DNA of 64,000 nt. It comes from Talaromyces rugulosus. Its lineage: Eukaryota; Ascomycota; Eurotiomycetes; Eurotiales; Trichocomaceae. Below, in pieces: positions 1 through 64,000 of the stretch. The stretch spans positions 1,550,001-1,614,000 of the forward strand of contig NC_049565.1 of the NCBI RefSeq assembly GCF_013368755.1. Direction: 5' to 3'. Under the pieces are notes generated by a model. That model saw nothing but the letters and a program-made list of their open reading frames with translations. It was not told where the DNA came from and made no database searches. The position numbers were made by a program, and so were the translations under genes. The number at the start of each line of letters is the position of its first letter. The first letter of the stretch is position 1.

Positions 1-163
1 AAAGCCTCATCGTTGCTGGTCTACTCGAATGAAAATGATGCTAAGGTATAGACAAAAACATCCCAAAACGCCTTACATGCCAGACTGGAAGGCAAAACGG
101 CATAATAAAAAACTCGCTCCGGAATCGCATAACAAAAATAATTTTTTTTTCCCCTTCTATCGT

Positions 164-2935
164 TTATTCGTAAAGATCCATGTCACCACCCTCCTCGATT
201 TCAGCAAGGGCGTCGTCAGAATCCACCATGTCTTCGTCGTCCATATCACTATCGGTATGGTTGGGAAGCACATCGATGCGGCCATCTTTCATAACCACTT
301 GGGCAATCTCGCCGTCTTTGATGCTTCCACGTAGAATCAAAACAGCAAGCCGGTTGAGGACTTCGCGTTCAATGAGGCGAGATAGCGGACGAGCACCGTA
401 TGCGGGGGAGTAACCGGCTTCGCCCAGATAATCTTTGACATCTTCGGTGCATTCAATTTTGATATCTTTGTCGTTAGCTTCGAGACGGCGCTGAATTTCG
501 TTGAGTCGAATGTCCACAATAGAACGAATCTCGCGCTTGGTCAGACGGTTGAAGATGACTGTACTGGAGATACGGTTGAGGAATTCGGGAAGGAAGTAGT
601 CACGCAAGGCGCCCATCACTAACTCGCGAGTCTGAGGCTCAATTCGTCCGTCTTTGGCTGTTGGGCGAGCGAGATATTCAGCTCCGAGATTGGAGGTCAT
701 GACCACAATACAGTTCTTGGCGTCAATAATCCGGCCTTGGCCATCGGTAATTCGTCCGTCGTCCATGAGCTGTAGCAGCACCGTCAAAACTTCCTTGGCT
801 GCCTTTTCAACTTCATCAAAAAGAAGGATAGAAAAGGGGCGGCGGCGAAGATTCTCGGTAAGCTGACCACCTGCATCGTGTCCGACGTAACCCGGAGGTG
901 CACCGATCATTCGGCTAAGAGAGTGTCGTTCTTGGTATTCCGACATGTCGAACCGGATCATAGCCTTGGGATCATCGAAGAGGAACTCGGCGAGTGCTTT
1001 TGTCAAAAGAGTTTTACCTGTACCGGAAGGACCGCAGAAAAGGAAACTCGGGGGTTGATTGGGGTTGGCTAAGCCAGACCGTTGTAGTCGAATGGCGTTG
1101 GATACAGACTGTACGGCTTCTTTCTGACCGACGACAATCTTGCCAAGGTGCTTCTCCATTTGAAGGAGTTTGTCCTTCTCGGTAGTCTTGAGCCTGGTAA
1201 CTGGAATTCCGGTCCACCTGCCAACGATTTCATTGATTTGATCGGGACCAACAGCGTCAGGCATGAGAGTCGTCTCCCCTTGATCCCCAGCTCGGGCACG
1301 CTCTTCGGCATCACTCTTGGCTCGTTCAGCCTCAAGACGTTGGATGAGAGCTTGGGTTTCCGGAATGGCGTAATACTCAAGATCGGCGGCAGTTGCAGTG
1401 TCTCCTGAACGCATCGACTCGTCTCTTTTGACTTTGAGCGAGTCTAGCTTCATCTTAGCGTCTTGAATTTCTTTGCTGCGCCTCTTCTCCTGTTCGTATT
1501 TCTCTCGGAGTGGTCGCAGTTCCTCGGCAACATTTGCTGCTTCCTGTTTGGCCAGCTCAAGACGAGTTTTGGATGCGGCATCTTTTTCACGCTCTAAAGC
1601 GTGGATTTCGATTTGAAGCTGTCGTAATCTTCTTTCAAGATTGTCAAGAGCCTCCGGTTCCGATTCACGAGTCACACGCACGGCTGCGGCAGCTTCGTCA
1701 ATCAAATCAACGGCTGAATCAGGTAATCGTCGTGCGGTGAGGTAACGAGCAGCAAGTGTGGCTGCTGTTACAATGGCACCATCAAGGATGTTTACTCCGT
1801 GATGAACTTCGTATCGTTCTTTGAGACCACGAAGAATAGAAATAGTTTCGGGCACAGTTGGTTCCTTAACCAGGACTTGTTGGAAACGTCGTTCAAAGGC
1901 CTGGTCTTTCTCGATGTACTTGCGGTATTCCCCGAGCGTAGTGGCACCGATACAGTGTAGCTGGCCACGAGCTAACATCGGCTTAAGCAAGTTGGCTGCA
2001 TCCATGCCTCCCTCGCCGCTCGATCCAGCACCCATCAGAAGATGGATCTCGTCAACAAATAGTACTATGGTCTCGCGTGCTTCATCAATCTCCTTCAACA
2101 CGCCTTTCATTCGTTCTTCGAACTCGCCGCGGAATTTGCTTCCCGCCACAAGCGCGCCGACATCGAGAGAGAGAAGTTTGCAATGTGCAAGATTGGCTGG
2201 TACATCTGCGTTGACGATACGTCGTGCTAGGCCTTCTACCACAGTAGTTTTACCAACACCAGGATCACCGATCAGGACAGGGTTGTTCTTCGTCCGGCGA
2301 GTAAGAATGCGAATGACTCGTCGGATTTCTTCCTCACGACCGATGACTGGGTCAATTTTTCCTTCGCGGGCGAGTGCCGTCATGTCGATGGTAAACTTTT
2401 TGAGATTTTCATGTTCTTCTTCAGCATCGGCAGTCTTGGAGTCGACTCGCTTGGTGCCGCGGATCTGTGATACCGCGTTGTCGATAAGTTTCACATTGGG
2501 GATGTTAGCCTCAGCCAAGGCTTTCTGGACCTGTCCATCTTGAGCGAGCGCGGAAATCAGGTGGTCGATAGCAACGTAGCTGTCCTTTTGCGTTTTGGAC
2601 AGGTCAGACGAGGAGCGGATGACCTTGGAGAGAGCAGGGGAAACGGCGACTCGTTCTGGAGGAGGGTCTTGGCTTGGCTGCCTGACGAGCAGCTTCATGA
2701 GTGATCGTTCTAGCAGCTGTGGATCGCCATGTGCCCGTTCAATAACTTGCTTGAACAGCGGGACACTCGATGAGTCTGTTTGTTGTTCTTCATCGTCTAG
2801 ATTGCCCGCTGGGGGGTTCAACAGCGATACGGCAAGGTGGAGAGGCAGGATTTGAGTGTGAGCGTATTGCTCTGCAAGATCGTTTGCATCGAGCAGAGCC
2901 TTGTTGGCCCGGTCTGTAAACTGAGCACCGTTCAT
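164..2935 (-). CDS. hsp104: Hsp104/ClpB-type protein disaggregase
   Basis: Single-exon gene for a 923-aa cytosolic/nuclear AAA+ chaperone that, in this family, extracts polypeptides from aggregates together with Hsp70. An N-terminal Clp domain (about residues 1-155) is followed by NBD1 with Walker A GDPGVGKT at 223-230 and Walker B DEIH near 295. A long coiled-coil middle domain (about 420-550) comes next, then NBD2 with Walker A GPSGTGKT at 635-642. The C-terminal tail is very acidic and ends DMDLYE, in the place where the yeast protein has its acidic co-chaperone-binding tail. The start is the first ATG (2935-2933), opening MNGAQFTDRANKALL. The frame stays open 8 codons upstream only through a GTG. 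Heat-shock-element-like sites lie upstream. Family assignment is very secure. Confidence 0.97.
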   Translation of the reverse strand: MNGAQFTDRANKALLDANDLAEQYAHTQILPLHLAVSLLNPPAGNLDDEEQQTDSSSVPLFKQVIERAHGDPQLLERSLMKLLVRQPSQDPPPERVAVSPALSKVIRSSSDLSKTQKDSYVAIDHLISALAQDGQVQKALAEANIPNVKLIDNAVSQIRGTKRVDSKTADAEEEHENLKKFTIDMTALAREGKIDPVIGREEEIRRVIRILTRRTKNNPVLIGDPGVGKTTVVEGLARRIVNADVPANLAHCKLLSLDVGALVAGSKFRGEFEERMKGVLKEIDEARETIVLFVDEIHLLMGAGSSGEGGMDAANLLKPMLARGQLHCIGATTLGEYRKYIEKDQAFERRFQQVLVKEPTVPETISILRGLKERYEVHHGVNILDGAIVTAATLAARYLTARRLPDSAVDLIDEAAAAVRVTRESEPEALDNLERRLRQLQIEIHALEREKDAASKTRLELAKQEAANVAEELRPLREKYEQEKRRSKEIQDAKMKLDSLKVKRDESMRSGDTATAADLEYYAIPETQALIQRLEAERAKSDAEERARAGDQGETTLMPDAVGPDQINEIVGRWTGIPVTRLKTTEKDKLLQMEKHLGKIVVGQKEAVQSVSNAIRLQRSGLANPNQPPSFLFCGPSGTGKTLLTKALAEFLFDDPKAMIRFDMSEYQERHSLSRMIGAPPGYVGHDAGGQLTENLRRRPFSILLFDEVEKAAKEVLTVLLQLMDDGRITDGQGRIIDAKNCIVVMTSNLGAEYLARPTAKDGRIEPQTRELVMGALRDYFLPEFLNRISSTVIFNRLTKREIRSIVDIRLNEIQRRLEANDKDIKIECTEDVKDYLGEAGYSPAYGARPLSRLIEREVLNRLAVLILRGSIKDGEIAQVVMKDGRIDVLPNHTDSDMDDEDMVDSDDALAEIEEGGDMDLYE

Positions 2936-2959
2936 TGTGGCTTGTATAGTGCGCCACAC

Positions 2960-2970
2960 GAAGATTCACG
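2960..2970 (-). promoter_or_regulatory. Heat-shock-element-like site (leader of hsp104)
   Basis: GAAgaTTCacG reads as two perfect inverted nGAAn units plus a partial third, 25 bp upstream of the hsp104 ATG. It would lie in the 5' leader or core promoter. The HSF1 role is inferred from the match and the downstream gene. Confidence 0.4.
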
Positions 2971-3069
2971 CCCGTTTGCTTTTGTTTTTTTTTGGGGTTG
3001 GAGTATTCGCCCTAATTGGGTCGAAATATCTGGGGCTCACCAGACTAGATGTGGAAGTGAAGCAAAGGT

Positions 3070-3080
3070 GAATTTTCGAG
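3070..3080 (-). promoter_or_regulatory. Heat-shock-element-like site
   Basis: GAAttTTCgaG has alternating GAA/TTC units at 5-bp spacing, about 135 bp upstream of the hsp104 start codon. It is consistent with HSF1 control. Seen by eye only. Confidence 0.45.
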
Positions 3081-3268
3081 CGACGGCAAAGAGGTGGTTT
3101 CACGAAGAAGAAACTGAGTCGGGAGTCACTGGGCACACAGACGATATATAAAGGCAGCGTTCTTTGGGCATCATATGAGATGAAGACGGACGAGTGTGTT
3201 GGAGAAAGGTCTGGCCAGACCCCGCTCCTGCCCGCTCCTGCCCGCTCATTCGCCCAGCTTCTGTTGCC

Positions 3269-3281
3269 TTCTGGAACAGTC
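3269..3281 (-). promoter_or_regulatory. Heat-shock-element-like site (distal)
   Basis: TTCtgGAAcagTC has two perfect units and a third with one mismatch, about 335 bp upstream of the hsp104 ATG. It is a third candidate HSF site in the same promoter. Confidence 0.4.
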
Positions 3282-3342
3282 GAACTCGTCGACGTCAGAC
3301 CACGTGACCTCCCCGCATACGTTGGGATGACTTCATACAGTA

Positions 3343-3376
3343 GCCCTAACCCTAGTAACCCTACAATAGCCCTAAT
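3343..3376. repeat. Interstitial telomere-like CCCTAA repeats
   Basis: Four CCCTA(A) units, two of them directly adjacent, occur in 34 bp (CCCTAACCCTA, then two spaced units). The complement is the TTAGGG repeat used at filamentous-fungal telomeres. The tract is too short and degenerate to be a chromosome end. Confidence 0.55.
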
Positions 3377-3911
3377 AGCTTAGAGATAGTGTGATGAATC
3401 ATTATTGCCCGGAAGTGTCAATAGTATCATGGTGGCGAGATAACAGTAGATTGAAGATAAATCACGTGACCTGCTTGCCAATTTGGCAATTTCAAATTTG
3501 CCGCCGGAGCAAATTGTTTTGAACCTTATTGCCCTCTGTTGCTCGAGGGCAAAACAAAGGCCAAGATGTTGACTCTACGGGAGCAATCGGTGCCACTAAT
3601 ATATAGAACATCGACTGAATCAGCCCATGAGTTGCTGTCTGCCCTGATTGGATTGAGGGGGACTGCCCAATCAGAGTAACAACTGATCAACCGTGTGTAG
3701 CACTGGATTTGTTGTCTTGCATTAGTTGCATAGTTGCATAGTTACACTGCGTATACCGTCAACTGACCCGTGTGGTTGCAACTTCTCGGAATGGAGACAA
3801 GACTACGACTTGTGTTGAGAGCTGTCCTGGGCATCTCGTAAACACCACGAACGTCCAACACCATGTCATATCACGTGACGTGCTGGCAGGTGCTCTTGCC
3901 CTGGACGATTG

Positions 3912-3978
3912 CTTCTCCTTCTCCTTCTCCTTCCTCTTTCTCTTCCTCCTCCTCTTCCTCTTCCCCCTCTTTCTTTTC
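3912..3978 (+). repeat. Pyrimidine-only low-complexity tract
   Basis: About 67 bp contain only C and T, built from CTT/TCC units. The opposite strand is a pure GA tract. Such tracts are common in fungal promoters and introns. Confidence 0.8.
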
Positions 3979-4775
3979 ATCTTTGGAATACGAGATCGCT
4001 CAATGAAAATCACCGAAACACAATCGAAACACACTTGACTTGGACTTTGACCCCGAATGGAGGGATCGTCTATGTCATGCCGGGCTATGCACGAACGAAT
4101 GATGTCACTAAGAACCCCCACGACTAGGACGAGCGTACCAATCACATTCTGGTTTTAACAACGTTATTCTCTACCACGGTCAGACGGAAAATACCCTTCG
4201 CTGGCTTCCGAAGAAGAGTCCGTCCTCTAGATTTGTCGTCCCTCGGGCGAGAAGACCCGACGAGACAGGAAACCGGCTTCCTGGTGACACCGATGCAGAA
4301 GAAGCCTGCAATGGATGTGGTTACTCTAACTCGGTTGCCACCTGCGACATCCTCAAGTCTCGACCATAGGCCCGTATTATGCCTTTGATCAATTTGGCCT
4401 AGTCGACTCGAGCCTACGAGGCCATGAGGGATTTAGAACCACTTCATGACGCCTACAGCGCTTGATGGAAAAATAGCACACGACAAAAGAAACGACGAGA
4501 GGTTCCCACACTCACCTGTTTGGTCAGAATGACCATGAGGCTGGCGTAGTTAACACGGCTGGGCTGGGAGCTTCGCGCAAGCTGACCCTCTTTTTCCTTG
4601 TTCTCGTCGCCCTATGGCTGCCCTAGAGTCGCTCCAAGGTTTGGTCGTCACCCCCTCATCGCTCCGAGCATGCCTGGTGAGCGAGGTCGGTCGGAACTCG
4701 TGCCTGGACACGGCTGCATTCCTCACCCAGCGCCATACGTTTTGCCATTCCGGGTTAATCGAATCTGCAGTCTCC

Positions 4776-4804
<29 letters not shown>
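4776..4804 (+). repeat. Poly(A) homopolymer, 29 nt
   Basis: An uninterrupted run of 29 A. No coding remnant or target-site duplication beside it shows that it came from a retrotransposed transcript. Confidence 0.9.
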
Positions 4805-4808
<4 letters not shown>

Positions 4809-5145
4809 GCTACAGCGCCCTAATTCATTTCCATTATTAAATAGATCAGGGCGAACTCCTCTCTTTGGCCTTTTTCCGTTCCACAGCTCAAACGCCTGCC
4901 TTGCGCTGTGTCCCGTTCGTATTAAATAGTCGGTGTTTCCCCCTTCTCCAGGAACAAAAATGAAGATTGCAAGTCTGACGGTTTTTTTGCAGATCGGACG
5001 TTGTGAAGCCACTCTTGCGTGATCTGACGCGTGTCTTGTGTGCTCTATCTTCTTGCCGACAGGCCCAGCCGTCACCACAAGCTCGGCCTGGAACAGCCGT
5101 TGATTGGAATTGACTGCTTTTCGATTGGATCTCGCACAGAGAATC

Positions 5146-6771
5146 ATGTCGAACAAGCCTATTTTTGTCGCTACCCATCCCCGGGCCTGCTCGACTGCCT
5201 TCGAACGGGTAAGGCTCTCTCACCATGGGTTCCCACCCCTTGCCGGTGGCGCGAGCGCAAGGAGATCTCCTCCCCGGCTAATCCGATTGACTATCTAGGT
5301 CTTTATGACTCGTCGGGACAGCCTGCAGTGCATCCACGAGCCTTTTGGGGATGCTTTTTACTATGGCCCGGAGCGGTTGGGCTCTAGGTACGAGGACGAC
5401 GAGGAGGCGAGACTTGCTAGTGGCTTTAGCCAGTCTACCTTCAAGACCGTCTTTGACCGGATTGAAAGGGAATCCACTGAGGTATGAAACCCTTTCCCCT
5501 TTTGTGCTCGGTTTCTTTTCTTTTTTTCTTCGCCTCCAAATCCCACTACGTAGCCACTGTGGATCTTGCGATTCAGTGTCGCGTGCCCCTTCAAGTTCAC
5601 AATCAAGGCCTAGCTGCGTCGATTCGCTGCAGCTCTAGCCCCGCTGCACGAAAGAAAAAAAAAAGGAAGAAAAAAAGGAAACAGATTTGCTAATGGATAC
5701 TACGGCATCGCAATATTCGCCTCACTTCCTTTCTCACATGCGTTTCGTGCTAGCTACATTTGGGATTTCAAGCTTACTCTATTTGTCAATATACAGGGCA
5801 AGCGAGTCTTCATCAAAGACATCATTCACTATCTCGTTCCCCCGAACGGAAAACCAGCAAGCATTGCTCCGTCTCTGCTAAAACTGAAGCGCGGGATCGG
5901 CACTAGCGAGCATGTCAATGGCCAATCCAACGGTCACGCCAACGGGGTTAATGGCGCCAATGGCGCCGCTGTTAACGGCGTGAGCGTCCACGGGGAGTCT
6001 TCTCGGCAAAAGGCTCCCTACCCGTACGACACAGAAGCCGAGCCTGGAAACCCAACCGTGGTGCCCACCGAGCTTCTGTCTAAGTTCCATTTCACTTTTC
6101 TTATCCGCGATCCCCACTATAGCATCCCATCCTACTACCGGTGCACCATCCCACCGTTAGACGAGGTTACGGGCTTTTACAACTTTTCTCCATCTGAGGC
6201 TGGCTACGATGAGGTCCGCCGTGTTTTCGACTACCTCCGCCAGGTCAATATCGTAGGGCCTCGTATGGCAGCCGCGGGCGGATCTGCCAACGGGATTTCT
6301 CATTCGGCAGCCAGCAATGGCGTGAATGGCCACCATTCTAAGAAGGGTGGCATTGAGATTTGCGTCGTGGATGCAGACGAGATGCTCGACAATCCCGCCG
6401 AGATGATCGAGGGGTATTGCAAAAGCGTCGGAATTCCTTATGACCCGGAGTTACTGACCTGGGACACTAAGGAGGACCACGAATTTGCACGAGCTGCCTT
6501 TGAGAAGTGGAAGGGTTTCCACAATGATGCGATTGAGTCCAAGGGTCTTGAAGCCCGCTGCCACGTATGTTTTTCTTACTATCAACGGGACATGTTATAA
6601 GAAGCTAATTTAGATGTCTGATTACAGCCTAAGGAATTCAAATCCGAGGAAGAATTCGATGCCGAATGGCGCCAGAAATACGGTGAAAAGGGTGCTAAGA
6701 TCATCCGTGAAACCGTCGACCGCAACATGGCCGACTATCACTACCTGAAGCAGTTTGCCTTGAAGGTATAA
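5146..6771 (+). CDS. Sulfotransferase-like P-loop protein
   Basis: Four exons (5146-5208, 5299-5481, 5797-6564, 6628-6771) give a 385-aa protein. The N-terminus IFVATHPRACSTAFERVF resembles the 5'-phosphosulfate-binding loop of PAPS sulfotransferases, here split by intron 1. A later LIRDPHYSIPSYYR segment fits the conserved Arg/Ser 3'-phosphate-binding region. Two low-complexity Asn-Gly-rich insertions (about residues 120-148 and 240-266) separate conserved blocks and look like surface loops. There is no signal peptide or membrane segment, so it is probably cytosolic. Intron 2 is long for this window (315 bp), and the others are 90 and 63 bp. The substrate cannot be told. The fold assignment is good, but actual sulfotransferase activity is an inference. 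Confidence 0.85.
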
Positions 6772-7577
6772 TCTATGTCAAAGACAGATCCAACAGGAGA
6801 CAAAGACAGTCATTCTGTTGTTTGATATGAATTTTTCGGGTTATGTGCTTTTTCTTCTTTCTTGATAACCGCCCACAGATTGTAATTTCTTAATTTTTGT
6901 TTTAACGATTGATGATACGACTGGATGACTCGGTGAATGGCCGGCTATATCCATTTTTTTCCATTCTAACTTGAAACATGCATATGTATTCTTGTGTCTG
7001 AGTAAGAATGATTTTTACGATGCCCCCGTTATCATAGCTGTTGCATTACCAGATTGAGCATTGAAAATGATTAGTGAATTTGATTTTCTAAAAACTAAAA
7101 AGAGCCTATTCATTGTAACAACGCCCTAATCTCATCTACACTAGTTTTCACTTTGATAAACATTGAAACACTTGGCTAAATTTCCAAAAACGTCGTTCGT
7201 TGACGATAAAAATAATACAAGATACATATCAACAGAGCTGGATGATCCGCTCGGAATAATACAGGGGAGACCATTCACACTAATGGACTTGACAATCAAT
7301 GTCCTTCTAATGACACTCGTCAAAAAAGACTGCAGTCTCATAAAATAGAAATAAAAAGAAACATCAGACCGGTATAACAAAAACAAAGGCCAAGGACGTT
7401 GTAGCAGCAAAAGAGAGTACAAAAATAAAGACACCTCAGAAGAATATAGGGGTCATCGCCGCTCGCTGATGCGTTTGATAAGAATGGGAGAGAGGGTTTA
7501 ATTTCCAACAGGTAGATCCGGAACAGGCTCTCCGGGGAGGGAAAAAAAAAAAAGCTAATTTGTAACTTTGGTTTTTT
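6772..7577. other. AT-rich convergent intergenic region
   Basis: This is the 3' flank shared by the sulfotransferase-like gene and atg27. It is AT-rich with scattered T- and A-runs. I see no gene, only short spurious ORFs. Confidence 0.7.
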
Positions 7578-8804
7578 TTATACAGCAGCATATCCTCCTC
7601 TCGTACCGGGGCCTTGAAGGGTATTAATCACCCGGCGCAACCAGTCTTGGAAAATATAAGGGACGTCACGGATGGTGTCCCCGTGGGGGAGAAGGTCCCA
7701 CCCTCGAGCACCGTAGCGGTTGTAGTTCAGCCAGGAGCCGAAGATGAGGTATGTAGCGACCAGGAGGAAGACGCTACAGAATTATTAGTTTAAAAACAAG
7801 AAATTTAGAAGAAAAAAAAAGAGTCTTACATAATGATCAACCAGGTGAAGAATCCCCAGTGACCACTGCCGTTAGAATCCGACGGGTTGTCGCTGAGATA
7901 GTTCTCGCATGCGTACTTGGTCTTCCAGTCGAGTCGGAGAATGTAGTATTTGTCGTCGACGAGACCGAAGCTCTTGAGCTGGAGGCTTCGGTCGGAGGTG
8001 TCTTGCTCGCCATCGGCTTTATCTCCGCTATTGTCTTTGTCTTTATCGTCGCCTTCTTCTTCTTCATCATCGCCTTCCTTCTCGTCGTCGTCCTTGTCCT
8101 CATCATCCTCGCGCCGGAAACGCTTTTTGCTTTCTTCTTCGTCCTTGTCCTTGTCCTCTTTATTTTTATCCGAGTCTTCAGACTTCTCCGTTGTCAGACC
8201 CTCCAAACCCGTCCGGTCGGGGTCACATTGAAACTCGATAACAGCCGAGGCCGGCTTGCCTTTTTTCTGGCCGTGCTCGTGAATCTCGCCGCCGGCGATT
8301 TTGACACGCACTCCCTCTGTATCAGCATCTTGCTTTTTCAAACGCGTGACTTCTGGGTCTTTGCTGCCGCCGCCAGCGGGATCCAGTCCGGCAATAGGGA
8401 GAGGTCGCACTTCGACCGGGTGCTCGTCTTCGTCTTCGTCGTCATCGTATATCGTCCTTTCAAAGCCGCAGACTATAAATCCAAGTTAGAACAGCCCCCA
8501 AAAAATCTTTATCAAAGAAAAAGCAAAACATACTGTTCTTCGACGTCCCGCAGTAGGCGCCTTCAAAGTGCGAAGCACCGCCCAGAATGTTGCAAATGTT
8601 GATCAGATACGTCGTGTTTTGCGTGTACCCATCCAGATGGGTGGCGTTGTAGATCTCATGGACGCCGCCGAGCGGACTCAGATCGAAATGCACATCGTCG
8701 ACGCGGATATCGGCGCACGAGAAGCCGAGGGCAGATGTTAGTGAAGGGGATGATGATAGCACAGCTGTCAGCAGCGCCAGCGAGGGCTGGGTGAGCACGC
8801 GCAT
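7578..8804 (-). CDS. atg27: Autophagy-related protein 27 (Atg27)
   Basis: Three exons (8804-8534, 8472-7830, 7773-7578) encode 369 aa; the introns are 61 and 56 bp. A signal peptide (MRVLTQPSLALLTAVL...) precedes a lumenal mannose-6-phosphate-receptor-like domain with paired cysteines (FSCADI, NICNIL, YCGTS, VCGF, FQCDP, YACENY). One transmembrane helix near the C-terminus (FFTWLIIVFLLVATYLIFG) spans the exon 2/3 junction, and the short cytosolic tail ends GGYAAV. That final YxxPhi motif matches the C-terminal tyrosine sorting signal (YSAV) of yeast Atg27. The family protein is a type I membrane protein of Golgi, vacuole and endosome that helps supply Atg9 vesicles. A strongly charged Asp/Glu/Lys insert lies in the middle of the lumenal part. 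Identity is secure. Confidence 0.95.
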
Positions 8805-9557
8805 GGCAGGTGGGGAAGAAGGAAACGGGAATCCCTTTCTCGTTATCGGTGTTTTTTTTCAATGCTCGAAAGAGAGTAATGGTATAATAGATAGGAAAGA
8901 ATAGGGTTGTACAATGAAGAAATGCCCCCTGTTAGTTGATGGAGGAGGTTGTTCGCAGAGGCTTTGACGGTGACTGCGACGAGCCGCGAGTCGCGCGCCA
9001 AGACCGCCGGACTCGGCTAAGCAGCGTCGATGTCACACGACAAAACAGGATGACCAGAAGCACTATCAAATGGAATAGTATATATGAATGTACTTCTAAT
9101 AGTCTGCTGAGGATGAAGATCATAACAATCTGCACTCGCTTGAAATGGAATTGCAGGGTCGTGTCTTGCAGGAATACACTGCGGAAGGCAGTCAACCTAT
9201 GTAGTATCTACCTAGTACGAGCTAGATAAAAAGGAGAACTTTGCCATAATCTATTTCACGTATGGTAACTAATACCAGCATCGTCAAAATAAGCCATTGT
9301 ATGCCGACATGGAGCTATCAACCGATTCTACTTGCATCGAAAAGTATAGATAGATGGCGCACAGACCACGTGCGGGATCGCCTTTAGCCTGCATCGCTCG
9401 ACTCTTCATCAATACATATTGATTACACATAACCCCCGACAAAAACCAAATAAATACACCAGTCAGGAATCGCGTCTATACACATCACAAAAAGATATCA
9501 ATCCCGCTTGATTTTCCTTGTCGTCTCAGTCTGGTTACACAATCCCAAATTTTCAAA
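8805..9557. other. Divergent promoter region between atg27 and pfd4
   Basis: No gene recognised. It contains a CACGTG box at 9367. The 97-codon frames on both strands near 8932-9229 resemble no family I know. Confidence 0.65.
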
Positions 9558-10187
9558 ATGCTGCAACATCGCATGGTGCGCTCTCTCTTCCCCTTCCCCT
9601 CGCTTCTCGCATGGCGGGGCTAAAAAGACCTTATTATCCACGCAGCTCTCAAAAGATGACGAGGCCACTGCAGGCGGAGAGGACAACGAGGTGCGTCGCG
9701 AAGATCAGGACAAGATCAATCGGTTTAGCCGGCTGCATCAGCGCGAGACTGTCCTCGAAGAGCGATTGAAAGCGAAGCAAGTATGTACCCATTTGTCAAA
9801 GTAGAACGACAAAAAAAAAAAAGAGAGAGAGAGAGAGAGAGGGAGAGAGAATAACAACTAGCAGAAAGACAAGGAAGATATAGACGAAGTCTCAACAGAA
9901 TTGGAACTAGCAGACGAAGATGAACTCGTACCGTACGACACACAACAACCCCTTTCAAATCTCTCTGCTAGTCTGGCTAATCTGATATCATTAGATACAA
10001 AATCGGCGACTCGTTTGTGCATCTCCCGCTCGAGGAAGCACAGTCGTTGCTCACGGCGTCATCGGAAGAGATCGATGCAGAAGTCTCTCGGCTCGAGGAC
10101 TCGTTGGGTGAATTGCGAGAGGAGCTAACCCAACTCAAGGGTGCGCTCTATGCGCGCTTTGGAAAGGCTATTAATCTTGATGTTTAG
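9558..10187 (+). CDS. pfd4: Prefoldin subunit 4
   Basis: Four exons (9558-9575, 9646-9780, 9865-9932, 9995-10187) give 137 aa, the usual length for this beta-type prefoldin subunit. Exon 1 is only 18 nt (MLQHRM), and intron 1 has a weak GTGCGC donor. The protein has the expected shape: an N-terminal coiled-coil helix (REDQDKINRFSRLHQRE), the beta-hairpin KIGDSFVHLPLEEAQ, and a C-terminal coiled coil ending LKGALYARFGKAINL. Prefoldin is a cytosolic hexamer that hands nascent actin and tubulin to the CCT chaperonin. Intron 2 holds a (GA)n repeat. Splicing at CC^GTACGA restores ELVPYKIGDSF, which supports the model. Confidence 0.93.
9822..9850 (+). repeat. (GA)n microsatellite in pfd4 intron 2
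   Basis: About 14 GA units follow an A-run, inside the 84-bp second intron of pfd4. Confidence 0.9.
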
Positions 10188-11702
10188 GGGGTGCATCTAT
10201 GAATGTAAATTTAATTCTTTCAAGGAATCAAAAGTTCACCAATCAAGCACGGATATCTAGCGGTTGCCGGACACCTAATAGGGCATGGTTTATATGCACC
10301 TTGACGTGGTATTTTCGTACCTAATACTTGTTGACTTAGGCCATGAAACTACTAGTATACTGTCATCTATTACCCTCGTACTCCAATTACTCGAGCTATT
10401 GGTATTCCTCAATTATTTCACCCGCCAAGCTGCCCAATTCTCGACAACATCTGAAAATCCTAATTTCTCTAGCTTTTGGGAAACACGGCGCCTCTAATCA
10501 TGCTATAGAATATCTAAACCAGGCCATCCCATCAAATCTAACCCACTTGAACAGCGAAATTTAGTGTAAATCTATTTTTTTGGAATATACCCAGCTATTT
10601 CTTAATTAATGATGCTAATAGAACTATCAGTTCTATTAAGAAGAATATTTCCTAGTCCTAAATTATAATGATAGAAAATAAGAGACAAATAATCTATTCT
10701 TAGTTTATTATAAGTCTTATAAAGACTATTAGAGTTAAAGATATTTTAGTATAGGATTTAATTAGGTAGTATTCTATTAACTAATTTCTATCAACCCCAC
10801 TAATCACTTCATCTATCCATGTTATTAGGGACTTATAGATATTAACAATACAGAATACACACTCTTATTATACTGTTTTGTTTATTTCTTACCAAATGTT
10901 ATGCAAAGTAAGACCTGGCACTCTACTAAGAACAATCAAATACCAATTACCTAAGAGGTCTGCATAGTAATGGACCTCCAGGGTACTAAAGTCTAGTGGC
11001 TATGGCCGTGTTTCGGGAATTGGAGCGGAGGCGGCGCTGGAAAGAGAGAAAAGAGCCCCATTGCCATCGCTCCATAAAGCCAGGCTGGGAGACGGTTTTT
11101 GTTGGTAACAAAGCAATAGGCTCTCTACAATCAGCCAAGAGTTGTCATTGATCTCGCGTATAGAAGTGTTGATTGGATACATCTTTGATATGATATGTGG
11201 TAGCCCGGAACCGTGGTAGCTCACCAGTCCTCCTCGGGCTAAGCAGAAAGCGGCAATGCAGCGCTCCTTGGCATCTCACATGATTATTCAAATGTTATGT
11301 AAATATTCAATATATAAATATATCAACTAATAAGAATACATTTTGACCAAGATATTCTCCAAGCAGCAGCTTATCAAATGAGAATTCCAGAGTCAGAGAA
11401 GAAAAAAAAAAGTCGACCTAACCCATACAAGAGCCGATGATAAGATATGCGGTTCAAAAACCCTCCTAATGATGTCACCTGGTCAACAAGAAAAAAAGAA
11501 TCATAAGTCATTATCCAAAATCCAACCAAAGAATAGGGCCAAAAAGCTCATATCAAGAGACAACACCAATGCTCAATGTACAAACCGACCCCCGCATAGA
11601 CACATGGTATGGTATAACGCCATCGAAATGAGTTGATAATGCACAGTCCTAGCTGTTTAGTCACAATTCAAAAATGCCGTATCATGATATAAAAATAGTC
11701 GA
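10188..11702. other. Intergenic region with CpG-free AT-rich segment
   Basis: No gene. The core (about 10557-11006) is very AT-rich and has no CG dinucleotide. It includes a hairpin with 10-bp arms at 10616-10638 (TAATAGAACT/AGTTCTATTA). It may be a relic of a repeat-induced-point-mutated element. No transposase remnant is recognisable. Confidence 0.6.
10557..11006. repeat. CpG-free, TA-rich block, possible RIP relic
   Basis: I found no CG dinucleotide in 450 bp, while flanking sequence has many. TA steps dominate, and several small palindromes are present. C-to-T mutation of a former repeat (RIP) would give this. An ordinary AT-rich spacer is the alternative. Confidence 0.45.
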
Positions 11703-14281
11703 TTATATGATATTTGCAATAGTCATGCGTGAACTGGATGGGCTCGAACGTGGAATCGCACTACCGGTGCTTGTCATCGAGTCCGGACTCAGCTTGTGTT
11801 GTGGCTCGATAGGCCGTGGAACAACCGCCGGGACTTCTCTTCGTTCTTGATTGCGTCGATGCAGCTCGTTTGCAAGATAGTCAACCGTACGCTCCACCCA
11901 ATCCCATCCTTCCCAGTCAACATCCCGGTCGGATCCATGCCCGCCATTTTGGGCCGTTAGATTCGGGGATGTTTGCGATGGTATCGCTTCCAGTTTACTC
12001 CCTGTCTCGCTACCTTGCCAAATCCAGCTGCCATCAGTCGTGCCTTGCATATCTCCCGACACATACGCAATAATCTCTTCGTCCTGGTCCAGCGGTTGAC
12101 TGTTGCCGTGTTGCAACCGTTCCAGAAGACACTTTAGGAAAAACGAAACATAACGACCGTGAGAGTTCATAACGACGTGAGAATTTCCAATGGCTTTGCA
12201 TGCTTGTATGCAAACCGATGCAGTCGCAAAATCCTCTCGAAAGATGAGAACAAGCAAGCAACGCCAGATGTGAGTACATAGGAGCGTCGTTGCTGAAGAC
12301 GCAAACAGCGTCTGCCAATCCCCCCGGGTGCTCGTATAGGTTGAAGATGCAGACGACGGATGCATGCAGCGCTGAAGAACTCGAGTCGTATCAATGGCAA
12401 TCGCAAGGCAATGATCAAATGCAGGATACCGGATTTCCGCAGGGCAATGTGGTGAAATGTTATGACGATGCAATATTAGACGCGCGTTCTGTAGGTAAAT
12501 GATTGGTGCGAGAGAGCTAGGGTCGAGATAATGGTCTGATTTAGGGTGGTAATTGATGGGGAACGTAGCGAGACAAGCGTTGAAGTGGCGATCAAATATT
12601 TCGAGAGTGGCCGCACTAATCACTGGCGATTTCAATGTCTTGGTTAGTTGGCCAATGGAGCGCACGACATGGATAATGGCGAGCAGAGGGTTCGTTTGTG
12701 ATCCCTCCGGCACACGGGCGGCTTCTGATATGAACTGCTCGTCAACGGGACACGGGAGATCAACATCACAATCCTGATCATGGATTGAGATGGGTTTGCC
12801 TAATTCCAGAGACAATAACCTGTTCAGGTTAGAAAATCGTACCTTCCAGAGGTTTGAACACAGACAACATACCTATCCCATGCGTAGATTCCCCACCAAA
12901 GCCGTTTCCTCATTTCAGCTTCGACCGCGGGCCAAGGGCCAGATTCCATATGCAGGCCAATGTCCTGGGCGATTCTGACTGCTGTACCGAGCCACACCCA
13001 ACTAGCGGATCTTGAATTCATTTCATAAAAAGCAATGCTGGTGAGGAGAGCCACTCGGGCTTGATCAAGGGTAAAGTCGTCTAACCAGGTATCGGCTACA
13101 GTTTGAGAGGTCAGGAGAAATTCTCGGGTTTCCTTCTCCTTGTTCGGTTCGAGCGTGTGCATAGAACCGCAAGCGAAAACGCCGAACAAGACCGCTGTCC
13201 ACTCCCGCCGTGCCCCTCGTAAGGTCCCAGCCTGGTAGACTTGTTCATAGTCGACCGTAAAGCTCGGCCAGTGAATGATGGGCAACACAGAATGAATACA
13301 GGCGTGAAACTGGCCGAGCAATCGATCAGCAACGGGCTTCGGGGGAAGCACCGGCGCGTTTTCTGCAATGACGTTGGATGAAGCAGCTTGTCGGTATGGT
13401 GGCGGCACTTTGATTATTCCGCGGCCATATTTGCGGATACTAGAGCGTGCTCCAGAGAGGTCCTGAGGCACTGGCGGACGATTCCGTCGGGGAGGTCGAT
13501 AACCAACATCGGGCAGTTTCAAGACCGGCTGCCCGCTGATATCGAAATCAATGTCCATCGCAGTATCCGGTCTCATGACCCCGGAGCGAAGCTGATGTAG
13601 CTGTTGCTTGGTTGAAGTTAATTGCTTTTCCAGATCCTGCACTTGCCTACGAGTGAAAATTAGTTAGTAGTCGTAATACAGAGCAGATGACAAGGCCGTT
13701 GAAAAGTTGGCACGTACTTGATGGAAGACATGCGCCTATTCGTTTCCTTGGTAAACTGGCATCGAACCTTGCGATTCGAGCACTCGGTACAGCTGGATGA
13801 CTCGGAGGCATCGCACTGGACTGGTTAGATGGCGATCGCGGCATGAACAAGAACAAGACAAAGGACTCACCTTGACTTTGCGCTCACGGCAGGCATCACA
13901 GCTAGGGTCTTTTCGCCGCTGGCGATAGGCTCTCTTTTGCTGCGGCTGACCGGGGCCGCCAACAACAGGAAGCAGCGACGGAGCATCAGGCAGCGATCCC
14001 GTTGCGTCGGTCAGGATCGAGGCGCGGTCAGCGGGAGAGCCCGAGGCCGAGTCGTAGGAATGGGCATATGGAGATGAAGTCGGCATGGACATGATCTGGG
14101 AGGGCGGGGGATGGAGCAGATGGGCCATCTGCAGTCCGCTGCCCGGCCTACTTGGCGGCGCAGCAGCCAGAGCAGACGGAGGGGGGAAAGGCCCCTGCGG
14201 CGCCAGAGACGAAGCCATTGACGAGGTGGGCTCGTACACCGGCAGGGTCTGGCTCGACGACTGACGAGGATATGTATTCAT
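11703..14281 (-). CDS. Zn2Cys6 fungal-specific transcription factor
   Basis: Four exons (14281-13871, 13815-13718, 13646-12873, 12819-11703) encode 799 aa. An N-terminal Pro/Ser-rich stretch precedes the Zn2Cys6 cluster with Cys at 128, 131, 138, 145, 148 and 155. Intron 1 cuts the cluster just before Cys138. A heptad coiled coil follows (QVQDLEKQLTSTKQQLHQL), probably for dimerisation. The fungal-specific TF homology domain comes next; it holds MRKRLWWGIYAWDR joined across intron 3 to LLSLELGKP, a diagnostic junction. The C-terminus is Ser/Pro-rich. It should be a nuclear DNA-binding regulator with CGG-type sites. The target pathway is unknown, and I could not match it to a named regulator. 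The 5' flank carries a (GA)n tract. Confidence 0.93.
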
Positions 14282-14432
14282 CGTCGCAAAGCGGGTTAGC
14301 TCACCGGGTTCACCATGTATGTCGAGGTGTAGACGGCGACTCCGGGAGACGGCAACAGAAGCTGCCAACGCCTGCGCCGGTGAAGGATGACAAGCAAGAG
14401 AGCGAGTGAAGGCAACGAGCGAGAGAGAAATG

Positions 14433-14454
14433 AAGAGAGAGAGAGAGAGAGAGA
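14433..14454 (+). repeat. (GA)n microsatellite
   Basis: About 11 GA units lie 150 bp upstream of the Zn2Cys6 gene. On the gene strand this is a CT-rich leader or promoter tract. Confidence 0.85.
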
Positions 14455-14603
14455 TAGAAAGAGAGAGGAGGAAGAAAGAGCAGCAGCAACGAGAGGAGGG
14501 GAGGCAAAATGGCGGGCGGTGAAAGGTGGATGGAGGGAAAGAGCGACGGGCAGGTAGGGCCAGGTCTAGAAGAGGAAGGAACGGGCCAGCATCAATCAAC
14601 CAG

Positions 14604-14627
14604 CAGAACCAGAACCAGAACCAGAAC
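14604..14627 (+). repeat. AACCAG tandem minirepeat
   Basis: Three to four head-to-tail copies of the 6-mer AACCAG. Confidence 0.8.
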
Positions 14628-17604
14628 ACGAACAAGGACAACAATAGGGCAGGCCCGGGTTTGAATACCGACGAGAGCCAGCCAGGATTTTTCTTCCTGA
14701 CTCGGCCACGGGTTCAGGGCGTGGTGATTGGGCGCGTTCTATGGTGGTATCATGTATGGGAATTAATAGCTGGCAGCTGGTAAGCGAGGCGTATTTTTAA
14801 TTATACTCCTCTTACTCTGGACGAGGAGGCGAGTCAGCGGTAACAGGGCCAATACAGCCAGTCAGGGCGTCGAGATGACGTCTCGGCGTACGGAACGGAA
14901 CGGTATGGGTACGGTACGGTAAGCGTACGTGAAGAAACAGAAGAATCTCTCAGCCCTGGGCCGAGCGGGCTACTAGTACTAGTAGTGGTGTCGCCACGGC
15001 ACGGCTACGATCGAAGTTTCACGCTCTCGGTTGGGCCCGGGCAGCTGAAACAAGAAAATAAGCATGGAGGCGGAGGCGGGGAGTGGGTCTGGACGCTGGT
15101 AGTTTAGATGCGATAGAGGACAGTAAAGAATATAATAGTACTTATGTTCAAGTAACATACAGAGTATATACGGAGATATTATTATTATTGAAAACCAATG
15201 ATATGCAAACAACAAAATAACAACAGACCAGAAACAACAAACAAAACCTGTCATCACTCGCGTGCAGCCAATAGGAGCCTGCCGTCAACACAGCCACAAA
15301 CCGGTGGGTCACTAGGAAATCTCCCGACTTGCGTTGCTTTTTCGGTACAATCCTTTTACTACTTTACAGGGTATACTTTACGGGGTATGTTGTTATTATC
15401 ATACTATCAGCGCGCATACTTGAAATACAGAGTACGTATGTCCACGTTGACTAGGTAAATTACGCATCTCGGCGACCAAGCACGGAGTACATGAATTATT
15501 GATAGTCCCGGAGAAGGGGGACTATTAATTAGCATACATATGGACAGCCAATCGCTACCGCACACATGCATCAGCAAGGAATCGTTGATCATGCCCATCC
15601 TTTCCTCGCAAGGGGAGCCCCATGTCTGCGATCTGCACGCAATTGCCAATTCGCCGCCGACGGATCATTCCAGGGACTCTTCATTCCACATCTTCCAGTT
15701 TTGTCCGTCCAATCTATCACTGTCGGTATCGGTGATGAATGGTAACTGTAGTATGTTATAAGTATAAAAAGTAATTAAGTATCATAATGATATGCTCAAA
15801 CTCTAATTAAGCAAGGCGCGTGGATGTGGGCCTGTCCTGTCCGGCCCGATCACCGTGACACAAGATGGCGAACGGTAAGAAACCTTGCGCTTAGAAGGAT
15901 AATAATAATGACCAGGAGTCGGTGTGGTGATAATATGATCATTGATGATAAAGTGAAAAAAAGCACCTGAAACGCCCGTCTCAAACAAGCCGGGGGAAAA
16001 AGCCACGAGGCCGGCGATTCCCCTTCCGGACTAGCGGATTACCTATTCGGGCTAGCAGTTTGGCCCGAGCATCCGAGGGCGGAAGTAGGCTCCGCCGCCA
16101 ATCATCAGCCGAGGCATGATTTTATTACATAGTACTGTACTCTGTACTCGGAAGTGATACATACCCCGTGCCTACTCACAAATACGGGGTGTTCAGAGGT
16201 CTGTTGCAAAAAAAAATGAAAGCCAGATCTGGAGAACCATCAGGGATCTTCCGTCTTCTGCACGGCTCGTTGCCGACGAGAGACCATCACCCGCTTTGGT
16301 CATAGCGCCCGCATGTTCCTTCCCGTGTCTGTCACGTATTGTAAATTCCGTAATTTATTACACCAAGCATTCTTACTACCACTCGCCCATTCATTCATTT
16401 ATTTTTCATTAATTTTAAGTTATTCTGTACAATGTATACTTTTATATCTCCTCTAGAATAAAATAATTCGCAATCAAGCAAAACAGGCACGTTATCCAGC
16501 GGGCGGTTTGGCCCCTCGTGATATCCCGTGATATCAAGCCGCCAACCAAGCTAATCAATAAGCCCGCCTCCGGCTCTGGTTAGCCGTAACTTTTAGGCAT
16601 GGACACCCGAGCAAAACTCGTGGTTCGGCGCCAACCGATTGACGGTCGACTAGTTAACGGTAGGCTCGCCGCCTTTCTTGGCTTCAGACCTAAAGGTCAC
16701 GGTACCCGAGCCCTTATCTGTATGACAGAATACAAAGCCTTACGTGATATTATCATAGACCCTGTACGGTGTATCTAGATGCCATTTGCATTCATATAAT
16801 CACCACCCGACTTGGGCCACGTGCCGTCGGCATTCGACTACCACCCCGAGTCCAATTCCCTCTTCCGATTCCGGGTACCGACTAATACTAATGCCAATAC
16901 CAATCAGCCGATTGGCACGTACCAAGTACTACTAACTACAAGTCAATAATGCACTCCGTAAAAGCGTAAACTAGGTGTTGAAATTTGACAGCACATGCAA
17001 GAATTGGTGCATAGTTCGGCCCAATGTGACCGTGGCCCGCCCCACTTTGGTGTCACTCTGGCGAGCCGCTTGTGAGTCGACAATAGGACAAAGTTGTATA
17101 TGAAATTTTAATATTAAGAGTTCTCGCTTCGAGCTATAAGCATCATTTTCTCCATACATGCACCATTACTGACCATACATATGCCAATGTAGGCTAACCA
17201 TGCCGTTCTCGTATTCTCACGTCGTATTGTTCTTTCTTGTCGAAAAGTTTAATACTAATCTGCTGATGTGATTTATTCCCAGTTTGGCGATCGATTCTTC
17301 TCACCCCCAATCATGCCAACCCGGGCAGCCCGGGCATTCCCTGGTCTTGCTTGCATCTGCCTATATTATTGCATGAATTATGGACCGGGGGGTGGTTCAT
17401 TCTATTTTGATGACCTATCATAAAACCCACTCCGAAAGGGAAATACATTTTTTTTTCCAACTTTCAATCATATTTCCCTCTCGTTTAAAGTTCGGCCCTC
17501 CTTTTTCGGACCCCGCAAACTCTGCATCAATGCATTCTGATTTGCGTTTGGGCCAGCGGGTACAAGCTTTTCTTTTTTTGACCTCGGTTGATTTTCTTAC
17601 CGCT

Positions 17605-17629
17605 ATACTCCGTATGGGGTACGGAGTAT
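17605..17629. repeat. Perfect inverted repeat ATACTCCGTA/TACGGAGTAT
   Basis: Two 10-bp arms are perfectly complementary around a TGGGG loop. Partial copies of the same motif occur elsewhere in this spacer. Function unknown. Confidence 0.7.
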
Positions 17630-18252
17630 TAACCTTAGTTTATCCCGGAAGGCATGAATATTGATTTTTTTTTTTTAAAGTACATGTATGTAGAGAGGGC
17701 TTGCTTACATATCCAACTTTGAAGATAGAATTAGTGATTACATTAATATGCACTGGGCTATTGGCTAAACCGCCCCCAGGAGAAAGATGAAATTTTTTTT
17801 GTTACCTCTGTACCCTGTAAAATAAATCCCGACTAGCGTCCAGCACTGCCTCAATGTCTCCATCTCGGTCCACGTTTTGGATCTGAAACGAGAGTCCATC
17901 CAACCGAGCCCGACCGAAGGGGAAGGTCAACACTTTTTTTCTTCCCCTGTTAATAACCTAATAATAATACTCCTGAACCGCAACGGCGCAAACACTGGAC
18001 CCTGGAAACACGGTGGCCAATCACGTCCCTGCTTCTACTCAGTTCTGGATCCGGTATAGTGCGGGTAGACAGACCAATCAGGACCCCGGATAATCTCTCC
18101 GCCGTCACCTGACAGCTCCGCATTGCCAGGAAGGGAAAAGCAGCCGAATGTGCCGAGCCTTCCCCGTGCATATACATTGATACAATTTACATCCAATTTA
18201 TACTCTATTCTTTATTTATAATTATTATTCCTGTACAAATTAACCTCGTAAT

Positions 18253-20151
18253 CTAAATCTTCGAAACTCGTGGAAGCACAGTCCGCAACGCCCGCGGCGA
18301 CAGCCCAACAGCATCTCCCCGGCCATCCACCTCAAACAAAAACTCATCTACCCCGACATTCCCATACACCTGCGAGTCTACCTGAAACCAAGTCGTGCAC
18401 GGAACATCGCTCGACGACGACATATTCTCAAGCTGCTGGATTATGGCAATGAATGAAACCTGCCCCGAACTCTCCAATCCCGTAGGATACAGTCGCACAG
18501 ACGGCGTTGACGTATAGCCCGTGAGCGCCTCGATAGTGGCAATCATATCAACCGAGTCATTGACCCAGTCTTCAACCCTGAGTCCCGGGCCGCCATCAGT
18601 TGTGATGCTGATTGAAGAATTGGGTTTGTTGTTGCTGCCATGGTGTGCATAAGTACCGGTGAACCGCACAACTGCTTCCTCCTTGGCCGCTGCATCCAAC
18701 GCCGGCACCAGCATTTCCATCATCGCCTGCGTGAGCGTCTGCACTACAGCCGTGGTGTCGTTCCCAGCAGCAATAATTGTGAAACCCACCCCATGGTCTG
18801 GGGAGAGTGCCGTCATGCTCGAGTAGCTGCCCAGGTCGCCTGACTTGGTATACACGTCGACCGCGCGCGAGGTAGGAATGGTGTAGATCTCCCAGGGCGC
18901 CCCAACGGACGCGGTCAGCGAGCCCGTATGCGTTGCCGGCTTCATCCATCTTCGCGTCATTGCCGGTGAGAGTAGGGTACTGTTGAGAACGGCTCGGCCG
19001 AGTTTTACCATATCCTTGGTTGATGCGTAGAGGCCACCGGCACTGTACATGTTGTTTTTTAGCAATGGAGCTACCAGAGCTATCAGAGAAAGAGAAAGAA
19101 AGAGCTTACGGTGCTTCGTCGCCAGTATTTAGTGCCCAATAGCTGGTGATAGCGTCCCATGGAATAATACCGTACTTGTCCGCTGGAGCCGTGCTTGTGA
19201 GATGTTCCAAACCAAGAGGTTTGACGAGGTCCCTGCTGAGCAACGTGTCGTAGGTCTCGTTGGTCATCGCCTCCAAGGCATAAGCGAGAATCTGAAAGTT
19301 GGCGTTGGAGTAGCTGGGCGCATATGCCGTGGGGAAAGTTGGGTGTGCCTGCAGAATACCTTGTAGGTACTCTTTACGTTTACGTTAGTTTTGATGTTAT
19401 GAACCTGTTTCAGGACAAGATACTTACGGGTTCTGTTACAAGCACCTGCCGCAAGAGTACCACATGGGGGGACTTCTGAGACCTGAGGGAAGCCATCTTG
19501 CGTGAGGTCAAGCCCCAGGGTGATGAGATCTCCGAATGCATCTATCCAAATGTTCACATAAGCCTTTGAAAAAATAAAACCCGAAAAATGAAACCTACAG
19601 TCGCGGGCGATCCCCGATAGCTGACTTGCCAACTCAAAAAGCGTCACTTCGCTCCAATCCAGATGGTTAATCCTATTGAAATCATCGCCAATCTCTCTGG
19701 CCGCGTCTGCAAGCTCAGGCACCCATTTCACAACACGGTCAGACAGGATTGCATCGCCCTTTTCAATCAATAGTAAAAGCACAGTCCATAGTTTAGAGGC
19801 ACTGCCGATTCGGAAAACGGTATCTTCATCGACTTCGGTCACACCAGTCGTGGCATTCTTGGTCAATGGAGAGGTATAATAGTACTCAAACTCGGGTTCA
19901 GTGTTGCTTGTCGACCAGATCTGCACCGAAAGCGAGGTTGTGTTGCTGACGTAGGTGGAACCCAGAAGAGACGAGTTTCCGGAAATAATCGCGTCGAGAG
20001 AAAGAGATATGTTGTGCTTAACTGTCTGAAACGCTGTGTCGTTGCAGAGGGTCTTTGGGGAAGGGTATACTGCACCTAAAAAGGGGCAGTAGTTGAGGGA
20101 CGTCGCACCAGCGACACAGAAAAAGGGGACAAGTGTATAGATTGACTTCAT
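18253..20151 (-). CDS. Secreted beta-lactamase-like serine hydrolase
   Basis: Four exons (20151-19599, 19541-19428, 19371-19110, 19042-18253) encode 572 aa. The first residues MKSIYTLVPFFCVAGATS are a signal peptide, and many N-x-S/T sites point to secretion. The class C beta-lactamase/penicillin-binding fold is shown by the SxxK nucleophile motif SASK at 117-120 and a YxN motif (YSNANF) near 243. Both are embedded in typical context (DTVFRIGSASK; AYAPSYSNANFQILAYALE). The GGLYAS segment fits the region just after the omega loop. Such fungal proteins are serine esterases or peptidases of unknown substrate; beta-lactam hydrolysis should not be assumed. Introns are 57, 56 and 67 bp. There is no secondary-metabolism neighbour on either side. 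Confidence 0.9.
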
Positions 20152-21394
20152 TTTGTTGTTGTCTGTTTTAAAACGCTTCAATGATATTTCAATGTTAATA
20201 AGTGAAAAGTCCTGGCAGCGATTTCTCTCTGGTTTTATAGTACAATCATCGTGGGACCTCCACGAGGCAGCATTATTCCAGATGACAAGTTTAATTAAGC
20301 AGCCTGTCAAGCGTCCCAAATGCTAAAATAAACATCCAACTAGTCTCTTTATTTTTCCCGACATGTTCAATCAGCGTTCAGTATTCGAGGCTGAATCCTG
20401 GACTGTGCACACACTACTGGGTGGCTAGTTAGGGCTGTCCTTCGCGGGCCGTGATTGGCTGTGTCGTGATAAATCTGATTGCTGCGCGCTATTTATGGAA
20501 ATCTTATATTTCGTATACCTTAGTCTAATTAGTCTATTTAACGCTGACCCGCGAAATCATCATTAGTTTTTAACTATGTTATTGTTGATTATTTGGGGAA
20601 TATGGATATTTCAGCTCATAATAAATGACTTTGGACAATCCTATCCTACGTCAACCAACCAACTACTAACCCTAGGTATTTGGACCCCATATTATTTTAC
20701 TTTTGTTATATTGTCTGGTGATTCATCAGGTTCTGAATTTGTCATCTAAACCTGCAGGATGTAGCTTATTGTTATAATACCTTTATCACCGAGTAAACAA
20801 GTTGTTCCTATTCAACTAAAACAGCCTAATGAATAACAACGCCTAATTTCTTTCAACTGGTGTATTTGTGTTATTTTTCCTGCACCGAGCCCAATGTATT
20901 GATCAAGATCAATACAGCTGGTATAGGACGACTCTGTAAAGACCATTTGAAACAATCAATTATGCAGCTAAGATAAAACAATTCTACCCCTAGCGTCAGT
21001 CAAGTACGTACCGAATGCGATGTCCGATGCAAGTCACATTCCAGAGAAGCTAGGGATCGGCGATCTACAGTGCATGCATGATTGGAATCTCCACTCATGT
21101 CATGTCTTTGTTTGAATTATCGCATACAAAGAGACTTGTGGCGTGGCTCTTTTAACTGTCTGCAAGTTTATAGCATCTACCATTCTGAACAGGGCACTGA
21201 CAATGAATACTACTTGTCCAGTATTGATGTAAAAAAACGTTTCAATAATTTGAACCAATACATTAAAACATTTTCAATATACTCCGAAGAGTACATGAAG
21301 GGAAGGAATACGACTCGTTATATGCAACAAACTCCGAATTCATTTAACCATACCCAAGCCCCGCTATGTACAGATTAAAATAGTTCAGTCTCAA
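20152..21394. other. AT-rich intergenic region
   Basis: Promoter side of the beta-lactamase-like gene and 3' flank of the PAC4 gene. It is AT-rich, and no coding potential is recognised. Confidence 0.7.
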
Positions 21395-21972
21395 CTACTC
21401 CCTACTGTCCCATCGTTTCATGATCGTATCAATCATTTTGGAAAACCCCTCCATCTCTTCCTCGACGGTTGCACCCGTGACGACAGGATCAATATTGCAT
21501 CCGACATAGACGGGCACGTTCATCCTGCGAGCAAGAATCTTGGCAGCCCTTGTGGCGTAATCAATGCTGCCTGGGGATGTGTAAAGTGTTGTAGAGATTG
21601 TTGAGCGGGAATTTGTGCGCTGAAATAGTTTGTTAGCTATGGCTATATACAATGGCGTGCATAGAAAATATATGAAGATAGAAGTCTTTAGATGTCATTA
21701 GGACCATCCCAAGGTCCAAAAATTGAAAAGCAAGGGCAACCCACATCAGGCATGGCATAAACAAAACTACCCATTGGCTTCACTGTTGAGCCTGCATCTC
21801 CAGCATTCGTGGTCGAGAGAAACACCATGGTTGACGTAGCCATGGCGGTCAGATGGACGTGCACATTCGTGTGCGGGGTCCTAGGCAACGGAAACGAAAT
21901 CTCAATCGGCTTTACCGACGGCGAAGCCGGTTCTAGGAGAGAGGCAATAGTCGCTGGGGCTTCAGTTTCCAT
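21395..21972 (-). CDS. Proteasome assembly chaperone 4 (PAC4/Poc4-type)
   Basis: Two exons (21972-21745, 21619-21395), joined in phase 0 over a 125-bp intron with a GTGGGT donor, give 150 aa. The pattern IEISFPLPRTPHTNVHVHLTAM..MVFLSTTNA, then GSFVYAMPD and ARRMNVPVYVGCNIDP, matches the small chaperone family that helps the 20S proteasome alpha ring assemble with its PAC3 partner. It is expected to be cytosolic. The start is the first in-frame ATG, at METEAPATI; the upstream open frame has only a TTG. It shares a 320-bp divergent promoter with the gene at 22293. The family is clear despite low sequence conservation. Confidence 0.85.
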
Positions 21973-22292
21973 ATTGGCTGGGCTTGTTTTTGGTGGGGAG
22001 AGACTGAAGGGTGAAGAATCATCCCCACAGGCACACAGCGAGCGAGCGATACTCAAGCGGCTGCGATATAGATACTAACCGCTTTGGGACTAGTCTACGT
22101 TAAGCTTTCCAAGATATCTGCCTCGATTATTACTGAGAAGTCCTCATCACTAAATTACCCCGAAGAAAGAGAAAAAATACTGCTATGTCAAAATTAATTA
22201 TCATTTTTTTGGTGGAAAGCACCTATCCAAATATAGTTGACGCATTCTGCTCTTTTTCAAGTTGTTAACCTCTGCCGAATATCAACCTCACA
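21973..22292. other. Short divergent promoter
   Basis: 320 bp between the PAC4-like gene and the gamma-glutamylcyclotransferase-like gene. No distinct motif noticed. Confidence 0.6.
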
Positions 22293-22708
22293 ATGAGTCA
22301 TCCAGAGGATGAAATCACACCACACCACCCTGCCTTCCAAAAGGAATATTATTTCTTCTACGGAACCCTTATGGACTGCTCCTGTCTTTCAAAGGTTTTG
22401 AAGAGGCCTCATCGACTCGAGCTTCAACCTGCAAAGCTAGTTGGCTGGGCCTGTAAGATGTGGGGCGATTATCCTGCTTTTGTGACAGCATCCTCAGAAA
22501 ATAGTAATACTAATAGCGTGCACGGCGTGGCAGGCGAAATCCAAACAATCGCGGAACAAGATTGTCTTATCAAGTATGAGACTACTGCTTATAGAATCGA
22601 AGATTGTTGGATTGAGTTTGAGCGAGGTCCATCAGTAAGAGGGAAACTTTCGTCTGGGATGGCGACCTAGAATATCTACACGAAGTTATTTTTGACTTGA
22701 GACACTAG
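22293..22708 (+). pseudogene. Gamma-glutamylcyclotransferase (AIG2-like) family gene with apparent frameshift
   Basis: The first ATG opens a 125-aa frame that stops at 22670. Residues 19-27 (EYYFFYGTL) carry the YFxYGTL nucleotide/glutamyl-binding signature of the AIG2/GGCT fold. VHGVAGEI and YETTAYRI are the next two conserved strands. After VRGK (about 22650) the frame drifts into SSGMAT and stops. The +1 frame continues with FVWDGDLEYLHEVIFDLR to a stop at 22706-22708, which is the ending expected of the family. The break sits in a GGGAAAC run, so a one-base deletion or a sequencing error explains it. If real, the last beta strand is lost and the protein may be inactive. Confidence 0.75.
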
Positions 22709-23088
22709 ATTTTAAGCAACGGGATATTTGATTTTTGAAAAAAGCCAGTAAAAAACCATGTTTTTCACACGTTTTGTTCATACCCCGGAAGATTCGTTTC
22801 TGTGTATGCCCTGAATAATTGAAACTTCCTAAGCACCAAAATCACCTATTGGTTCTATAATTTTGCCTCTATCGTTTATTACATCTTCCCAAGGTCTGAT
22901 ATATCACATCTTGTTGACATTTTATGTGATTCGCACGGCCGCCCCACCGGCAATCGTGGAATGCTGCCGATTGGCCAAGGCCTTTCTGCCGTTCTCCGTT
23001 GTCACTGGCGATTTTCACTGCAAACAAACAATCCATGCGACAACACCAGCGTGTTTAGTGGCAGTGGGCGAGATAGGCAGCTACACAC
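22709..23088. other. Intergenic region
   Basis: Short spacer between two plus-strand genes. It presumably holds the promoter of the methyltransferase gene. No specific element seen. Confidence 0.6.
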
Positions 23089-24460
23089 ATGGCGGAGGAC
23101 AACTATCCCGGCCAGATGGCTGCGGCCGACGAGAACCAGAGCTGGCAAGGGGACTTTGACCCTTTCGCTGACCAAGAAGAACGCCGAGTCCTGTTCGCCG
23201 CGTTGGATTCTTTTAGGTAGGGTTGTGCCTATAGATAATCGCATTTCTAATCTTGCCATGTATGATTTAAATCCGAGCCACTAACTTCAATGGAGACAAT
23301 ACCGCCGGACAGCGCATCTGAACATCACACACCGCCGCCGCCAATCATTCTATGCCTTGCCCTCGGCGCACTGGAAAATACTGGCAGAACGGCCATTTTC
23401 CATCTTGGAAACTTTCAACCAAGTGGATGACGCTATAGATACAAACGCCGACATTGCCGACGCTATTCTTGAGACCGGTCTGCAGTCCTTTGGATTGCCA
23501 GCCACTCCAGACGAGAATGATGCGGGGCAGAATTGGCACGGAACTGCTACAAACACCGATGTAGGAAAAGCGCACTCGACCATCAGGCAGTTCTACCGTG
23601 ACTGGAGTGAAGAAGGCAAACGCGAGCGAGAGGTTTGCTATGACCCAGTGCTAGCCGTTTTGGATCAATCACTGGCAAACGACCCCGATCGACCTAGGTC
23701 AGACATCCGTGTGTTGGTTCCCGGAGCAGGACTAGGACGCCTCGTCTTTGATATCTGCGCTGCCGGATATACAGTAGAAGGAAATGAAATTTCCTACCAT
23801 CAGCTTCTAGCTAGTAGCTGGATGTTGAACCACTCGCGAGGAATCCGCCAGCACGCTCTATACCCATTTGCGTTGCATTTCTCCAACCTCTTGTCAAGGA
23901 AACAACAATTACAAAAAGTCATGATACCAGATGCACACCCGGCTTCAGCCATGGCCTTGGCCCAAAAGGAAGATGGCAGTTCCACGTTTGGCAACATGGG
24001 CATGTCCGCTGCCGATTTTATTCCACTGTATTCTCAGGAGACACAAAAAAACACATTCGATGCCGTGGCCACGGTCTTTTTTATCGACACAAGTCCTAAT
24101 TTGATTCGGTACATCGAAACAATAAAAAACTGTCTGAAGCCAGGTGGTTTATGGATCAACGTTGGGCCCTTACTGTGGCATTTCGAGAACGATGACCGCC
24201 GTTATTCTCAGAATACTTCGAGGCAAACGGCAAAAAATGAAGAGCACGCATTATCACTGCAAAATAACGGTATTGGTGAGCCTGGAAATGTCGAATTGAC
24301 CGAAGAAGAAGTATTCCATCTTGTGCAGCGCATGGGATTTACGATTGAGGTACGACAACCTCCGGCCGACAGACCTTATTGCGGTTATATTCAGGACCCA
24401 GACAGTATGCTACAGAACTTGTATCGGCCTTCGATCTGGGTGGCACGCAAGGCTACATAG
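23089..24460 (+). CDS. Carnosine N-methyltransferase family protein (N2227-like)
   Basis: Two exons (23089-23216, 23296-24460), split by a 79-bp intron with a CACTAAC branch point, give 430 aa. The early block RTAHLNITHRRRQSFYALP, the SAM-binding glycine motif VLVPGAGLGRLVFDIC, and GNEISYHQLLASSWMLNH are hallmarks of the CARNMT1/N2227 family. So are FDAVATVFFIDTSPN and the late GGLWINVGPLLWHFE. The family transfers methyl from SAM to the histidine imidazole of carnosine-like dipeptides; the substrate in fungi is less certain. No targeting signal is seen. The first exon is acidic (GDFDPFADQEERR), as in homologues. Confident at family level. Confidence 0.92.
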
Positions 24461-25223
24461 ATATGGATATAGATGGCTCAAGTATGTTCTTAGCTTTAGG
24501 ATATTAGAATATACAAGTGAATACATGAGCTTTTTGAACGTCCGTATGTCAAATTTTCGCAGGCACATAAGTAGAAATATTGCCAACAGGTTGAAATAAA
24601 TTCTTAGAACAAAAATGGATCACAACAAGAAAGCGGAATTACGTAGCTCCAGTAAGGCCGGGTTTCGGAACAATAGCACGAGACGCAAATCTTCGAAAAA
24701 TTTCCGCAAATTATTAGAGCACGAATAAGATGACCAATAATAAGGCACCACCAACTTTCAAACATAATTTGTAAATTAACTTCCAGGTACAGCCTTCATT
24801 TTCCCTTCTCTCATATGCTTATTTTTGACAATCCAAATTTACCCTTCTTGTTTATATTACCCATAACTATCGTGGCAAGCATAGTAAGTCTTTCTATGAC
24901 TGAGCTGAGTCGAGTTCGGAATTACCCCGGGTTTTCCACAATACAAATCCGCAATTTCACTCAAAGTAACCAACTGGGCCGCCAACGTATTAAATTGCAT
25001 ACACGTAACATATCTTGTTTTGCAGTAAATTATTGGACTAGAAGTAGGGCTCAATATTAACGTCGGAGAATGAATCACACCGGCTTATAACTATACAAGA
25101 TCCTCAAGGAAAAGTATAAATACAGTCAAACGCCCGTCGTCAGTATCTCAGCTATTACAAACCACAACAAATTCCCCTATTATCCTCTCATCATCAGTTT
25201 GAAATTTCTCTTGGTCATTGAAT
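24461..25223. other. Intergenic region upstream of an SDR gene
   Basis: AT-rich. A TATAAAT box at 25115-25121 lies about 105 bp before the SDR start codon, and no gene is seen. Confidence 0.65.
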
Positions 25224-26169
25224 ATGCAGTGGCTTATCACAGGGTGTTCCTCGGGACTCGGTCTCCACCTTGCCCGTATGGTCCTTTCAGCTGGCCATAA
25301 ATGTATTGCTACTTCACGCAATCCCGACGCAACTCCAGAATACGTCGTAGAAATAGAAAAGCTAGGGGGTATATGGGTACCACTCGACGTTTCGAGCAAC
25401 AACTTGGAGAACTTGATCCAGGAAATCACGGAGAAACATGGGTTTATTGATGTGCTGGTGAATAACGCTGGCTTTGGTGATGGTGGACCGCTCGAGACAT
25501 ACAGGTATTGAAGCCACCTTTTTTATTTGCATACTCATACTGACAAGGAAACAGTACCGAGGCTGCAAGGTCAATAATGGAGGTGAACTTTTTCGGTCCA
25601 ATGCGGCTGATGAAGGCGTTGATTCCTCATATGAGAGAACGAAAACAAGGTGTCATTGTCAATGTCACAAGCGCAGTGTTCTGGGCGGCACACCCTGGAG
25701 TTGGAATGTACGCTGCGTCTAAATTTGCATTGGAAGGTAAGTCCAACAAAGTAATGGAATTATTCAAATGCTAATAAGGTTATCAACAGGACTATCGGAA
25801 TCCCTCTCCGGCGAGTTGGCTCCGTTTGGCATTAGAGTGATCATAGCAGAGCCGGGCGAGATGAGAACAAAGTTTGTTGATACAGACAAAGTTTCGCATG
25901 TTCACGTACCGGAAGCGTACAAGGCTACTCCTGCCGAATTCGTGCTGAACTTCATTACCCAACGTGATGGCAAACAGGACATAGATCCGGAACGAGTGGC
26001 AAATGCAATTGTTCAGCAAGTCGTTAGCTCGCCGAATCCAGATCCACCACTGAGGCTCCCCCTAGGTACTGAATGTCTGGAACTTCTGATTACCAAGACC
26101 AGTACTCTGTCAAAGTTAGCGGATGCTTCCATTTCACTAGCGAAGGACTGTGACTTTCCCAAGAACTAG
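25224..26169 (+). CDS. Short-chain dehydrogenase/reductase (SDR)
   Basis: Three exons (25224-25504, 25555-25736, 25790-26169), with introns of 50 and 53 bp, encode 280 aa. It is a classical SDR. It has the TGxxxGxG dinucleotide loop in LITGCSSGLGLHLAR at the extreme N-terminus, LDVSSN for cofactor, NNAGFG, and the catalytic Ser-Tyr-Lys set (NVTSAVFW..YAASK). EPGEMRTKF follows the active site. The extreme N-terminal Rossmann loop and ATSRNP after beta2 suggest NADP preference. The substrate is unknown. It lies convergent to the FPGS-like gene, 377 bp away, and opens a region rich in oxidoreductases and regulators. Confidence 0.92.
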
Positions 26170-26546
26170 AACAAGATTCCAAATCTTAATGTGAAATGCT
26201 TTTCTTCTAAACAAGAAATGATGAATATATCATACCAGACAGAAAATTTCTGGGTCTTGATGAAGGTAGCTAACATTAGATTAAAATATCGGCCATACCA
26301 GCAATTGATACCAATATGACGGGACTACATGTAATACTCCTTGATGAAGAGCCAGAAATAGGCTTTGCATAGGTATATATAGAACCTATATGTATTTTAA
26401 AGTTATAGTTATTAGATAATAAGGACTGACCAACTAGCCGAAGGCATCTTGGTTAGCAGCTAACATGCCGAGAATAGTAACCTAGCTATTAATAGTTAAG
26501 AGTTCAGTGTCGCATGTTGATTAGCCTATATTTTAGTTACGTAGAT
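26170..26546. other. Convergent 3' flank
   Basis: AT-rich spacer between the ends of the SDR and the FPGS-like gene. No feature recognised. Confidence 0.6.
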
Positions 26547-28317
26547 TTATATGTCTGGTTGCATAACATTCAAAACACCACCGACCAAGTGCAAGCTACC
26601 CGTCACGAATACATCCATTCCTCCGTGATTTCGAGCCACTGATTTGGCTAGATTTAGGGCTTCTTCTATTGTCGGCTCACTTGATATTGTAGCCTTTGGA
26701 TCAAGCTTCTTCCAGATATCAGAATAGATACCCCGAAAGTCGGGGAACGGTGTTTCAGGCACTTTTAAGAACTTGTCTGGGAAGGGTTAGCCGATTTATC
26801 TGCGTATAGAGGGGTTGAAGAAAATTCTAACCAAATCTCGTGGAACCGTCTTCTCGCTCATGGTAAGTGGTAAAAATGACATGATCTGGCATAGCGTCAT
26901 TTTCGAGAAGAGCATTCCCGAGGCAGTCGACAAGGGCCTCTCCATCACGTGAATCGGAAAAGTGGCTGAAAACGAGGATACGGTATCTGAATATGAGATT
27001 GATTAATCATATAATAATCATATAAAAGCAATCCTCGGTAGGATAGAATAACGTACTTGCGCGCTGCAGACATATCAGTAGTCGTATTGACATTTTTAGA
27101 AAACCACTCTGCAGCCTGTTTCAGACTCAACGTGTTGTGTGCACCGTCCAGAAACCATTGAGAATCCCCGTCACTAATGATTTCGAACCTCCCAGGCCAG
27201 GAGAAATTTGTCACTCCCTGCGTTATATCATCCGCCGTGATTGGGTTTTCGGGAGTTTTGATTTTAACAAAAGCACTGGCGAGCTCCAGCGCTAGTGAGC
27301 AATTGATTTTTTGCACAGGGACACTAAGCACCCTGTCATTGTTGGGAAGCTGTGTTTTATTGACAGGGACAAATTCCAATGTCGTCCCTCTTTCCGCGGC
27401 TCGACGGCGCATGACCTCCTCTGAAGCGGGGCCAGCCTCCTTTTGCGGCACTGAGAAGGCTGGGGCTCCTGTTTTGAAGATCCCGGCCTTGTACCAGGCG
27501 ATGTCTTCAACTGTAGGACCTAGCTGTGCGATATGGTCCATGCCAAGGGATGTGATCCCGGTGACAACCGGTTTCTGCACGAAGTTTGTCGCGTCGTGCT
27601 CCCCCCCATGGTGAGTTTCAAATATCGCTGCGTCAACATTTTCATTAATGAAAGTGTGGAAAGCAACTATGGCGAGAAATTGCAGGAATCGCGGTCCTTT
27701 TTCTCGGACGGCTTCTGGTATTGATACTGCGCTTGAGGATGGAATTGTGAGACGCTCCCATACTTCAAAGAAGTATCGTGTGAAAAGATCTTCACCGATC
27801 GGCTTGTTGTTAATCTGTATTCTTTCCCGAATACAGCGCAGATCAGGAGAGGTGTACAATCCAATACGACTCGGAAACCCAGTCCGCAGGCCATGTGCCC
27901 GCAAAAAAGAACGAGTAAACGCACATGTGCTACCTTTGCCTTTCGTGCCGGTAATGTGAATGATATTGAGCTTGTTGATGTCGTCGTCCTGTATTTTTTT
28001 TTATATTGAGTGAGAAGGACGACGGGAACGTCGGTGTTGGTGTTTACGTACTGAGTGACCTAATAACTGCAACCACTCTCGCATCCCAACAAGACTCGGC
28101 ACACCGCGTAAAGCATTGCTGCCATTGGGAGTAGAAGTGTGAGTGGGATTCCCTGGCTGAGGAGCTGGTGTGATAGGCCTTGCAGCGACGCCCTTTGGCC
28201 GGGCAGTGCGCCTACGGCTTTCTAGGAGTTTGAGGGCATTCTATATCCAAACTCGTCAGGCATTATCAAAGAGTTTCCTTTCTAGAAAAAGGCTTGTACC
28301 TCGTAAGTCCGCTTCAT
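26547..28317 (-). CDS. Folylpolyglutamate synthase-like ATP-dependent ligase
   Basis: Five exons (28317-28300, 28240-28052, 27988-27057, 26986-26832, 26776-26547) encode 507 aa. The Mur-ligase/FPGS fold is shown by the P-loop HITGTKGKGSTCAF, GLYTSPDLRCIRERIQIN, ETHHGGEHDATN, TSLGMDHIAQLG, and the C-terminal-domain motif FLDGAHN. Family enzymes add gamma-linked glutamates to folates. Exon 1 is only 18 nt. No mitochondrial presequence is evident. A Pro/Thr-rich linker (about residues 22-50) stands where standard fungal FPGS proteins usually have their own N-terminal helices. The surrounding accessory genes suggest a paralogue rather than the single housekeeping copy, and the substrate could differ. 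The last intron has a weak GTTAGA donor. Confidence 0.9.
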
Positions 28318-28499
28318 GCTGGAAGGATGATGTTTGGTTGATCTCAGTCTGATCCGCGTCGTACGCGCCGCGGCATGAAGACATCGCAGCCCCCACCTTA
28401 TAGGCTACTGTGGACCCACAACTTTGTGATTGATCTATAAAAAGACTATCACGATATGTCTATATTCTTTTATAGGAAGATAAGAATATTCGAAAAAGA

Positions 28500-30197
28500 C
28501 TACGCTACCAAAGAAGCAGCAAGCATGATGAGTCCACCAAGCCCATCCATCCCCGAGCACCATTCCTCCCAGTTTGTAGTAGTCTTGTTACTACTCAATG
28601 GCTGATGAAGCAGCGATGCATCACCACAATATGCCTTACCAACATCCAGTCTAACCAGGTCACCATTTGTGGCTAGGCCAAAATAATTAAGGGCGCCGTA
28701 CTCTCGATCGTGTTCCGCCTTCCACGAAAATTTATCAGCTGCTTCCCACAGCTGTTTCTTCGCAGGCAGTGGCGCGAAGATAAGGTCTGTGTTGGGATCG
28801 CAGAGTGCCGCTGGCTCGAAGTAAACTAGCATATTCACGGTTTGAAAAATCACGCATATTCTTTTCTAAATTAGCAACTGTACGGCTTCGAAGATTAGCA
28901 GAGGTCTAACCTTCGACATGATTCTTCAAAAATCCAGTCTTTCCAGCTGGAATCGAGACCATAGTCATAGTGCTCAGATTGCGTGCCGTGTGTCATTTTG
29001 AAATTGGTAAATCTTTTAGATAGTACCTATATAATTCCATGATTAGAGCTAGAGTGAAAGGAAAGCGGTTAGCTAGACATACGGTGATTGTTTTTAGTAA
29101 TAATAAATCAAAGTTATTGTAGTCAGTCTCGCCTTCGTCCAGTCTGATGAGAATATAAATGGCAATAGCTTGCATAGCAGCAAGAATCTCCCATTTATTT
29201 AAGTTCAGAATCTAAAGCCATGCCCTGTCAGTCTCCTCCGAGAAGGGCGGTAAAGTCAACATACGTTTTCACACAGACGTTCGCACTCTAGCCGTACATT
29301 CTTCCAGAATAGTTTTCGGCTCCCTTGAACTCCACTGCTAATCATATGCAACAGACTGATGCAATTATTTAGTGGCTCCATATCGACATTCTTAGTGTTG
29401 GAAGATATTAGATGCGAATGGATAAAGGGTGGAAGCGTTTTGTGTCGCAGAATCATTAGAGGGTAAGATTTTAGGGTATGAAACATGAGATTGGCAGTTC
29501 GTTGAGCGCTGGGCTTCATTCCCGTTCTCAGAACAAGTGATCGAGGAGTCCCAGAAGGCTGTATGGACATTGATATATTGGGTGAAAAGGCGAACTCTTG
29601 AACTCGATTTATTTGAGTTGTCGAATGCCGGATCAAAGCTGAAGACTCCGATGATAGGTATTGAATGGCTTCGTCGTTTGCCTGGGGACTTAAAAACTCA
29701 GAAAAATTGATATCGGGTACGGTCCAGTCCAGGTTTTGCTGGCTAAAATTTGCGAACTCCGGATCTGATATACCGTGAAGTATATCATCGTTGGTACTTG
29801 TTTCTTCACGGTTCTCGATACCAGGGAAAGCTGTCACCAATGAAGGTGATACCCTTTGCAGTTCTAACGTATCATTATAATTATGTTGGATTTGTGGCTT
29901 TGGCTCTCTGGACTTTGTACTTGTTGGATAATGGCATTCAACAGCCTTGGCCGCGCACCTAGAACATTCAGGCCGCCTGTTATCGCAACGTGCCTTCGCT
30001 CTGACACAAGAAATACAAGACCGAAGGCGAGTAGTGTTACCCACTTTTCGAGACCGACAGTAGTACCCATGTCTCTTCAATGTGGACTCTAGAAAAGCAG
30101 TGTCAATAGGCCAGAATTAGTGCATGGCGGAAGCCCACCCACGCTTATCAAACGGTTTATTGCACTGCGCGCACCGCAGAATGTCGCCTTGATCCAT
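28500..30197 (-). CDS. Dual zinc-finger regulator: C2HC finger plus Zn2Cys6 cluster
   Basis: Five exons (30197-30143, 30088-29265, 29211-29083, 29026-28911, 28860-28500) encode 494 aa. An N-terminal finger, C9-x2-C12-x12-H25-x3-C29, is interrupted by intron 1. It is followed at once by a Zn2Cys6 cluster with Cys at 43, 46, 53, 60, 63 and 70. The middle contains no clear coiled coil. The C-terminal part (from about residue 270) resembles the weakly conserved activation/homology region of fungal regulators. The gene is divergent from the SDR at 30926, and two 17-bp CCG/CGG repeats lie in the 728 bp between them, so it may control that SDR and itself. The splice sites of introns 3 and 4 (short exon, AAAAG acceptor) are the least certain part. 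Confidence 0.82.
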
Positions 30198-30925
30198 TTC
30201 TTCATACATTTAAAATTGAACTCCGTTAGCCGATAATGGGAATTGTTAAAATGGAGAGTGGAATTGCCCACCGGGTTACATGGGAGTTGGCCCCATTTGT
30301 CAGCATGAATCGTTTGTCAGCAGCAATTGCTCTTCAAAACCAGGTTCGAAACTACATGGCCCTGGTGAGACGTTTCATTATACTATAAAAATTAATCGTC
30401 ATTGAAAAAAGTTGATTGAAAAAAATCATTATCTTTACTGTTATTACTTAATGTAGGTGTAGTAGGTCTTTACACTCTAGATACCAAAGAAAAAGTCATC
30501 GGCTTGCTTCTAAAGGGGGAGTAGTGATCAATAGAAAAAGGATTAATAATTATAGATGGATAATCTTCCCACTTACTTATACTGGTATAGATTCGATTTT
30601 TGCAATACATTTGAATTGAATTAAGTTGGAAACATTTCCATTCAGCCAAGTCCGTCGGACGGAACATTTTTGTAAGGATTTCAGAGTTGTCCGTTGGCCG
30701 GAACACCTTGTAAATACGTCAGTTTCGCCTTCTTCTCTACTAATATTGAACTGTAAATACTTGGCTTTACAAATTCTACAATCCCGTTAATGAGATGAAG
30801 TGCTAAAGTCAGCAATATATAAAGATGGACATTGTTCTCCATGGAAATATGTTTCGCATCAAACAGCTTAAACTATTCCATTCATACAGCTACTACTACT
30901 ACTACTAGTATTTCAAACAATCACC
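30198..30925. promoter_or_regulatory. Divergent promoter of zinc-finger regulator and SDR
   Basis: 728 bp between two start codons. It has the paired repeats at 30650-30705 and a TATATAAA box at 30816-30823, about 105 bp before the SDR ATG. No gene inside. Confidence 0.7.
30650..30705. promoter_or_regulatory. Two near-identical 17-bp CCG/CGG sites, candidate operator
   Basis: GTCCGTCGGACGGAACA at 30650-30666 and GTCCGTTGGCCGGAACA at 30689-30705 match at 15 of 17 positions, with starts 39 bp apart. Each contains inverted or everted CCG/CGG triplets, the kind of half-site bound by Zn2Cys6 dimers. Binding by the adjacent regulator is an inference. Confidence 0.6.
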
Positions 30926-31898
30926 ATGGCGGCTCCTTTTCCATCCCCCACAAAAAAATGGCACTCAAATATATACCAGTCCATATCTCCCACGCGTCTA
31001 GAGCTGTCTGCAAAAGGCAAAACTGTGATAGTGACAGGAGGGGGCACTGGCATTGGTGCAGAGACCGCTCGTTACTTCGCCCAAGCAGGCGCATCTCGAA
31101 TCGCCATCCTTGGCCGTAGGGAACAGCCCCTTCTCGACACCAAAGCCTTGATTGAACGTGAGTCGGCTGGAGTAGAGGTATTTGCAGCCTCCACCGATGT
31201 CACGAACAAGACCGAAGTAGACACGGCTTTTTCGAAGTTTGTTGGCGACGGGAAAATCCATGTCTTGGTTAGCAACGCTGCTATTATTGGCCCCCAGGAT
31301 TCTGTTAGAGATGCGGATGGAGAGAAGTTTCTTGATGCCATTCACAAAAACCTCAAGGGGACGTTAAATGTTGCGCAGGCATTTCTTCGCTACGCTGCAC
31401 CGGATGCTGTCGCCATTGATGTTAATTCATCTGCTGCACATGTGAATTTTGCCCCCGGTTTTGCTTCTTATAGTGTAGCCAAATTGGGAGTGTTTCGTCT
31501 TTGGAACTCGCTGGGATTTGCACACCCGGAAATGAGCATCTTTCACATTCAGCCTGGCGTGGTTGACACTGCGATGAACAAGGAAGCAGGAGGTGTTGCT
31601 GCTATGGGTTTCTCAGATGACGGTAAGCTGGAATGTAAAGTTTGCAGACTGGAATACCATGAAACTAACCTTTTGGCTTTACGTAGTTTCTTTGCCAGCG
31701 AGCTTCAATGTTTGGCTCGCAAGCCCAGAAGCAAGGTTTTTGAAGGGAAAATACTTGTGGACAAATTGGGATGTAGATGAGCTTAAGGCTCAAGCGAAAG
31801 AGATTGAAGAGAGCGGACAACTTAGCATAGGACTTGGAGGGTGGCCGTTTGGGAATTCCGAGTGGAAATCTAATTGGAATTCTCCTACTGATTCTTAA
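30926..31898 (+). CDS. Short-chain dehydrogenase/reductase (SDR), divergent from zinc-finger regulator
   Basis: Two exons (30926-31622, 31687-31898), intron 64 bp, encode 302 aa. VIVTGGGTGIGAETARYFA is the cofactor loop (residues about 36-54), and LGRRE after beta2 suits NADP(H). The usual NNAG is SNAA here. Catalytic Ser is in VNSSAAHVNFA and Tyr/Lys in YSVAK. The C-terminal section PEARFLKGKYLWTNWDVDEL resembles fungal SDRs of unknown substrate often found in secondary-metabolite loci. An SDR-like N-terminal extension of about 30 residues precedes the Rossmann fold. The promoter is shared with the regulator on the other strand. Confidence 0.92.
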
Positions 31899-32149
31899 TT
31901 GCACGTAGGGTTATTTCTTCGGAACTTAAGTGGGCTTTTAATTGCCCTAGCGTGCAGCTATATCATATATGCAGTCGATGCCTTTGAGCTTCATACCTCA
32001 AGTTCTACTATTTAAACCTAGATATATATCAAAAGAATATCTTTAATCGCTGGAAAATGTATTTGGTTGAGCTATCTAATTTGATAAGGGGGACCGGGCA
32101 TGCCAGGCTGAAAATGAAATTAAAATCACCCAGGATTATCGAGTGAATC

Positions 32150-32833
32150 CTACATGTATTCATCAGTGTTCAGCCAATGACGGTGCCGCTCTTGATTTAG
32201 AGAACTTGGATGGCATCGACAGACTGTTTTTTTGTCCCTGAACCGTGATACCGTATCTTTCCACCTCGGATCATCCTCGCTACCATTACCAGCAAAGTCG
32301 AAACTGTTGTTGCCCGGTGGCCCAGGGTAAATATAGTCATCGTACTTCTCCTTCCACACCCCATAAGGCGATCTCTTGTACTCGACGAAGAAATCTGCTT
32401 CCAATGGCGGTAGACCGTCCCTCTGGAGTTCTCCGTAGTGTAGCTCCTTCCATTCCCTATCAAAGTCAGAAATGTATCAGTTCGAGGGCAGGGAAAAGAC
32501 AAACTGGATTTTCTTAAAATCGTATCCCCAATCGTCTTTGAGGTCACGCTGTTTAACATGGGCGAGAGTTTTGGCATCTCCGAATACTTCAAGGAAGCTC
32601 GACCATGGATTATGTTCTCTTATTTTGTCGAAGAGTGGCTGAAGCTTTAACAGCTCCGCGTTTATACCTTCGATCCAAGCAATGCTATTTGACTCTGCAT
32701 GGTTGTTCAAGATAGCGAGGTTGAATTTGCGCATAGATTCACGTAGGTCTCCATAGGCTTGGATTTTATTATTAAATATGATTGGTTCCTTTTTGTCATG
32801 GAACATCTCAAGAACTTCCCAATCGTTCGACAT
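32150..32833 (-). CDS. Unrecognised 211-aa protein
   Basis: Two exons (32833-32505, 32456-32150) joined over a 48-bp intron (donor GTTTGT, acceptor GATAG, CTGAC branch point). I do not recognise the family. The N-terminal half is helical and charged (DLRESMRKFNLAIL, ELLKLQPLFDKIREHNPW). The C-terminal half is rich in Tyr, Trp, Asp and Gly (EYKRSPYGVWKEKYDDYIYPG). There is no signal peptide or membrane span. Gene status rests on a proper ATG, clean splicing in frame, a TATATAAA box at 32923-32930 on this strand, and a strikingly organised promoter with four TGA(C/G)TCA sites. The donor is not canonical, so the junction could be slightly off. Confidence 0.65.
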
Positions 32834-34167
32834 TTTGGATAGTAGTAAAGAATAAAAGCCTAAGTCAAAAGTGATAATGATAGTAGAAGAAAGGCACAGG
32901 GACTTTTGGGAATTGCACGAAGTTTATATAGTTACGATTTTAGGTATGAGTCAAAGCTGCCATGTCACTAATATTGAAGTATTGACTCAGTTATGTCACG
33001 AACTTGACTCATTTATCTTAATTTCAAAATGACTATACTGGTGTTTAGAACATTGAGTCAAACTGAATTTGCCACGCCGTGGACTCATTAATTAATTACG
33101 GAACTGTCACCTGGAGTTCAGGAGCTTTTTGGGTACCGCCAATATACCAACATCAACTGGCGAGTCAATCAGGATTTCCCTTTTTACAAAAGAAAGGCAG
33201 CCATTCTGGTCATAAGATATAGTCGTAGAAACTCATGTTACTTTGTGAATATATTTCCTAATACGCCGCCTAGGATTGGGGCAAATCTACGAGATCGCAG
33301 TGCATATATTTCCAAACGCCGCTTTTAAAGTTGAAATTATATGCAATGACGTAGCGGAGGACATTACTCACTGATATTACTGTGCCTTCACGCTACAAAA
33401 ATTGAGTAGTTTCAACTCCGACAGGGCCCTAAGTGGAAAAGGCGTGTCATCTTGTCGGGCGAATGCCATACAGGCAGAAGCCAAAAAAAAGTCAGTATGC
33501 GTCACCAGCCCAGTTAGCACAAGTGTAAGAGCTATCAACGAACATTGAAGTTCAAAGATATTTGATGTTTATTTCAGAAACGTGACTACGTAACATCTTG
33601 TATGGCGCTTTGCGTGACATGCTATGTGCGGAAATAAAGGGTTGGTAACGAGGTAGTTTTAATTTTCCATGTATTATTCACCAATCCATCTTTCAGTAGT
33701 CAGTAACGAATTAAAAGGTATGACAAGAGAATTTACATTGAGTAGCCCTGGACATCTGGAGAAACTCTACAGGTTTCCGGTGCTGATAGCCGGTCGGTCG
33801 TTATGTATATTGACTTTCAACTGCGTGCGACCACTGCTTTTCATTAGCTATTAGTATCAATTAATTATTGAGTGGGAGATATTAATTGATAAAGCAAACA
33901 AAGAAATACATTTCGAGACAGCCCGTTTCTTGTGTCGATTAGGGAACTGGCTCGAATGGCTCGACAATATTTCCTAGATCCAGAACCAGCCGGCATAACA
34001 CTGAAACAATGGAAAACCCATTAAAAAACAAAACATACATCGAAATTAGAATACTTTCGCTCATCCTCAACCTCAGACGATATCCTCCACTAGTTTGATG
34101 CCCCGTTCTCACCCCTTCCCCGCCAACACTCTAATCTACTTTATACGCACTACACTTTTTTTTCCTA
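32834..34167. other. Intergenic region
   Basis: Holds the TGA(C/G)TCA array near its left edge. The rest (33170-34167) is AT-rich, without a recognisable gene. A 61-codon frame at 33669 has no support. Confidence 0.65.
32947..33167 (-). promoter_or_regulatory. Array of AP-1/Gcn4-type TGA(C/G)TCA sites
   Basis: Perfect 7-mers occur at 32947-32953, 32983-32989, 33005-33011 and 33054-33060. One-mismatch copies lie at 33081-33087 (GGACTCA) and 33161-33167 (CGAGTCA). All lie 114-334 bp upstream of the start codon at 32833. TGA(C/G)TCA is the known site of Gcn4/CpcA-type bZIP factors, so control by amino-acid starvation or another bZIP is likely. Confidence 0.7.
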
Positions 34168-34523
34168 TTAAAAACCCCATTCAAAGCAAGCCGGTGCCTT
34201 TGAGGTAGGCGTCTTACCGCCTTTCTTGTGTCCGGATTGCCCGAAATTTCCAAACGCGCTCAAAAACGGAAGCAGCTTGCGGACTCTCGGCATGATGTTG
34301 CCTCGACGGATGACCATGTAGCCATGGGAGTTGCGAGGGTTGTGTTCTTTTTTGTGGATTGTGGTTGCCTTTTAAAAAAGAGAAGTATCGATAGTTAATA
34401 CATGTATAGATAAAATTATCAGAATGAGAGGAACCTTACATCTTCGGTATTGGTGGTGACGGGTGCAGCCAGAGTTTGGAGGAAGAGTAGGGTGAGAAGA
34501 ACAGCGAACAGAAAGGCCTTCAT
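34168..34523 (-). CDS. Small secreted cationic protein (94 aa)
   Basis: Two exons (34523-34440, 34368-34168) joined in phase 0 over a 71-bp GTAAGG-AAAAG intron. Exon 1 is almost wholly a signal peptide (MKAFLFAVLLTLLFLQTLAA, cleavage likely after AA before PVTT). The mature part of about 75 residues is basic (HKKEH, IRRGN, RVRK, HKKGGK), with an amphipathic-looking core MPRVRKLLPFLSAFG and a single Cys near the end (ACFEWGF). A lone Cys argues against a disulfide-rich defensin type. I do not recognise the family. It could be a signalling, effector-like or membrane-active peptide, but no function can be assigned. Each exon is too short to stand out alone; the intact signal peptide and frame-preserving intron are the support. 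Confidence 0.7.
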
Positions 34524-35351
34524 TTTGATTACTAATTTGGGGTAGAAAACAATAAAAAGTAAATAATACTGTCAATCCTGTTTCTTCAAAGTTGTCTTTT
34601 GCTGAAAACAGAACAGATTGATGCACTTGCAAATCGACAAGACGATAAAAAAAACACGACAGTGAAAAAAAAAAACCCCCTTTCGATAGTACTTCTGCGA
34701 TGGAAAATAGCGCACCTGTTTATAAGATACGTTTATCATATCTATTCCGAGCTATGTTCCCATGGCCCATTGGCTCCCCTGCAAGCCCCTGGCATCAATG
34801 TGGATAATAGTCGCTCCCTTGAATGGGTGAAACGCGGGACTGCATTCTTCGCATGGTGGACGAACCATTCCTCGTTTAGTGATTCTTCTCTTTTTATGTA
34901 GATTAAATGGGAGCAAGAGGCATCAATTGATAATTCTACTAAATAAACCTAAAATTACACCCAAATATGGAATATATTATCAATGTAGATGTAGGTGTAG
35001 ATGGAATAAGCTAGTACCTGTTCAATGGGAAAATGCATTACAGATCATTCAAAACTGAACGACGCGCGACATCACAGCCGTGGTATAAATCAAAAAAATA
35101 AATAAATAAATAAAACCTTCACGCCTGAAACAAAAATGGCTTCACAAAGCTCACTCGACAGTATACCCAATCACGTTGGTTCTGACATGCCCCGTATCTA
35201 CTGGACATTGTGCACAACCCCGTCATCTATGAAACAAAAAATAATAAAATAAAAAGGGGAATAATGCGAATGACAAGAAAAACAGAGTCTTGTAGATCGA
35301 ACGGAATATTTTCGGTTGTTCATAAGTCGTCAACATGCGTCAAGTTGGAGC
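34524..35351. other. Intergenic region
   Basis: Promoter of the small secreted protein gene (to its left) and 3' flank of the Hsp70-like gene. It includes an (AAAT)n-like patch near 35096-35115. No gene seen. Confidence 0.6.
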
Positions 35352-37659
35352 CTACTTGAAACGGGCGGTGCAGCGGCCCATCACGTCGCCTTGGCATACT
35401 AATTCAGCGTTGAATTCGGATCCATCGAGGGTGAGGTAGATGTCAAAGTAAACACGGTAGAAGGTTCCGTTGGGTGTATCCATGCGTTCAAAGTCTTTCT
35501 CTAGGTTTTTACGTGACAAGTCGGATGTGAGAGTGACAACTTCCTTGATTCCTGTTTCTCAAATTAGTGTGGGCAAAGCGGCTGGTAGATAAAATAACTT
35601 ACGAGGGTCTTTGACATATTCGGGGCAGACATCCTCGTCACATGCATACAAGATATCCTCGTACATTAGAGTCGCTCCTGGCGCGACTTGACGGAAGAAG
35701 CTGACCTTGACGGGCTCGCCAATCTTGACTCGTTCACCCTTTTGCACAAAGATCTGCCGGGTGTACTTGCATCGGTCTTTGCCGTCCAAGCTGGGGACGC
35801 GGTATTGTTCTGGGTGGTAACCCTCCTTGAATGGTTGCAGGGTAGCCATGAGGTAGTGTCGACGGGCAATTCGGTGTGTGACCACTCGTTCGGTAATACC
35901 AGCTGTGACTGCACCTTTCACGATTGCGGCGACAGAGTCCATTGGGCGCACCACTTTGGACTGGAATTGCGGGGGAACATGTAATTTGATTTGCTGAAAG
36001 AGATATTCGGATGCACCAAATCCACCGACGACGAGTACGTTCTGAGAACTCGGTTAGTTTGAATGGGGGAAAAAAGCGACGGAAAATGATAATACGCACC
36101 TGTAGTTGCCTGTTCTGGGCCTGGATGGCAATGATCTGGTTACGCACCAGCTCCAAGATTCGGTTGACGACAGGCTCGAAGCACTGCAGAATCTCCTCGT
36201 TGGTGAAGCTCATATAGCCGTCCTCAATGCCGGCGTCTGGATAGTCGGCCTCAATACCAACATCGACGGCCCACTTCTGGCCGTTGTTGCGGAAATCGGC
36301 CTTGATTCGGTTCTCAAAGTCCATGATGCACTTGGCGTATACTCTTCCTGCCGTTCGGGATCCGTCGGGCAGTTTCATCTTTCGAATTTTGGCACGCAAG
36401 ATATTGCTAAAGTTACGGTTGAGGGCGGTTGAACCGCACGAGTCTCCGGAACCAGCCGTGCACTCGGCGACTGTAAAGGGATTCTCCTCTTCGACCTCGT
36501 AGGCGATCAAGTCGACGGTACCACCACCACAGTCGACAATGAGAATGGCATCGCCTACCTTGAGATTCAACAGACCGGATTTGGCGCAAAACATGGCGGC
36601 AGCCTCGGGCTCAGTGATCAAGGTAAGACGGTTGTCGTTCTCGTCGCGCAAATAACCAGCTTGAATGGCGGCCGCACGAGTTGCTGCCTTGGCAGCATCG
36701 TTCCAAATAGCGGGCACGGTCAAATAGTAGCGAATGTTGCGCTCCTCACGATTGAACACTTCACCCAGGGTCTTTTGGAGCTGGGCGCGCATAGCTTGGC
36801 GCACCTTGAAGAGATAATCGGCGGCAACGTCGATCTCAGATTTGCCGGGAGGCAGAGGAGGCAGGTTAATGGGATCGATATAGGTGTTACCAGACAGCAT
36901 CAGCTGTAGCTTGAACCACTCGACTTTTTGAACGCCCAACTTGGGGTAACCGGTGTGGGCGAGGGCATCGGCGATATCAGGCCCCCATCCGACAACCTTC
37001 TGGTATTGATCGTAGTAGAGCACAGTAGGAATCTTCTGCTTTGTATGCGTACCGGCACCAGGCCATTCAGTGATAATGTCTTCGCGGGCCTCGTTGTTGG
37101 TAGCAAAGGCAAACGCGACACCGGAGAAGGTGGTGCCAAAGTCAATACCCACGATCAGCTGGGCCTTGTTTCGGTTGGTGCCGTCGACCTCGGCGGCCGG
37201 GTTGCGCACGCCCTGGGCCGGGCCCAGGCTGGAGGGGATCCCATGCTGATGGAGCGGCTGCGTAGACTGTACTGGGGGTTGCTGAGGCTGATAGCCATAG
37301 CCGGGAGGCGGCGGGCCTCCGACACCGAGCTGCTGCTGCTGGGGGGGCTGGCCGTACGGAGCGCTGGTGTTGATGGGGGGCGGGTGGTGGGCGACTTGCT
37401 GGGCAGTCGGCGGCATGGGACTCGTCGGACGACCAGCGTGCGAATAGCTGGGCGGTCGTCCTGGTGGATTTTGGCCGTTCATGGGAAGACTGGTGGTGGA
37501 CGAGCTCGAGGGCGGCGGTGGACTGGCGGACGCGGTGCTCAACGGCGGGGGGACGTAGGGGGTCCCTGAGGGGCTCGACTGTTGTGAGGGGATGGAAGTG
37601 CTGCTGTCCTTGCTGCGCTTGAACAACTTGAGCCGCGAAGTCATTGAGGATGAAGACAT
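35352..37659 (-). CDS. Hsp70-superfamily ATPase, HSPA12-like, with proline-rich N-terminus
   Basis: Three exons (37659-36100, 36041-35603, 35551-35352) encode 732 aa. Residues 1 to about 165 are a disordered Pro/Ser/Gln-rich segment (PPQQQQ, GYGYQPQQPP). The actin/Hsp70 ATPase fold follows: phosphate-1 loop IVGIDFGTTFSGVAF (about 169-183), phosphate-2 ILIVDCGGGTVDLIAYE, and the adenosine motif NVLVVGGFGASEYL at the start of exon 2. The C-terminal part lacks a canonical Hsp70 peptide-binding domain, as in HSPA12-type proteins. It is probably cytosolic. Its client or role is unknown, and no ER signal or EEVD-type tail is present. The start is the first ATG after the upstream stop-free stretch, which offers only a TTG. 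Family confident. Confidence 0.93.
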
Positions 37660-39362
37660 AGGGCAAGACAAAGACGAGAGGAAGAGAAGAAGAAGGTGGT
37701 GGTGGAGGTGGAGGAGAAGCGAAGAGGGAAGTAACGACGGCTTCCGCGGGGGGCACGAGAGACTAGGCTTGTTCCTTCCTGCTGTGGGAGCGAGCGACAA
37801 GACAAGGCAGACTCAGCACTGACAACGCCAAAACACAACAGGGCAGCTTTGAAGGGACGACGACTCGATTAGAGGAACAGGAATTCACGCGAGTCTGCCG
37901 GTGTCAGAATCTTTTTTTTTTGTGCAGGCTGGCCTGGGCTGGTGGGTGGATAAGCACAAGGCTCGGGGCTGAGTGCCAAGGTCGTATCGACACGGTAGTT
38001 TTGGGGAGACGACTCGATCAGCAGTGAGCTTGCGGCGGGGCCATGGACCAGACCTGTTTCCAGCAAGACGCAGAAAGAGCAGGAGAACAAACGAGGTGGA
38101 AAATTATCAATGCTGACAGTTGCGCCAAGAATCGCGTTGTTTGATGCGAAGAGGGAGAAGAGGAAGCGAAGTTGAGGGAGGCTGGTGGTGCATGTGGGTG
38201 GAGGTAGGCAGCATCGCTCGCTAGATTACCAAGAATTAATCATTCGTTAGGGGTCGCACGACAGCCGGGAGAAGTCTCGAGTGTTTATAACGTTGATCCG
38301 GGTCTGGCTGCGTGAGGCTGAGCGACGGCCCAAAGAGCGAGAGCCACTGACGCCAGAACTGGCCATTATTACTGACTACCATTGGTCTATTACATCGCCG
38401 CACTCCTCTACGATATAGTACGCAATCATAATTAACACCATCCAATTGCTATATGCAATACCGTTCCCTGCAGAGAGCATCAATTGATCTGTCAGCCTTG
38501 CGGCCTGACGGAGACCGCTCCGAGGCCGGACGTCGGACGAACCCAGCAGGCATCGCGCAAAATGTAAATATAGCAATCGTCCAGCGGTGTTTGAGACGAG
38601 CTACTATCTGAGGCATGAGAGCTGTCTGTCTCAACTAGGAGAGCTAATAATAATCACCCATTTGCAACAATAGAAACAAGTTCTATTTATAGGAGCGGGC
38701 AAGGGAAAGGTCCCCCGCAGCCCCGCTATTATCGGCCGGACAGCGCGCTCATTGGCCGACTGACTGACTCTATTATTATTCTCTCGCATCTAATCCTCGT
38801 CGACCACGCTTCTCGCTCGGAGATTTGATTCACTAGACCACGCGAAATACGTTGCTAATAGCTACTACTAGTTCCAACGTACCAGGCGAACCGTGCTGTA
38901 CCCCACAATGCCTGTTCCTCTCGGTGGCTGGTGGCTGGAGGATCCATCTGTACGCCCTGAAAGTCTGAAACGCCCGTTTTCTCCAGGCCGAACCGCCCGT
39001 CTGGGCCAGGGTCTGTGGCTGCAGGATTATTATTATTATGTCAAATATGCTAAAAATTCCTTGCTTGGCAGGCTATATCTGTGCTGCCTGCGCGTGTTTG
39101 GAACTTCAGGCTAACGGTTCCGCATAGCGATTTCAAATGCGCTGCCCTTTTGAAAAAGAAAAGTGTATTCAAGAGATCCATATATAAGGCCGCCAGCATT
39201 GATGGGGGTTTCATTTCAAATAGCTCTCTAGTAGTAATTGATATTTTGCTAATGCAATGCAGACCATATGCACTTCACTCATCCTGGCCTACCTCACTTC
39301 TCTTAGTTAATTCCAAGTAAACACCTATGCGCAACAAATCTCAGTAGGGAACTCTCGCAGAA
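37660..39362. other. Intergenic region, promoter of Hsp70-like gene
   Basis: No gene supported. A plus-strand 73-codon frame at 38893 is low-complexity (YYYY) and unlike any known family. Several CCAAT/ATTGG boxes occur near 38750. Confidence 0.6.
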
Positions 39363-41206
39363 CTATAATAGTTCGAAAGACGCTTGCTTACCTGCTACTT
39401 TCCACCTACCGTCCAAGAACCGCAACATGTCTTCGCTCACCATCTTCGCAGATGCGAGTTGCTGATTATTCGTCTCTTGTGAAATCCATAAAATACTTTG
39501 AGCACAGGTATAAACACATTCCAGCATCAAGGGTGAGGCTGTTTTTAGTGTCTCTGGAGTAAGTAGTCCCCGGACCTCTTGGATTAGAGTCGTGACTTGG
39601 CCGCAGATATCGTTCATTATATGAAGAGACCTCTCTAAGCATTGACGGACACGAGGCGCGGTCTGAGCATCGTATTGTGTTTCCTCATAGAACAATTCGC
39701 ACGAATAGCTATCAGAGAGCTTGAAAAGTGCACTAGAACTTGTCAACATTAAGTAATGTTATCAATCAACGAGACGCTCACCTATAGCATATTGTCCTTG
39801 CAATAACTGCGTCTAGCCCTGTCAACGGACCCTGGTTCTGTAGGAGTTCCAAAAGCGAATAGTTTGCCTGACAGAGCGTCTCGAAGCCATCCAGCATGAA
39901 GTTTATTTCCAGTGATGAATCACCACAGTGTCTTATCACACGGCCAAGTAGATTGGATGCCTGAGCTAGCCGTGCAAATGAGGAGATTTCTTTGGTTATG
40001 GTTTTTGATGACAACGACACGCGCTCGGGGGGTACCATTTCCTGACGGTCATTTGTTAACTATATTTAAAAATGATATACGCATGTTGTTCCCAGACTTA
40101 CACCACTATTCCAAGCGTCATCATCCACCGGCAGAAACGTGTCCCTGCCAGGGTCGTCGGTGCATAATGGGCGATAACCACCCCCAATAGCCACGTATCT
40201 GAGGAAAAAAGTAGTGTTAGCAAACACTTGCAAAATGAAAGGAGAACAACCAGTGCTTCCTCACCTGTCAAGAATCATGATTGTCCACCACACCCGCTGT
40301 CTCTCCTCCCAATCACCCCAGAATCGTGGTTTACCATATAGCTGAGGGGCAAATTTATTGTGTAGCCCAAGGGCAACCCCTTGCCTTGCACAGTAGCTAA
40401 TTGTCATAAATGCAGCTGGAAAAATACCATGCCCAATTTCGTAGAGCAAAAGAAGAACACCAGCCTGAACTGTACTTAAAGTAAGGAGGCCTTCCAACTC
40501 AAGTCTCTTGCTAAATTCTTTTGCAAGGTTATAGAGATCCAAGGAATGCGGACCATATCTGTCCGGAACCTCTTGAATCAATCTCATGCACAGCAAAAGT
40601 AGGGCGATGTCTGTTTTTGGGCAACTCTGTGGCACCTGAGTAAGCCGGCTCACTCTAATTTTACTAACAAACGGCAGCCAGACATGTATACTCTGGAAAT
40701 AGCCCGTCTTGATACTATCGATATCGGCCTGGTCGCCAAGAGCTGCACAGATATCGTCCGGGGCAAGAATCTGTGCAGGTCTGTCGGGGAATTTCAGGGA
40801 GGACCAAACCTCTGAATCAAGATAAAAAGCCTGTATCGACAAGTTTGAATCGACCGGCCCGCTTGTAGAAGACACGGATGGCATCTGAACCGGAAATTGC
40901 CGGACATGTTCTTCGAGTTCCTGGACGCGGCGCTGTAGGGCACTGATCTCGCTCTCGGGGGTCACCTGTGGAGGGCTTGAGTAGTCGCATACTCGGCCGG
41001 TCCTGGTTGTGTATGTATGTGTTAGCTAGTTACGTGTATCATCTGAATTATGTACAATTTGCAGTGCGACGGGAATGGCTGATAACGAGGCAGAGAATGA
41101 CCAACTTCAGACACGAGCCGCAGCTCGGAACACGCTTATCGCAGCGTCTTTTGTTTTTCTTGCATGGAGCGCAAGCATATAAAACCGGATCAGCATCGGA
41201 CTCCAT
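39363..41206 (-). CDS. Zn2Cys6 transcription factor divergent from an SDR gene
   Basis: Five exons (41206-41106, 41002-40265, 40198-40102, 40041-39782, 39732-39363) encode 521 aa. The cluster has Cys at 12, 15, 22, 29, 32 and 39 (ACAPCKKNKRRCDKRVPSC, then GSCLK joined by splicing to TGRVCDY). The rebuilt CX2CX6CX6CX2CX6C spacing confirms intron 1 despite a weak GTTGGT donor. A short coiled coil (SEISALQRRVQELEEHVRQF) follows. The fungal TF homology domain then contains GDWEERQRVWWTIMILDRYVAIG, whose last part spans intron 2. It is likely a pathway-specific nuclear regulator. The promoter shared with the SDR at 41641 holds four GCGGCCGC palindromes, so autoregulation together with control of the SDR is plausible. 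Confidence 0.92.
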
Positions 41207-41640
41207 CGTGGGCGATTCTGGTTGACAAAATTGGTTTTCCTGGGAAGGGTCTGAGTGAGCGGCCGCAGAGCGGAGGCTGAGGAAAACCAAGTGCGGCCGC
41301 AAATCATAAATGCTGTATATATACCGGAGTTAAGCCGCCGGAAAATCCGACGACAAATGTGACTTCTTTAGAACGTAAAAGTCCGGGGCTTGTTTCTGAT
41401 TCGCCACACTTACTTTTAATGTTAAAGCAGTCAGTTACTAATTGTTGTCATTGAGTGAGAAGCGGAGGAGAGCGGCCGCTTCTTTGGCAGATGAGTAGTA
41501 GGTGCGGCCGCAGTCATGGTGGGTATAAACTATAAAGTCTCCTCTACTTTCGACTCAGATTGAATTTGTACAGCTCAAATCTTCCAAGAAAAAAAAAAAA
41601 CATCCTCAAAAGTTTAATACTCTCACATTGATAAATCGCC
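41207..41640. promoter_or_regulatory. Divergent TF/SDR promoter with four GCGGCCGC palindromes
   Basis: Perfect 8-bp palindromes lie at 41259-41266, 41293-41300, 41472-41479 and 41504-41511, arranged as two pairs (starts 34 and 32 bp apart). One pair is 53-94 bp from the regulator ATG and the other 130-169 bp from the SDR ATG. TATAAAC/TATAAAG boxes at 41524-41537 serve the SDR side. CGGCCG is a fused everted CGG site of the kind zinc-cluster dimers bind. Confidence 0.75.
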
Positions 41641-42465
41641 ATGTCGAAAGTGTGGTTTGTCACTGGCTCTTCCCGCGGTCTCGGTCTCTCCATCGTCAAA
41701 GCCGCCCTTGACTCCGGTGCCTCTGTTATTGCTACTGCCAGAAAGCCAGAACAACTTAACGGCCTCGTCGAAAAGTATGGCCATGACAGGATTCTTCCAA
41801 TCGCACTAGATGTCTCCAATAACGATCAGGTCATCCAAGCCGTCCAGGCCGGACATGCGAAATTCGGCCGAATCGACATCGTCGTTAACAACGCTGGCTA
41901 CGCAAACACTGCCTCAGTGGAAGACATCACCATTGAAGATTTCCGAGCCCAGATCGATACAAACCTGTTAGGAGTCGTTTACGTCTCCAAAGCTGTCCTG
42001 CCGATTCTTCGCCAGCAAAGATCCGGTCATATTTTCCAAGTTTCTTCTGTAGGTGGCAGGGTCGGTGTCCCTGGTCTCTCAGCTTACCAGAGCGCAAAGT
42101 GGGCGTTGGGCGGGTTTTCCACTGTACTCTCGCAGGAGGTAGCCCCGTTCGGTATCAAGGTTACTGTCCTTGAACCTGGTGGCATTCGAACGGACTGGGC
42201 TGGGTCGTCCATGGGCGTCCCGCCTGTGAGTGAGCCTTACCAGTCCACAGTGGGAGCCGTTGTCGAGAACCATCGGAAACGTTCTGGGTCTGAGCCCTCC
42301 CTTCCAGAGAAGATTGCAGATATAGTTATAAAACTCACAGACGAGGCCGAGCCGCCTTTGCGTTTGTTGATTGGGCCAGATGCAGTGGATTATGCTGGGA
42401 GAGCAGCCGAGGCTCTCGCTGCATCTGATACACAGTGGCGGGCACTGAGCGTTACTTCAACATAG
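41641..42465 (+). CDS. Short-chain dehydrogenase/reductase (SDR), single exon
   Basis: Intron-free 274-aa classical SDR. The cofactor loop VTGSSRGLGLSI (about residues 7-18), ATARKP after beta2 (Arg/Lys favouring NADP), LDVSNN, VNNAGYAN, catalytic Ser in QVSSVGGRVG, and YQSAK give the full active site. EPGGIRTDWAGSS continues the substrate loop. It resembles fungal oxidoreductases annotated as versicolorin/retinol-type SDRs, but the substrate cannot be told. The ATG at 41641 follows TATA boxes by about 110 bp. The gene is transcribed divergently from the Zn2Cys6 regulator, and the shared palindromes suggest it is a direct target. Confidence 0.94.
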   Translation: MSKVWFVTGSSRGLGLSIVKAALDSGASVIATARKPEQLNGLVEKYGHDRILPIALDVSNNDQVIQAVQAGHAKFGRIDIVVNNAGYANTASVEDITIEDFRAQIDTNLLGVVYVSKAVLPILRQQRSGHIFQVSSVGGRVGVPGLSAYQSAKWALGGFSTVLSQEVAPFGIKVTVLEPGGIRTDWAGSSMGVPPVSEPYQSTVGAVVENHRKRSGSEPSLPEKIADIVIKLTDEAEPPLRLLIGPDAVDYAGRAAEALAASDTQWRALSVTST

Positions 42466-45400
42466 AACTTGGGGGCAGATTGACGACCACACTCTTATCA
42501 ACTCTTATAAAATCCTTGGAGAAAAACATGTCGAAAAGCGTTCTTTCACAATAATAAGATTATTCATGTGTGACTTATGAAAATTAGAGACAACAAGCCA
42601 AGTTCTCTTTCTGAAACTAGTGTCTATTACGTACTATATTTAATGTTGCGTGCATAGATAGCCATTACCATTATCTAATAGAATATTCCGCATGCTAACT
42701 TGGTAGTAACATCCCCATTAAATATCTCAGCCAAAGGGAAACCACATATGGCTGCCCATAGGGTTCAACCCGTCACATGACCAATTGGAAAAAATCCCCC
42801 GTCCAAACTGTACTCCAACCTCCTGGAAGCACCTGACGTCTTCCAAGTATATTTACGTGATCGTTATTAAGCTGTACCACTATCATTTAGCATGTTACTC
42901 CAACTGCCGTTGGTATGATCCGAGACCTGAGCACTCCTCAACTTGCCAATCGGTACCAACAAGCGAGTCATCAGAGACATAGTGGAACATCTTGGCGCAT
43001 ATTAATAAAGTTATAACGTTGGTGTGTGTGTGTGTGTGTGTGTTGAATGCCAGACGGTTTAGTCATAGTCATTGCCATCTCAGCAGACCCTCGGACAAAG
43101 GACAACGGCTCGGTATCACAAATACCCCTAATGTGCTGATCAACGAAGCTGGCCTTATCTGTATCCTGTTAGTATCTTGTCTTTTGAACGCAACACTTTG
43201 GGAATAATTCGACATATTCGGGATTCAGGCGTGCTTCGGGATCCGAGAATCAGCCGTATGTGTCCACTCTCACACATACCGCCATTATTCTTACACAGAC
43301 GGCGATTCGGCCTTCGGATGTAAACCTTATCTTTCTCTAATGCAAGCCGTTTTCATATTCTTCATAGATATCCACCGTGGGAAACGCGGCTACTCGAAAT
43401 TATCGAGGCTTTGATATGGTGTTAGCACAGAACAATACCCTCTTTTATCAAACGAAAAGGCGGCTTTTGTGTGGCAAGAGAGGACTTCAAAGCGAATAGA
43501 AAACAAGCCATAGACTTGCAACCCATAATATTATCGTGACCCACAGGGCGATGACTCTGATAAATTGATTAGGACGCCAGTTTTGTCTTGATTCGGCCTA
43601 ATCAGTTCCGGCCGTCGCTCCTCTTTTCGTCTTTTTGTGCAGCAAACAGCTCAATACTACTTCAGAAAAAAAAAATCAAACCGTGACACCTTTGAAAAAG
43701 GAGGGAAAATGCAGTTGTTTCTATGAGGCATTTTTAAAATGACAGTCGCCAAAGAGTTAGTAATGAATTTAGAACGATTGGCGGGGATCTAGATCAGTCG
43801 ATAGTCGCTCATTGATTGGATCAACAAGCTCGAGTCGAGGGCGGATCCCCCCATAAGGCCGGACTTACAGGTCAACAAATAGCAGGATTGTCCATCAGTT
43901 GTTTGTATAGTGGAGAGCGGGGGGCATTGGCTGCGGAGAAAAACAAGCCCGCGTGTTACGTTGTCAAATATTAATGCTAAACCCATAGCTATAGTTCTGC
44001 GCTTTGCATAAATATGTCATTCGCTTTTTTTACCCTCTCTAGACCTTGAAGTGGCGGTGATGGCCCGTGCGTCTAGAGAGGCTTGAATACGATGGTAGTT
44101 GTGAGTACATAAGCAGAGGGAGCACGAGACCGTCTAGTATGGTTGGTTTCGAAATCTTGGAATAGGATCGCAAGCCGTTTCCACAGAGGGCCCTATGTGG
44201 TCCTAGTAGAGTTGGACCACGTAAAAGACGTAGAAATTGGCGTCTGCCTAGCAGCAGAAAGGCTGACCTGACCATCATGCAAAGATCTCAAATACTACGT
44301 ACGTAGATGCAATCGCTTCATCACAAAGCCAAGAAAATTGGCAATACAAACTCGGCTCCCGGAACGCATGATGACAGCTGAAATACAACCGAGCGCCCTC
44401 TCCTGACATAAGACAAGATGCACGAATAGGGTTGATAGCAATTCTCGCTCAGACAGAGGGGTCCAAGTTGTGGCTTCTGCGAATGACGAGTCGACGACAT
44501 TTGTCGGCTGAATCGACGTCTTGTGGCTATGCTGAATCTTTCCTGCGTACGATCATGACTCAATATTGGTCAGTGCCTTAACGTGACCCTGTGCTCCCGA
44601 AACGACAAGTCGCAGACAGGCTGCCCCTTTGCCAATAAAAAAAGAAAACATGATCGACGTCATCTCTCTCATAGTTTGAACTTTTCGATTGGCTGGCGGA
44701 TAAAACATTATTGTTAGAGTGCCGGAGATCTTTTACGAGGCTCCTGATTGCTAAATTTTCCCGGTTTGTGATGATGTATGGTCAATGCGAATTCCAGGCG
44801 GCAAGCGCGCTTTGCGCGGGAAACCACAAAATACCCCGTGCTAGACAAGTATGGGAGGTTTGTCCAAACGTCGGCTCGGGGCGGCAGACCCTGATCCGGA
44901 TGGAGCTGAAAAAGAAGCCTGGTACGTACGGGGAATAAAGAAAACACGCTGGACAAGTTATGCCGGACTTGTGACTGGTCGACGTTTGTTGAGGGGGTCA
45001 GTAGGCTGCAATCTAGCGAGGCCTAAGTGTGGGGAGTTACATAGACCCGCTCTGCTGGGATGGGTAAAAGGCGGAGATGGTGCTAAAATCATAGTGACCA
45101 TCCAGGCGATCCGCAGCCGGAAATACGGAGGAGGCCGACAAAGCATTGAAAGAAATTGTAGCGTAGCCAGTCGGTACCTGCAACCTGCATCGATGCACCG
45201 AGTCTCGTGCTTCCTGTCGCGGCAATTGCTGACTGGAAGGCTGATGTTTGTGGCACAACCGTTTTGCCTATATGCTGGGCTGGTGGATCGACACACAAAA
45301 AGGCTGGCCAGTGCCCAGTGAGCCGCTGCAGATGCGATGCACGGACATCATCACGCGCAAGCACAGAAAAAAAATAAGTCCCCGGTTCGTCCATACTAGC

Positions 45401-46061
45401 ACGCCGTAATGATGCTGGTTTACGTTGTGCGTGGTATCTAGACTGTGCCCACTGCCCACTGCCCGCAACCTTAGCCCACAGTGTGAAAATCCACTTGAGT
45501 GATCCTGACCTAAGATGTGCAAGATACTGTCATAAATTGCTACGCTAGTAGCCCTGGGCCGACCACCGAAGCCAATGATCGTCGTTTCTCCCAGCTCCAC
45601 TGGCTTTCGAAGAAGGGCCAGCCTGAAGCCATAGCGCCCTTCCTTGGAATTTTTCTAGTCCTGGCGCTTGAAGTAAAAAGGATGATTGTGACGGGGCTAG
45701 GTTGCCCTGCCAGACCAAAGACCGATCGATCATGTGGCGGTTTGTACATTCTGTGGGGAAATTGGGCCAGGTACAGCCAGGCGATGACTGTGATATACTA
45801 GCAATCCTGAGAACAAGGCACGTGTGACAGCGCAAAAATGTTATAAAATGCGAGGTCAAGGACCTGCACGCAGAAATCTCGGCCTGACGTTTCTTTTCCC
45901 GTTTAGAGTTTCCTTGCTGTTCATCCTTGTCTCTTTTCTTTTCTTTTCTTTTCTTTTTTCTTTCCAACTGTAATTGCTTCTTCGGAAAAGCCTAAACCTA
46001 TTGGCGATCACAACATAAACACCTCCCCCCCTCGTCGATTACCTCGTCTATTCCCTCAAGC
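42466..46061. other. Large gene-poor region (about 3.6 kb)
   Basis: No family is recognisable on either strand. The left part is AT-rich with a (GT)11 microsatellite at 43022-43043. The right part (about 44.7-45.8 kb) is more GC-rich and has overlapping open frames up to 156 codons, none with recognisable domains. A TTTTC tandem tract at about 45934-45962 sits just upstream of the DUF3445 gene and is probably its promoter. Confidence 0.6.
43022..43043 (+). repeat. (GT)11 microsatellite
   Basis: Eleven uninterrupted GT dinucleotides, potentially Z-DNA forming. Confidence 0.95.
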
Positions 46062-47224
46062 ATGGTGCACTCCCTATCGCTGACGATATTCACAATCATT
46101 GGAGTTTTTGTCCAATGGCTGGTGAAACACGTCTATCTATCGCATCGAGGAGCAGCATCAAGCAAACCCGATGAACTGGATGTCACACTTACGGCACCAT
46201 ATCCTTGCAATGCCATCAAAGGCAGTCGTAAATTCCGTATCACCATGGGATTGCGGAAACTGGACGAACGAAACTGGCTCACCGTGGACAAAAATTATAT
46301 TAAGGAACACGACATTCGAAACTCTCTCCTGAAAAACGAGAGAAGAAAGGTTTTCCAATGTCTGCCGGAGTCACGAGAGGCTTGTGCTGAGATACTAGAA
46401 ATCGTATCTGACTTTCTCTGCGAAAGATACCCTAGTATGTTTCAGATGAAGAAAGATGGAGGCAAGACCGAAATTCAGAATATCAAAACCGGCGAGACCT
46501 TTGTTTCTGGTGGATCGGATTCCACAATGGAACCGCTAGAGATCGCAGTGCGGTTGGCGATGGAAGATCTAAATGTCCTAATGATGAACTCCGAAGGAGA
46601 ATACTATCTGTATGAGCCCATGGTTGTTAGTGTAGTTGTTGATTGAGTTTCGGCTAATAGAAGGTACAGGGCTGCGAGTGCAACGCTATTTCCCGTCGGA
46701 TGGGCCGTCCAACAACGCATCGGATGGACCATTTCCCAAGTGCATGGGCCGGTGCCGCAGTGGAAGGAGAAGATCGGACATTCGGTCAACAAGTATGTAT
46801 CCGTCGAGTTGCATCCACAGGCCAAACAACTCACTGCCATAGATTCTTCTGTAGACTCACACCTGAGTCGCCGATGGAAAGATCCAACTATTTCATGGAG
46901 ACAAAAGAATCCAACGAAGGGTTGGGCAACACTCTGTTCCGGCCTGAAGGGCTGACGGAGCAGGAACCAGGGTCTCTCATGGACAACGTTCTCCTCCGCC
47001 GTGAGCGACAGACTTTTCGCCGTCTGCCTCGCTCAGGAGCTCTAGTATTCAGCGTCAAGACGACTCTGAACACGCTTGATGAGCTGCCGCCGGATCAGCT
47101 CCGGGCACTCGCCACCGAAATCGAAAGCTGGCCTGAAGACATGGCCAAGTACAAGGGACGAAATGTCTGGGGGCAAGCGGTGCTGGGCTACTGTGACCAA
47201 ATGGGCATTTCGACGTCCGACTAA
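46062..47224 (+). CDS. Heme-dependent oxidative N-demethylase-like protein (DUF3445)
   Basis: Three exons (46062-46609, 46670-46792, 46855-47224), introns 60 and 62 bp, give 346 aa. An N-terminal hydrophobic segment (SLTIFTIIGVFVQWLV) is probably a membrane anchor. The DUF3445 core follows: ITMGLRKLDERNWLTVDKNY, AVRLAMEDLNVLM, then across intron 1 YYLAASATLFPVGWAVQQRIGW, HGPVPQWKEKIGHSVNK, and late RRERQTFRRLPRSGALVFSVKT with WPEDMAKYKGRNVW. The upstream donor CT^GTATGA was chosen because it alone restores the conserved LAASATLFP block. Members relate to the heme subunit of dimethylamine monooxygenase; the fungal substrate is unknown. A TGC repeat lies just after the stop. Confidence 0.88.
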
Positions 47225-47257
47225 TATGACAAAGCTTGGTATTTCTTCGACTCCCGT

Positions 47258-47278
47258 TGCTGCTGCTGCTGCTGCTGT
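47258..47278 (+). repeat. (TGC)7 microsatellite in 3' flank
   Basis: Seven TGC units about 35 bp after the DUF3445 stop codon, probably in its 3' UTR. Confidence 0.9.
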
Positions 47279-47773
47279 TGTTGTTTTTCTGTTCTTGCTT
47301 GCTTGCTGTTGTTTGCTGGTCTTCGCTATAACGCCGATATGACACAAAAGTTTGGGAGGCTGTCTGAACAAAATTTCCTACCAAAGACGCATTGTTCTGC
47401 GATTTTCATGTTCTGTTTCAAATTGTTATTAAATTGTTGTAACTATAACCCTTTGTGTTTGTGATTCTTCAGAAATTGGGAAACTTGGCGTGGGGAAGGC
47501 AGGAGGCCGGCAGCGCTCCCGTTTGGCAGGCACGACCGGGAGCTAGGCCCCAAACAGCTTAGCCCCGCGCGCGATCGACGTCATGCCAGCGCTTATCTGC
47601 TTCGACCTTTCATCCGTGGCCAGTCGTTTGCTAGCTGCCGTTGTACCTGATACTTGCACCTCAAATTGATGACTCTGCAGAATGTCTCACCTCGACCATC
47701 GTTCGTTTTTGTCTTGCTTGGTTCTTTGCCTTTCTTTGTTCTTGCCTTCAGTATTTGCCGGTTCTGGCTTACA

Positions 47774-47821
47774 ATGAATTTTTTAAAAAAATCTAAATCC
47801 ATCGTTTCAGACTTTCAGTGA
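47774..47821 (+). other. Upstream ORF in leader of thaumatin-like gene
   Basis: ATG to TGA, 15 codons, ending 32 bp before the main start. It could dampen translation if the transcript begins upstream of 47774. The transcript start is unknown. Confidence 0.35.
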
Positions 47822-47853
47822 CCGATAAAATACTCAACTTAGTCCTGGTGACT

Positions 47854-49022
47854 ATGACCATGCTATCATCGGCCAGCACCATGTCCTGGGTGTCATCGTT
47901 TCTTCTAATCCTACAGAGCGCAGATGCGATTCACCACATGAAACTGAAACCGATGATGCTCGCCACTGCCGATTCTTCCCATAGACCGATAAGGATAACC
48001 AACCTATGTCCCAGCGATATCTATCCCGCGATCCAAACCCAGGCAGGAACAGGGCCATCGACTGGTGGGTATCACGCACTTCCTGGAAACACAACCAGCT
48101 TTGATGTCAGCCCCGACTGGCAGGGCCGCATCTGGGGGCGAACAAACTGCAGTTTCAACTCGAATGGGGCGTCGTTGAACGCGTCCGCTCCGGCTTGTCT
48201 GACGGGTGACTGTGGTGGGCTGCTCGATTGCAAAGGAACAGTGAGTCTTTTAGTTGCAGGGAGATTTGAAAAATGACTTGCTAACATTTTTCTTTCCTTC
48301 GCAAAGGGACAACCGGCGTCGCTCGCTGAATTCACCCTGGCGACCAGCATGAGCTTATCGTTCTATGATATTTCCCTGGTAGACGGCTACAACCTCCCGA
48401 TTGGAATCGTCTCGTTACATAATGAATCGACCAATGCCGACCTTAGAAACATTCCGTCGAACACCACGAACCCGGTTTGCATAGGAAGCGCGGATTTCTT
48501 GACATCTGTTAGTCAAATGAACGCTACCACGGTCCCCATAAATACCACTATTGGGAGTATTACATATGTCACCCCGCTAGAGGAAGCACTCGAGGCCCAT
48601 TCGGTGTCTCGGTGGTGCCCCTGGCCTTTACAGATGCAGAAACCGTGGAAGCCAGGTGATGGAGTCTTTCCTTATCCAGATGATGGAATCAAACGACCTA
48701 GCTTTGACCCGTGTTTGTCAATGTGCTCAAAGTACGGTCGTGCTAGCGACTGTTGTAGCGGCAGTCACAGTACCCCAGAGACGTGTAGTCCGAACATGTA
48801 CAGCAAGGCGGCTAAGAAAGTGTGTCCTGATGCGTACAGCTATGGTATGTCGTTCCAGACTTTTTATTAATAGTTAGAAGAAACTGACCACAACCAGCAT
48901 ATGACGACACCACATCAACTTTTACGATCAAGCAAGGGGCCGGGTTTGAGATTGTGTTTTGCCCATCCGGTCGCTCGACGGATATCAAAAAGAACATGGG
49001 TAATTCATCGACTACCTCGTGA
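47854..49022 (+). CDS. Thaumatin-like secreted protein
   Basis: Three exons (47854-48240, 48307-48844, 48898-49022) encode 349 aa. The start is the first of several close ATGs; MSWVSSFLLILQSADA is the likely signal peptide. Thaumatin-fold signatures are ITNLCPSDIYPAIQTQAG, GRIWGRTNCSFN, CLTGDCGGLLDCKGTGQPASLAEFT (across intron 1), FYDISLVDGYNLPIGI, DPCLSMCSKYG, CCSGSHSTPETCSP, and SYAYDDTTSTFTIKQGAGFEIVFCPSG (across intron 2). The gene family covers beta-glucan-binding or antifungal-type proteins. The sequence is Cys-rich with many N-glycosylation sites and probably acts in the wall or medium. It is convergent with the F-box gene, 216 bp away. Confidence 0.93.
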
Positions 49023-49159
49023 TTGAATCTTCTTTTCGCAAGTGTACAGGATATTATTTTCATATAGATATACCAGTCAATACGGACATTGTTGTGTAAA
49101 AACTGTGCGATTCCAAGTGTTGTAACAGAAATCTTGATGAAAACCAAAAGATATCAATT

Positions 49160-49187
49160 GATATATAGATATATAGATATATATATA
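49160..49187 (+). repeat. GATATATA tandem repeat
   Basis: Near-perfect ATATAGAT/GATATATA units in the spacer between the thaumatin-like and F-box genes. Confidence 0.75.
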
Positions 49188-49238
49188 AAAAGCCCCAGTC
49201 TAAACTCCTAACAAGATATCAACTTGTCATATGCACAT

Positions 49239-50612
49239 TCATACATTAACAGAGGGGCGCCACCTTCCTCTCACGCCTAGCCATAGTTCCTGCGAGAGAT
49301 CGGGCGCCGACGAGACCAGCATTGGCGTCAAGCGTCCAAACGTCGTCATCTCAATGGGCACTTGTAACTCCGAAATCTTCTGCCGAATCCAGCGCGCCTT
49401 CTCCAATACACGTGGACTAATCTTATGGGTTGGTAATGTGATAAGCTGCATGCCTTCGATGCCCTGGAATACCAGTGCGTCGCGATACAGCTTCTGTCGC
49501 CAGTTCTCGGTCGACAAATTTGGTATATCGGTCTTTCCTTCGTCGCCTACCCAACTGAAGTGGTCGGCCCAGTAGTGGGCTCGCGGTCCAATGTCTTCTG
49601 GGGCAGGTCGAGACGGTGAGGAACGGTCTTCATAACTCATGATACTAATGATGCTCAACCTTCTGGTTGGCGGCGGCGGCGAGAAATCGTCTTTATCAAC
49701 CTTGGCCATTCCCTCACGCCACATGCGTCGCCAGCGGCGGCAGGTGAGGACATGTCGGAGAGCGGTCTGGTCAGCGGGTAAGTTGGATGTGTGGTCACCC
49801 TCGACCTCGCGTACTTGGTAAGGGCCAATTCGGTCAACTTCAAAGGGACCCCATGCGGAGCAGTTCCAATCAGGGATACAATATTTCACAAAATCGAGCC
49901 TGTCTTGGATGGTAAAGACAGGGTATTCTTTCGGCAACCGGGGGTCGGAAGAGGTGGAAAAGAAAGACACCGACGACGATGCCGAGGGGGGCGGAGAGAG
50001 CGAAGCAGGCGAAGCTGGAACAGACGTATCCGCGAAACGAAGCGGTCTGTCCAGGAAATGATCAAAGGATGTCCCGAATAACTCGCCGTAGATCAGAATC
50101 TGCATCGTCGCTCGGCTAGGTTCGGTATATAGGGTGTTGGGCTCGGACACGCCACCCTCCCAGAAATCAGGCGTGGCATTGTACTGGGGGCCGGCCATGC
50201 GGTCGATGGCATCGGTAAGAGGGTTCAGCACGCTGAAACGCAGGGAGTGCAGATGCCGAATCTCATCCAGGGTGAGGCCGCGGGGGGCATGTTCGAGGCA
50301 GAAGGCAAAGAGAGCGTCGATGCCGCCACGGAATGCCTTGCGCAGAGGCGGAATCCGTGCGGCGGGGTCAGCTAGAGCCCATTCCGAGGTCTGTCGAGCG
50401 AGAGCAGCGACGAGAAAATAGGGATGCGGCGAGCAAAAAGTCGGCGCCGACGCAGCGAGCAGGTCGAGGATAGTATGCGGGGCGGTATTCTCGCTGAGGA
50501 TGTCGTAGGTCAGGCGGCACGTGGACCGCAGAGCAAGGAAGTCCTCGATGTTGCGCAACTGCCGGGTGACGATGAGGATCAGCTCGGTCGGGAGATTCGT
50601 CAGGGTGCCCAT
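49239..50612 (-). CDS. F-box protein
   Basis: Intron-free gene, 457 aa. The N-terminal 40 residues are a clear F-box (LTNLPTELILIVTRQLRNIEDFLALRSTCRLTYDIL), which in the family binds Skp1 in SCF ubiquitin ligases. There is no recognisable LRR, WD40 or ankyrin domain behind it. The middle has a Ser/Pro-rich disordered insert (about 205-235). The C-terminal half is globular and Trp-rich (DWNCSAWGPFE, WADHFSWVGDEGK). The substrate is unknown. The ATG at 50612 immediately precedes the F-box, as usual for this fungal group. The expected place of action is nucleus or cytosol. Confidence 0.88.
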   Translation of the reverse strand: MGTLTNLPTELILIVTRQLRNIEDFLALRSTCRLTYDILSENTAPHTILDLLAASAPTFCSPHPYFLVAALARQTSEWALADPAARIPPLRKAFRGGIDALFAFCLEHAPRGLTLDEIRHLHSLRFSVLNPLTDAIDRMAGPQYNATPDFWEGGVSEPNTLYTEPSRATMQILIYGELFGTSFDHFLDRPLRFADTSVPASPASLSPPPSASSSVSFFSTSSDPRLPKEYPVFTIQDRLDFVKYCIPDWNCSAWGPFEVDRIGPYQVREVEGDHTSNLPADQTALRHVLTCRRWRRMWREGMAKVDKDDFSPPPPTRRLSIISIMSYEDRSSPSRPAPEDIGPRAHYWADHFSWVGDEGKTDIPNLSTENWRQKLYRDALVFQGIEGMQLITLPTHKISPRVLEKARWIRQKISELQVPIEMTTFGRLTPMLVSSAPDLSQELWLGVRGRWRPSVNV

Positions 50613-50953
50613 GCTCGTTGTGAGACGAGATTCCCAGAGGAAGAAGCAGCGAGCAGCATTTTTTTCAATGTTTTTGCGGGCGCTGGTGAGAAAGAGAGTT
50701 TAGTTGTTGGCGTGGAGTAGTGAAATTGTGTCAACGCGCCCTCAAATCAGGGAATATCCGGCCAATCAGCGGGGGGTCTGCCCGGGACTAGATGCCGCCT
50801 GCATTTGCCGATGTTTATTTTTATATAAGGGGTATATATATATTTTTATACATATATTTATTTGTATTTATTTATACTTATACTTATTAATCACTCTATA
50901 GAACATTGAATATACAATACAAAACACTACTTATATAAGAAATAATAAACTAC
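50613..50953. other. Intergenic region with TA-rich patch
   Basis: F-box gene promoter side and thioesterase 3' end. A TA/TTTA-rich low-complexity stretch covers about 50816-50895. Confidence 0.65.
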
Positions 50954-52258
50954 TCACAGCTTGGATTCCCTCGTCTCTTCATCCTGCTGTAAACGGACGA
51001 CGCCCTGTATAACTAGTTAGACCAGAGTCAAAAGGAAAAGAAAAAAAAAGAACTAACCTCCTGTACACACGTCGCAACGTGCACCCCATCTCGCGACCAT
51101 ATCTTCTGCATCACAAGTCCCCGACCTTCGCCAGCCCACGGGCTCTCCATCTGGCACAGCAACCAATCATCCGACCGGAAACCTAGCGGATCATGAAAGT
51201 ATATCGTGTGGTCCAAGCTCACCATCATGCCAATCTGCCGGTCGTCGCGCCGCTTGATGATTGAGGACAGTTTATTTGCAGTCAGTGTGCCGTCCCTTGT
51301 GCTTGCTCGGATCTCGCTGGCTTCCTCCTCGGCGAATTCCTTGAAATACCGCGAAATGCCTTCACTATCAAGATCGGACGGGTTCTTGAGCGCCTTGAGA
51401 GCCCGATGCAACGCTGTTGGCGAGGAGAACCGTGGAATGTTGTGCACTCGCGACACGGTACCAATAAAGTAATTATCGGTCATGTAGGCGAGCGCAGCAA
51501 GGTGAGCTTGACGCCCGCCGAGCTCTGAGATATGGCCGCGGAAACGGACCCAGTGGCCCACGCGCTTCTCATCAAGAGGAATATCCTTGGCTATACCCCC
51601 AAAAAAGCCGTATCTGTTAGCCCAAGATTTACTCAAACAGGGCCGAAAAGAAAATATGTCATACAGATAGTGTCCCTTCCTGGATTCTGCACCTCAAATG
51701 GGCTTTTCGGGTCGCGCGATGTAGGCAAGTCCTTGGGCGGCGAGACATCAGGCATCCTAGTACTGTGCTCAACACGCTTCTTACCGCCGCTGTTTATTCT
51801 ATTGAAGCTGAGCGTCGTTGTGAAAATGGGCCGCCCACGTTGTCGCGCCTGCACGGTTCTGGTAGCAAAGCTCTTTCCGGTGCGCACTCGCTCGACATGA
51901 TATGCGATGGGCAGCTCAGAGTCTCCGGCAAGCACGAAATAACAATGCATACTATGGACGAAGAATTGTTCGGGGACGGTGCGTTGGGCGGCGCTGAGGC
52001 ACTGCGCGATCACGGAGCCTCCGTAGACGCCCCGCGCGCCGGGGGGATGCCAGAGCGGACGAGTGTTGGTGAAAACATCCTATTCACGCCATCTGAGTTC
52101 AGTGTTAAAGGAACTACTGATGAGGAGAGAGAAAGGGAGGAGCTTGCGCGTACCGGTCCAATGTCGAGAATCGGAGTTAACTCCAGGACGTTTTCGATGG
52201 GCGCCTTCTTGTCGTCCAGCGGCGGGGGATCGAACATGGTAACGCCTTTCGATGCCAT
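50954..52258 (-). CDS. Peroxisomal acyl-CoA thioesterase (TesB/ACOT8-type)
   Basis: Four exons (52258-52154, 52079-51665, 51590-51058, 51004-50954) encode 367 aa. It is a double hot-dog thioesterase: LTPILDIGPDVFTNTRPLWHPPGARGVYGG then IAQCLSAAQ, VHSMHCYFVLAG, ERVRTGKSFATRTVQARQ, and in the second half ISRYFKEFAEEEAS..MVSLDHTIYFHD. The last exon codes for only 16 residues and ends SKL, a perfect PTS1 signal, so the enzyme should act in peroxisomes, cleaving fatty acyl-CoAs. Intron 2 was placed at ATCT^GTATGA with acceptor GTATAG because that join gives ISKDIPLDEKRVGHWVRFRG; a nearer acceptor breaks the frame. Very confident on family. Confidence 0.92.
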
Positions 52259-52741
52259 TATCGCGAGGCCTGATTTATGACGCTGCAATTAGAAGGATAT
52301 ACAAAATGAATGAATAAATATAAAAAAGAAGAGAAGAATGAAGCAAGCTGGAAAAGCGCCCGGGGTTTGAGAAGAACCAACGAGGCAAGATGAATCCCGG
52401 CGTGTCCGGCTCAGAGAATGAGCCGAGGTTCTTTTGCTGGCCGGTCTTGGCATTCCGAACCCTAATTTTGACGTTTACTAAACAACAAAGTCATTGCATT
52501 ATTTCATGTGATGAATTATTGCTTTTTCAAAGTGAGGGCATTTGAGTGGTGATTCATTAACATTACTAACAACAGTCATTATCTAATTAGTAGCCATGCA
52601 AGGATGATATCGTAAATCAATAAACTCGTAAATAAACAAAGTCCGACGCCGTGGGTATGTAAGCAAACTGCTATGCATGTGGGTATTAAAATGCAGTCAT
52701 GTTCCTTTTCCTCCTCTTTCATGCTATCCCGTCCAGTGTTC
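52259..52741. other. Intergenic region
   Basis: Thioesterase promoter and MFS gene 3' end. AT-rich. No distinct element recognised. Confidence 0.6.
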
Positions 52742-54714
52742 TTACTGGAGGTGCTTTTCTGTGACCTCCTCACTATCCCTAACAGACGGGCCTTTCTCAA
52801 CGTCTGCGTTTGGATCAGCGGCAGAAGCATGAGCAGCATCTTCCTCCGCCCAGGCCCGTCTTTCCTCTTCCTTCAGCATCTTCAGATGTTGACACATTTT
52901 ACTGTTCTGTCGAATCGTCTTTCCGTAGTATATGAACGCAAAGGGGATGACAGACACCCCCAAGCTGATAAATGCAATAATGCTGCATCCCCAGTTGATT
53001 CCCACATGGTTGAACATAGGTTTCGCGGCCAGGGGCAGAACAGCGCCGAAAATGCTCCGGCAGCAGCTCGACGCGGATTGTGCACTGGCTGCAAAAGTCT
53101 CGTATGCGTCGGAGAGATAGTTCAGCATGGCCATGAAGATCAATTCATAAGCAAGACCGAACATGACGCCCGACGTCATCGGCACAGCCCAGTGGATATT
53201 GGGCGATGCTGTCCAGCCAAGCCAGAACAGCGAGACCACATAGAGCGGTCCGCCGATGCAGGCGAGTGGCAAGCGGCGGTAGTCTTCGTTATGTGCCCAA
53301 GCCGCACCGCGAGCCTTTGCTCGCTCGAGGTAGCCGTCGTACCATATGAATATTCCGCAGGCAATGAAGCATCCAAGAGAAACTAGCGACGCGTTAGTAC
53401 TCATTACTCACAATGACTTTGACTTGATGTTTCTCGCTTCGTTAACTCACTTGGCAGGTACGTCAGGCCGGCAATACCGGGGCTCATGCCGTAGATCCCT
53501 AGAAACACTGGGTTAGATGAATTGGGAATGTGGAGAGTCGAGTGGATTTACCTTCGAATATCAATGGGTACGCTTGAAAATACAGATAGAAAATTGCATA
53601 TGCCAAGGCAAGGTAGAAGCAGGTCAATGACACCATGTACTCGTTCAGGATCATGCGCAGTGGCCTGGTCAAAGTGACCGTCAAAGTGGCCCGTAGATCA
53701 TGGGGCATGAGATCCAAGGGCGCGACGATGCCTTTGTTACCAGTTTCTTTGCGCAATTTGCGTGCACGACGCTGCAACAAAACGGGACCGTACGTCTCTG
53801 GGAAAAACAAAACACATGGGAACGAGGCTCCGGCAATAATGAGGCCCAACCAAAAGGCCCAACGCCAATTGACCGTGGAGATGAAGCCGGACATGAATGG
53901 CGAGATGATAGGGCCCACGGCTGTACACTGCTCAAGTCAGTTAATGTTGCAGAGAGCAAGATGGTGAGGGCGAAACATACAGACATGAACCATGCCATCG
54001 TTCTTCCGCGTTGGATTGGGTCGTCATTGATGTCAGCGTAGACACCACTTATAATAGAAATGGGAGCGGCAGCCGCCATGCCATTGAGGAGTCTAAGCAC
54101 TAGCAAGGCGGGAAAGGAGGGAGCCAACGCGCAGCCCAAGGAAAAGAAACAGAACAGTATATATCCAATGACCAGTGGCCATCGACGACCATACTGCTCT
54201 GATAGCGGACCGTATAGAAGTGGGCCTAGGACATATCCGACTAGGAAGAGCGAAATTGGAAGAACGAGCTTCTCCTCGTCAACAATATCAAAGTATTTGG
54301 CAATGTACTGGATAGCACCGCTAGGAAGAGAAGACCCGATGGTGCTATTCATTACTTGCATCATACCGGAGCAAAGAACGAACATTTTCTTGCCCTGTGT
54401 CACTTTCTTAGCACGGTGGGTCTTAAATATCATTAAGAGGCGGTGTCACCAACCTTTCCCCAGTTGACCGGGTCCTCGGGGTCACCTGGGCCGAACGAGA
54501 CGAGAGTTTTGGACGCTATTCGCCGAAACCGATACGAAGACGGATTCTGGTATCGTTCCTGTACTGCCTCGTGCATCATGTCGTCCTCCTGCTCGGCAAT
54601 GCCTTGCAGTGTGGCTTCCGAGTCATTGTGCGGGGGAACAGGCATTGTTTTCGTATCGACCTGTATCGCTTGAGTCGATGTTGAGGCGGCTTGGATCTCG
54701 TCGACTTCTGGCAT
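52742..54714 (-). CDS. MFS transporter, DHA1 (drug:H+ antiporter) type
   Basis: Five exons (54714-54454, 54394-53981, 53927-53552, 53498-53451, 53382-52742) encode 579 aa. A cytosolic N-tail of about 85 residues ends in FGPGDPEDPVNWGK, typical of fungal DHA1 exporters. Twelve membrane spans are expected. Motif A lies between TM2 and TM3 (GPLSEQYGRRWPL), the VLRLLNGMAAAAP segment is TM4, and TM5 contains AVGPIISPF. The fourth exon is only 48 nt. Relatives export polyamines, azoles or toxic metabolites at the plasma membrane; the substrate here is unknown. The start is the first ATG (MPEVDE). Downstream of the last span the tail is charged and probably regulatory. Confidence 0.92.
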
Positions 54715-57231
54715 GGTGGGCAGGTCCTGGCGTTCAAGGTGATTGTCTTTGGGTCTCGCCGACAAGCCTATCCCAGTGGGAGTAGTCGGCTATTTATTTA
54801 CATGTCTTTTTTTTCCACTTAGTACTTTCCCTCCCTTCGTGGACCAAGTTCAATTCTGCCCAAGGCTAGTCAGCCAAGAACCCACAGTGGGGAATGCTTT
54901 TGCCATGAAGCCAAAGGAATAAAACAGGAAAAGCGGAAGAGAAATCCTTGACGGGAATAAGTGGCGCAGAACCAGCCAGTCGGGATGGCATCCTCGCATC
55001 AATGGGTACAGAAGACAGACGCTAGCTGTCTCTACTAGGCAAAAATTTGCCATTACGAGGCAGTGAAAGCGTCAATTTTCTTGCAGTTTTCTCTCATAGA
55101 TGGAGCGGTCTAGCCTGGACTACAGGATCTGCGCCCTTTTGCAAGACTAGTCGATCGGGGAAAAGTGCGAATTATCCACAGCAGCCGGTTAAGACGGCCC
55201 GCTGCCAGGCAAATCAAACGCCCTATTGGTGTCAATCTCACTAGGAACAACGTCCTTGCGCCTGAGCGTATTAGCCTTCGTGATTTGGGTTGCAGGAAGT
55301 TGGAACTTTTACTTGTCACGTACCCTTTACCAACGATATGCGCGCCACAGGGATTGCTTACATGAAAATCCGATGATGTGATGTGACAATATATCCCTAG
55401 CCACAGCATTGAAGCTAGGTGGGCTTCTCCACTCATCAACTGTTGGAGTCTTTCATCATCATCATTATTATTGCAACGGATTCTCCTCGCTTGCCTCGTC
55501 TTCAAGCACGTGCGATTAGACGGGATGGCGTCTGCAAAGCAAGTATAACAACACTTCTACACACTGATACTTCCAAGTGATCTACGAGTAGGAGAGGCAG
55601 GACTTGCATTCCCATGCATCTCGAGATACAACTCATCCCACAGACGCCTTGCCGAGCGTGCGGAGGCAAAGGCCAGAACCATCCATCGACCCTGCTGGCA
55701 AAATGAGTCACTTGCTGACCTTGACAGGCACCTCGCATAGAAGTCCGAGTGGAGCTGGGAAAATTTTTTATTTTCCTAAGCCGAGAGCGGGGTCCGCAGG
55801 TGCTGCTTATTGGCCTAACCATGATCGGCCTTTTTCTGGGGCCGGCGCCACCGCGTTGGATTGGTCGATCTATGGCTGTCTATATGCCATTCGAGTGTCA
55901 ATTGATATTAATTGACGCCGCCAGAGACGTAGTCGGTGTGTTGTCTGTGCGTGCAGTATGCAATATCACGCATCTGTTAGCCAGCAGTGAAGAACATCTA
56001 TCTATTTAGTGTTTACATATATGGTAGCTAACAAACAATATATATCTAAAGGGCTCAAGATGTTACTTGAATCTCATTTAACAGTATGTATCAATGTCCG
56101 TATTCTGATGTCATCATTGATCAATTGATGTGTATATATATAGAATGTTTTGAGACAACTGATCGATAAATTCAATACCAGCGCTGATCACATACAAGGC
56201 CGATTTTGATATAGGGCGAAGATCACTTGTCACCTAGAAACCAAGACTCGCTGAGATCAACCAGACCGATTCAAAATAATCTATGCGATAGCAAGAACAG
56301 ATTCATAACAAGAGTGCACATTGTTGATAAGTTTCTCCAGATTTATCCTAATCGGGCAGAAATTTCCTAATTCGGTACATGTTACCCATTTCCGCTCCCC
56401 TCTCTCACTATACCATTGAAGGTATCGCCTACCAAGCAGTTTAAGATTTTCCTCCTACTTTATTTGCTTTATTTTAATGACTTATATTTCGATTTTGTGC
56501 AATACTATGGAATATTTAAGATCAAACTTTCAAGCATGCGACCGCCCGATTCTAGTTTGTTACAGATGGTTTAACATGTCAGCACGATATTGGACGACAC
56601 ATACAATTGAACTCATCTATACATTGGATTTTGGTCCAAAATTTGATGCTTTCCAATTTCTCCGAGCTGGCCTGATAGCAGTAGCATGTCAAGCCGCTCT
56701 AAATGAAGGGGAGAATAGCTATGCACGACCAGACAAAACGAAAGGAGAACCCAAATACCATGGTTTCGGCACATAGAAATTCCACAAATGCATCACTTTC
56801 GCACGAATGTCGACACCTACTCGTAAAAACCTCTGAACAAGGGACGTTTCGCTACACCTCGGATGCGCGGGTGATCTGCTTCTCCTAGTACAGACTTGGC
56901 GAGGCCAACGGGACTTTGCATCCGTCAATAATGGGTGGCCTATCGGACTCTCTCGGCGAGAGTAAATATTGAACTTTTTTTCACATAATTTCGGTCGTTC
57001 GCTCTTTCGCTTCTTCAGTTTGGACTCGGACCCAACGCGCCTGATTACCAAGTCGCTCGATAATGACAATGATGTTGATGCTGTGCTGGGATTAATCTGT
57101 AAATATTTAAGGTATCCAAGTTGCGCAAATTTCTTCATTACAATATTACACATTTCGGAAATATAGCCTAGTACTCGCCAGCAATCTGTCACAACATTCA
57201 GCATACCGGTTTTCACCATAACCTCATCACA
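54715..57231. other. Intergenic region (about 2.5 kb)
   Basis: No recognisable gene or RNA. There are open frames up to 131 codons on both strands without domain similarity. The right half is AT-rich. It serves as promoter for the MFS gene (left) and the FAD monooxygenase gene (right). Confidence 0.6.
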
Positions 57232-58967
57232 ATGGCCGATTCAGATTTCCATGTTCTCATTGTTGGAGCTGGTTTGTAAACACTCTTCTTATGTTTAGTG
57301 TTTTTATGAGCTAATATGATTGTAGGAGCAACCGGTCTCTTGATTGCCCAGGGACTGAAAAAGGTAGCCCTATATGATATCATATGATTTCCCGCATATT
57401 TCACTGACAATCACATAACTCAAGGCCGGAATTCGAGCTACAATCTACGAACGTTACTCAAGGGAAGAGTACGAAGAACGCGCTGGAAAATGGACCGTAG
57501 CCCTACACTGGTCAATTCCCTTTATCGAAGCCTGTGTTCCACTAGAAATCTCAGCAAAACTCAAGTCCACTGAAACCCATCCTTGGACGGATAATGACTC
57601 TACCGAAGCCGCATACATTCCGCTCGTTAACGGGCTCACTGGCGATCTCATGGCTAAAATGCCTATGCCTAGCGGGCGGCGAGTTTCGCGAGGCAAGCTT
57701 CGAAACTTGCTTTCCACGGGTATTGACATTCACTTCGGAATGAAACTGTCAGAAGTCCGTTCAGAGTCTGCTGCCGGAGAGAAACCTGCTGTGACGGTTT
57801 TATTTAATGGAGGCAGTGTCGTGGCCAAGGGGAGTGTCATTGTAGGCGCTGATGGAGGTTTGTTTTGTGTCCCATTTCTTTCATGGCCCTTTTTTTATCG
57901 CTCGATCTAACACTTTACTCTTTCTTTATAGCAAGAAGTGTAGTCCGAAATTACCTCGTGGGGAAGGAAGCTGGGGAGTTACAAGCAGCCGAGAGTTTGT
58001 CATTAGTAAGGGCATTGTATTCCAGGCACTGAAAGAGATATGACGTTGACACCCGATTTAATAGAATGTTTTTGCGACTTTTACAGCAGAGCAAGCATTG
58101 TTTATCCGCAACAACAGTCATTTAATCGGACAGGCATGTCTACTGGAAAAGTACCAAATTGAATTTTATACTAACCGTTTATCAGGTCAGTCCCCATCCA
58201 AACCAGAACACTTTAGTGTTCTCAACTAGTAAGTTTAGAACCAAACAGCCATTTCCTTATTTTTCTTAAATATATTTCCATTTTTCATCATGCTAATATC
58301 CTACAGTGGCCGATGTCGTGGATCCGGAAAAGCCAGAGACATGGGTTTTTCAATATTCCTTCTCGAATCTCACCAAAGATGACCCGCCAGCCGATGAAGA
58401 AGAGCAAAGAAAACTCTTCAAAACCTATATGGCAACCTATTGCGAGCCTTATAAATCGATAGGCTTGTGGGTGACTGATGACACTCCGATCAGTGCAGAA
58501 AGGGTAAGCAGTGACAACTCCGTATCAGCATTTTTTAGAACAAAAGTGGATTGCTAATTCTGTATCAATAGTTTAACTTTTGGGGAAATATAGTCCCCTG
58601 GGACAACAGGGATGGGAAAATAACCATCGCTGGCGATGCAGCACATCCTATGCTTCCTTGTAAGCCCTTTCCTTTTATACGATAATGCTTGATCGAAAAT
58701 TCAACTAACTAATGCAATGAATTAGTCCGTGCTCAAGGCCTTAACAATGCTGCAGAAGATGCAAAGTTGTATGTCGACGCTATCAAGGGTGTTGTCTACG
58801 ACAACAAAGACTTGAAGTCAACTATCGATGCGTACGACGAGTCGAGCTACACCCGTGGAAAGACCGATATTATCTCTTCACATGAGCAAATGAAGGCATA
58901 TCACAACTGGGATATCGTAATGAATGGTCCTCTGATGAAGAGCGGAGGTTATGGAAAGCCCCGTTAA
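57232..58967 (+). CDS. FAD-dependent aromatic-hydroxylase-type monooxygenase
   Basis: Nine exons (57232-57271, 57326-57363, 57425-57857, 57932-58005, 58065-58133, 58186-58228, 58307-58503, 58572-58659, 58726-58967) give 407 aa. The FAD-binding motif HVLIVGAGATGLLIAQGL is split by intron 1, and IYERYS ends the Rossmann unit. GADGARSVVRNYL and ITIAGDAAHPMLPFRAQGLNNAAEDA are the later cofactor motifs. No signal peptide. This group of hydroxylases acts on phenolic or polyketide-like substrates; the actual one is unknown. Intron 5 (58134-58185) appears to be GC-AG with a perfect TACTAAC branch point. Exons 4 to 6 are small, and their exact edges are the weakest part. No co-clustered synthase is seen. 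Confidence 0.85.
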
Positions 58968-59278
58968 GCCGACGTCCTCATTAGGAACATTCAAATGTTG
59001 AAGTGGTGCATCTCGACATCTCGCTGGTGGACGAGAAAGAGTTGGACACGGACCAATATCCAGACACTAAAGTCAAACTTTATTTAAACATGGAAGGTAT
59101 CTTCATATACAAGTAATTGATGTTTATTTTGAAGAATATATACATGAAAGGTTTCAACGGTGACAATCGCCAAGAGACAAGCCAATTGAATTTGATACAG
59201 AGCCTCTAACCCTCATATAACACTGCTTAAAAATTGCTAAGCAACAGTGTTAATGAACGATTGCGGCCTGATCTTAAT
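58968..59278. other. Convergent 3' flank
   Basis: Spacer between the ends of the FAD monooxygenase and the double-psi barrel protein. Nothing specific seen. Confidence 0.6.
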
Positions 59279-60073
59279 CTAGGCGCAGTAGGGGTTGGAG
59301 GTACCCTGGCAGGTAGTTCCAGTGCCGCAGGTCTCGACAGTGGTCCAGCTGCTGTTGACGCACTGCTCAAGGGCAGTCGAATCGCTGTTGCATTGCCAGG
59401 TGTTGCTGCTGCACGAGGAGCTAGTCGGCGTGGCAGAGGCCGAGGCAGGCGAAGTGGTTGTCGCCAATGTGGTAGGGGAAGCAGATCCCGACGGAGAAGT
59501 AGTAGGAGACGTAGTGGTAGTAATGGCAGTAGTGGTGACACCGCTAACGGGACCCTGGGGAGTTCCTGATCCATCATAGTCAAAGGTATAAAGCGACTCA
59601 TCAACGATCTCCCAACTGATATCGATATGGCCATCGGTGCATGCCTCCGAAGAAAGTTTATCCAGCACTGAGAAGCTAAAGTCTAGGCCGGGAGAGCCGT
59701 CAGGTTGCCAAGTATCCTGATCAGGTGTTCCCTGGGAGCATCGGTAGCATCCGTCACCAATGAAAAGGGGCAGATCAGACTTGACACCGTTGACTGTGAC
59801 CTCGACCTTCTTGCCGCAGTATTTTCCCATATCGGAAATCAGTTGACTGTGGTTCATGGCAACGAGGTATTCGGAGCCGACATCTTCGAGAGTATACACC
59901 TGGGTAAGACTGCACTCAACCTGGCCGGTATTTGCGACCGAGAAATCGGTGCTGCAGGCGGAAGGAGAGTCGATGTCGTAGTAGTATGTGCCGAATCCAT
60001 TTCCACTGAAGATAGAATCAGCCTTGGCGGCTGTGGCTAGCAGGCCAGCTGCTGCAATCATTTCAGTCTTCAT
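59279..60073 (-). CDS. Secreted double-psi beta-barrel (barwin/expansin-like) protein with Cys-rich tail module
   Basis: Intron-free, 264 aa. A signal peptide (MKTEMIAAAGLLATAAKA) is followed by a barwin/expansin-like barrel: GFGTYYYDID..ACSTDFS, LVAMNHSQL, YCGKKVEVTVNG, and the signature FIGDGCYRCSQG, then LDFSFSVLDKL. A Ser/Thr/Pro linker rich in SPTTSPSGSAS (about residues 175-220) is probably O-glycosylated. The last about 45 residues form a compact six-Cys module (CSSNTWQCN..LEQCVNSSWTTVETC) ending in Cys-Ala. That module recurs at the C-terminus of many fungal wall-active proteins and may bind carbohydrate. It likely acts at the cell wall; no enzymatic activity is implied. Confidence 0.88.
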   Translation of the reverse strand: MKTEMIAAAGLLATAAKADSIFSGNGFGTYYYDIDSPSACSTDFSVANTGQVECSLTQVYTLEDVGSEYLVAMNHSQLISDMGKYCGKKVEVTVNGVKSDLPLFIGDGCYRCSQGTPDQDTWQPDGSPGLDFSFSVLDKLSSEACTDGHIDISWEIVDESLYTFDYDGSGTPQGPVSGVTTTAITTTTSPTTSPSGSASPTTLATTTSPASASATPTSSSCSSNTWQCNSDSTALEQCVNSSWTTVETCGTGTTCQGTSNPYCA

Positions 60074-62778
60074 TTTCGGTTTCTGGGAGGGAGTGACTGT
60101 ATGATATCTGAAGGAGGGGCACGACTTTGTAATGGTCGTTTGTCAAAGAATGTTAAAAAGGAGCGACAGATGTCGATCAGAAACGAAAGTCTGGATGCTT
60201 GGCTGGTGATAGAAAGACAAACACAGCGAGAGCTGGACCGGGGAAGGGCGTTATTATATTGCCGATCATGAAACCCACCTGCCCAGCAAAATTATTATTG
60301 GAATCTCGGTTTGACGTACACCTCTCCCTCCATCTGGCCATGAGCACTGATCTACTAACGACCATCCACATGGTACCTGACACGAAACTGGTATTAAGCT
60401 ACAAGAGGAAAGGTATGTATGTAACATCTTACGTGCCGGGAGTTAAATTGGGTTAATGGTGTCCTTAGCCTGGTCATCATTCACGGAATCTACTCTGTTC
60501 TTACTGTATTAGGCAAGGCCAGGTACCTGGGAAAGTATGGTGGATACAACACCGCCGACGTTCCAGTCAGCACTTGCAACTACTTGTTGGACTCCCGGAA
60601 ATAAGGAAGAACCTCTAACGGAACTTTAGGTGCTGTCTTGCTCAAGGAACAATGATTAATATTTGCATTTCAGGCTCTAGATCTGTTTACACTCCAACTC
60701 AGTTACTTATTCGACGCCGAGGAAATTTGGTACCTGGATCGGGACTCGGTTAACCACGTTTCGCGATAGTTGCCGGCGGCCCCAACTTGACGCCCCCATG
60801 GGCCCATGTAACATCATCGCGGGCTGACTGGAAGGAAACCCTTTTTATTGGCCTAAAAGTTACCAAATGCGAATGGGCGATCTCCCTCTCGAGATTGGTT
60901 AGATAAAACAGCTGCAAGTATCCTCGATCTGCTCTGATTGGGTGGAATCGATGCACCGAGAGAGTGGACGGCACAATGTGTTGGATGGGTTCTTGAGAAC
61001 GGAAATGCAGGACAATCATTGATCATAACAGTAATCTAAAGAAAAATAAGAATGCATAAGCTTTTAAGTGACAAGCGATCTACAAGTCAAACCACCGATT
61101 TTCTAGGTTAGAATTTGCATAGGCCGAGGATCAATGTGACTTGAACATGAAACTCCGCAATGCCACTTTGTAGGATGACAACGACGACAGAGCCGAAAAC
61201 TTACAGTCATAAGGGCGGCTGACATACTTCCTTGACGTACTACAGTACGTACTAATCTTGTGGGTATTCACACCTGCAAAAAGGTTACAGGGAAATCCTT
61301 TGAACACCCCTCGAGCACGTCTCTAGGCTTGAAAGCTATCTATACACGTGCGCGTGATGACTATCTAGCTTCAATACTTGATTAACGTTTAAACTTTTGA
61401 CGCTTCAATTTTGGGGCTGTCTGATTTTAGTCCCTGGGTGGTGAACTACTGATAGCGAAAATGTCACAGGGAGACCAAGCCATTATGCGGACGAAGTAAA
61501 AGCAAAAGAGTTAGTAAAAGACCAAATATTAAGGTAAAAATTAAAAGTATGTTGTGATGCTAGGTTCTGCGCAGCAGAGGTACCTGGTTAGTAGTCCTGC
61601 TATCGAGCCAAAGACTGACGAAGGAATCCCTCAAGTTAGAGACGAGACTCTCCGCCTTGTCTAATAATGGTCGGACTATGTTAGGTTTAGGGCTACAAAT
61701 AATAACTAAGGTTGGATGGAGCATGGAATTAGGGATAGACTTATCACTATCAGTAATTCGACGATGTACCTACGTTGGAACTGATCATATGCTTCCATGT
61801 GAAGATGCATGTAGATAGATGCTTGGCAAGACGAGTCAATGATTAATCGAGTTTACGATGATACTAACTTATCAATGGTCTAATTTATTCTAATATCGTT
61901 TATTTGAATAGAAATCTGCTCATTTGAGATCATACAACTAGGAAAAAAAAAATCACAACAGGAGAGAAAAGTGTGGTAAACATTGTTTATATTTATTGAT
62001 CTGAAAAAAAGAGAGAAAACACCAATGCCCATTTATAGACTGCGCAAAGAATTATGCATGCAATCGGATGCATGTTCATGCAGCTAGTTAATTCGGAATC
62101 GGAGAATGCAAGGTTATGGAAATGGTTAATCGGAGGTCCCCGCGAGGGAACCTGATAATCAATTTACAAATTAAAAAAGTCAAAAGTAATAGTAGTTTGC
62201 AAATAAAAGCGCGTGCTAATATTAGAAGCATGCGATATCGCAAAAGTAACGAACAAGTCCGATTTCAACGGTAGTCGACTTGGGATTTCCTAATTGGGCG
62301 ACGAGATGAAGGTATACAGGATCGCCCCACATGCGATCCTTGGATGCACAAAGGAGGAACCTTAGCTGGACGACAACTTCACACGTTCTTCCTGTGTAGA
62401 GATCCTTCCTAGAATGCTCTAGCGAGAAGAGGTATTAGCAAATAAAAAACCCAATATAGGCAGAGCACGGTCAGTCGAGAGTTAAAGCCGCCCAGTAGTG
62501 CGTCCAATTATTACCGGTTGCCCTGCACAATATTCGGCAAGGGAGAAGAGGGGCGTCAACAACCCCTGGCCGACTCGCAAATAAATAGTCTCAGACGCCC
62601 GCCATGGGTGACTTCGATGTGTAACGAATTTTTCTGGCCTCTGTCCTGCGATCCTGCGACTCGACATGGAGCTAAGTGTGAAGTCTCTGTTCCCCTGCTT
62701 CTTTAGGCAAAAGCCGCAAGAGCCCTGGAAGGAAATCGAAGGTTTTTGATAATAAAATATTTTTCTTCCTACTATTTA
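60074..62778. other. Intergenic region (about 2.7 kb)
   Basis: No gene or RNA recognised. Moderately AT-rich with many stops in all frames. The right end is presumably the promoter of the amylase gene. Confidence 0.65.
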
Positions 62779-64000
62779 ATGCACAGAACTGATGATTTCA
62801 TTACAGAAGAGGCGGAGCGAATAGAAAAGTTTCCATCATGGGATTCCTCAGATGAAAACCCGCTCATGATGGAGGCTTTTGAATGGTACGTGCCGCACGA
62901 TGGTCGCCATTGGCAGCGTTTGCAGCAAGCACTTGGTGATTTAAAAGAAATTGGGGTCGACAATCTTCTTTTGCCGCCGGGGTGTAAAGCCATGAATCCC
63001 GCGGGGAACGGGTACGACATTTATGACCTGTACGATCTCGGGGAATTCGACCAAAAAGACAGTGTGGCAACAAAATGGGGCACGAAAGAAGAACTGTCGA
63101 GTCTAGCAAAAGCGGCCCAGATGCTGGATATGGGAATTATTTGGGATGCTGTCCTGAATCACAAAGCCGGCGCAGACGATGGAGAAAAGTGTCTTGCTGT
63201 GACAGTTGATCCTCATGGTTCGTACACCAGTCTCATAAGTAAATGAAAACGAAAGTCCCCAAGCTGATACACTGGAATAAGATCGAAACCTCGACCTCAC
63301 AAAACCCGAAGAAATCAAAGCATGGGTAGGCTTTGAGTTTTCTGGTCGTGGAGAGACATACAGCAAGATGAAGTACCACTGGCAACACTTCAACGGCACA
63401 GACTACGATGAGCTAGACAAGAAAAATGGGATCTACAAAATATTTGCACCGGGAAAGGATTGGGCAAAAGACGTTAGCACGGAAAACGGCAATTATGACT
63501 ATCTTATGTTTGCCAATCTCGACCACTCCAACCCGGAAGTGAAGCAGGATATTCTGAACTGGATAGACTGGATTGGTCATCAATTACCGCTGGCCGGCAT
63601 GAGACTTGACGCAGCAAAGCATTATTCGTCTGGATTTCAAATGACCTTGGTAGACCACGCTCGACAAAAGTTTGGGAAGGATTGGTTTGTCGTGAGCGAG
63701 TTTTGGTCAGGAAAGATGACCGAGCTGAAAAAGTATATGGAAGACATGGAAGAAAGAGTGCATCTTTTTGATGCGCCGCTTTGCAACCGACTGTCTGCTA
63801 TTTCTCAAACGCGGGGAGGCGATTTGCGTTTGATCCTTGACAATACATTGGTGGACTATAAGCCAGAGCAAGCAGTGGTAAGTCGATATATTCATCTAGG
63901 ACTAATGTTTTCGATGTTGCACATGTACTGAAAATTATTTCTAGACATTTGTCATGAACCACGATACTGTAAGTTTATGATAAACCACTGTCAACTGGTG
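62779..64000 (+). CDS. Intracellular GH13 alpha-amylase, 3' end beyond window
   Basis: Three exons are visible (62779-63217, 63282-63877, 63945-63968); a GT donor then leads off the window, so at least 353 aa are seen. GH13 conserved regions are present in order: DAVLNHKAGAD (region I), GMRLDAAKHYS with the nucleophile Asp (II), VVSEFWSG with the acid/base Glu (III), and TFVMNHDT starting region IV in exon 3. The opening LMMEAFEWYVPHDGRHW, without a signal peptide, matches the bacterial-type GH13_5 amylases that fungi keep inside the cell, where they affect alpha-glucan or glycogen metabolism. The ATG at 62779 is the best start, but the N-terminus is not conserved and could lie further upstream. 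TIM-barrel family certain. Confidence 0.9.

Follow-up and report, generated by a model that had tools for sequence, protein, structure and literature searches.

Palindromic candidate operator sites in the promoter shared by divergent Zn2Cys6 regulator and short-chain dehydrogenase genes of Talaromyces rugulosus

Four copies of the 8-bp palindrome GCGGCCGC were found in the intergenic region shared by a Zn2Cys6 regulator gene and a divergently transcribed short-chain dehydrogenase/reductase (SDR) gene of Talaromyces rugulosus. The window, that is, the whole stretch of DNA analysed, comprised 64,000 nucleotides. We consider it fairly likely that these palindromes are operators, here predicted, of a single subfamily of zinc-cluster regulators, with the adjacent regulator as the most probable binder. 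The four 8-mers are regarded as candidate docking sites, probably for the adjacent regulator or one closely related to it, since comparable sites recur before related regulator genes and before enzyme genes in the same genome. The core of the original prediction, an autoregulated switch in which the regulator controls both itself and the oxidoreductase, is partly supported by these recurrences, short of proof.

Domain searches agreed with the gene identities proposed earlier, one gene encoding a protein with Zn_clus and Fungal_trans domains and the other a short-chain dehydrogenase (Table 1). In the regulator, a six-cysteine zinc cluster of the Zn2Cys6 (Gal4) type, its basic stretch lying between Cys2 and Cys3 (PF00172, E = 1.1e-6), and a middle homology region (PF04082, E = 5.7e-12) were identified. 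The hand-spliced product of 521 aa matched TRUGW13939_09097 at 100% over 98% of the query; an additional intron near the C-terminus, implied by the database protein and by the orthologs, is not part of our own model. In the protein-to-genome search, the last match of the regulator was located at C5:1589278. The six cysteines and K19 were invariant across 11 aligned regulator homologs, and six residues separate C22 and C29, the third and fourth cysteines. The zinc cluster aligned with those of Lac9 and Gal4, with K19 in line with a DNA-contact lysine of Gal4, and a stretch after the linker, heptad-like as judged by reading only and a putative coiled coil for dimerization, was aligned with that of Gal4. 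The T. islandicus ortholog (P0002) is labelled "Valine--tRNA ligase" in public databases despite its Zn_clus and Fungal_trans domains, which is a misannotation.

Table 1. Features of the divergent gene pair and its intergenic region (window positions; distances are from the 8-mer to each start codon).
Feature	Position	Strand	Remarks
Zn2Cys6 regulator gene, T. rugulosus TRUGW13939_09097 (533 aa in database)	39278..41206	-	Zn_clus and Fungal_trans; 100% match to P0001
Regulator introns, own placement	41105-41003, 40264-40199, 40101-40042, 39781-39733	-	Hand splicing
Palindrome 1, AGCGGCCGCA	41258..41267		8-mer at 41259; regulator ATG 53 bp, SDR ATG 382 bp
Single half-site AGCGG (GCGGAGG)	41270..41273	+	Inside first pair
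Palindrome 2, TGCGGCCGCA	41292..41301		8-mer at 41293; regulator ATG 87 bp, SDR ATG 348 bp
TATA-like stretch, readable on both strands	41316..41321		Inner side of first pair; putative role
Single half-site AGCGG (GCGGAGG)	41462..41465	+	Adjoins second pair
Palindrome 3, AGCGGCCGCT	41471..41480		8-mer at 41472; regulator ATG 266 bp, SDR ATG 169 bp
Palindrome 4, TGCGGCCGCA	41503..41512		8-mer at 41504; regulator ATG 298 bp, SDR ATG 137 bp
TATA-like stretches at 41524 and 41531	41524..41536	+	Directly 3' of second pair, towards SDR; putative role
SDR gene, 274 aa	41641..42465	+	adh_short, E = 6.7e-50; homologs

The shared intergenic region extends from the regulator ATG, which ends at 41206 on the minus strand, to the SDR ATG, which begins at 41641. 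A word scan placed the four copies of GCGGCCGC exactly where they had been reported, and it also bore out the spacings within the pairs (34 and 32 bp) and the stated limits of the intergenic region. All four palindromes match WGCGGCCGCW, and two of the four are TGCGGCCGCA. The earlier description of the sites as back-to-back CGG half-sites holds in that CGGCCG is contained in all four 8-mers; TGCGG (or WGCGG) describes the half-site better than CGG does. Each of the ten GCGG half-sites in the two groups follows an A or a T, and the sole further GCGG of the region, at 41335, is preceded by G.

The 8-mer occurs 632 times in the 35.76-Mb genome, or once per 56.6 kb, which is close to the chance rate of once in 65 kb assumed originally. 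A fifth copy in the window, absent from the original prediction, was found at 36668 inside a 688-aa open frame matching Hsp70 (35734-37800, minus strand). In dinucleotide shuffles of the window, the mean was 0.73 copies and the maximum 4, and none of 100 shuffles reached 5. Only three pairs of GCGGCCGC with 0-30 intervening bases were detected genome-wide, against 0.35 expected from a Poisson model, and two of the three lie in this promoter; at gaps of 31-61 there were none, and at gaps of 62-92 there were three, none in this promoter. For the control word, with the pattern reversed, the corresponding pair counts in these three gap classes were 3, 4, and 1. With words this rich in G+C, one isolated pair therefore means little, whereas two adjacent pairs do mean something. 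For four copies to fall within 253 bp, one gap or more must be no longer than 73; since the gap sums exclude the pairs at 62-92 unless another listed pair adjoins, and since the locus of the third close pair (L007) holds two copies in 3 kb, the four-copy cluster is unique in the genome, with about 8.5e-6 such clusters expected anywhere in it. The pair at L007, which spans a reading-frame start, was rejected by our own reading as an operator of the same kind.

A search of the genome with the regulator protein gave 54 matches including the exons of the window gene itself, which were merged into 40 other loci, and for 19 paralogs the upstream 600 bp were compared (C1:199048, L062, was left out as its start codon was not found). 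The link to the paralogs was noticed first and tested afterwards. GCGGCCGC was present upstream of three of the 19, namely C2:5725668 (-100), C2:164486 (-102 and -296), and C6:763191 (-80); the same counting puts it at -60 and -94 of the window regulator. All three belong to the nine best-scoring paralogs (3/9, binomial p = 9e-5 against the genome rate), a set that includes C2:2006454, which outranks C4:1254621. The 8-mer was missing from the 600 bp upstream of the other 16, both C4 paralogs included, which speaks against the operator reading. Among the control promoters of 20 other Zn2Cys6 genes, for which windows were cut from the zinc-cluster match and not from the start codon, one carried GCGGCCGC, so that the matched comparison is borderline: the excess over other Zn2Cys6 promoters was borderline for 3/9 (Fisher p = 0.076) and absent for 3/19 (p = 0.28). 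The half-site TGCGG averaged 2.9 per 600 bp in the nine best paralogs and 1.2 in the 20 controls (p = 0.016), and the eleven more distant paralogs did not differ from the controls in TGCGG (p = 0.49), one of these distant paralogs, C5:108814, having six TGCGG upstream. CGGCCG alone, present in 5/20 controls, failed as a marker to separate paralogs from controls (p = 0.28). The promoter of C5:108814 (L057, C5 at about 110 kb) is dense in single GCGG half-sites, with 12 in 600 bp and no palindrome, and the control promoter L078 (C2:2760090-2761090) contains 12 WGCGG in 600 bp, above any paralog promoter tested, which also counts against the operator reading; the latter stretch may be partly coding.

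Among the 10-mers, TGCGGCCGCA and AGCGGCCGCT were counted 45 and 35 times in the genome, respectively, and 32 of the 45 TGCGGCCGCA sites were examined. A frame test was applied to 21 sites in larger pieces (15 in L008-L022, three on C4, one on C6, and two in the window), and at eight of them no open frame of 100 aa spans the site, namely at L008 and L016, at both window sites, at all three on C4, and at the one on C6. The site at L019 has a covering frame but lies, by our own reading, between two divergent start codons, and was therefore counted as a promoter site. By our own count, nine TGCGGCCGCA sites were judged non-coding, and seven of these nine are located at members of the regulator subfamily or its cluster, or five of seven when the two window sites are set aside. 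The original prediction had named a high frequency of the 8-mer in unrelated promoters as an argument against itself; this was checked on TGCGGCCGCA and not on all 632 8-mers, within the 32 of 45 sites covered, and gave the counts just stated. One further TGCGGCCGCA site, at L007, falls at a reading-frame start. In ten pieces of 401 bases, seven had covering frames longer than 100 aa, the other three (L086, L088, and L089) being assigned to neither class, and the word read as Ala-Ala-Ala in the longest frame of at least seven of the ten (own reading); an open frame over a site is compatible with coding and is no proof of it. An SDR-like neighbor at C1:2778293 (L014) was discarded as a recurrence, the site falling inside a 215-aa frame.

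TGCGGCCGCA was found within 3 kb of a paralog locus at 4 of the 43 sites outside the window, where 0.30 were expected. AGCGGCCGCT was not an equally good marker, with 1/34 sites within 3 kb of paralogs against 0.24 expected and no clear excess. A general association of TGCGGCCGCA with Zn2Cys6 genes was also rejected, at least 3/43 sites lying within 3 kb of such genes among the matches listed, with 1.07 expected.

Arrangements similar to that in the window were identified at other loci. The regulator at C2:164486 faces a second SDR gene (PF00106, E = 2.1e-28) across about 485 bp (L041:2377-2861, C2 at about 165 kb), and the sequence between them contains four CGGCCG at -295, -283, -271, and -101, three of them with an exact 12-bp period. 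At C2:5725668, the gene facing the regulator is tautomerase-like (PF14832), and the sequence between the two carries TGCGGCCGCA and additional copies of TGCGG. Further, a region of C4 (1251500-1265000; L048, L050) harbors two regulator paralogs together with genes for a zinc-type dehydrogenase, a weakly matched lactamase-fold protein, an MFS protein, and an SDR. There, one copy of TGCGGCCGCA was located about 145 bp before the dehydrogenase gene, a second lies between the lactamase-fold gene and the MFS gene, and a third precedes the SDR open frame by about 140 bp; these three sites fall within 10.9 kb, and about 0.004 such triples are expected by chance genome-wide. No palindrome was present upstream of either C4 regulator, and one of the two has four upstream half-sites in tandem, three of which are GGTGCGG. 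The C4 group looks like a catabolic or biosynthetic cluster.

The zinc cluster of Aspergillus nidulans AlcR contains a long loop between its third and fourth cysteines, whereas the regulator described here has six residues at that place and lacks such a loop. The likeness to AlcR lies on the DNA side only, two of the sites being TGCGG/CCGCA and the other two WGCGG/CCGCW. One paper gives TGCGG as the half-site of AlcR (PMC12941744), and another mentions AlcR, in the context of paralogous regulators, as possibly autoregulating (PMC8396895). Passages of two further papers report that the zinc-cluster protein Rds1 of Saccharomyces cerevisiae binds CGGCCG, that is, two abutting inverted CGG half-sites (PMC3534124, PMC4872168); CGGCCG lies within all four 8-mers of the present promoter, and the comparison is made by site alone and not by protein kinship. 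Unlike the Rds1 site, the site here extends to TGCGGCCGCA and sits in the promoter of the regulator itself. For the Fusarium Zn2Cys6 regulator PglR, an excerpt of PMC4872168 describes an inverted CGG repeat, CGG-N3-CCG, enriched in the promoters of its cluster; PglR differs in the three-base spacer, in its polyketide cluster, and, as far as that excerpt goes, in being backed by overexpression and cross-species conservation. In the open-licence literature, neither a paper on this regulator, nor a published site for it, nor TGCGGCCGCA as a fungal operator was found, nor was anything on AlcR with GCGG or CCGCA or on boa17. PMC3205040 was set aside as a source for CGGCCG, the word occurring only in primers in the part of that paper available.

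If the palindromes are operators of the subfamily, each site would be an inverted repeat of the abutting half-sites TGCGG and CCGCA (loosely WGCGG and CCGCW), each half-site taking one zinc cluster, and the regulator would bind as a dimer on this zero-spacer site, although two zinc clusters placed side by side in this way might be crowded. The pair at 41472/41504 is directly upstream of the TATA-like stretch at 41524, the usual position for an activator, and would serve activation of the SDR gene. The pair at 41259/41293 is close to the regulator start codon, a position shared with three paralogs and suggestive of self-control, and binding by the subfamily probably includes such self-control of the regulator. 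The regulator would act on both genes, and would do so as an activator, as a putative two-gene switch. A broader proposal is that the subfamily keeps one ancestral operator without a spacer, TGCGGCCGCA, both in its own promoters and in the promoters of neighboring oxidoreductase genes, the duplicated regulators being cross-wired as an autoregulatory network; this is offered tentatively and seems rather unlikely at present. Sequence alone nevertheless yields a testable 10-base candidate operator for the regulator and perhaps for its subfamily, with the adjacent SDR gene, the second divergent SDR gene, the tautomerase-like gene, and the C4 oxidoreductase and transporter cluster as predicted targets. 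The kind of regulation is already known, and the site of this example is unusually testable; it is also an example on which one may ask if regulators retain an ancestral operator after duplication.

The main rival is that a single shared regulator, be it one of the subfamily paralogs or a protein resembling AlcR, binds all of the sites and controls the local regulators from above, with no self-control by the neighboring gene. The occurrence of the same palindrome before several different regulators would fit this, as would the AlcR half-site, also TGCGG in the passage cited above (PMC12941744), and the zinc-cluster residues, which differ among the paralogs. Against it, in the part of the sites examined, these concentrate at subfamily members and their neighbors and not at unrelated promoters, and we rate control by one shared regulator as possible, if somewhat unlikely.

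The words might instead be non-regulatory, arising by chance, from local G+C-rich sequence, or from a duplicated stretch of promoter. The reversed control words form some pairs too, and with the 8-mers held in place, 44 of 1000 shuffles scored as high as a direct alignment of the two promoter halves, which hints at a tandem duplication; however, the halves were unlike once the 8-mers were masked (363/1000), and an inverted alignment gave 816/1000, so that tandem duplication as the origin of the two pairs is suggestive only. The region has a G+C content of 45%, and more than one copy of the 8-mer never appeared in 20000 shuffles of it. Further, no second copy of the 434-bp intergenic region was found when it was sought in the genome, which speaks against a repeated or mobile element as the source, and the site recurs at paralogs. 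An origin without regulatory function is thus held to be improbable. Less probable still is that the first pair is coding, in which case the regulator would start further upstream and the words would be alanine runs, as in many genomic copies. A 93-aa stop-to-stop frame does run through the first pair and continue into the regulator frame, and the word often reads Ala-Ala-Ala elsewhere, but this frame has no ATG before 41206, the homologs begin near the zinc cluster, and the second pair is in no frame longer than 38 aa.

The SDR belongs to a family often named BcBOA17/boa17, many such names occurring among the 120 homologs listed of 7999 kept. Linkage of the two genes in other fungi was compared in the 17 species common to the regulator and SDR matches listed. 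Among these matches, the best regulator and SDR hits were on equally long contigs in 12 of the 17 species, namely T. islandicus, A. varians, A. clavatus, A. alliaceus, A. multicolor, A. coremiiformis, A. ustus, A. wentii, A. karnatakaensis, A. crustosus, P. frequentans, and P. nucicola. The contigs were unequal in the other five (P. verhagenii, P. longicatenatum, P. antarcticum, P. odoratum, and Ilyonectria destructans). Equally long contigs suggest linkage of the regulator and SDR genes, and are no proof of adjacency. In the window itself, a short GT dinucleotide repeat was observed at 43020-43044, 3' of the SDR gene.
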